The notes under the pieces were generated by a model that saw only the letters and a program-made list of their open reading frames with translations, ran no database searches and had not been told where the DNA came from. Shown here one piece after another: positions 1-33,296 of a DNA stretch of 33,296 bases. This stretch comes from Planctomycetota bacterium. GTDB taxonomy: Bacteria; Planctomycetota; Phycisphaerae; Phycisphaerales; SM1A02. The stretch lies in assembly GCA_003671055.1 (NCBI GenBank), contig QWPV01000026.1, positions 1-33,296 on the forward strand. Reading direction: 5' to 3'. Position 1 is the stretch's first letter, and each line of letters begins with the position of its first letter. The position numbers and the translations under genes are program-made.

Positions 1-204
1 TGCGGTGAGTCCGTTGACGACGAACGCGCGGTTCGTCGTTGGATCGAATGCGACGATTTCTGCGCCGGTGACGTCGTAGCCAGAACGAGTAGTTCTGCCG
101 AGAAACTCGAGAGAAACTGTAGTTTGCGCGAGCGCGCATTGCGTTGTGAGCGTTGCGGCGATTGTGCAGAGACGGAAGCGTGATGTGAATTTGGTGGAGA
201 GCAT
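1..204 (-). CDS. Choice-of-anchor I family surface/secreted protein, N-terminal part (runs off the left edge)
   Basis: Only the first 68 codons are in the window. The ATG at 204 is preceded by AAGGA at about nine bases. The protein opens with a typical signal peptide (basic start MLSTKFTSRFR, then a hydrophobic stretch ending ALAQ), so it is exported. The mature part begins SLEFLGRTTRSGYDVTGAEI and continues VAFDPTTNRAFVVNG. This is the start of the choice-of-anchor I domain, where a leading 'LG.Y..G....GAAEIVAYDP....FVVNG' segment begins a beta-propeller-like fold found in large extracellular proteins, often with a phosphatase- or phytase-like character. Its function and anchoring tail lie outside the window. 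It lies downstream of the lamin-tail gene on the same strand, but a terminator separates them, so it is probably transcribed on its own. Confidence 0.75.
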   Translation of the reverse strand, partial: MLSTKFTSRFRLCTIAATLTTQCALAQTTVSLEFLGRTTRSGYDVTGAEIVAFDPTTNRAFVVNGLTA

Positions 205-286
205 GCGAGGTTTCCTTCTGCCTCTGATCTTCATGGGCGTGTGTGAAACTCGCGTGTTCACACCATTTGTTTGTTATGAAAATGCA

Positions 287-314
287 GCGCGGGGCGCTCG
301 AAAGCGCCCCGCGT
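287..314 (-). terminator. Rho-independent terminator after the lamin-tail-domain gene
   Basis: A perfect 11-bp GC-rich stem (288-298 with 303-313) closes on a 4-base loop. Read on the minus strand it is followed by CTGCATTTTC, a short T tract. It starts 28 bases past the stop codon of the lamin-tail gene and lies before the next minus-strand gene. Confidence 0.7.
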
Positions 315-341
315 GAAAGTTGCTTGATGGTGTGAGTGCAA

Positions 342-1001
342 TCAGCGACGACGGCGAGTCACGAGTCCCGCGAGGCCGAGCAGCGCGATCGCGCCTGGCG
401 TTGGAACAGTTCCGATTGCGGAGCCGAGCGAACCAATATTCGCAAGTGCATTCACGGAAGGAGCCGTGATTTGTGTTCCGATGCTTCCGGTTGAACTGAT
501 CAATCCGTTGTAGCTCGCATCAATAGCTCCGAGAGCGTCATAGCCGTAGAAGAAGGATGAGCCAGTGGTTGCTGCACCAAAGGAAACCTGCGTGACGAGC
601 GAGCCGCCAGAATCAAAGAGGCCGACACCGTCGCCACCAGAGCCGAGGCTCACGCCTGCTCCGCTGTAGAAGCCGATCTGCGCTGCGGAGAATCCCCAGA
701 AAGCAGCGAAGGAACTCACGCCAGCGCCAGCAGCGGATTCGATGAAGATGAGGCTCTGGCCAGCAGAAATCGATAGAACGCCGCCGAGCGCGACTGATGC
801 CGCAAGGTTGAAAGAACCGTCATCCATGCGCCAGCCTGTGAGGTCGACTGTGCTTGCGCCATAGTTGGTAATTTCAAACCAATCAGGTGTACCGCCTGTG
901 CCGCTTGAGCTCATGGCTTCGGTGATGCGCAAGTTCGCGTGCGCAGAACTGGTGAGCGCGATTGCGCAGGTGATGGTTGCGAGGGAAAGGGATGTGTGCA
1001 T
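342..1001 (-). CDS. Secreted lamin-tail-domain (LTD) protein with PEP-CTERM-like sorting tail
   Basis: This is a 220-residue exported protein. I start it at the ATG at 1001, which gives a clean signal peptide (MHTSLSLATITCAIALTSSAHA) with a purine-rich AGAGAG upstream; the longer reading frame to 1055 would put extra residues before the signal. Residues about 23-150 match the lamin tail domain: LRITEAM, DWFEITNYG, VDLTGWRMDD, SLIFIES and a late V..VSFG strand, an immunoglobulin-like fold common in bacterial surface proteins. After a Ser/Gly/Thr-rich linker the C-terminus has VPTPG, a hydrophobic stretch and a TRRRR end. That is the layout of a PEP-CTERM sorting signal, with PTP in place of PEP, usually processed by exosortase. 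No exosortase is in the window. Its role is unknown, and adhesion or matrix is only a guess. Confidence 0.82.
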   Translation of the reverse strand: MHTSLSLATITCAIALTSSAHANLRITEAMSSSGTGGTPDWFEITNYGASTVDLTGWRMDDGSFNLAASVALGGVLSISAGQSLIFIESAAGAGVSSFAAFWGFSAAQIGFYSGAGVSLGSGGDGVGLFDSGGSLVTQVSFGAATTGSSFFYGYDALGAIDASYNGLISSTGSIGTQITAPSVNALANIGSLGSAIGTVPTPGAIALLGLAGLVTRRRR

Positions 1002-1167
1002 GGGGAGTCTCTCTTGAAAAAAGGGTAAAGCGAAGGGCACGATGGAGAACCCCATCGAGTGGGGAGCAATGTGCGATCGGTTTGCGAATTCCGTGTGCTT
1101 TTTGCGTAAAAACTGTGTTTACCTTTTCGCTGCGTGCCTATATCCCGCTTGATTATGCCTGCAAATG

Positions 1168-1208
1168 CAGACGCGCAGTCGCGAGTTGAGCTCGCGACTG
1201 CGCGTCTG
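1168..1208 (-). terminator. Strong hairpin downstream of tRNA-Ser(CGA), likely transcription terminator
   Basis: A perfect 18-bp inverted repeat (1168-1185 with 1191-1208) closes on a 5-base loop. It begins 11 bases past the 3' end of the tRNA on the same strand. The following T run is short (CATTTG), so termination is inferred mainly from stem strength and position. It could also act as a processing signal or protect the RNA end. Confidence 0.55.
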
Positions 1209-1218
1209 ATGCACAAAG

Positions 1219-1306
1219 CGGAGAGGGGGAGATTCGAACTCCCGATGAACCATGAGCCCATACTGGTTTTCGAAACCAGCGCGTTCAACCACTCTGCCAC
1301 CTCTCC
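1219..1306 (-). tRNA. tRNA-Ser (anticodon CGA)
   Basis: An 88-nt class II tRNA. The acceptor stem GGAGAGG/CCTCTCC is fully paired with discriminator G. The anticodon stem CTGGT/ACCAG carries the loop TTCGAAA, so the anticodon is CGA and it reads UCG. A long variable arm, as expected for serine, is followed by the T arm GGGAG-TTCGAAT-CTCCC. The 3' CCA is not encoded; CTT follows the discriminator base. It lies 71 bases past the last gene of the Bat operon on the same strand but appears to have its own promoter. Confidence 0.96.
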
Positions 1307-1318
1307 GGTGGGGGGCGG

Positions 1319-1347
1319 ATTGTGGCATCGGATGGCTCGCGGGTCAA
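1319..1347 (-). promoter_or_regulatory. Sigma-70 type promoter of tRNA-Ser(CGA)
   Basis: On the minus strand the -35 box TTGACC (1342-1347; 5 of 6 to consensus) and the -10 box CACAAT (1319-1324; 4 of 6) are separated by exactly 17 bases. Transcription would start near 1311, about five bases before the mature tRNA. The segment after the -10 box is almost pure G+C, the discriminator type linked to stringent control of stable RNA genes. Not tested. Confidence 0.55.
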
Positions 1348-1377
1348 CTTGCCTCGATCATGCGGAATAGTTGACTT

Positions 1378-2193
1378 TCACCACAGTCGCTCGACTGCAG
1401 CGGAAGGAACCCAACCACGCACATCCGACGAAAGAGAAATCTCGGTCCAGTCGGGACGAGTACTCAACACAATGCACTCCGCACCAGCATGCAGTGCGTC
1501 TTCAACTGCAGGCGCGAAGCTTTCGCCGTTTCCCTTTTTCGGAAGCACTTCTCGCGCGATGATGACGGCCCGCGCGTCGCCGCTGCGTGCGAGTCGATCA
1601 CCGAGCACGGTCGCTCCCGCGGTGCAACCGATAAGTGCGCCCGTAGCGAGTGCGATTTTCCAAGCGCCGCGTGCGCGTTCGCGCGAGAGATCGAGCATCA
1701 GCAGCGCGCAAACACCACTCCAGAACACGCCCCAACCAAGCAGTGCGAGCCAAGCGCGCATGGGCTCCGCGATGAATCGCCATGACGGCGCAATGCGTGC
1801 GATGCCTTGTGGCTCTTGTGTTGGAGTGAGTGCTTCACGAGTGCGTCGAGCCTCTTCGAGATTTGCTGCGATAGAAGCGTCAGCAGGCGCGAGTGCTTGT
1901 GCGCGAAGCAGCGCAGCGATGCCGCGTCCTGTGTCGCCTGCTTGCACGAACGCATTGCCCGCGTTGAACCACAATCCCGCACTCGCATGCAACTGCGCCT
2001 GCGTCGAGAACCCATCGGCACTGTTTGCGAAAAGCACTCGTGCGTCGTCGCGCGAGCCCTCTTGCGTGAGGCGCATTGCCTCGTCGAATTGAGCCTGTGG
2101 AGTTTCGTTCGCCGTGTCTGCGTGAAGGTTCGCATGCGCGCAACCGAAACAAAGCGCGACCGCAGTTGCATGTGTGAAGCGTCGAGGCGTCAT
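1378..2193 (-). CDS. BatE-like TPR and SH3-domain membrane protein, last gene of the Bat operon
   Basis: A 271-residue protein. The ATG at 2193 overlaps the batD stop as ATGA, which decides the start. The N-terminus (MTPRRFTHATAVALCFGCAHA) looks like a signal peptide. Residues about 35-115 form TPR-like helices (QFDEAMRLTQEGSRDDARVL, WFNAGNAFVQAGDTGRGIAA, ALAPADASIAANLEEARR). Two membrane segments follow (WLALLGWGVFWSGVCALLML and IALATGALIGCTAGATVLG). The C-terminal 70 residues end DWTEISLSSDVRGWVPSAAVE, the classic end of a bacterial SH3 domain. TPR, membrane segments and SH3 in that order match BatE of the aerotolerance operon, where it is thought to hold partners on the periplasmic side. 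The operon context supports this; its exact role is unknown. Confidence 0.8.
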   Translation of the reverse strand: MTPRRFTHATAVALCFGCAHANLHADTANETPQAQFDEAMRLTQEGSRDDARVLFANSADGFSTQAQLHASAGLWFNAGNAFVQAGDTGRGIAALLRAQALAPADASIAANLEEARRTREALTPTQEPQGIARIAPSWRFIAEPMRAWLALLGWGVFWSGVCALLMLDLSRERARGAWKIALATGALIGCTAGATVLGDRLARSGDARAVIIAREVLPKKGNGESFAPAVEDALHAGAECIVLSTRPDWTEISLSSDVRGWVPSAAVERLW

Positions 2194-4007
2194 CGGCTTA
2201 CACCCTCCCAATCGAGTTTCGCGTCAGCGATTGCGCTGAGCGCGGTGAGCGCACGCGCGCCGTCAGGGTCTCGATCAAGTGCTGCGCTGCCGTAGGTTGC
2301 ACGCTCAGCCGCTGATGTTGCTTCGTCGAATGCTTCCACCAATGCACTCGATGCACCTGCCGTTGCGAGCACGCGGCACGCATCAGCTCTCGTCAGCGCA
2401 CCTTGCGGAAGTCCAGCGCGATCCGCGATGAAATCGAGAAGTGCGTGCTGGCGTTCATCGGCACGCGTTGCGGTGCGCACTCTTTCAACCGCGCGGTGCA
2501 TCGCCTGCGTCCGGCGTTTGCGCATTGGGTCGCGCGCGGATGCAAGTTTGCGACGCCGCGCGAGAAACAGAATGCCTGCGGCGAGTGGTGGGACTGCGAA
2601 CGCGCCGAGGCTGAGTGATGAGAGCGAGAATGTTTGACCAAACTCCGGCGCCTCTTCACGCGTCATGTTTGTGACCAGTCCACCGACGCGGCTCTTTGGC
2701 TGCGGCGCACCCGCGTTCGAAACGCTTGAATCATCGGACAAATACACGCGTTCACTCGCATGCACTTGAATCGGAATCGGATCGGTGCTGACCGTCTCGA
2801 ACCGTTGCGAGGTCGGGTCAAAGGTACTGAAACTGATCGCAGGAATTTCTTGGATGCGATCATGCAGTGGTCGAAGCGTTTGCGTGAACACTTTGCGGCT
2901 TCCATCCACTCTGCCCGCAGCGCGCTCGGCGGGAATCTTGAACGATCCTGTGAACGCGGGATCGACACTGAGATCGGGTGCTTGCAGCGTTCCGAGTTCC
3001 GCATTCTGTTCGCGATCAACGATCTCGATGGAGAGCGTCATCGGATCACCGACGGCTGCACTTGTTGGCGAAACGGTTGCGCGAATCGAGAACGATCCAA
3101 CTGCGCCGGAGTATCCCTTGGGTTGATCGATCGTCGGGACTTCGAGCACGGTGATGTCGGGCGTTGCCGCTGTTGCGCTCACGAAGCGATGCGACTCAAC
3201 TTGTAGCGAGTTCCCTAAACCAAACACATCGCGTCGTTTGCTCAGCGTGGCGGGATAGTGCAAGTCGATGCGAATCGGACCGAAGTCAGGCGTGCCTACT
3301 TGAATCGGGTCGTACTCGCGCTCCACGCGAAACTTCCAATATTCCTCGCCTGCCACGATAATGCGCTCGCCGCTCGGCCGTTGGCTCTCGCGGCGAAGGC
3401 GCAGGAGTTCTTGCTTGAATGGTCCGAGTTCGGATTGTTCAAGATCGCTTTGCACAACATTCCACGCGTCTTGCTCATTCATCACATAGTTGAACTCACG
3501 CGCCTTGAATGGCTTGAGAAAGATTTCGAGCCTGATCGCGCACTTCTGTCCAACGTAGACGCTTGCCGGAACACCGATCACGCGCACTTCGAGCACGGGT
3601 GCATCGTTGGCGGCTTTCACGGAAAGCAACATCGGTTGCGTTCCGTACGCGCGTCCGGCAATCATGATGGAGAAGGGCGCAATCGTGAATGAACCTGCGC
3701 GCGTGGCGATCACTTCATACGTCACGCTCGATGTCACGCGCCGTGTGCGTTGATTGTTGACGACCGAGATGCTCGTTTGCGATTGCTGCCCTGGAAGGCG
3801 TCGAAGCACGAGTCCGTCGATCTTCGGTTCGGTGATGGATTCAAATCCGTTCTCCCCCTCGATGTCGATCACCACGCGCACGAACTCTCCTACTTCGGCT
3901 TGCTGCGTCTCCATGCGCAACGCCACGCCGTCTGCTTGCGCGTGCGTTGCAATCACTGCGATGATGCAGAGGGCGAGCGTGAGGAGTCTTTTAGAAATGA
4001 GGTGCAT
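2190..4007 (-). CDS. batD: BatD, oxygen-tolerance protein of the MoxR/Bat system
   Basis: An exported, membrane-anchored protein of 605 residues. A signal peptide (MHLISKRLLTLALCIIAVIATHAQA) leads into several beta-rich modules (VGEFVRVVIDIEG; YEVIATRAGSFTIAPFSI; VYVGQKCAIRLEIFL; AVGDPMTLSIEI; RPLHDRIQEIPAISFSTFDP). One membrane helix lies near residues 463-484 and is followed by RRRK and a cytoplasmic helical tail. This is the BatD architecture: bulk in the periplasm, tail inside. I prefer the ATG at 4007, with AGGA nine bases upstream. A GTG at 4013 overlapping the batC stop as GTGA and a TTG at 4016 are alternatives and would add two or three residues. The end overlaps the next gene as ATGA. 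BatD is thought to contact the VWA proteins BatA and BatB; the mechanism is unknown. Confidence 0.88.
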   Translation of the reverse strand: MHLISKRLLTLALCIIAVIATHAQADGVALRMETQQAEVGEFVRVVIDIEGENGFESITEPKIDGLVLRRLPGQQSQTSISVVNNQRTRRVTSSVTYEVIATRAGSFTIAPFSIMIAGRAYGTQPMLLSVKAANDAPVLEVRVIGVPASVYVGQKCAIRLEIFLKPFKAREFNYVMNEQDAWNVVQSDLEQSELGPFKQELLRLRRESQRPSGERIIVAGEEYWKFRVEREYDPIQVGTPDFGPIRIDLHYPATLSKRRDVFGLGNSLQVESHRFVSATAATPDITVLEVPTIDQPKGYSGAVGSFSIRATVSPTSAAVGDPMTLSIEIVDREQNAELGTLQAPDLSVDPAFTGSFKIPAERAAGRVDGSRKVFTQTLRPLHDRIQEIPAISFSTFDPTSQRFETVSTDPIPIQVHASERVYLSDDSSVSNAGAPQPKSRVGGLVTNMTREEAPEFGQTFSLSSLSLGAFAVPPLAAGILFLARRRKLASARDPMRKRRTQAMHRAVERVRTATRADERQHALLDFIADRAGLPQGALTRADACRVLATAGASSALVEAFDEATSAAERATYGSAALDRDPDGARALTALSAIADAKLDWEGVSR

Positions 4008-4009
4008 GA

Positions 4010-4981
4010 TCACCAATCCTTTGGAGCCGGACTCACGCGAACGCGTTCAGCAGCCAACTTAGCTGCACGGCGCTCTTGCTCGCGATCACGAATCTTCTGA
4101 AGCAGTTGTTCAATCTCTTGTTTGCTCATTCCTTCGCGCGGTGATTCTTTCGCGCGACCAGCTTGTGGCTTCTGCTCGGCGGGTTTTTCTGTTTCACTCG
4201 GCTTCGGTTCTTGAGCAGGTTCTGGCTTGCCGTCGGGCGGTGGCTCTGCATCCTGTTTGTCCTTTGGTTCTTCCGATGAAGGTTTTTGTTGCTCTGGCTT
4301 GCCGTCCTTCGAGGACGCATCTTTCGGCTTGTCCTTTGAAGGATCTTTGCTTGGCTCACCATCCTTCGGCTCTTCGCCGTCTTTGGGATCCTTCTGCTCT
4401 TGCTGCTCGTCCTTTTGTTCTTGTTCTTGTTCTTGCTCTTGTTGTTGATCTTGCTTCTGATCCTGCTTCTGTTGTTCCTTCAACTTCTTCAGCAGTCGAT
4501 GCGCAAGTTCAGCATTCGCGCGAGCGTCGGCGTTGTCCACACTCGACGGCGTTGCACGAATGGAATCTTTGAGTTGCTGCAGTGACTCTTCAAGCGCCGC
4601 GATTGTCTGCGCTTGAGGATCTTCAGCGGCTTGGTCGCCACCCATCACTGGCGAAGGCGCGTTCGCTGCTCCCTGCTCCATCGACGCAAGGGCTTCGCGA
4701 TAGCGCGTCGTGCCTCGGTTGTAGGTTGAACGAGCCGCGAGCGTGTTAGAGAGTCTTTCAGCGGAGACGCGAAAGCTTTCGCGCGCGGCTTCAAGTTGCC
4801 CAGCGCGATATTGCAGCACACCAAGGTTGTAGAGATGCTCCGCGCGTTCGGGTTCCTTCGCGACGAGCGCTTCCGCTTGCGCAAGTTCCGCATCGCGTTG
4901 AGGATCGACTTGAGGGAGCGGTGGTGCAACACTTGCTTGCATCGCAAGTAATGGAACGCACATGAACGCAAAGAATCTCAT
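4010..4981 (-). CDS. batC: BatC-type TPR protein with long charged low-complexity region
   Basis: A 323-residue protein. The ATG at 4981 overlaps the batB stop (ATGA) and gives a signal peptide (MRFFAFMCVPLLAMQASVA). Residues about 30-110 hold TPR helices (AEHLYNLGVLQYRAGQLEAA, RESFRVSAERL, ARSTYNRGTTRYREAL). About 120 residues of Lys, Glu, Gln, Asp and Pro follow, including runs of QEQEQEQEQ, PKDGEEPKDGEPSKD and PEPAQEPKP. The C-terminus (MSKQEIEQLLQKIRDREQER ... PAPKDW) matches the BatC ending, a short helix with E..LL..I.D.E and a terminal KDW. BatC proteins are periplasmic TPR factors of the Bat complex. The low-complexity tract is probably disordered, and its DNA is repetitive, so length is likely to vary between strains. 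Confidence 0.82.
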   Translation of the reverse strand: MRFFAFMCVPLLAMQASVAPPLPQVDPQRDAELAQAEALVAKEPERAEHLYNLGVLQYRAGQLEAARESFRVSAERLSNTLAARSTYNRGTTRYREALASMEQGAANAPSPVMGGDQAAEDPQAQTIAALEESLQQLKDSIRATPSSVDNADARANAELAHRLLKKLKEQQKQDQKQDQQQEQEQEQEQKDEQQEQKDPKDGEEPKDGEPSKDPSKDKPKDASSKDGKPEQQKPSSEEPKDKQDAEPPPDGKPEPAQEPKPSETEKPAEQKPQAGRAKESPREGMSKQEIEQLLQKIRDREQERRAAKLAAERVRVSPAPKDW

Positions 4982-6015
4982 GACTGCACTCCTTGAGTTC
5001 GGTGTCGCGGATCGCCGACGAAACTCTCCGCAAGAAGTAACACGAGCGCGAGTCCCGCAAGCCACTGGAATTGTGGATCGCGCACTGCAATATCAGCGCC
5101 ATCGCGCGTCGTGCGTTCAACATCCGCGATTGCTTTGCGATGAAACTCAGCCATATCAACCTGCGCAGTTCCCGCAGCAACGAAAAACCCTTCGCCCGCC
5201 GCAGCAACATTGCTCAGCGTCTCAGGATCCATCTTCGACCAAACCTCTTGTCCTTCGTGCAACTGAAACGCAATTCCGTTTGGTGTTTGTATCGGGATGC
5301 GTGCGCCTTCGCTTGCGTCACCGATACCAATGGTGAAAGTCCGCGCGCCGTACTTCTCGAACGCTTCCGCCGCGGCTTCAACAGGGAAACTTTCCATGTC
5401 TTCTCCATCAGAGAGAACGACAATCACACGGCCCGATGTTGCTTCGCCGAATCCAGTGGCTGCGAGTCGAATGGCATCACCGAGCATCGAACCGCCGCGT
5501 GTCGTCGACTGCGGAGTCAGCGCGCGGAGTTGACTGAGAAATGTGCGATGGTTGAATGTCAGTGGGCAGTGCACGCTCGAAACACCTGCGAACGCAACGA
5601 GTCCCACGCGATCACCACCGAGTTGTTCCACCAGGTCGCTTGCAAATTGCTTCGCGCGTTCGAGCCGCGAAGGTGTTGCATCGGTGGCGAGCATCGAACG
5701 GCTCACATCCATGATGACGACGCAATCGAATCCTGATTGTTCGACACGTTCGATGCGTCCGCCCCAACGAGGATCAAGCAGCGCAAGCACGAGGAGGACC
5801 GCGGCTGTGCATGCAAGTGTCGCCCGCAGGATCGGTCGGAGCGACACAGCATCAGGCGCAAGTGCTGCAAGCAGATGCGACTGCGCGAATCGACTCAGTG
5901 TCCTGCGCCGCGCGAGAGTGGTTGCGACCACAAGCGCCAGCAACGGCAGCACAATCCACAGCCACGCGAGTGCGGCTGGGTGTGTGAAGGTGAATCCGAG
6001 GTCCGTCTGCTGCAT
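4978..6015 (-). CDS. batB: BatB, VWA-domain membrane protein
   Basis: A 345-residue protein. Two N-terminal membrane segments (about 13-36 and 62-81) precede a von Willebrand A domain of about residues 96-300, and a last membrane helix is near 318-335. The metal-ion site is intact: DVSRS at 103-107 fits DxSxS, with LTPQSTTRGG supplying the threonine and VVLSDGEDM the late aspartate. The VWA domain sits between membrane helices and is expected to face the periplasm, as in BatA. In the family, BatA and BatB bind each other and TPR partners, and the paired MoxR ATPase probably remodels the assembly. Starts six bases after batA ends; its stop overlaps the start of batC. Confidence 0.9.
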   Translation of the reverse strand: MQQTDLGFTFTHPAALAWLWIVLPLLALVVATTLARRRTLSRFAQSHLLAALAPDAVSLRPILRATLACTAAVLLVLALLDPRWGGRIERVEQSGFDCVVIMDVSRSMLATDATPSRLERAKQFASDLVEQLGGDRVGLVAFAGVSSVHCPLTFNHRTFLSQLRALTPQSTTRGGSMLGDAIRLAATGFGEATSGRVIVVLSDGEDMESFPVEAAAEAFEKYGARTFTIGIGDASEGARIPIQTPNGIAFQLHEGQEVWSKMDPETLSNVAAAGEGFFVAAGTAQVDMAEFHRKAIADVERTTRDGADIAVRDPQFQWLAGLALVLLLAESFVGDPRHRTQGVQS

Positions 6016-6021
6016 GGGAAA

Positions 6022-7104
6022 TTAGGGGAGAACGCGAAGACGAGTGTGGGACAAGAAAAGTTCTACGCACAACAGAATGAGAGCGAGCGCAAGAAAAGGC
6101 GGAACGCTGAAACCCGCAAGTGTGAAAGGCTCGACCGCGAAGTCTCGGTAGCGCACGAGCTTTTGTTCTTCGACGTTGCTTTTCTCGAGTTGATCGATCG
6201 TTTCGTAGATTTTCACGAGGCTGTCGGTATCGGTGGCACGGAAGTATTGACCTCCTGTGTCGGTGCTCAGTTTCGTGAGGAGTTCTTCATCGATGTTGAC
6301 AGGCTGCTGCACGAATTGCGTGCCGAACGGCGTCTCCATCGGAAAGGGCGCGAGTCCTTTCGTCCCCATACCGATCGCGTAGATTTTCACGCCGCATGCA
6401 AGGGCAAGTTGGGCTGCGTCGGTCGGCTCGATTTCGCCAGCGTTGTTCTCGCCATCGGTGAGCAAGAGCAAGACCTTGGAACGAATCCGCATCTCGCCAT
6501 CGGCGTTGGCGCGATCTGCAGCGTCCTTGAGTTTCTCGACGCCGAGCGCGAGCGCGTCGCCAATTGCCGTGCCATCTTCGTTCTGCTCCGCAGTGCGCAA
6601 CTGACGCAGCGAATCAATGACCACGTCGTGATCGAGTGTGAGTGGCACGACTGCGTCAGCGAATGCCGCAAAGGTGACGACGCCGAGCAGATCGTTCTTG
6701 CGGCCACGCAAGCCATCGCCGCCCGAGACGAAATCCTCCGCGACAACTTTGAGCGCAGTGAGTCGTTCAACATCCTTGCCGCCGACTTTGAAATCATGCG
6801 CGCGCATCGAACCTGAACGATCAAGCACCATTTCAATCGCGACGCCTTCCACAAAGGTCTTCGTCGACTCATTCGATTTCACGGGCCGCGCAATTGCGAT
6901 GATCACAAGCGCGAGCGCGAGCATGCGAAGCGTGGGTACGAGTGGTCGCAATCGATTCCAAATGCTCGGCGCGATTCCATCGCATCGTGCGATGGAGGAG
7001 AATCGAATTGCAGAGCGGCGTGCGGGACGGAACCAGTTCCACCATGCGAGCGCCGCGAGCGGTAGGAAGAGCAAAAACCACGCGCTTGATGGGTGGAAAC
7101 TCAT
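6022..7104 (-). CDS. batA: BatA, VWA-domain membrane protein
   Basis: A 360-residue protein with the BatA layout: membrane helices near 8-22 and 55-73, a VWA domain of about residues 86-310, and a last membrane helix near 330-350. The MIDAS motif is intact (DRSGS at 95-99, then NEDGTAIGDAL and LLTDGENNAGE). The segment from ARPVKSNESTKTFVEGVAIE to MVLDRSGSM is highly typical of BatA. The ATG at 7104 overlaps the stop of the upstream DUF4381-like gene as ATGA. Together with BatB it gives the operon two VWA membrane proteins; they are not identical copies and differ in the loop after the MIDAS motif. Confidence 0.92.
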   Translation of the reverse strand: MSFHPSSAWFLLFLPLAALAWWNWFRPARRSAIRFSSIARCDGIAPSIWNRLRPLVPTLRMLALALVIIAIARPVKSNESTKTFVEGVAIEMVLDRSGSMRAHDFKVGGKDVERLTALKVVAEDFVSGGDGLRGRKNDLLGVVTFAAFADAVVPLTLDHDVVIDSLRQLRTAEQNEDGTAIGDALALGVEKLKDAADRANADGEMRIRSKVLLLLTDGENNAGEIEPTDAAQLALACGVKIYAIGMGTKGLAPFPMETPFGTQFVQQPVNIDEELLTKLSTDTGGQYFRATDTDSLVKIYETIDQLEKSNVEEQKLVRYRDFAVEPFTLAGFSVPPFLALALILLCVELFLSHTRLRVLP

Positions 7105-8078
7105 CGAGCGCGCTCCTGTGTTTCTGCGGTTGCCGCGCGGGGCATCGTTTCAGCGACAAACGCGCGCGCCGCTGCGACATCCTCTCGCGCTCTTGTCGAA
7201 TCCGTTTGCGCGCCCGCGAATTTTACATAGTCAGCAAGACGCAACAGGGCAGTCAATCGATCGACTTGTGCGTCATTGAAGCTTCCCGAGGCGCGCGCAT
7301 GCGTTGTGAACTCGCGCGTTGTTTGTCGCGTTGCGCCGATGACGAATCGCGCGGAAACATACGAGCGCACGGTGTCGGTCAGAGCGATGTAGAAGGCGTG
7401 GCAGCCGCCAGGAATTGCGAGACCTTCGCGTGCAAGGAGTTCGAGTTCGCGCAGCGCGCGTTCATGCGGCAATTCAATCTTCACTGGTTTCCGTCGCAGA
7501 AAGAACGCGAGCGCTGCGATGGCGGCGAGGATTGCTACGACGATGCTCACAACGAGCGCGGTATTGGAGAACCTCGCTGCACCGACGTCCATCGCGCCTG
7601 CAATGTCGCGGAACGACGCGGGATCTGCTTCTTCACCGACGAGTGATTGCACTGTGACGGTAGGAAGATTCGCGTTGCCTTCCATCGGTGTTGTCGTTCC
7701 CCATGTCAAAGGGATTGACTTCAATGGAGTGGACACGTCAAAGGTAGAGACTTGAAGTTCAACGCCAACGCGGACGCCTTTTGCATCGAAGACGGGCTTG
7801 ACCGCAAGGACATCCCATTCACCGAGTTTCATCGTCGCTTGATCGCTCGCACTTTCAGGAAATGCGAGTCGTGCGCTTGATGCGGCATCGCCCGAAAAAA
7901 GGAGTCGAATGTCGAGAGTCTCGCCAACTTCAAGCGCGTCTCGACTAACAGACGCGATGACGTCAAGGCCATCAAGCGCTGTTGACACGGGCGCGATTGG
8001 TGTGGACTGCGCGCGTGCAGCCACCGCAACCATGCATGCCAACAACGCGCCGAGGAATCGCGAAAGCATGCATCTCAT
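7101..8078 (-). CDS. DUF4381-like single-pass membrane protein of the MoxR/Bat operon
   Basis: A 325-residue protein. I start at the ATG at 8078, which overlaps the DUF58 stop (ATGA) and gives a clean signal peptide (MRCMLSRFLGALLACMVAVA). A periplasmic beta domain of about 150 residues resembles the beta modules of BatD (DALEVGETLDIRLLFSG; TFDVSTPLKSIPLTWG). One membrane helix follows (NTALVVSIVVAILAAIAALA then FFLRRK), and then a cytoplasmic helical part (HERALRELELLAREG, FYIALTDTVRSYVSARF, LLRLADYVKFAG). That helical tail fits the DUF4381 family usually found between DUF58 and batA. It is probably a linker between the cytoplasmic ATPase/DUF58 pair and the periplasmic proteins; this is inferred from topology only. 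Confidence 0.75.
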   Translation of the reverse strand: MRCMLSRFLGALLACMVAVAARAQSTPIAPVSTALDGLDVIASVSRDALEVGETLDIRLLFSGDAASSARLAFPESASDQATMKLGEWDVLAVKPVFDAKGVRVGVELQVSTFDVSTPLKSIPLTWGTTTPMEGNANLPTVTVQSLVGEEADPASFRDIAGAMDVGAARFSNTALVVSIVVAILAAIAALAFFLRRKPVKIELPHERALRELELLAREGLAIPGGCHAFYIALTDTVRSYVSARFVIGATRQTTREFTTHARASGSFNDAQVDRLTALLRLADYVKFAGAQTDSTRAREDVAAARAFVAETMPRAATAETQERAR

Positions 8079-9010
8079 GCAGCACCTCCGGTCGTGAGCG
8101 CGGTGCGACCGGCGCCGCCATTGTGGTTCGCGCCCGCATGACGTCCCTCGCGCTTGTGGAAGCATGCGAGAAGCGGCGGAAGAAAGTCCTCGCCCGTTTC
8201 AACATACACAGGGTCAACGCGAATCCGGCGGAATGCTTTGTCCAACGCAGCAGCGTGCGCAGACGCTTTCGCAGCGTAGGCGGTTCGTACAGCATGCGAG
8301 CCAGTATCCACCACGCGCCGTTCACCAGTTTCGAGATCTTCAAACATCGCGAGTCCAATATTGGGCAACGCGCGTTCCGCACGATCACTCAACACGATGG
8401 GGATGAGATCGTGACGACGCTTGAGGAGTGCGAGCGGACGCTCCCAACCACTGCCGTCGAAATCACTCAGCACGCAGATCACCGCATGTCGGCGCTGCAC
8501 GCGATTGAGTTCGTCGAGCGCGCCCGCGAGATCTGTGCCGCGTCCAACAGGTTCAAACGCAAGAAGGTCTCGCGCGATACGGAGCACATGGCGCGAACCT
8601 TTCTTTGCTGGCACGAATCGCTCGATGCGATCGGAGAACAGCAGCAGTCCAACTTTGTCGTTCGATCGCGTCGCGCTAAATGCCAGCGTTCCTGCGATTT
8701 CTGCGGCGAGCTCACGCTTCAATTTTCCTTCCGTACCAAACGCGAGCGACGCACTGAGATCCATCGCAAGAATCACCGTGAGTTCACGCTCCTCGCGAAA
8801 GATCTTCACATGCGGTTCGCCGATGCGCGCGGAGACATTCCAGTCGATGCTTCGGACATCGTCGCCAATGAAGTATGGCCGCACCTCTTCGAACTCCATG
8901 CCTCGTCCTCGGAACGCACTCCGATACTGACCAGCGAGCGCTTCGCTCACGCGGCGGCTCGTCCGGATCTGCAATCGTCGAATGTTCTTGAGCGTTTCAG
9001 GAGAGAGCAT
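8075..9010 (-). CDS. DUF58 protein with intact VWA-like metal site
   Basis: A 311-residue soluble protein starting at the ATG at 9010, 36 bases after the MoxR gene ends. It shows the DUF58 signature blocks: YRSAFRGRGMEFEEVRPYFI, GDDVRSIDWNVSARIGEPHV and KIFREERELTVILAMD. The VWA-like half has DLSAS at 84-88, which keeps DxSxS, and CVLSDFDG later. DUF58 genes almost always follow MoxR ATPase genes and are thought to be their cytoplasmic partner or substrate adaptor. The Gly/Ala/His-rich tail after FHKREGRHAG is unlike the usual ending and is probably disordered. Its stop overlaps the next start. Confidence 0.9.
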   Translation of the reverse strand: MLSPETLKNIRRLQIRTSRRVSEALAGQYRSAFRGRGMEFEEVRPYFIGDDVRSIDWNVSARIGEPHVKIFREERELTVILAMDLSASLAFGTEGKLKRELAAEIAGTLAFSATRSNDKVGLLLFSDRIERFVPAKKGSRHVLRIARDLLAFEPVGRGTDLAGALDELNRVQRRHAVICVLSDFDGSGWERPLALLKRRHDLIPIVLSDRAERALPNIGLAMFEDLETGERRVVDTGSHAVRTAYAAKASAHAAALDKAFRRIRVDPVYVETGEDFLPPLLACFHKREGRHAGANHNGGAGRTALTTGGAA

Positions 9011-9046
9011 GGTGCAAGTTCGCGGGTGCGTGCAGGCGAAAACAAA

Positions 9047-10051
9047 TTACGGAACTGGCACATGCTCAAGCAGAATGCGCACCAAGTCATCGCCGGTCTT
9101 TTCTTCCGCTTCCGCTTCGTAACTGAGAATGAGCCGATGGCGCAGCACAAGTGGCGCGATGTCTTTCACATCTTGTGGAAGCACGAAGCCGCGGCCGTCG
9201 AGGAATGCCCGAGCGCGCGCGGCCTTTGCGAGTGAGAGTGTTGCGCGAGGACTTGCGCCGAATTGAATGAGTCCGCCGATTGGAACTTGGAAAAGCGAGG
9301 GATCGCGTGTCGCGGTCACAAGGTTGACGATGTAGTCCTTCAAGCGATCGTCGATGGCAATCTCATCACAAGCCGCGCGTGCAGCGCCAATCTCTTCTGG
9401 TCGCATGACAGGATCAATGCTCGTCACAGCATTGGACTTCGACATGCGATCGAGAATCTGTCGCTCTTGCCGAGGCGTTGGATAGCGCACAACAATCTTG
9501 AAGAGGAACCGATCGACCTGCGCTTCGGGCAGTGGATACGTTCCTTCTTGTTCAATCGGATTCTGCGTCGCGAGCACGAGAAACGGATCCGCCATCTTGA
9601 ATGTCTCTGCGCCAATCGTCACTTGACGCTCTTGCATCGCTTCGAGCAATGCCGATTGCACTTTCGCTGGTGCGCGATTGATCTCATCCGCAAGCACGAT
9701 GTTTGTGAAGATCGGGCCGCGCTTCACAACGAAATCGCCGCTGCCTGGGCGATAGATCAGCGTGCCGATCAAATCTGCGGGAAGCAGATCGGGCGTGAAT
9801 TGAATGCGCTGAAAGTCGGTGCGCAGCCCGCTCGCGAGGCAACTCACTGCAGTTGTCTTCGCAAGTCCAGGAACGCCCTCGATGAGAACATGCCCGTTCG
9901 CGAGCAACGCCATGAGCAGTCCTTCTAGAAGTTCCTCTTGCCCGACGATGACACGCTGCATCTGTTCCTTCAGCGCGCGGAAGGGGCGACTGTGCGCAGC
10001 AACTTGGCGTTCGATCTCTTGAATGTCAGCGGACGCGGATGGGGTTTGCAT
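9047..10051 (-). CDS. MoxR-family AAA+ ATPase, first gene of the Bat operon
   Basis: A 334-residue cytoplasmic ATPase. Walker A is GVPGLAKT at 59-66, Walker B IVLADEINRAP near 118-128, and the sensor-1 region ATQNPIEQEGTYPLPEAQVD is a family hallmark. The helical lid with QFGASPRATLSLAKAARARA and LRHRLILSYEAEAE completes the MRP-type MoxR domain at normal length. MoxR ATPases act as chaperones that help assemble or activate metal- or VWA-containing complexes. I chose the ATG at 10051; no good ribosome-binding site precedes it, and a TTG at 10069 would add six residues. It heads the operon and is divergent from the dehydrogenase at 10176. Confidence 0.93.
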   Translation of the reverse strand: MQTPSASADIQEIERQVAAHSRPFRALKEQMQRVIVGQEELLEGLLMALLANGHVLIEGVPGLAKTTAVSCLASGLRTDFQRIQFTPDLLPADLIGTLIYRPGSGDFVVKRGPIFTNIVLADEINRAPAKVQSALLEAMQERQVTIGAETFKMADPFLVLATQNPIEQEGTYPLPEAQVDRFLFKIVVRYPTPRQERQILDRMSKSNAVTSIDPVMRPEEIGAARAACDEIAIDDRLKDYIVNLVTATRDPSLFQVPIGGLIQFGASPRATLSLAKAARARAFLDGRGFVLPQDVKDIAPLVLRHRLILSYEAEAEEKTGDDLVRILLEHVPVP

Positions 10052-10085
10052 AAGGAAGTGCTTTCTCAACGGTCGTGTGTGGTGA

Positions 10086-10115
10086 GTAGTACGCGCGACC
10101 CTGCATCAGGTTCAA
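10086..10115 (-). promoter_or_regulatory. Candidate promoter of the MoxR/Bat operon
   Basis: In the gap between the divergent genes, the minus strand carries TTGAAC (10110-10115) and TACTAC (10086-10091) with an 18-base spacer, about 35 bases before the MoxR start. Matches are 4 of 6 and about 3 of 6, so this is only a candidate. No convincing pair was found for the plus-strand gene. Confidence 0.25.
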
Positions 10116-10175
10116 ATTTCACCACACTCTGCAGTGTCGGATTGTACGAACTGTCGCGTATTCTGACCCATTCTT

Positions 10176-11048
10176 ATGCAACCTCAACTCACGCGTCTTG
10201 GTTGGATCGGTCTCGGCGTCATGGGCCTTCCGATGGCGGGGCATCTTCGCGCAGCGGGCTATTCCGTTGTTGCGCACACACGCACTCGGGCGAAAGCTCA
10301 AACGCTTCTCGACGCTGGCGCGACCTGGGCAGATTCGCCTCGTGAAGTTGCAGCATCCTGCGATGTCCTCTTCTCGATGGTTGGACTTCCTTCGGAAAAT
10401 GAAGAGGTTTTCTTCGGCGCTGAGGGCGTGTTCGCTGCGAAGTCCATGCCGAGCGTGCTCATCGATATGTCAACGAGCGAGCCTGCATTTGCGCGAAAAC
10501 TCGACGCCTCCATTCGTGCGCACGGTGGAAGGGCGATTGACGCGCCAGTCTCTGGCGGCGATGTCGGCGCGCGAAATGCATCGCTCTCCATCATGTTGGG
10601 AGGCGACGAAGCGACCTGTGCGCAAGTGCAGGAACTCTTCACGAAACTCGGGACGCGAATCGTGCGGCAGGGAGAATCTGGCTGTGGTCAGATGACCAAA
10701 CTCGTGAATCAAGTCTGCGTTGCAATGAACACGCTCGGGATGTGTGAGGGATTGACCCTCGCTCGCCGCGCGGGGCTTGATCCGCAAGCAGTTCTCGATT
10801 GCATTGGGAGCGGTGCCGCGGCGAGTTGGTCGCTGACAAACCTTGCTCCGCGCGTCCTGCGTGGAGATCTCGATCCAGGCTTCTTCGTCGAGCATTTGGC
10901 GAAGGATCTGCGTCTTGCGAAGGCGGCAGCAGCTGAACTGGGGCTCGATCTTTCGATGCTTGATCGTGCGTCAAGGTGTTACGAGGACCTTCTCAAGGCA
11001 GGACACGGCAAGAAGGGGACGCACGCAGCGGTGCTGCTGCATCTCTAG
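10176..11048 (+). CDS. NAD(P)-dependent beta-hydroxyacid dehydrogenase (3-hydroxyisobutyrate dehydrogenase family)
   Basis: A 290-residue enzyme of normal family length. The N-terminal Rossmann fold has GLGVMG at 12-17 followed by LPMAGHLRAAGYSVVAHTRT, where the arginine after the second strand suggests preference for NADP. The family substrate motif reads DAPVSGGDVGAR (122-133), and the catalytic lysine is K175 in GQMTKLVNQ. A C-terminal helical domain includes FFVEHLAKDLRLAKAAAAEL. The family oxidises 3-hydroxyisobutyrate, tartronate semialdehyde, glyoxylate/succinate semialdehyde or related compounds; the substrate cannot be read here. The ATG at 10176 lacks a strong ribosome-binding site. 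The neighbours give no pathway clue. Confidence 0.88.
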   Translation: MQPQLTRLGWIGLGVMGLPMAGHLRAAGYSVVAHTRTRAKAQTLLDAGATWADSPREVAASCDVLFSMVGLPSENEEVFFGAEGVFAAKSMPSVLIDMSTSEPAFARKLDASIRAHGGRAIDAPVSGGDVGARNASLSIMLGGDEATCAQVQELFTKLGTRIVRQGESGCGQMTKLVNQVCVAMNTLGMCEGLTLARRAGLDPQAVLDCIGSGAAASWSLTNLAPRVLRGDLDPGFFVEHLAKDLRLAKAAAAELGLDLSMLDRASRCYEDLLKAGHGKKGTHAAVLLHL

Positions 11049-11142
11049 ACCGGTCATAAATGTCTTCAAGATCAGCGTCGGAGGGGCTTTCCAATCATCG
11101 GGATGGTTGCTACAGTACTCGGCTCGACTGAGGACTCCACCA

Positions 11143-11460
11143 ATGGCCACTCTGACCATCCCACCGACCGGAACCGTTACTTTCACTGTCATCGCCGTGC
11201 CTCGCTCGGAAGGTGGCCGCAAGACTCTTTTCCGGCTCATGCGCCTTCAAGCGTCGACCCGCCGCATTCTCACGAAGTTGCAGCACCTGCGCCTGACTAC
11301 GCTGAACGAGGACACCAACCGCGGTGGACGAATCTGGATCAATCGTGCGACTTGCTCGCGCGTTGCGTTCATCGAAGCTGGTAAGAGCTTCACGATTGCG
11401 ATGACCCCACAGATCATGAAGGACGTCGAAAGCGTCTCTGAATATCTGAAGGTCGCGTAA
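11143..11460 (+). CDS. Small basic protein of unknown function (105 aa)
   Basis: I do not recognise this protein. It begins MATLTIPPTGTVTFTVIAVP, is rich in Arg and Lys in the middle (RSEGGRKTLFRLMRLQ, STRRILTKLQHLR), and ends with GGRIWINRATCSRVAFIEAG and a helical tail MTPQIMKDVESVSEYLKVA. There is no signal peptide or membrane helix. The sequence suggests beta strands at both ends with a basic helix between, so nucleic-acid or ribosome contact is possible but not shown. It is judged real because GAGG lies eight bases before the ATG, its composition is protein-like with no low-complexity runs, and a promoter-like pair (TTTCCA, 17 bases, TACAGT, ending near 11116) lies just upstream. It stands alone between the dehydrogenase and a convergent operon. 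Confidence 0.65.
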   Translation: MATLTIPPTGTVTFTVIAVPRSEGGRKTLFRLMRLQASTRRILTKLQHLRLTTLNEDTNRGGRIWINRATCSRVAFIEAGKSFTIAMTPQIMKDVESVSEYLKVA

Positions 11461-11508
11461 GTCGTCCGTCGCGTGTTTCGCGAACGGAAATCCGCAACGC
11501 ATATATTT

Positions 11509-11550
11509 CATGCATGCATCCATGCATGCATCTATGCATGCATCCATGCA
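11509..11550. repeat. 12-bp tandem repeat (CATGCATGCATC unit), 3.5 copies
   Basis: Units lie at 11509-11520, 11521-11532 and 11533-11544 (one C-to-T change), with half a unit at 11545-11550, then a diverged CATGC at 11557. Each unit contains the palindrome TGCATGCA, giving alternating purine-pyrimidine stretches of about 10 bases broken by TC. It lies in the 123-base gap between the convergent ends of the 105-residue gene and the secretin-like gene. It is too short, and has no spacers, for a CRISPR. Confidence 0.9.
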
Positions 11551-11583
11551 CCGACGCATGCCTATTGCATTTCTCGTGTGAAG

Positions 11584-12693
11584 TTAGGGCCGCGTTTTCG
11601 CAGGCTCTTCACGCTGTTCCACGGGCTTTGCTGTCGGTCGCGATTCGCTGCGTAAGCGAATGACGATGCACAGCTCGCCGCTCGCGTTGACCATTGACGC
11701 GCATGTGGCGGGTGCGCCAGTGCGGAACGGCAGCACGAACTTCCCATTGAAGTCTGGTTGCGTGAGGCTTGCCTCGCATGTCCAGAGCATGCTCTGACGC
11801 TCCGGCTCAGGATGGATCGACAGCGTGAGTTTGGAGTGTCCAGACTCCATTTCAACTTGCGCATCGTTGGGTTCAGCGCAAAGGATCTGCGGCGCGGAGA
11901 GAAGTTTCACCGTGCCATCCTTCATCCACACATCGAGTTGCGCGCTTGTGAGTGCGCTCTCTTTCAGCGTGTTTGCTGCGCATTCGAAGACTTCCATGAA
12001 GACCAGTGTCGACTGCATTCCTGCAGCGATTTCGAGTTGCCGCAGCATTTCGCGAATGCTGCGATGCACCGCAGGCGCACCGGTGACGACGAGGTGCATT
12101 CCATCCGTGCGCATCGATACAAGGTTGCCACCCATCTCAGTCCAGCCATCGGGCACGACCTGTTCGTGTAGCAGTTCAACGATCGCGGCGACCTCAGCTT
12201 CAGCGGTGCTCGACGCGTGCGAACTTGCGCGGTTCTGAGCAAGCGCGCCAACTTGGTAGATCGCAGAGAGCGCGAGTCGATCGCGTCCGCTGTCGGGAAG
12301 CAGTACGAGTGAAAATCCATCAGAGTCAATCGACCACGGATCAAATTCAGAGCCTGCTGCGCGCGCGAAACTGTTCAGCAGCGCGCCGTATGTTGTCTCG
12401 CCAGCGGGAACGGATTCTTCGAACGCAGTCGTGTCCGAGCGCGGCACGAGACGAGCGGCGTCGACATGAATGGGGAATCCCTTGAGTCGAAGCCAGACGG
12501 GAACAGTGCCCACGGTCGGCGCGTCGGTTGCGTCGATCGTGATCTTTTCGTCAAGGCGCGCGAGCAATGTGAGCGCGTGCTCGAGTCGCTCGTCGCTTGC
12601 TGCAACTGGCGCAGGGGTGGAAGGAGGCGCAGGGGGGTCCTGCGGAGCCAGTGCAAGCGTCGAGAAGATCGTCAGCAGCGCGGCGAGTTGCAT
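11584..12693 (-). CDS. Exported protein with secretin-like N domain and partial secretin-like core
   Basis: A 369-residue protein with signal peptide MQLAALLTIFSTLALA followed by a Pro/Ala-rich linker. Residues about 35-150 look like a compact repeat domain (LARLDEKITIDATDAPTVGT; GETTYGALLNSFARAAG), similar to domains ahead of secretin cores. The clearest part, AIVELLHEQVVPDGWTEMGG then HLVVTGAPAVHRSIREMLRQ, resembles the ring-forming N1-type domain of type II/III secretins. It is followed by TLVFMEVFECA and TVKLLSAPQILC, which echo the first strands of a secretin. The beta-barrel part is too short for a real pore, and the last 40 residues (RSESRPTAKPVEQREEPAKT) are charged and disordered. 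Secretin-related periplasmic proteins of this size are known from planctomycetes, but no function is known to me. Third gene after sucC and the HAD phosphatase, 46 bases downstream. Confidence 0.55.
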   Translation of the reverse strand: MQLAALLTIFSTLALAPQDPPAPPSTPAPVAASDERLEHALTLLARLDEKITIDATDAPTVGTVPVWLRLKGFPIHVDAARLVPRSDTTAFEESVPAGETTYGALLNSFARAAGSEFDPWSIDSDGFSLVLLPDSGRDRLALSAIYQVGALAQNRASSHASSTAEAEVAAIVELLHEQVVPDGWTEMGGNLVSMRTDGMHLVVTGAPAVHRSIREMLRQLEIAAGMQSTLVFMEVFECAANTLKESALTSAQLDVWMKDGTVKLLSAPQILCAEPNDAQVEMESGHSKLTLSIHPEPERQSMLWTCEASLTQPDFNGKFVLPFRTGAPATCASMVNASGELCIVIRLRSESRPTAKPVEQREEPAKTRP

Positions 12694-12739
12694 GAAGAAC
12701 AGTATGCCTCAAAGACACGGCGGTTGCTGTGATTCGACT

Positions 12740-13435
12740 TCAGACAGCGCGGACAGTTACCTGCTTAATCCACTCGATGAGCATGCTGGTTTCCGCGAGT
12801 GTTTCCACTGCGAGATCCGCGCCTGCGTCCACAAGTTCTTGCCGGCTCATCGGGCCAGTCGCAACACCGATGCAAAGGCAACCGTTGGCCTTCGCGCAAT
12901 CAACATCCATTGGCGTGTCGCCAATGATGACGGTGGAGGCTGGCGGAAACTTTCGACTGAAGTGTGATTCCGCACGCGCGATGGCGAGCGGCGGAAGATC
13001 GCGTCGAGTCGCGCCCTCGTCACCGAATGCGCCGAAAGGGAAGAGCGTTGGCGAGATGCCCGCGCGCGTAACTTTTACATGCGCGGTGTGTTCGTAGTTG
13101 CCAGTGAGTAATCCAACTGCAGCACCACACGCGTGCGCTGCATGCACGAGGTCGGCTGCGCCTGGCATCGCGCGAGTTTGTTCGACGGTGAGATCCGCGT
13201 GGAGCCGTTCGCCATACGCAGTACGGAATTGCATGTGTGCGTGCGAAGATGTTTCGAGCCCGTGTCGCATACACATCTGCGTCCAGATGAGTCTGTCGAG
13301 GCCGCCTGCCATCTGCACGCCTTCGAAGGAGAATCCGAGTTCTCCATGCAGTGCGCGGAATGTTTCGAGCATCGCGCGAACGCCAGCGCCCTCGGTGCGA
13401 AGGAGCGTGCCGTCGATGTCGAAGAGAATGAGCAT
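12740..13435 (-). CDS. HAD-superfamily hydrolase, phosphoglycolate-phosphatase-like
   Basis: A 231-residue soluble enzyme with all HAD motifs: motif I DIDGTLLRTEG at 6-16 with nucleophile D6 and acid D8; motif II LLTGN, whose threonine stabilises phosphate; a lysine in the cap/hinge region (HVKVTRAG); and motif IV VIIGDTPMDVDCAKANG. The helical cap after motif I (GAGVRAMLETFRALHGE) places it in subfamily I near phosphoglycolate phosphatases (Gph/PGP). The substrate is not determined by the sequence: 2-phosphoglycolate, a sugar phosphate or pyrophosphate are all possible. It begins 13 bases after sucC ends and probably shares its transcript. Confidence 0.88.
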   Translation of the reverse strand: MLILFDIDGTLLRTEGAGVRAMLETFRALHGELGFSFEGVQMAGGLDRLIWTQMCMRHGLETSSHAHMQFRTAYGERLHADLTVEQTRAMPGAADLVHAAHACGAAVGLLTGNYEHTAHVKVTRAGISPTLFPFGAFGDEGATRRDLPPLAIARAESHFSRKFPPASTVIIGDTPMDVDCAKANGCLCIGVATGPMSRQELVDAGADLAVETLAETSMLIEWIKQVTVRAV

Positions 13436-13448
13436 GACGCGTCGTTAG

Positions 13449-14666
13449 TTAGGCGTGCGCAGAGGCGCGTTGCCTCACGGCGGTGCAGATTTTCACTGCA
13501 GCGTCGGTGAGATCTGTCGCGACTTGCATGGTCGGGATTTCCCCGCGTGCAGCGTCGAGAATCCTGCGCGCTTCCACAACATTCGTGCCTTCAAGTCGCA
13601 CCACGAGTGGCACGCTGAATCCGACATTCTTCGCGCTGATCACGATGGCGCGCGCGATGCGATCGCACTCCATGATGCCACCGAAGATATTCACGAGAAT
13701 GCCTTCGACGCGCGTGTCCGAGAGAATGATGCGGAACGCTTCCGTGACCGCTTCCTCCGATGCGCTACCGCCGACATCAAGAAAATTCGCTGGCTCGCCG
13801 CCATGCAGTTTCACGATGTCCATCGTCGACATCGCGAGGCCAGCGCCGTTCACCAAGCAACCGATCGTTCCATCGAGCGCGATGTAGGAGAGTCCAAACT
13901 GCTGCGCGCGGAGTTCCTGAGGATTTTCCTCTGCGGGATCCGCAAGCAACTCGAGTTCCTTGTGACGGAAGAGCGCGTTGTCATCGAACTGAAACTTTGC
14001 ATCGAGCGCGACCACGCGGCCATCGGGGTGCTTCGCTTCAGGCGGCGTTACGACGAGCGGATTGATCTCCGCCATCGACGCGTCCTTCGCGCAGAAAAGC
14101 GCGAAGAGCTTCATCATCAGATCAGCAGCTTGTCCGACTTGCTTGCCCTTGAAGCCGAGACGGAACGCCATATCGCGCGCTTCGTAGCTTTGGAGCCCGA
14201 GAATCGGATGAATCGGGAGCTTGAGAATCGCCTCTGGGTTCTTCTCCGCAACGGCTTCGATCTCCACGCCACCTTCAGCGGAGGCGATCAGCACATTGCA
14301 CTTGCGCATGCGGTCCACGGTGATCGCGATGTAGAACTCTTTCGCGATGTCGGTCGCTGCGGCGACGAGCAACTTCCGCACATCAAGTCCCTCTGGACCA
14401 GTCTGTACAGAGACCATGCGGTTGGACAGCATGAAGGCTGCAGCGGTGCGCGCATCTTCCACGGTCTTCACGAGTTTCACGAAGCCCGCTTTGCCGCGGC
14501 CGCCTGCGTGGACTTGCCCCTTGATGACTACTTCGGGTGTGCCGTTCGCGAAAATGCGTGTGGCTTCGGCGACTGCGCTCTCAACGCTTTCGACCATCGC
14601 GCCAGCGGGGACGGGGATTCCTGCGCTCGAGAGGAGTTCTCGCGCTTGATATTCGTGGATCTTCAT
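13449..14666 (-). CDS. sucC: Succinyl-CoA synthetase beta subunit
   Basis: A 405-residue subunit of the TCA-cycle enzyme that makes ATP (or GTP) from succinyl-CoA. The ATG at 14666 gives the classic start MKIHEYQARELLSSAGIPVP. The ATP-grasp part includes VIKGQVHAGGRGKAGFVKLV, and the Mg and nucleotide region has MAEINPLVVT and VALDAKFQFDDNALFRH. The C-terminal CoA-ligase part has GCLVNGAGLAMSTMDIVKLH, GEPANFLDVGG and GILVNIFGGIMECDRIARAI. The family usually reads NIFGGIMRCD, so Glu replaces Arg there. No sucD follows; the next gene is a HAD phosphatase, so the alpha subunit must be elsewhere. Length is slightly above the usual 385-400. Confidence 0.93.
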   Translation of the reverse strand: MKIHEYQARELLSSAGIPVPAGAMVESVESAVAEATRIFANGTPEVVIKGQVHAGGRGKAGFVKLVKTVEDARTAAAFMLSNRMVSVQTGPEGLDVRKLLVAAATDIAKEFYIAITVDRMRKCNVLIASAEGGVEIEAVAEKNPEAILKLPIHPILGLQSYEARDMAFRLGFKGKQVGQAADLMMKLFALFCAKDASMAEINPLVVTPPEAKHPDGRVVALDAKFQFDDNALFRHKELELLADPAEENPQELRAQQFGLSYIALDGTIGCLVNGAGLAMSTMDIVKLHGGEPANFLDVGGSASEEAVTEAFRIILSDTRVEGILVNIFGGIMECDRIARAIVISAKNVGFSVPLVVRLEGTNVVEARRILDAARGEIPTMQVATDLTDAAVKICTAVRQRASAHA

Positions 14667-14738
14667 ATGCTCGGTCGCCGTTTCCGACCCAGCCTGTATG
14701 CGGTACTTGCACAAGGGACTGCGACGGAAAAAAGAAAA

Positions 14739-14829
14739 CGGACAGGGCGGGATTCGAACCCGCGATAAGAGTAATAACTCCTATACCGGTTTAGCAAACC
14801 GACGCCTTCAGCCGCTCGGCCACCTGTCC
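14739..14829 (-). tRNA. tRNA-Ser (anticodon GCT)
   Basis: A 91-nt class II tRNA. The acceptor GGACAGG/CCTGTCC is fully paired with discriminator G. The anticodon stem CGGT/ACCG holds TTGCTAA, so the anticodon is GCT and reads AGC/AGU. The variable arm AGGAGTTATTACTCTT forms its own stem, and the T arm is GCGGG-TTCGAAT-CCCGC. CCA is not encoded. Directly downstream, CCGTTTTCTTTTTTCC supplies T tracts that may end transcription. It lies between the start of sucC and the divergent helicase gene. Confidence 0.96.
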
Positions 14830-14862
14830 AACGGTCGCTCTCGACCACTATTGAAGCGCGGG

Positions 14863-14871
14863 AGGATAGCA
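14863..14871 (-). promoter_or_regulatory. Candidate extended -10 promoter of tRNA-Ser(GCT)
   Basis: On the minus strand TGCTATCCT fits the extended -10 form TGnTAT..T, about 34 bases before the mature tRNA. No good -35 box lies at the right distance. A small stem (GGTCG/CGACC, 14833-14846) sits in the leader. Weak evidence. Confidence 0.3.
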
Positions 14872-14920
14872 GATTCTTTGTCGCAAGGGAGCGCATGTCT
14901 TTCCGCGTGTTTGCTCCAAG

Positions 14921-16978
14921 TTGCAGCAATTGAAGCGTACGATCGACGCTGCGTTGATTGAAGACCTTGCGCAACTTCTCGGCACGGAAAGTCCACTCGC
15001 CCGTCGGCTTGAGGGATTTGAAATTCGACCGCAGCAGCAGGAAATGGCGCGTGCAGTTGCGGCGTGTATGGAGTCGCGTGGACGGTTGCTCGTCGAAGCA
15101 GGCACGGGCATCGGAAAGAGTTTCGCGTATTTGTTTCCAGCGATCGCGCGCGTCGTGAGTCATGGCGAGCGCGTTGTCATTTGCACCAACACGATTTCGT
15201 TGCAAGAGCAGTTGATGGAGAAGGACATTCCGCTGCTCAACGCGATTATTCCAGAAGAGTTCTCGTCTGTGCTCGTGAAAGGGCGCGGCAACTATGTGTC
15301 TCTGCGTCGATTGAAAGTCGCGAGCGAACGGCAGACGAAGTTGTTCTCGAATGAAGATGATCTTCATGCGCTGCATCAACTCGAAGATTGGGCGTACACG
15401 ACAACCGATGGCACGAAGGCATCGCTGCCGATCTTGCCGCGTGGACCTGTGTGGGAGCATGCGGAGAGTGACGCGGGAAACTGCATGGGGCGTCGCTGCC
15501 CAACCTACGAGAAGTGCTTCTATCAAGCGGCACGGCGGCGCATGGAGCATGGGCAGATCTTGGTCTGCAATCACGCGCTCTTCTTCGCAGACCTCGCGCT
15601 TCGATCTCGCGGCAGCGGATTCTTGCCCGCGTACGACCATGTCATTCTCGACGAAGCGCATCATGTGGAAGATGTCGCGAGTTCGAACTTCGGTTTGCGC
15701 ATTTCGGAATCGCGCGTGAAGCATGTGCTGCGGACGCTGTACAACTCGACAACTGGTCGCGGCGTGCTCGCATCGATTCAGCCGATGGGTTCGACGATTG
15801 CGGAGGTCGATGATTGCGTCCACGCGGTGCTTGCTGCCATCGACAGCGCGGAAGGATTCTTTCACGACTGCAACACATTGCATGAGACGCAAGGTGGTCG
15901 CAACGGTCGACTACCAAATCCTTGTCCGATCGCGGACACGTTCACGCCGAGTCTTCGTCGCATCGTGGAGCGGTTGCGCCTTCTCAAAGAAGCCTTGCAC
16001 GATGAGAACGCACAGTTTGATGTCGCGAGCGCGGCGGTGCGGATCTTCGAACTTGCAGGTGAAATCGAAGCGTTTCTGCAGCAGTCTCTCGAGGGTTGCG
16101 TCTACTGGTTGGAGGCAGGAAAGCCGAGTGGCGGACACGCGCGACGGAGCATGATTCTCTGTTGCGCGACGATTGACGTTGGTCCGTTGCTTCGCTCGAA
16201 ACTCTTTTCGCAACGGGTGTCCGTCACGATGACCAGTGCCACGCTCGCAACCGTGAGTGCGGATCATGAGCGCGAAGGCCGCGAGACACCGAGTGGATTT
16301 GAGCACACGATTGCACGGCTCGGCTGTGATGGTGCCGCGACACTCCGACTTGGAAGCCCGTTCCAATTCGCGCGACAGATGGATGTCTACATCGAACGCG
16401 GCATGCCCGCGCCCGATGCACCGCGCGCGATTGACAGCATCGTGCCGAAGATTCTCGAACACATCCATGCAACAGGTGGCGGGGCGTTTGTCCTCTTCAC
16501 AAGCTTTCGTGCGTTGCGCGAAACTGCCGCTCGCTGCGCGCCAATGCTGCGCGCGCGCGGACATCAAGTGCTTGTCCACGGCGAAGACGGCGAGCGCTCG
16601 CAACTGCTTCGCATGTTCCGCGAGCGCGACAACTCTGTGCTCTTCGGCACATCGAGTTTTTGGGAGGGCGTGGATGTGCGCGGTCAGGCATTGCGCAATG
16701 TCATCATCACGAAACTTCCGTTCGATGTGCCTGATCATCCGCTGGTGCAAGCTCGCCACGAACGCATCGAAGCAGCAGGAGGCAATCCCTTCCGCGATGA
16801 TCAACTCCCTCGCGCAATTCTTCGATTCAAGCAAGGAGTGGGAAGACTCATTCGGAGTGCGACGGACACAGGTCGTGTGGTGATCCTTGATCCGCGCATC
16901 GTCACGAAGTACTACGGTCGGCTGTTCCTCGCAGCGCTGCCTGACGGCGTTGAACCGCAGTTCCCTGAGTCCGACTGA
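14921..16978 (+). CDS. DinG/XPD-type iron-sulfur DNA helicase
   Basis: A 685-residue superfamily 2 helicase. It has RPQQQEMARAV near 36-46, Walker A EAGTGIGKS at 59-67, motif Ia CTNTISLQEQL, and DEAH at 244-247. Four cysteines (C188, C193, C199, C216) between motif Ia and DEAH are spaced to hold a 4Fe-4S cluster. Late motifs are TMTSATL, FTSFRALRE, FGTSSFWEGVDV and QGVGRLIRS. This fits DinG/YoaA-like helicases, which unwind 5' to 3' and act on damaged or structured DNA or R-loops. No exonuclease domain is fused. The start is uncertain: I use the TTG at 14921, with further in-frame TTG codons at 14930 and 14954, and no strong ribosome-binding site. The ATG at 14895 is in another frame and closes quickly. 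Confidence 0.9.
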   Translation: MQQLKRTIDAALIEDLAQLLGTESPLARRLEGFEIRPQQQEMARAVAACMESRGRLLVEAGTGIGKSFAYLFPAIARVVSHGERVVICTNTISLQEQLMEKDIPLLNAIIPEEFSSVLVKGRGNYVSLRRLKVASERQTKLFSNEDDLHALHQLEDWAYTTTDGTKASLPILPRGPVWEHAESDAGNCMGRRCPTYEKCFYQAARRRMEHGQILVCNHALFFADLALRSRGSGFLPAYDHVILDEAHHVEDVASSNFGLRISESRVKHVLRTLYNSTTGRGVLASIQPMGSTIAEVDDCVHAVLAAIDSAEGFFHDCNTLHETQGGRNGRLPNPCPIADTFTPSLRRIVERLRLLKEALHDENAQFDVASAAVRIFELAGEIEAFLQQSLEGCVYWLEAGKPSGGHARRSMILCCATIDVGPLLRSKLFSQRVSVTMTSATLATVSADHEREGRETPSGFEHTIARLGCDGAATLRLGSPFQFARQMDVYIERGMPAPDAPRAIDSIVPKILEHIHATGGGAFVLFTSFRALRETAARCAPMLRARGHQVLVHGEDGERSQLLRMFRERDNSVLFGTSSFWEGVDVRGQALRNVIITKLPFDVPDHPLVQARHERIEAAGGNPFRDDQLPRAILRFKQGVGRLIRSATDTGRVVILDPRIVTKYYGRLFLAALPDGVEPQFPESD

Positions 16979-17175
16979 TTTCCGTAGGTCGTGCAATTCG
17001 GTCCGATTCTTTCGTCTCGCTGAGAGTTCCACTGCGCTGCGAGCGGAGAGTGGCAGTTCGAGGAGCGTTTTCCCCGCATCAGTTTAAATTGCTGCGAACG
17101 CTCTAAGTTCCTTGCGCGCTCCCGATTGTCGGGCAGACTTCCACAGTTCGATCCTGTTTCAGAGGCACTCCGTTC
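16979..17175. other. Intergenic region without recognised gene
   Basis: These 197 bases separate the helicase from the haloperoxidase-like gene. I see only a small inverted repeat (CCCGATTGTCGGG, 17122-17134) and AGAGG about ten bases before the next ATG. It should carry the promoter of the secreted enzyme, but I could not pick a convincing one. Confidence 0.5.
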
Positions 17176-19194
17176 ATGTCCCACTCGTCGACTCAAAGCA
17201 TCCTTCGCGCGCTGTTTGCAACCTTCGCGCTGCTCGTCTTCGGATTCACCTCGACCGCAGTCGCGACGGGCGGATCAATTGCGCGTCACTGGGATGAAGC
17301 GCTGCTCGCATCGATTCGTAAAGACGTCGTGCATCCACCGCGTCAAGCGCGCAATCTGTTTCATTTGTCGGGAGCGATGTACGACGCGTGGGCTGCGTAT
17401 GACGCGACTGCGATGGGTTATCTCTTCCGTGAGAAACTCTCCGCGAAAAATGTTGACGCCGCACGCGACGAAGCGATCTCTTACGCCTCGTATCGCATCT
17501 TGCGCTCGCGCTTTGCGAGCAGTCCCAACGCGACACTCATCACGCCGATCTTATTGACAGCGATGGTGAATGCTGGTTACGACCAGAGCGTCACGACATT
17601 GATCGGTAACACGCCTGCAGCAGTCGGCAATCGCATTGCGGCGCAGTACCTTGCATACGGACTCGGTGATGGTTCGCATGAGGAGATCGCGCACGCGAGC
17701 TATCCAGGAACCTACGTCAATGTGAATCCTCCGCTCATCGTCGCGCTCGGTGGCAACCCAGGAACGCTCTTCCCTAATCGCTACCAACCACTTGCGTTGA
17801 CTTACTTCGTCGATCAAGGCGGCAATGTTGTTCCCGGCGGCTACCCCGCGAAACTCGCACCTTTCTGGGGGTTTGTGAAGCCATTCGCGCTCACGACCGA
17901 GGACCTGAGCGCGAGTAACCCCGGCGTGTATCTCGATCAAGGTCCGCCCGCGCAGATCTTCAGCAAGTCGGACGCGCTGTATCGCGAGGGGCACGAAGAT
18001 GTCGTTGTCCTTTCGTCAATGCTGACGCCTGATGACGGCGTGATGATCGACGTTTCACCGAGCGTGCTTGGAAATAATCCACTCGGGACGAACGCAGGTT
18101 CAGGGCACGCGTTGAATCCTGCGACAGGACTTCCCTATCCATCAAACATCGTGAAGCGCGGCGACTGGGCGCGATGCCTCGCGGAGTTCTGGGCGGATGG
18201 TCCAACAAGCGAGACGCCTCCTGGTCACTGGAACACGTTGCTCAACACGGTCATGTCGCATGCGGCATTTGAGCGCCGACTCTTCGGCACGGGTCCGATT
18301 CTTGGTGAACTTGAATATGAAGTGAAGGCGTACATGGCGCTCAATGGTGCGCTGCATGATGCAGCCATCACCGCATGGGGACACAAGGGCCACTACGACA
18401 GTTCGCGGCCGATCACCGCTGTGCGCTACATGTCGCATCACGGGCAGTGCAGTGACAACACGCAGCCGAGTTACAGCGCTGCAGGCATTCATCTCATCCC
18501 TGGTGTGATCGAACTCATCACAGCAGAATCAAGCATGCCTGGTCAACGGCACGCGAATCTTGCAGGAAACCAAGGCAAAATCGCTGTGAAGAGTTGGCCA
18601 GGTGCGCCGCTCGTTCCCGGCACACAGTACAGCGGTGTGCGTTGGATGCTTGGAACTGATTGGGTTCCGTACCAGCGCCCAACCTTCGTGAGTCCACCGT
18701 TTGCGGGCTACATGAGTGGACACTCCACGTTCAGCCGAGCCGGTGCGCGTGTGCTCACTGGACTGACTGGGAGCGAATTCTTCCCAGGTGGCGTCGGTGA
18801 GTTTACTTGCGCGCAGAATGCGTATCTCGTGTTCGAAGACGGACCGAGCCAAACACTCACATTCCAGTGGGCGACCTACTTCGATGCAGCGGATCAGTCG
18901 GGTCTCTCGCGGCTCTATGGTGGAATTCATCCATCGTTTGATGACTTCCCCGGACGCATTGTGGGCGACGCAATCGGATTGCGCTCACTCGCGCGCGCGC
19001 CTCAATACTGGAACGGCACGCTCACAAGTTGCGCAGGCGACATCGATCTCAACGGCAACATTGATGCCGCGGATCTGACGATGCTTCTCTCGATGTGGGG
19101 GACGGCGAATCCAGCGGCGGACATCGATGGCGATGGCATCGTCGATGCGCCTGATCTCACTGCGTTGCTGTCAGCGTGGGGCGTGTGCCCGTAA
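17176..19194 (+). CDS. Secreted vanadium-haloperoxidase-like (PAP2 superfamily) protein with C-terminal dockerin-like module
   Basis: A 672-residue exported protein. The signal peptide spans about residues 1-30 (hydrophobic FATFALLVFGFTSTAVA). The three blocks of the vanadate/phosphate pocket are present in order: K404 with R411-P412 (KGHYDSSRP, i.e. K-x6-RP), SGH at 514-516 (GYMSGHSTFS), and SR at 578-579 with H585 (SRLYGGIHPSFDD). These residues bind vanadate in haloperoxidases and phosphate in PAP2 acid phosphatases. Sequence alone does not decide between halide oxidation and phosphatase activity, though length and the helical N-terminal half favour the haloperoxidase-related family. Residues 621-672 are dockerin-like, with two calcium-loop repeats (GDIDLNGNIDAADLTMLLSM and ADIDGDGIVDAPDLTALLSA) and a final WGVCP. 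AGAGG precedes the ATG. Its last 24 bases overlap the end of pyrC on the other strand. Confidence 0.87.
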   Translation: MSHSSTQSILRALFATFALLVFGFTSTAVATGGSIARHWDEALLASIRKDVVHPPRQARNLFHLSGAMYDAWAAYDATAMGYLFREKLSAKNVDAARDEAISYASYRILRSRFASSPNATLITPILLTAMVNAGYDQSVTTLIGNTPAAVGNRIAAQYLAYGLGDGSHEEIAHASYPGTYVNVNPPLIVALGGNPGTLFPNRYQPLALTYFVDQGGNVVPGGYPAKLAPFWGFVKPFALTTEDLSASNPGVYLDQGPPAQIFSKSDALYREGHEDVVVLSSMLTPDDGVMIDVSPSVLGNNPLGTNAGSGHALNPATGLPYPSNIVKRGDWARCLAEFWADGPTSETPPGHWNTLLNTVMSHAAFERRLFGTGPILGELEYEVKAYMALNGALHDAAITAWGHKGHYDSSRPITAVRYMSHHGQCSDNTQPSYSAAGIHLIPGVIELITAESSMPGQRHANLAGNQGKIAVKSWPGAPLVPGTQYSGVRWMLGTDWVPYQRPTFVSPPFAGYMSGHSTFSRAGARVLTGLTGSEFFPGGVGEFTCAQNAYLVFEDGPSQTLTFQWATYFDAADQSGLSRLYGGIHPSFDDFPGRIVGDAIGLRSLARAPQYWNGTLTSCAGDIDLNGNIDAADLTMLLSMWGTANPAADIDGDGIVDAPDLTALLSAWGVCP

Positions 19195-20544
19195 GGCTTG
19201 CGATGGGTTCGTTGCGCATGTTGCATCGAAGAGTATTTCGCCAGCCCGCACCGTCATCACAGGTTTCGCACGCACATTCCAGCCATCGAATGGGCAGTTA
19301 CGCGACTTTGATTGGAACGCGTCTGCGCGAATCGTCCATGAGTTCTCTGGGTCGATGAGCGTGAGGTCAGCAACACCGCCGACGGTAAGCGTGCCGATTC
19401 CATCGACGCGCGACGCGAGCCCACAGAGCCGCGCTGGCGCAAGCGTGAGCAGTTGAATCAATCGTGGCCAGTCGATCACGCCGTCTTCGACAAGTGCTTT
19501 CGCGTAGAGGGCAAGTGCGCATTCGAGTCCGATGATTCCAAACGGCGCGCTCGCGAAGTCACGCGCTTTCTCAGCAATCGTGTGGGGCGCGTGATCGGTT
19601 GCGAGCACATCGATCGTGCCATCGGCGATCGCGAGTTTCAGTTCATTGATATCCCACTGCGTACGAAGCGGCGGGTTCATCTTCGCGCCGGTGTTGTAGC
19701 CATCGCAAGCGTCGCAGGTGAGGAGCAGATGGTGCGGCGCTGCTTCGCCAGAGATGCGATGGGCGCGATCAGAACCAACACGCGCACGCGCTTCTCGCAG
19801 GATGCGCGCACTTCCGCCGCTCGAGAGATGCTGCGCGTGATAGCGCGCATCGATGCGTGTGTTGAGGCGCAAATCGCGCTCGAACATGACTTCTTCAGCA
19901 TCGCGCGGCCAGGGCAGAAGGCCAAGTCGCGTTGCAACTGGTCCCTCATTGATGAGCCCGCCTTCTGAAAGCGACGCATCTTGGCAGTGCTGCATGAACG
20001 CGCGATCGAGTGTCTTGCACACTTCAAGCACGCGACGCATCATGCCGCCCGACGCGATGCCGTCGCCGTCGTCAGAGAACGCGACCGCGCCAGCGTGCGC
20101 CATCGATGCCATCGGCGCGAGCTGATCGCCCTTGCGTCCGACCGTTGCAGCACCCACGACAAACACGCGCGCGCTCGCGGCGTCCGCAGCGCGTCCTTCG
20201 ACGAATCGCACCGCCATCGCGGTATCGAGGCAAGGGTTCGTGTTGGGCATGCAGCACACTGTGGTGAATCCACCCGCGGCAGCAGAACGCGTTCCCGTCG
20301 CAATCGTCTCTTTCGCTTCACCGCCTGGTTCGCGCAGATGCACGTGCGGATCAATCAGTCCTGGACAGAGAATCGCACCACCGCAATCAATCACCTGTGC
20401 GTGCGATGGAGCGTTGACCTTGCCCCCGTATGCAATCGCCTGAATGCATTCGCCCACGACGAGCAATTCGCCAGTTTCATCGCGCTTTGTGAGCGGGTCA
20501 ATGATGCGTCCGCCGCGGAAGTGAAGTGCGCGCTCCGTCGTCAT
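19171..20544 (-). CDS. pyrC: Dihydroorotase
   Basis: A 457-residue amidohydrolase of the multifunctional type I length class that closes carbamoyl-aspartate to dihydroorotate in pyrimidine synthesis. It has the zinc motif DPHVHLREPG near 65-74, CMPNTNP, FSDDGDGI, QHCQD, GEAAPHHLLLT and the catalytic TDHAPHT; the end carries GIGTLTVGGVADLTLIDPE. The bridging lysine seen in some amidohydrolases is not expected in this class. The ATG at 20544 overlaps the stop of the DUF4920-like gene as ATGA, so the two are translationally coupled. No pyrB or carA is adjacent. Its end runs 24 bases into the haloperoxidase-like gene from the opposite side. Confidence 0.92.
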   Translation of the reverse strand: MTTERALHFRGGRIIDPLTKRDETGELLVVGECIQAIAYGGKVNAPSHAQVIDCGGAILCPGLIDPHVHLREPGGEAKETIATGTRSAAAGGFTTVCCMPNTNPCLDTAMAVRFVEGRAADAASARVFVVGAATVGRKGDQLAPMASMAHAGAVAFSDDGDGIASGGMMRRVLEVCKTLDRAFMQHCQDASLSEGGLINEGPVATRLGLLPWPRDAEEVMFERDLRLNTRIDARYHAQHLSSGGSARILREARARVGSDRAHRISGEAAPHHLLLTCDACDGYNTGAKMNPPLRTQWDINELKLAIADGTIDVLATDHAPHTIAEKARDFASAPFGIIGLECALALYAKALVEDGVIDWPRLIQLLTLAPARLCGLASRVDGIGTLTVGGVADLTLIDPENSWTIRADAFQSKSRNCPFDGWNVRAKPVMTVRAGEILFDATCATNPSQALRAHAPR

Positions 20545-21170
20545 GGTGTTCCTTCTGCTGGTGGAATCACAGGCGTGATCACAGGCACGATGCCGCCAAC
20601 TTTTGGCGGAGTTTCCGCTTCTGCTGGAAGTGGTGACGCCGGTTCATCGAGGCCGTGCTTTGGCATCACCACGGAGTCAGCGATGAAAACGATCTTGCGT
20701 TCTTCCACAACAATCGCCGCGATTTCTTCCGCGGACTTACCGGCGTCGCTCGCGAGGTGCTGCAGCATTTCGACAGTCTGCACTTGCCAGAATGCATATC
20801 CCGTCGCGTGCACACTCCGTCCTCGGCAGTTGCGCGGCACGAAGAACGCGTGATCCTTGTTCATGACGAGGATCTTCGCTTGGTCTGCTCCTTCAATCTC
20901 AAGCCAGCAACCCATCGTGAGACAGACTTGCGCGACATGGCCGTCGAGGACGAGGAGTTCGCCAGTTCCCACGAAGTCTTCTGGATGCGCGAGCAGTATT
21001 TCTGGTGAGAGTTCAGGTGTTACAGAACGAAGCGTTTCTTCGAATGTTCCGTAGACCGCCCAACCTTGTTGTACGTCGTAGGTCGCTCTCGTTGGAGTGT
21101 TGCATCCACTCAGGTTGAGGCTCAAGAGCGCAAGGGAAAGGAGGGAGGCGCGTCGCATCATCGGTGGCAT
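20541..21170 (-). CDS. DUF4920-like lipoprotein
   Basis: A 209-residue lipoprotein. The signal MPPMMRRASLLSLALLSLNL ends in the lipobox LSGC. The mature part carries GELLVLDGHVAQVCLTMGCW then LEIEG, matching the core of DUF4920 proteins (a small OB-like domain where 'VC..KGCWM' is conserved). It continues through ILVMNKDHAFFVPRNCRG, HATGYAF and EEIAAIVVEERKIVFIADSV. The two cysteines of the VC..MGCW block may bind metal or form a disulphide. A Pro/Glu-rich tail follows. Other Met codons (fourth and fifth) could be the start. It is the first gene of a pair with pyrC; a metabolic link is not evident. Confidence 0.75.
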   Translation of the reverse strand: MPPMMRRASLLSLALLSLNLSGCNTPTRATYDVQQGWAVYGTFEETLRSVTPELSPEILLAHPEDFVGTGELLVLDGHVAQVCLTMGCWLEIEGADQAKILVMNKDHAFFVPRNCRGRSVHATGYAFWQVQTVEMLQHLASDAGKSAEEIAAIVVEERKIVFIADSVVMPKHGLDEPASPLPAEAETPPKVGGIVPVITPVIPPAEGTP

Positions 21171-21223
21171 GGTAGAAGAAGCACGCGCAATCGTTCATGC
21201 GATGAAACGCAGATCAATTGAAG

Positions 21224-21259
21224 CAAAAAAGCAGTCGCCCGGAAGATTCCGGGCGACTG
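21224..21259 (-). terminator. Strong rho-independent terminator
   Basis: A perfect 12-bp stem (21232-21243 with 21248-21259) with loop AGAT is followed on the minus strand by TTTTTT (21225-21230). It is the best terminator in the window. It lies 138 bases past the cysteine-rich lipoprotein gene and directly before the DUF4920-like gene, so it closes the former transcript. Confidence 0.92.
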
Positions 21260-21397
21260 GGATTCGATACGTGATCGAAGTGACTTGTGCTTTGTCATGC
21301 CACGTGAACGTGTGCATGACTTCACAGCAAGTGCTGACCGAAGTCAGCGCATTGGCGAATCAACATGCTTGACGCACGTTGACTCTGAGGGCGAGCC

Positions 21398-21700
21398 TCA
21401 CTTGCCAGAGCAGGTTGTCTTGCCAGCGCAGCAGCCGGACTTACCGGAGACAGCGCCTGGAGCAGCAGCTGGAGCAGCGGTTGACATGGAGCATGACGAA
21501 GCACCCTTGGTGCAGGTCGCGGCAGCGCCGGAGACTGCGCCAGGAGCGGATGTCATGGTTGCGGTGCACTCAGCTGACTTGGTTGCACAGCATGCGGACG
21601 AACCAGAGACAGCGCCTGGGGCAGCGGTCTTGGTGGTTGAGTTGCATGCACCGAGGAAAGCAACGAGCGAGAGGCAAGCGAGAGTCGTAAGGGTCTTCAT
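21398..21700 (-). CDS. Cysteine-rich lipoprotein with three PGAVSG repeats
   Basis: A 100-residue lipoprotein. The ATG at 21700 has a strong AAAGGAG eight bases upstream, and the signal MKTLTTLACLSLVAFLGAC ends in lipobox LGAC with C19 as the lipidated residue. The mature 81 residues consist mostly of three units beginning APGAVSG at residues 27, 52 and 80. Each continues as three residues, then [CT]C, then a spacer and another C: C37-C38-C45, C63-C70, C90-C91-C97. The DNA repeats too (see the repeat entries). I recognise no family. Cysteine pairs on a surface-tethered, Lys/Ser/Thr-rich chain suggest metal binding or disulphide cross-linking, which is inference. It is monocistronic, with its own leader and terminator. 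Confidence 0.82.
   Translation of the reverse strand: MKTLTTLACLSLVAFLGACNSTTKTAAPGAVSGSSACCATKSAECTATMTSAPGAVSGAAATCTKGASSCSMSTAAPAAAPGAVSGKSGCCAGKTTCSGK
21444..21465. repeat. 22-bp repeat, copy 1, coding PGAVSG (cysteine-rich lipoprotein)
   Basis: This is the third protein repeat read from the minus strand. Near-identical 22-bp copies lie at 21528-21549 and 21603-21624, differing at a few positions. The spacing of 84 and 75 bases fits in-frame growth by duplication. Confidence 0.8.
21528..21549. repeat. 22-bp repeat, copy 2, coding PGAVSG
   Basis: The middle copy of the three coding repeats in the cysteine-rich lipoprotein gene; it differs from copy 1 in three or so bases. Confidence 0.8.
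21603..21624. repeat. 22-bp repeat, copy 3, coding PGAVSG
   Basis: The copy nearest the start of the cysteine-rich lipoprotein gene; it differs from copy 1 at about two bases. Confidence 0.8.
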
Positions 21701-21767
21701 AGAGGTAACTCCTTTGAAAAAAATTTCTCCGAGGTTTGGCTCCACATGGAGCCGAATCGTTACCTCA
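21701..21767 (-). promoter_or_regulatory. Structured 5' leader of the cysteine-rich lipoprotein gene, possible translational switch
   Basis: Read on the minus strand: GAGGTAAC (21766-21759), a hairpin GGCTCC-ATGT-GGAGCC (21753-21738), ACCTC (21736-21732), a T7 tract, the ribosome-binding site AAAGGAG, then GTTACCTC (21709-21702) directly before the ATG. The 5' GAGGT can pair either with the near ACCTC, enclosing the hairpin and leaving the ribosome-binding site free, or through eight bases with GTTACCTC, which overlaps the ribosome-binding site edge and start region. The pairings exclude each other. It does not match a riboswitch class I know. Confidence 0.5.
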
Positions 21768-21892
21768 GAATAGATCAGGACGGACTATCGGCACGATTGC
21801 CGAGAGAGTTGTAAGGATACAGAGCGGACAGTGTTCGGTTCAAGCATTTTTAGAAATTTTTTGCGTATCGAATACGAATATCCTTCATCCAA

Positions 21893-23389
21893 GTGGAGCA
21901 AACGCCGCATGAATCCCTGCCGAGTCCCCCTGAGTTTCCTCTCGGAGGGGATTCTGAACTCCCATCCGTGGAGGCGAGCTTGCTTGACGGACAGTCTGCG
22001 AGCATTCAGGAAGATGCCCTTGGTCGCGAATTGCGGCTTCGATCACTCTGTGAAAAGGCTCGTGCGCTCCCCGAAACACCGGGCGTCTACTTGATGAAGG
22101 ACACGCTCGGCCGCGTGCTTTATGTGGGAAAGGCATTGCGGCTGTGTGATCGCGTCTCGAGCTACTTCATTCCATCGACGGATCTCGGTGCGCGGAAGCA
22201 GCCCATGCTCGATCGCGTGGTGGACTTCGACATCGTGCCGTGCGAGAGCGAATGGGAGGCGCTGTTTGTTGAAGCGCGTTTGGTGAAAGACATTCATCCG
22301 CCGTTCAATGTCGCGTTGCAGGATGACAAGACGTTTCCGTATCTCGCCGTCACGACGCGCGAGGACTTTCCCACCGTCATGATCACACGTCATCCTACTG
22401 ATCCGCGGCTCAAAGGCGCGCGATTGTTCGGACCGTTTCTGCATGGACCGAGTTTGCGTCATGCGGTGGAACATCTCCAAAGCGTGTTTCGATTTCGAAC
22501 GTGTGACCTTGCGATTCTCGATGGTGATCCCACGTTGCCGCGATTTCGTCCGTGCCTCTTGCACGCGATTGGAAAATGCACAGCGCCTTGCGCGGCGAAG
22601 ATTTCGAAGACTGAGTATCGCGAAGATGTCGATCGATTCCTTCGGTTCTTTGTCTCTAAGCGCACCGTGATGACGCGGGAACTTGAGGCGGAAATGGCAC
22701 AAGCGTCAAGCGTGATGAACTTCGAGCGCGCAGCGGTTCTGCGCGATCAATTGAAGGCACTCGCGCGACTTGATCATCGAGAGACGCGCAGCGACGACAG
22801 CGACTTCAACTGGCAACCCGAGGTCACGCAGTTCATTCAAGATCCGATGGCGGGCGTGCGAAGCCTGCAGCGCGCGCTCGGCATTGAGACGCCTCTTCGT
22901 TGCATGGAAGCGATTGACATCGCGCACTTGCAAGGCGGTGAGACGGTTGGCTCGAAGGTCGCGTTCATCGATGGACGCCCGTTCAAAGATGGATACCGAA
23001 GATTCCGAGTGCGCAGCGTGAGTAACGACGACTACAGCGCGATTCGTGAAGTTGTCAGTCGACGCTACCGTGATGCGGGCGAAGGGCAGGAGCTCTATCC
23101 AGATCTCATTCTCATCGACGGTGGAATCGGGCAACTCAACGCGGCGATGGAGGCGTTTCAGGGACTCCGCGTGCAGCCGCCGTTTGTGATTTCACTCGCG
23201 AAAAAGGAAGAGTTGCTCTATCGCATGGGGAGCAGTGAGCCGCTAAAACTTGGGCGCGAGCATCCTGGCTTGAAACTCTGTCAGGCGATTCGCGATGAAG
23301 CGCACCGATTCGCTCAGCACTATCACCATCGATTGCGGGAGCGCGCATTGCTCGGCGAACGGAAGAAGAAGCCGAAGGGGACTCGATGA
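21893..23389 (+). CDS. uvrC: UvrC nuclease subunit of nucleotide excision repair, lacking the C-terminal HhH domain
   Basis: A 498-residue protein. The GIY-YIG nuclease domain begins PETPGVYLMKDTLGRVLYVG (Y66, R87 region, E128), making the 3' cut. A cysteine segment RPCLLHAIGKCTAPC follows, then a UVR motif near 259-293 (ELEAEMAQASSVMNFERAAV) for UvrB contact. The RNase H-like part making the 5' cut has EAIDIAHLQGG with D342, DDYSAIREVVSRRY, and LILIDGGIGQLN with D409. The chain stops soon after FAQHYHHRLRERAL in a basic KKKPKGTR tail, about 100 residues before a usual UvrC end, so the tandem helix-hairpin-helix domain is missing. The start is a GTG at 21893 and leaves about 50 poorly conserved residues before the nuclease; a later start is possible. 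The stop overlaps the next gene as ATGA. Confidence 0.9.
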   Translation: MEQTPHESLPSPPEFPLGGDSELPSVEASLLDGQSASIQEDALGRELRLRSLCEKARALPETPGVYLMKDTLGRVLYVGKALRLCDRVSSYFIPSTDLGARKQPMLDRVVDFDIVPCESEWEALFVEARLVKDIHPPFNVALQDDKTFPYLAVTTREDFPTVMITRHPTDPRLKGARLFGPFLHGPSLRHAVEHLQSVFRFRTCDLAILDGDPTLPRFRPCLLHAIGKCTAPCAAKISKTEYREDVDRFLRFFVSKRTVMTRELEAEMAQASSVMNFERAAVLRDQLKALARLDHRETRSDDSDFNWQPEVTQFIQDPMAGVRSLQRALGIETPLRCMEAIDIAHLQGGETVGSKVAFIDGRPFKDGYRRFRVRSVSNDDYSAIREVVSRRYRDAGEGQELYPDLILIDGGIGQLNAAMEAFQGLRVQPPFVISLAKKEELLYRMGSSEPLKLGREHPGLKLCQAIRDEAHRFAQHYHHRLRERALLGERKKKPKGTR

Positions 23390-23691
23390 CGGGCCTTCCG
23401 TCCTATTGCATCGTGCGCGGTGTCGATCTTGAGTTGCGGGTGAAGGCGGTGCCCGGTGCCAAGCAGATGGAACTTGTCGGTGCGCTCGGCGATCGACTGA
23501 AGGTACGCGTCAATGCGCCACCCGAAGGAGGCAAAGCGAATGACGCGATTTGCGCGCTCATCGCAGCGCGTGCATCGATCAAAGAGCGCGATGTCTCTGT
23601 GACGGCTGGAGCGAGCAGTCCACAAAAAACGCTGCTGCTCAAGGGAGCAGCAGCGCGAGTGGACGAAATTGTGAAAGCGTTCGCGAGTTGA
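23386..23691 (+). CDS. DUF167 (YggU/UPF0235) family protein
   Basis: A 101-residue small alpha/beta protein. The family pattern is clear: LELRVKAVPGAKQMELVGAL, DRLKVRVNAPPEGGKANDAI, then ICALIAARASIKERDVSVTA and the ending SSPQKTLLLKG. Length is typical. The biochemical role of the family is unknown. The ATG overlaps the uvrC stop (ATGA), so it is translationally coupled to it. It ends one base away from the end of the convergent ftsH. Confidence 0.92.
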   Translation: MTGLPSYCIVRGVDLELRVKAVPGAKQMELVGALGDRLKVRVNAPPEGGKANDAICALIAARASIKERDVSVTAGASSPQKTLLLKGAAARVDEIVKAFAS

Positions 23692-23692
23692 A

Positions 23693-25726
23693 TCACGCAG
23701 GACTTGGAAGCGAACCGCCAAGCGTTGGCGGAACATCACCGAGCGTTGACGTGGCGGGCTTTGCAACGCGGGTCGCTTCAGCCGCAGAAAGCATGTCTGA
23801 CACTGTGGGCTTCGAAAGAAGTTCGCCGCGCATGAGCCGTTCGACTTCGTCCTTCTGCAAGGTCTCGAATCGAAGCAGTGCTTCCGCGACTGCGGTGATC
23901 TGCTCCCAGTGCTCGCGAACCATCGTCGTTGCATCGAGGTACGCATGATCGATGAGCGCGCGAATTTCTTCGTCGATGACGCGCGCGGTTTCAGGGCTGT
24001 AGTCCTTCTCTGAAACCAACTGGTCGCGCTGATCGCCGCCTGAGTAGTCGACGAATCCAAGTCGAGGCGACATGCCCCACTGGAGGATCATCGCCTTCGC
24101 GTAACGCGTCGCCATTTGAATATCCATCGACGCGCCAGAACTCACTTCGCCGGTCTTCATCTCTTCCGCGATACGACCGCCGCAGAGGACACGCATCGTC
24201 GAAACGAGCCATTTTCTGCCGTATCCGTAGCGATCCTTCTCGGGAAGCGAGAAGGTCACGCCGAGCGCTTGTCCACGCGGAATGATGGTGACCTTGTGCA
24301 GCGGGTCTGCTTCGGGAAGCAGCGTTTGGAGGACAGCGTGACCGGCTTCGTGATACGCAGTTGCGACGCGCTCTTGTTGTTCGATGCGACGGCTGCGCTG
24401 CGCACGACCGAAGCGCACCTTGTCGCGCGCTTCTTCGAGATCGGACATCTCCACCGAGTCCTTGTCGGCGAGGGTTGCAATGATCGTCGCTTCATTGATG
24501 AGCGCAGCAAGTTCAGCGCCGCTGAACATCGGCGTTCCGCGCGCGAGCCGTTCGAGTTCCACATCTGGCGAGAGCTTCACCTTCTTCACGTGGACGGCAA
24601 GAATCTGGCGACGCCCCACGAGATCAGGCAGATTCACAGCCACTTGTCGATCGAAGCGTCCTGGTCGAGTCAATGCAGGGTCGAGGACATCGGCACGGTT
24701 GGTGGACGCGATCACGATCACTTGATCGTTCGCTTCGAATCCATCCATCTCGACAAGAATCGCGTTGAGCGTTTGCTCGCGTTCATCGTGCCCGCCACCG
24801 CCGCTGTATCCACCGCCGCGACGACGACCGACTGCGTCAATCTCATCGAGGAAGATGATGCACGGCGATTTTTCCTTCGCTTGCTTGAAGAGATCGCGTA
24901 CCCGTGACGCGCCGACGCCCACAAACATTTCCACGAAGTCCGAACCCGAGATCGTGAAGAACGGAACATTCGCTTCGCCCGCAATTGCCTTCGCGAGCAG
25001 TGTTTTTCCGCATCCTGGAGGACCAGAGAGCAGCACGCCGCGCGGAATCCGGCCACCGAGTCGAGCGAATCGTTTCGGGTTCTTCAGGAACTCCACGATC
25101 TCCGAGACTTCTTCTTTCGCTTCATCAACACCCGCGACATCCGCGAACGTCATCTGCGTGCGCTCTTTGCTCTGCAGCGTCGCGCGTGATTTTCCGAAGT
25201 TGCCGAGCATGCCGCCAGGACCACCACCAACACCGCGCATCGATCGCGAGATGAGGAACCAAATGAGCGCGATGATGATGATCACCGGCACGAGTTGAAG
25301 CAGCAGAGTCTTCCAAATGGATTCCTCCACAACCTCGTAGTTGAGTTTTCGTTCTTCGAGTTGCTTCACATAGTGATCGAGCAACAGCGGCCTGCTCTTC
25401 ACGATGATCGTGCGAGCAGTCGCGTCCTTCGGAGAGTCCGCGCCTGGTTCAAGTTGCGCAGTGATCCGCGAGTCTTCTACTTGCACAGAATCAGGCTTGA
25501 GCCGTTTGGCGTCTGCGTACGCAAGGAACTCACTCCACTTCACCTGCTGGCCAGAAGTGATTCCGCCCGTGAGCGCATAGAGCATCAAGAGCCCGAGGAC
25601 GAGGAAGGTTGCAAACGTCGCGTAGTGCCGACGCGGATTTTGCGGCGCAACTGGCGGCAGCGGCTTCTGTGGCCCATCTGGGCTGTTGCTGTTCTTCGGA
25701 TCGTTGGGATTCTGGGAATTGCTCAT
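23693..25726 (-). CDS. ftsH: FtsH, membrane ATP-dependent zinc metalloprotease
   Basis: A 677-residue protein that degrades misfolded membrane proteins and some regulators. The N-terminus has a Pro/Asn-rich cytoplasmic stretch, a first membrane helix near 38-56, a periplasmic domain, and a second helix near 140-160. The AAA+ part has Walker A GPPGCGKT at 235-242, pore loop FVEMFVG at 264-270, Walker B IIFLDEID at 290-297, and the second region of homology [20 protein letters not shown]. The protease has HEAGH at 459-463 with the third zinc ligand in [12 protein letters not shown]. The ending is Pro/Ser-rich ([12 protein letters not shown]). Length is normal. The ATG at 25726 lacks an obvious strong ribosome-binding site. 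The convergent neighbour ends one base away. Confidence 0.96.
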
Positions 25727-25887
25727 CGGTAGGTCGTGATCTATCGGTGCGGGGAAGGTTGGTCTTCAGTGAGTCTCTCGCGGGTACGCGATCAAACGCG
25801 AGTCAGTTCCACGGAAAGGAAGCGTAGGCGATATCGGCTCATGATCGGCGTGAGAATTTGAAAGCGCGTCGATGTCTTCTAAGAGTC

Positions 25888-25918
25888 GTGTCCCTGGTCA
25901 TCTAAAAATTGTGTCCCT
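25888..25918. repeat. Short direct repeat GTGTCCCT, two copies 23 bp apart
   Basis: The copies lie at 25888-25895 and 25911-25918, with an A/T-rich spacer between. The second copy overlaps the stop codon of the LptE-like gene. Similar GTGTCCC-type repeats occur near some mobile elements in planctomycetes and other bacteria; this is from memory, and no transposase is present here. Confidence 0.4.
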
Positions 25919-26444
25919 ACCACTCCGTTTGCATCGCCGCGACGATATCCCGCGCCATCTCTTCGGCAACCGCAAACTGGGCGAGCTCGATGGGTTCCCT
26001 CGCAGGGGCGCTTGGAACGAAGAGGGCAGACGCCTTCACCCCGTTCTGCGCGACAATCTTCTTACCCGTGCGCATGTCGATCCATTCAAAATCGATCGTC
26101 ACTTCAAACATCATCTCGTTCGCGAGGCCGGTGGTTGGATCCTTGGAGAGTTCGAGGAGACGGGCGTCCGTGATGGTGCCCTTGAGCAAAGTGTCCGCGG
26201 AAACTTCATTCGCGAGTGCATACGGCGTTCCGCTCTCGATCTCTTTCGTCAGCGCTTCAAGCAAGTTCTTCTCGATCCCACGAATGTAGGATCGATTGCG
26301 AAAGATTGTTGCGGCGACGCTCTGAAACTGTTTGGGGTAGAGGTTCGTTGCTGCGTATCCATCACGCGGATTCGACGCGCACGAGATCAGCGCAGCGCCG
26401 AGGCAGAGCCCCATTGCGAGCCAACGCATCGCTCTCATGCTCAC
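25917..26444 (-). CDS. LptE-like lipoprotein (LPS assembly)
   Basis: A 175-residue lipoprotein with signal MSMRAMRWLAMGLCLGAALI and lipobox LISC. The mature part starts with a short disordered segment, then GYAATNLYPKQFQSVAATIF. FRNRSYIRGIEKNLLEALTK then EIESGTPYALANEVSADTLL follow, the helix-strand pattern of LptE, in which the strand KGTITDARLL is typical. LptE plugs the LptD barrel that delivers LPS to the outer surface. I use the GTG at 26444 because it overlaps the upstream stop as GTGA and has GGAG seven bases before it; the ATG at 26438 is the alternative. Its end carries part of the GTGTCCCT repeat. No lptD is in the window. Confidence 0.72.
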   Translation of the reverse strand: MSMRAMRWLAMGLCLGAALISCASNPRDGYAATNLYPKQFQSVAATIFRNRSYIRGIEKNLLEALTKEIESGTPYALANEVSADTLLKGTITDARLLELSKDPTTGLANEMMFEVTIDFEWIDMRTGKKIVAQNGVKASALFVPSAPAREPIELAQFAVAEEMARDIVAAMQTEW

Positions 26445-27580
26445 GGTGCAACTCCTGTCGTCGGTGCTGGCGTGATCGGCGCATCGTCCGAGACTGCGCC
26501 CTCTGTTTCAAGAAGTCGCAATGCCCCGGGATCTTTGAAATCGACCTGTTCCCACGGAATGCCAAGCAAAGCAACGCGCAGCGACTTGTAGTCTGGCGCA
26601 CTGGTCAGAATGCTCGGCGGCAGCAACGGCATGATGTTCGGAATGATGCGAAGTGCCTCGAGCGTCGCGACAGCAGTGGGATGCCGCATGATCAGCCTGC
26701 GAATGAAGAGTTCGGCAGAGATCGGGTCGTCGACTTCGAGATACCAGTTTGCGGTCGAGAGAAGTTTTGCCGCTTCAGATTCTTCGATGCGAATCAAGAT
26801 GCCATCCGCACCGACTTGATCTGCAAGTACCGGTTCAATCGCTTGCAATGTGCGAAGACGGCCGCGCGCTTCAATCAATCCGCTCGCGTCATACTGCGGT
26901 CCTTTGAAGCCTGAAAGATACGAGTAAATCAGGCGAAGTCGCGCCTTTGGGACCTGCGACGAGCGCGGATAGTTTTCGAGGAAGAGGTCGTAGGCTTCGG
27001 CCGCGAGGAGAAGATCCCGGTTGCGGAAGTAGAAGTCCGCTAGTTCCATGCCAGCTTGTTCCGCAAGCTGACTTCCTGGCAATCGTTCTTGCACGCGGAT
27101 CAGCAACTCTTCCGCGTCTTCAGCCGAACTGAGAAATCGAATCGTGCCGAAGAAGCGCTTCTTGAGTCCGTTCGCGTACGCCTTCGCAATCTCAAACTCG
27201 CGTTCGAGTGCTGGGATGAAGGTTTGCGTCGAAGAATACTTCCGACAAATCTCTTCATAATCGAAGAGTGCTTTGTATTCGTCGCCGAGCGCGACTTCCG
27301 CATCACCGCGAATGAGCAGCGCTTCTGAGCGCCAACGAGAGAGCGGGTATCGCTCGATAAATGCCTTCGCGAGATTCTTCGCCCGCGCTGCCTCGCCGAG
27401 CGCGAGGGTGCGGCGTGCGTTGAAGAGTTGCGCTTCCTCACTCGCCGGATCTGCATCCGCAGTCTTCTCCCAACGATCAAGTTGATCGAGCACATACTGT
27501 TCGGACTGCGCATACGTCGCGCTCGCGCACATGCACGCGGTGACGATTAGGGCAGTGAGCCCTCCTCGTGTGGATCGCAT
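26441..27580 (-). CDS. BamD-like TPR lipoprotein (outer-membrane assembly)
   Basis: A 379-residue protein from the ATG at 27580; earlier residues would spoil the signal. The signal MRSTRGGLTALIVTAC can be read as a lipobox (VTAC, Cys16) or as a cleaved signal ending ATYA. The body is a run of TPR-like helices: SEEAQLFNARRTLALGEAAR, KAFIERYPLSRWRSEALLIR, YKALFDYEEICRKYS, LLAAEAYDLFLENYP and KARLRLIYSYLSG. The pattern 'Y..FL..YP.S..VP.A..RL' is typical of BamD/YfiO, a component of the beta-barrel assembly complex. It is longer than E. coli BamD (about 245) and the C-terminus is Pro/Thr-rich. Its overlap with the LptE-like gene suggests a shared envelope-biogenesis unit. Confidence 0.72.
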   Translation of the reverse strand: MRSTRGGLTALIVTACMCASATYAQSEQYVLDQLDRWEKTADADPASEEAQLFNARRTLALGEAARAKNLAKAFIERYPLSRWRSEALLIRGDAEVALGDEYKALFDYEEICRKYSSTQTFIPALEREFEIAKAYANGLKKRFFGTIRFLSSAEDAEELLIRVQERLPGSQLAEQAGMELADFYFRNRDLLLAAEAYDLFLENYPRSSQVPKARLRLIYSYLSGFKGPQYDASGLIEARGRLRTLQAIEPVLADQVGADGILIRIEESEAAKLLSTANWYLEVDDPISAELFIRRLIMRHPTAVATLEALRIIPNIMPLLPPSILTSAPDYKSLRVALLGIPWEQVDFKDPGALRLLETEGAVSDDAPITPAPTTGVAP

Positions 27581-27668
27581 GGTGCAGCAGAAGTGAGCGG
27601 CGAACATCGCTGCGATAGTACCCGCAGCGGCTTCGGAATGGATGCTCGGCTACGCTGCGAGTTGACCC

Positions 27669-27706
27669 GCGCGCCGCGAGCCTTGAAGCGCGCCGCGAGC
27701 CTTGAA
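27669..27706. repeat. Perfect 19-bp tandem duplication just upstream of the lipid kinase gene
   Basis: GCGCGCCGCGAGCCTTGAA occurs twice head to tail (27669-27687 and 27688-27706), ending two bases before the ATG. It takes up the place where a ribosome-binding site would be, and no Shine-Dalgarno sequence is visible there. Confidence 0.95.
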
Positions 27707-27708
27707 CT

Positions 27709-28605
27709 ATGAGTATCGCAATTCTCTTCAATCCCACCAGCGGTCGCGGTCGTGCGCTCAAGTATGCGCAGCAGATCAAGGCGGCTCTGCAGCTTGATGG
27801 CGTAAAGACGTCGCTGCTTCCCACCGAACGAGGCGACGCGGAGCATTGGTTGCTGCCTGTGCTGCATTCCAAACGGAAGGCGATGAGTGCGCTGATTGTG
27901 TGTGGGGGAGATGGGGCGGTGCGCCTTGTCGCATCGAGCGCAGCAGCAGCGGAGGTCCCGATCTGGCATGCGCCGTGCGGCACCGAGAATCTCTTCGCGC
28001 GCGCCTTTGGGATGCGGCGAAATATGGAACAACTGCGCGCCGCACTGCGGGTTGGTCGCGTACAGCGTGTGGACCTCGCGTATGCAAACGGCTCGCCGTT
28101 TGTGCTCATGGGCTCAATGGGAATTGACGCACGGATCGTGCACGCGCTTGCTGGGACAAGGCGCACTGGCCCGATCTCCCATCTTTCTTATGTCGCGCCG
28201 GTGCTTGAGTGCCTCAGGAGTTGGTCCGCGCCACAACTTGCGTGGGAGATTGATGGGGAGCGAGAGGAACTCGGCGGGGGCACGATCGTCGTGGGAAACT
28301 TCCGCGAGTACGGCGCGCGATTGAATCCCGCATCGCGTGCGACCTTTGACGATGGGTTGCTCGACGCAGTGTTCTTCCCCATGAGGAGCGCATTTGCCGC
28401 CGCGAGTTGGGCGCCAATCCTGCGATGTCGGCTTAGTTCATTCCATCCGCACTTGCGTGAACGCCGAGCAGCAGCGATTCGTGTCTTCGCGAACGTGCCT
28501 GAAATGCTGCAGCTCGATGGCGATCCAGCCGGGGCATTTGAGGGTGAGCGAGAAGTTCGGTTCACAGTGCGATCGAAGGCGCTCGGCGTGCTCATGCCCG
28601 CATAA
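27709..28605 (+). CDS. Diacylglycerol/sphingosine kinase-family lipid kinase
   Basis: A 298-residue soluble or membrane-associated kinase. It opens MSIAILFNPTSGRGRALKYA with the family NPTSG, has the nucleotide loop GGDGA at 66-70, and GTENLFAR at 91-98, where the family usually reads GT.NDFAR. GSMGIDARIVHAL and a beta-rich C-terminal domain (VVGNFREYGARLNPASRATF, DDGLLDAVFF, LQLDGDPAG) complete the DAGK catalytic fold. The usual substrate is diacylglycerol or a related lipid, phosphorylated with ATP; the exact lipid is unknown. The ATG at 27709 has no Shine-Dalgarno because a 19-bp duplication precedes it, so translation may be weak or leaderless. A start further in is possible but would cut the nucleotide fold. 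Confidence 0.85.
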   Translation: MSIAILFNPTSGRGRALKYAQQIKAALQLDGVKTSLLPTERGDAEHWLLPVLHSKRKAMSALIVCGGDGAVRLVASSAAAAEVPIWHAPCGTENLFARAFGMRRNMEQLRAALRVGRVQRVDLAYANGSPFVLMGSMGIDARIVHALAGTRRTGPISHLSYVAPVLECLRSWSAPQLAWEIDGEREELGGGTIVVGNFREYGARLNPASRATFDDGLLDAVFFPMRSAFAAASWAPILRCRLSSFHPHLRERRAAAIRVFANVPEMLQLDGDPAGAFEGEREVRFTVRSKALGVLMPA

Positions 28606-28633
28606 CTGATGGAAAAATGGGTGCGAACTCCTG

Positions 28634-28657
28634 CTTGCCGCTCAAGTCAACGGCAAG
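28634..28657. repeat. Inverted repeat upstream of fliL
   Basis: CTTGCCG (28634-28640) and CGGCAAG (28651-28657) form a perfect 7-bp inverted repeat with a 10-base loop. It overlaps the -35 side of the candidate flagellar promoter, so it could be an operator or simply a hairpin. Confidence 0.5.
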
Positions 28658-28669
28658 ATCCGCCGATCC
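28642..28669 (+). promoter_or_regulatory. Candidate sigma-28 (FliA-type) promoter of fliL
   Basis: TCAAGTCA (28642-28649) and GCCGATCC (28662-28669) are separated by 12 bases. The sigma-28 consensus is TAAAGTTT, 11 bases, GCCGATAA: 5 of 8 and 6 of 8 positions agree. It lies 45 bases before the fliL ATG, in the right place to drive the flagellar cluster. The spacing is one base long. Confidence 0.4.
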
Positions 28670-28714
28670 GAAGCAAGAGAGCGTGCGTTGAAGACGGCGT
28701 GCTCGGAGGCTTTT

Positions 28715-29287
28715 ATGGCAGACAAACCAGAGAAATCAGGATCAAAGGACAAGGGCAGCGACGCAAAAGGCGGCGATGCAAAGTCTGTTGGCGACGCGCC
28801 TGCGAAGAAGGGTGGCATGAAGTTCATGGCACTCACCGCGGGATTGCTTGTCGTTGAAGGCGCTGCCATCGTCGGATTCTTTTCGATGACTGGACCGAAG
28901 CACGTCGAAGCCGAAGTGCCTGTCGTTGTCGCAAATCCAGAGGAAACAAAGGCAATTGAGTTGCTGCTTCTCGATGATCGATTAGTGAATGACCGCACTG
29001 GACTCGCGTACCTCTATGAAGTTGAGGTGTATGTGAAGGTGCGCAAGAAGGACGAAGCGTGGGTGAAGGAAGAGATCGAGCGTTCACGGAACGAACTGCG
29101 TGCAGAGGTTGGCGGCATTTGGCGCACCGCTGAACCAAATCATTTCCAGGAGCCCACGTTTGAAACGTTGACGCGTCGAATCGAAGGCACGCTGCGCGAG
29201 CGATTTGATCATCGGTCGACGGACGGGAAGCCGACGATTGACCGTTGCGTCCTCGTTGTCGGCACCGGCATTCGCATTAACCGATAA
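28715..29287 (+). CDS. fliL: FliL-like flagellar stator-associated protein
   Basis: A 190-residue protein. The ATG at 28715 follows GGAGG at five bases, which decides the start over a TTG at 28688. The N-terminus is charged and Lys/Asp/Gly-rich and cytoplasmic (MADKPEKSGSKDKGSDAKGG). One membrane helix spans about 37-58 (KFMALTAGLLVVEGAAIVGF), and the periplasmic part has YLYEVEVYVKVRKKDEAWVK and ETLTRRIEGTLRERFDHRST, fitting the stomatin-like fold of FliL. FliL rings the stator units and supports torque. Its ending (CVLVVGTGIRINR) is not the usual VYFTDFVVQ type, so identity rests partly on position at the head of the flagellar cluster. A terminator-like hairpin follows. Confidence 0.68.
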   Translation: MADKPEKSGSKDKGSDAKGGDAKSVGDAPAKKGGMKFMALTAGLLVVEGAAIVGFFSMTGPKHVEAEVPVVVANPEETKAIELLLLDDRLVNDRTGLAYLYEVEVYVKVRKKDEAWVKEEIERSRNELRAEVGGIWRTAEPNHFQEPTFETLTRRIEGTLRERFDHRSTDGKPTIDRCVLVVGTGIRINR

Positions 29288-29302
29288 GCACGAGCCAAAT
29301 CG

Positions 29303-29353
29303 AAACCATCAATCGCTCCCGAGTCGAATTGACTGACGGGAGTTTTGGTTTGG
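29303..29353 (+). terminator. Terminator-like hairpin after fliL
   Basis: CTCCCG-AGTC (29316-29325) pairs with GACT-GA-CGGGAG (29331-29342), leaving a two-base bulge, and TTTT follows at 29343-29346. AAACC upstream (about 29303) and GGTTT downstream could extend the pairing. It would end or attenuate transcription between fliL and fliN. Confidence 0.6.
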
Positions 29354-29388
29354 TGGTGGTTTTTCATGGAAAATCTTCCGCCCAAGGT

Positions 29389-29403
29389 GAGCAGAAACTG
29401 CTC
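29389..29403 (+). repeat. Hairpin GAGCAG-AAA-CTGCTC in the fliN leader
   Basis: A perfect 6-bp stem with a 3-base loop, the first of several hairpins in the 248-base gap before fliN. Confidence 0.6.
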
Positions 29404-29419
29404 TTCCGCGGATTCTCAA

Positions 29420-29493
29420 GGCGCAGGGTCTGCCGTTCCGACAAACGGAAGGCGCAAATGCTGCGCCCGCTTCGGCAGGATGCCTCAAAGCGG
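29420..29493 (+). promoter_or_regulatory. Structured RNA-like segment upstream of fliN, unidentified
   Basis: In order: GGCGCAG (29420-29426); a hairpin TTCCG-ACAAA-CGGAA (29436-29450); a second GGCGCA (29451-29456) that pairs with TGCGCC (29462-29467); then CCGCTT pairing with AAGCGG around an inner GGCA/TGCC stem (29467-29493). The two GGCGCA copies compete for the single TGCGCC, so two folds exclude each other. No ORF with coding character fills the gap. The segment GGCGCAAATGC faintly recalls the c-di-GMP-I core (GACGCAAAGCC), but the rest does not fit. Confidence 0.4.
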
Positions 29494-29535
29494 TGATGAC
29501 CTCATACCCCAAGAAGGATTCTTGTGGAGATCAAC

Positions 29536-29880
29536 ATGGCTGACGCCGACCCGAACATGAACCCTGCAACCACGATGCCTCTTGGCGCTGCTGTCCCACT
29601 TCCCGACTTCGGTCGAGGACGATCGTCTGACGCGGCCTCTGCGATCGGCATGCTCTCGGATGTGAATCTCAGTGTTCGCATCGAACTTGGGCGTACCAAG
29701 ATGCTTGTCGAAGATGTGCTTCGGCTCAACACGGATTCAGTTGTTGAACTCGACAAAGCAGCGGGTGATCCAGTCGACATCTATGTGAACGGTCGCCGCG
29801 TCGCGCGCGGTGAAGTGCTCGTGCTCAACGAGAACTTTTGTGTGCGCGTGAGTGAGATTCTCGAGCCGTTCGAAAGCTAA
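29536..29880 (+). CDS. fliN: FliN, flagellar C-ring (switch) protein
   Basis: A 114-residue protein. The ATG at 29536 has GGAG six bases upstream; a GTG at 29524 would add four residues. After about 40 variable residues comes the SpoA domain (LSDVNLSVRIELGRTKMLVE, DVLRLNTDSVVELDKAAGDP, VDIYVNGRRVARGEVLVLNE, NFCVRVSEILEP), which is FliN almost throughout. FliN forms the lower part of the C-ring and docks export cargo. In many genomes fliM lies directly before fliN; here it does not. Confidence 0.93.
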   Translation: MADADPNMNPATTMPLGAAVPLPDFGRGRSSDAASAIGMLSDVNLSVRIELGRTKMLVEDVLRLNTDSVVELDKAAGDPVDIYVNGRRVARGEVLVLNENFCVRVSEILEPFES

Positions 29881-29887
29881 GTCTCAA

Positions 29888-29902
29888 GGCGCTTCAAGCG
29901 CC
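29888..29902 (+). repeat. Hairpin GGCGCT-TCA-AGCGCC between fliN and fliO
   Basis: A 6-bp stem eight bases after the fliN stop, without a T tract, so not a good terminator. It may set RNA stability between the two genes. Confidence 0.5.
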
Positions 29903-29982
29903 AACTTCACATGATTGCAGAGCGGAGCTCTGGATCATGCGTCGAATGTTCATCAACGCAACCGCCAGGAAGGCATTCAAGC

Positions 29983-30762
29983 GTGAGTTCAACAACCAGA
30001 ATCGTGCATTGTTTGGCGCAAGTTTGTGCGGCGTTTCTTGTATCTGTCGCGATCGCTGGCGGACCAGTGGATGATTCAAAGGCGCCGACACCACCGAGCG
30101 CAGTTGCAGTGCTCGCTCCTGCTCCACCCGAGTCCACGCCAGTTGTTGCAACACCGCTGAAAGGTCGTTCTCTCGGTGTTGCGCCCACGAGCGCACCGAG
30201 TTCGGTGAACGATGGTGCGCGCCCGATTGCAGCTGATGCAAACGGTCTCTTCGAGACTGTGCTACCCACAGCAGGTGCGCTTGCCGCAGTGATCATCGTC
30301 ATTCTCGGTGCGAAGTGGGCTGCGCAGCGCATGGGCATTCGTCTTTCAGGCGGTCGACGACCGAGTGGCGTCGTCGAGATCCTCGCGCGATACCCAATCG
30401 TGAAGGGTCAGCAAGTCATGCTCATGAAAGTTGCGCGACGCATTCTCGTCGTGCACCAGAGCAACGACGGCATGCGAACACTCGCGGAACTTTCGAGCGC
30501 AGAAGAAGTCGCCGACTTGATGGCGCGCATCGAAGCAGGCGATCGCGTGGCAAAGGATCCGCGCTTCGAAGCATCGCTGCAATCTGCGTTGAAGGGCGAT
30601 GTCCGCGGTGGATCCGTTCGAGGTCTCGACGCGGACACGGACGACTTCGGCACAGTTGAAACAATTGATCTCACCACGCGCACTCGATCACGCGCACGTG
30701 AGAGTGTGATTCCCAACACTGCAGCAGTTCGACGCGGACTCTTCGGAGGTCGTCTCGCTTGA
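29983..30762 (+). CDS. fliO: FliO, flagellar export-gate assembly protein
   Basis: A 259-residue protein. I start at the GTG at 29983, which follows AGGAAGG at nine bases and gives a hydrophobic signal (MSSTTRIVHCLAQVCAAFLV). The ATG at 29911 has no ribosome-binding site and would add 24 odd residues. A Pro/Ala/Thr-rich periplasmic stretch leads to the membrane helix LPTAGALAAVIIVILGAKWA near 91-112. The FliO domain follows (VVEILARYPIVKGQQVMLMK, VARRILVVHQSNDGMRTLAE), then an acidic cytoplasmic tail. FliO helps FliP form its pentamer and is often long in this group. Its TGA overlaps the fliP TTG start. Confidence 0.8.
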   Translation: MSSTTRIVHCLAQVCAAFLVSVAIAGGPVDDSKAPTPPSAVAVLAPAPPESTPVVATPLKGRSLGVAPTSAPSSVNDGARPIAADANGLFETVLPTAGALAAVIIVILGAKWAAQRMGIRLSGGRRPSGVVEILARYPIVKGQQVMLMKVARRILVVHQSNDGMRTLAELSSAEEVADLMARIEAGDRVAKDPRFEASLQSALKGDVRGGSVRGLDADTDDFGTVETIDLTTRTRSRARESVIPNTAAVRRGLFGGRLA

Positions 30763-31574
30763 CAATTTCTGCGACCATCCTCACGCTGAGCGCAAGCTTT
30801 GCGCAAGCAGCGAACACGCCGCTTGAGTCGATCAATCCGCTCAAAGTGCTCGAAGACGGCGCGAAAGTAGTGCCTGGCAGTGACGGCTCGCTCGGCAGCG
30901 CGCTCAACATTCTGCTGCTGCTCACGATGCTCACAGTGGCGCCGTCCATCTTGATTCTCTGCACAAGTTTCACACGTATCGTCGTCGTGCTTGGGTTGCT
31001 TCGACAGGCGATTGGTACGCAAACGCTGCCGCCCTCACAAGTCATCGTTGGCCTTTCGTTCTTACTCATGCTCGTCACGATGTCGCCGACCTTGACTGCA
31101 ATGTGGGACAAAGGTCTTGGTCCATACGCGCGCGGAGAACAGAAAGACCAGTTGCTTGCATGGGATCGCACGAAGGAACCGCTGCGCGAGTTCATGATCA
31201 CGCAGATTGAAGCCACAGGAAACACAAATTGCGTCACGATGATTCTCGAACATCGTGGCGTCGACACCTCGGATCCATCGTTGCTCACATGGGAGAAGGA
31301 CGTTGATCTTCTCACGCTCATCCCAGCCTTCGTGCTCAGTGAATTGAAGACTGCGTTCCTCATCGGCTTCCGCGTCTATTTGCCGTTCCTCGTCATTGAC
31401 ATGGTCATCGCAAGCGTGCTGGTTTCTATGGGAATGATGATGCTTCCGCCAGTGCTCGTGTCGTTGCCATTCAAACTTCTGCTCTTTGTGCTCGTGGATG
31501 GTTGGACACTCATTGCGGGAAGTTTGATTGGCGGCGTCCTACGCCCCATGCTTGAGTTGAATGGCGGAGTCTGA
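30759..31574 (+). CDS. fliP: FliP, flagellar type III export-gate protein
   Basis: A 271-residue protein. The start is TTG at 30759, supported by GGAGG nine bases upstream and by its overlap with the fliO stop (TTGA). A short signal-like segment is followed by the conserved FliP body: LLLLTMLTVAPSILILCTSF, TRIVVVLGLLRQAIGTQTLP, PSQVIVGLSFLLMLVTMSPT, and after the periplasmic loop LIPAFVLSELKTAFLIGFRV, YLPFLVIDMVIASVLVSMGM, MMLPPVLVSLPFKLLLFVLV. Five FliP with four FliQ and one FliR build the export gate. The loop between helices is of normal length. Confidence 0.95.
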   Translation: MTISATILTLSASFAQAANTPLESINPLKVLEDGAKVVPGSDGSLGSALNILLLLTMLTVAPSILILCTSFTRIVVVLGLLRQAIGTQTLPPSQVIVGLSFLLMLVTMSPTLTAMWDKGLGPYARGEQKDQLLAWDRTKEPLREFMITQIEATGNTNCVTMILEHRGVDTSDPSLLTWEKDVDLLTLIPAFVLSELKTAFLIGFRVYLPFLVIDMVIASVLVSMGMMMLPPVLVSLPFKLLLFVLVDGWTLIAGSLIGGVLRPMLELNGGV

Positions 31575-31594
31575 CGGAGATACAGGAACACACG

Positions 31595-31855
31595 ATGGAT
31601 ACCGACGCACTCGACATCGTCCGACAAGCCTTCTGGCTCGTGCTCATTCTTTCTGCGCCGGTGCTTATCGTGGGACTTGTCGTAGGACTTGTCGTGAGCG
31701 TTGTGCAAGCAGTGACTCAACTGCAAGAGCAGACACTCGTGTTCATCCCCAAGATCGTCTCGATGATCGGTGTTTCGATCTTCGTGCTGTCGTGGTTGAC
31801 ATCAGTAATCATGGAGTTCGCGACCGAACTCTTTACCTGGCAACCGGGAACCTAA
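31595..31855 (+). CDS. fliQ: FliQ, flagellar type III export-gate protein
   Basis: An 86-residue protein with two membrane helices (about 14-38 and 50-75). The family signature is clear: MDTDALDIVRQAFWLVLILS, APVLIVGLVVGLVVSVVQAV and TQLQEQTLVFIPKIVSMIGV. It starts 20 bases after fliP, with AGGA upstream of the ATG. Length is typical. Confidence 0.95.
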   Translation: MDTDALDIVRQAFWLVLILSAPVLIVGLVVGLVVSVVQAVTQLQEQTLVFIPKIVSMIGVSIFVLSWLTSVIMEFATELFTWQPGT

Positions 31856-31875
31856 CTCAGCGCTGTGACCACTGC

Positions 31876-32676
31876 ATGAGTGCACTTGAGCAACTATCTC
31901 AACATCTGCTCCCCGCGATCTTGGTGATCTCGCGGATCGGTGGGCTCGCGTTGCATGGGCCAGTGCTTTCGTCGCCAGCAATCCCGATGCATGTCAAGGC
32001 GTTTTTGGTGGTTTCGCTAGGGCTTTCCTGCTATCCCGCCATTGCGGCTGGCACGCAGTTTCCCGCGGAAGGGGGCTTGTTACTTGCTGCTGCCCTCATC
32101 GCGGGCGAACTCGTGATCGGTGCAGTGATCGGATTCCTCGCCACAGCGCCGATCTTGGCGATGCAGTTCGGCGGTGTCTTCATGGGTGCACAGATTGGCC
32201 TTGGTTTCGCGCGTTTCTATAACCCTGCGATCGATGACGAGAGCGACGCTGTGGAGCAGATTTTATTCTTCCTCGCGCTCGCGGTGTTTATTTCGCTCGG
32301 CGGACTCGAAGCGATGTTTGGCGCAGTGCTGTCGAGTTTCGCTGCGATTCCGCCAGGCTCAGTGTTTGGGCTTATCGGTGGAGGCGAAGGCGCGCCGTTA
32401 GCGGAGGTCGCGCTCGGCACGCTCTCGATTGCACTTGAACTTGGCCTTCGCGTTTCTGCGCCACTCTTCGCGATTGTCTTTATTGAAACGGTCGCGATGG
32501 GCTTTCTCTCACGCAGCGTTCCTCAACTCAACGTGATGAGCGTCGGATTTCCCGTGCGTCTCATCATCGGCTGCCTCGCGATTCTCGGCGGGCTTGCGTC
32601 CATTCATGAAGCACTCTTGAGCGGCACTGACGCAGCGATCACACGCCTCTTTGCATTCGGAGGCGCGCATGGCTGA
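31876..32676 (+). CDS. fliR: FliR, flagellar type III export-gate protein
   Basis: A 266-residue protein with six or more membrane helices. The ATG at 31876 gives MSALEQLSQHLLPAILVISR and the conserved GGLALHGPVLSSPAIPMHVK, FLVVSLGLSCYPAI, LIAGELVIGAVIGFLATAPI and MQFGGVFMGAQIGLGFARFY. The end has FIETVAMGFLSRSVPQLNVM and GFPVRLIIGC, both hallmarks. It caps the FliPQ assembly. The reading frame is open for another 105 codons upstream, but that stretch overlaps fliQ and is not FliR-like. The ribosome-binding site is weak, and coupling to fliQ is possible. Its end overlaps flhB by eight bases. Confidence 0.93.
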   Translation: MSALEQLSQHLLPAILVISRIGGLALHGPVLSSPAIPMHVKAFLVVSLGLSCYPAIAAGTQFPAEGGLLLAAALIAGELVIGAVIGFLATAPILAMQFGGVFMGAQIGLGFARFYNPAIDDESDAVEQILFFLALAVFISLGGLEAMFGAVLSSFAAIPPGSVFGLIGGGEGAPLAEVALGTLSIALELGLRVSAPLFAIVFIETVAMGFLSRSVPQLNVMSVGFPVRLIIGCLAILGGLASIHEALLSGTDAAITRLFAFGGAHG

Positions 32677-33296
32677 GGATCTCGGTGAACGCACAGAAGA
32701 CGCGACACCACGCAAGATGCGTGAAGCCCGCGAAGAAGGTCGCATCGCGAAGAGCGCGGATGCAACGAGTGGCATCATTCTGCTCGGCGCAACAGTAATT
32801 CTCGGCATGGGCATGCGTCCGATGCTGGTGTCGCTTGCTGCAGTGATCCAGCGCTCGCTCGAAGGTTCCGCCTACGTCGTGGAGGGCACGATCGACTCCT
32901 TGCATGACTCGATGTACCCAACGTTGGTGCAGGCCGCGCTCGCGGTGCTGCCGTTGCTGCTTGCAGCACTCGGCGTGTCGATCCTTGCAGTGTTTTGGCA
33001 AACGGGATTCCTCATCACTACGAAGTCCTTGGAGCCGAAAATTGAGCGTTTGAACCCGTTGCAGGGGTTCGGTCGCATGTTTAGCATCAAGACCGCGATC
33101 AAGACGGGCTTTGACGTGCTGAAGGTCGCGTTAGTGGGTGCGATGGTCTGGTTTGCTGCGGTGGACTTGTTCCCACAAATCGCGTCGCTTCCAGAGCTCG
33201 ATGCGCTTGAGGCAGCTGAAGCAATCGGCACGATGACCTACGACCTTGCGATTCGCGTTGCTGTTGCGCTGCTGATCCTTGGTTTGCTCGACTACT
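32669..33296 (+). CDS. flhB: FlhB, flagellar export switch protein, N-terminal part (runs off the right edge)
   Basis: The first 209 codons are in the window. It starts MAEDLGERTEDATPRKMREA then REEGRIAKSADATSG, the conserved amphipathic N-terminus of FlhB. Membrane helices follow (SGIILLGATVILGMGM; LAVLPLLLAALGVSILAVFW), then QTGFLITTKSLEPKIERLNP and LQGFGRMFSIKT, the conserved cytoplasmic loop. The NPTH autocleavage site, which switches export from rod/hook to filament, lies beyond the edge. The ATG at 32669 has GGAGG nearby and overlaps the fliR stop. Confidence 0.93.
   Translation, partial: MAEDLGERTEDATPRKMREAREEGRIAKSADATSGIILLGATVILGMGMRPMLVSLAAVIQRSLEGSAYVVEGTIDSLHDSMYPTLVQAALAVLPLLLAALGVSILAVFWQTGFLITTKSLEPKIERLNPLQGFGRMFSIKTAIKTGFDVLKVALVGAMVWFAAVDLFPQIASLPELDALEAAEAIGTMTYDLAIRVAVALLILGLLDY

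Follow-up and report, generated by a model that had tools for sequence, protein, structure and literature searches.

The leader of E. coli ompA is a protective stem-loop of the 5' untranslated region (5' UTR). Other protective 5'-UTR stem-loops, those of H. pylori vacA and A. baumannii recA, are cited in a review (PMC7509114), which also reports a stem-loop in B. subtilis ermC that lay too near the Shine-Dalgarno (SD) sequence and lowered mRNA stability. In Yersinia ompA, an RNA thermometer occludes the SD (PMC8245352). A different class, translational riboswitches, has two exclusive helices that share one arm, one helix lying beside the start codon. The leader described here belongs to a small Cys-rich lipoprotein gene of a planctomycete. 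Like the protective leaders, it carries a stem-loop ahead of a strong SD; it differs in sequence and phylum, and its hairpin is probably not at the very 5' end, judging from the inferred promoter. Pairing at the SD and start region of a surface protein gene recalls SD-occluding thermometers of the Yersinia ompA type, but no melting is predicted between 4 and 45 °C and the pairing is not conserved through the genus. The two exclusive helices recall translational riboswitches, but the leader matches no aptamer family in Rfam 15 and its alternative fold is not conserved in one relative (G001). With a probability of about 0.5, we read this leader as a structured 5' UTR with a conserved stem-loop, belonging to the mRNA of a small Cys-rich lipoprotein that is probably well expressed; neither ligand nor temperature sensing is needed.

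The window, the whole stretch of 33,296 nucleotides analysed here, is one contig of a 2.85 Mb genome (100 contigs), and it had no match in the plasmid collection. The lipoprotein gene lies on the minus strand at 21398–21700 and encodes 100 amino acids (translation P0001), with three APGAVSG repeats and an LGAC motif that we take to be lipobox-like; no Pfam family was assigned at E <= 0.01. Homologues exist in 50 of the 181 family genomes, and all but one (in G141) of the 51 homologous places were read as loci (30 + 20). Members of the protein family consist of APGAV(S/G) repeats, whose number differs between species, and contain CC and C residues. The divergent neighbour uvrC (21893–23389, plus strand; Pfam UvrC and UVR domains) is a conserved synteny anchor: in each of the 29 loci covered by the test (L007–L035), the lipoprotein gene has a divergent uvrC homologue upstream. 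A DUF4920 homologue was found nearby in 19 of these 29 loci, which extend only about 1.5 kb. The order uvrC, Cys-rich lipoprotein, DUF4920 is a conserved locus (window 20541–23389; L007–L035). In the window, the DUF4920 gene follows downstream of the lipoprotein gene, past an intrinsic-terminator-like site at 21232–21259 (minus strand), to which the terminator scan assigned a 12-bp stem and a T tract. With a CAI of 0.70, a value reached in 58 of 5000 synonymous simulations, the lipoprotein gene ranks at the top of 23 hand-selected window ORFs. Nine ribosomal protein genes of the same genome, recognised by eye, score 0.63–0.79, a range inflated since these reference genes define the scale. The lipoprotein mRNA is probably well expressed.

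As the gene is on the minus strand, its leader is the reverse complement of 21701 upwards, and all the following features are on that strand. The SD-like AAAGGAG at 21709–21715 is invariant in all four leaders of the genus, those of the window species and its three relatives (G001, G002 and G003). Twelve nucleotides ahead of the SD sits the hairpin P2–P3. The earlier note had proposed that GAGGU can pair with a near ACCUC around a perfect hairpin, or else over eight bases with a stretch abutting the SD and the start codon, and both pairings are present as described, GAGGU lying at 21762–21766 and ACCUC at 21731–21735. The inner hairpin, P3 (GGCUCC-AUGU-GGAGCC), occupies 21738–21753, and the near helix can be extended to the 8 bp of P2, formed by UCUGAGGU (5' arm, 21762–21769) and ACCUCGGA (3' arm, 21728–21735). 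The far pairing joins GAGGUAAC (5' arm, 21759–21766) to GUUACCUC (3' arm, 21702–21709), the latter overlapping the last G of AAAGGAG and stopping 1 nt before AUG. Further upstream, a hairpin P1 (21788–21803) was recognised by eye, UCGGC/GCCGA in the window and CUAUCG/CGAUAG in the relatives, with a register that differs between the two. A candidate -10, TATCCT (21814–21819), lies in a CTCTGTATCCTTAC block conserved in all four genus leaders, and a candidate -35, TTGAAC (21838–21843; TTCAAC or CTCAAC in relatives), is found 18 nt before it. A consensus scan found no promoter, so that both elements remain candidates only.

Conservation within the genus separates the two pairings. Pair counts come from a hand-made alignment, since MAFFT shifted the window sequence by one base at the 3' arm of the near helix. 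In P2, all 32 pair-by-species cells are paired; one pair has changed on both sides (C-G in the window species, U-A in its relatives) and two on one side only (U-G/C-G and U-A/U-G). P3 is paired in 24 of 24 cells, again with two one-sided changes (U-A/U-G and C-G/U-G), so that the near helix and inner hairpin together count one two-sided and four one-sided pair-keeping changes. By our own rough estimate, six transitions in these stems would all keep pairs with a chance of about 0.5^6 = 0.02. P2 and P3 together are paired in 56 of 56 cells over the four species, as befits a structurally conserved leader stem-loop, and RNAalifold, run on the hand alignment, returned a consensus of P2 and P3 plus a local GGAG/CUCU hairpin at the SD. 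Comparison of the sequences shows that four species of one genus of freshwater planctomycetes retain P2–P3 as an RNA hairpin.

Of the 32 cells of the far pairing in the same species, 27 are paired. All eight pairs form in the window species and seven of eight in both G002 and G003; each of the three relatives has lost the same pair, and G001 loses two more. The three broken pairs of G001 include two adjacent, central ones, where GUUCACUC breaks the helix. One pair is A-U in the window, G-U in G003, G-C in G002 and G-U in G001, which amounts to one two-sided change. The motif CUCUAUG is invariant in all four leaders; its CUCU, abutting AUG, can pair locally with the GGAG of the SD, so that its conservation needs no far helix. 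Covariation, proposed in the earlier note as one check of its two folds, bears out the near helix, with a compensatory change and pairing in four of four leaders, and leaves the far helix broken in G001 despite its one two-sided change. A covariance model built from the three relatives matched the window leader at E 1.4e-14; of the 181 family genomes searched under strict filters, none of the 177 that belong to other genera gave a match. Much of the model's score is expected to reflect sequence and not structure. The leader is present once per genome in the four genomes of the genus, and therefore no regulon is seen.

The inverted repeat might also be read at the level of DNA, with P2–P3 as a palindromic operator at which a repressor would act between the lipoprotein gene and uvrC. 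Its place within a short divergent region and its perfect 6-bp inverted repeat in the window would suit an operator. However, the changes in the relatives give G-U pairs, which leave an RNA stem intact but make the DNA site asymmetric; the one-sided changes thus fit RNA pairing better than a DNA palindrome, and on these G-U-keeping changes we rejected the operator, which we consider very unlikely. The repeat is also positioned downstream of the candidate promoter, and the genome lacks a second good site. The P3 site is the only exact occurrence in its genome; allowing up to 3 mismatches, two other matches appear, its own reverse complement and one further site.

Predicted energies set the window species apart from its relatives. 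Forced into the near or the far fold at 37 °C, the window leader reaches -37.6 vs -41.1 kcal/mol (far better by 3.5), that of G003 -32.1 vs -33.5 (a gap of 1.4), that of G002 -33.7 vs -34.7 (a gap of 1.0) and that of G001 -34.9 vs -22.4 (far worse by 12.5). Averaged over its pairs, the far helix has a probability of 0.99 in the window, 0.27 in G003, 0.08 in G002 and 0.00 in G001, and the near helix one of 0.01, 0.53, 0.56 and 0.88, respectively. A strong preference for the far fold is confined to the window species, where it holds at all five temperatures (4–45 °C). The SD is predicted to be mostly paired in every species, with upstream bases or early codons: the unpaired fraction of GGAG at 37 °C is 0.25 in the window, where the far fold dominates, 0.11 in G003, 0.13 in G002 and 0.02 in G001. 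Since the SD is mostly paired whichever fold dominates, the near fold is no obvious ON state.

Of a riboswitch or thermometer, the interpretation first suggested for these competing pairings, a conserved RNA structure in the leader is supported (four of four genomes), whereas a conserved far pairing, a temperature shift, an Rfam match and a near fold as ON state are not. Neither class is supported by a far fold that is strong in the window species alone and disrupted in one of its three relatives. For a translational riboswitch both folds would be conserved, and here the near one is paired in 32 of 32 cells, the far one in 27 of 32, with G001 broken. Nothing found points to the metal or redox signal that had been guessed. 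At gathering thresholds, Rfam recognised in the window only two tRNAs elsewhere and no riboswitch or thermometer; with E up to 5, Rfam 15 gave only a weak lncRNA match on the other strand, a search in which an undescribed aptamer would be missed. Rfam matched no riboswitch or thermometer at 20 loci either, our own included.

A thermometer on the lipoprotein gene would make use of the pairing between the start region and the upstream arm in the window species. Yet in predictions for 4, 15, 25, 37 and 45 °C no temperature transition and no melting of the SD-occluding helix appear: from 4 to 45 °C the far-helix probability in the window goes from 1.00 to 0.98 and SD accessibility from 0.25 to 0.26. 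With no Rfam thermometer match and a pairing not conserved in G001, a thermometer is highly improbable, and it was rejected on the five-temperature folding. The flat temperature response and the mostly paired SD argue against a thermometer and equally against a simple switch in which near is ON and far is OFF.

In a two-state translational switch, P2–P3 would form first during transcription and allow initiation, refolding into the far helix at the AUG would shut the gene, and a ligand, protein or small RNA would set the balance. The eight perfect far pairs of the window species and the seven of eight in G002 and G003, the two-sided A-U to G-C change in G002, the narrow energy gaps of these two relatives, and the recurrence of a different competing complement in the orthologous leaders of genus g28 (13 of 15, shuffle p < 0.05, from related rows and uncorrected) all speak for such a device. 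Against it stand the broken far helix of G001, the five of 32 far cells left unpaired, an SD mostly paired in every ensemble, and a g28 complement that excludes the SD. We regard the switch as fairly unlikely. The far pairing is mostly a lineage-specific complement, strong only in the window species.

A transcription attenuator would pair P2–P3, as terminator, with the seven U that come after P2 in the window (21717–21723), the far pairing acting as antiterminator. But the three relatives lack a U tract, the far 3' arm is made after it and therefore too late to act, and the terminator scan did not flag P2–P3. We give this arrangement next to no probability, having rejected it on the U tract and the order of the arms.

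How often such pairings arise by chance was estimated by dinucleotide shuffling, repeated 20,000 times, of the 97 bases that precede the SD. Of the shuffled leaders, 1.05% contain a Watson-Crick complement of 8 bases to the SD and spacer, and in 0.15% it is accompanied by a competing 5-bp helix on the same arm; the real chance is higher than these figures, because the feature was picked post hoc. The window leader folds better than its shuffles (-30.4 kcal/mol, z -3.15; z -3.5 in a second computation), and the leaders of the three relatives fold no better than theirs (z -0.7, -0.4 and -1.2). When less sequence is folded (95 nt + 12 nt), the window leader scores z -2.0, and two of 16 other upstream regions of window ORFs given the same treatment score lower (-5.4 and -2.3), which makes the leader unexceptional on this measure. 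The region at z -5.4, upstream of the DUF4920 gene, holds a terminator, and the terminator-like hairpin at 21232–21259 probably accounts for its value. The z-score table covers 46 of the 50 leaders, L012, L030, L035 and L054 being left out.

For the conserved stem-loop that we favour, the likeliest role of P2–P3, by analogy, would lie in the stability and spacing of the lipoprotein message. Acting in cis as a local stem-loop, it may protect the 5' part of the message, as the described protective leaders do, and keep the bases ahead of the SD compactly folded; P1 could add to this effect nearer the 5' end. The ermC case described in the review implies that protection does not necessarily follow when a hairpin lies 12 nt from the SD. 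Support for this reading comes from four sequences and a single two-sided change in the near helix; to be set against it, the far helix too has one two-sided change, and the window species is predicted to favour the far fold by 3.5 kcal/mol. More generally, competing pairings that look striking in a single sequence may be real only by half: here the local hairpin appears to be under selection, and the alternative fold for the most part does not.

Leaders at other uvrC–lipoprotein loci were taken as orthologous. Genus g28 has the best-scoring uvrC outside the window genus (67–71% identity). By eye, 13 of its 15 first-copy leaders carry a hairpin with a GUGU(N) loop, 11 of them CCCGC-GUGUN-GCGGG, and the same 13 have a downstream complement of 6–9 bases to the loop and arm. 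This complement test covered all 15 first copies and left out L046, a second, divergent copy in G076. Forced cross-helix energies were obtained for seven of the 15 leaders: the fold using the complement is the minimum-energy fold in five and lies 0.3 and 1.5 kcal/mol above it in the other two. The hairpin arms are nearly invariant, with no two-sided change in 14 leaders, and so lend the hairpin no support from covariation; the alignment (A4) held 14 of 16 leaders, without L016 and L046, and L010 was out of register in the covariation check. The pattern CCGCGTGTNGCGG...ACGCGG has 16 sites in 15 of 181 genomes, nine of them just upstream of the lipoprotein gene; the seven others compare with five matches of a backward-pattern control, about the control rate. 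For the P3 loop, the leaders of the window genus showed no comparable complement (0 to 3 bases).

One more alternative is kept alive by the g28 leaders and by the far pair that changed on both sides in G002. Here the leader at the uvrC–lipoprotein locus would be a bistable RNA regulator in g1, the genus of the window, and in g28, the two closest genera found, each with two near-isoenergetic folds of different sequence around a RUGU-loop hairpin; it would be a new riboregulator in planctomycetes, controlling an abundant lipoprotein rich in Cys. We hold this to be decidedly unlikely; if true of the orthologous leaders, it would place a riboregulator in Phycisphaerales. Among the open-access titles listed in literature searches, none concerned a riboswitch at such a locus or this leader.

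Many g28 leaders (L011:1436–1500, L013:1423–1500, L026:1417–1500, L031:1651–1738, L038:318–417 and others) show CCCGC-GUGUN-GCGGG followed by a ACACGCGG-like stretch. The two can be drawn as two short hairpins (in some), as one long hairpin, or perhaps as a GUGU-ACAC loop-loop contact.

The loop itself suggests another role, in which an RNA-binding protein or a nuclease would recognise the RUGU of P3 and thereby regulate or process the lipoprotein mRNA. AUGU or GUGU loops in four of four genus leaders, GUGU(N) loops in 13 of the 15 first copies of g28 and, by eye, AUGUU in the one g35 leader examined are consistent with it. Yet the motif is absent from the hairpins listed for seven g4 and nine g34 leaders and was picked post hoc, and both the partner and the homology of P3 with the g28 hairpin are hypothetical; we find this role rather unlikely. 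The seven g4 leaders look unstructured (mean z +1.1), which implies that the lipoprotein does not need a structured leader. Neither g4 nor g34 has the g28 pattern, and g34 leaders have a hairpin different from that of g28. In most of them (L020–L022, L025, L029, L034, L035, L037 and L055), a hairpin such as CGAGGGAC-AUGAC-GUCCCUCG comes soon after a conserved TAGAGTAT-like block, and variants that appear compensatory by eye, GGGUC/GACCC and GGGGC/GCCCC, occur in its stem.
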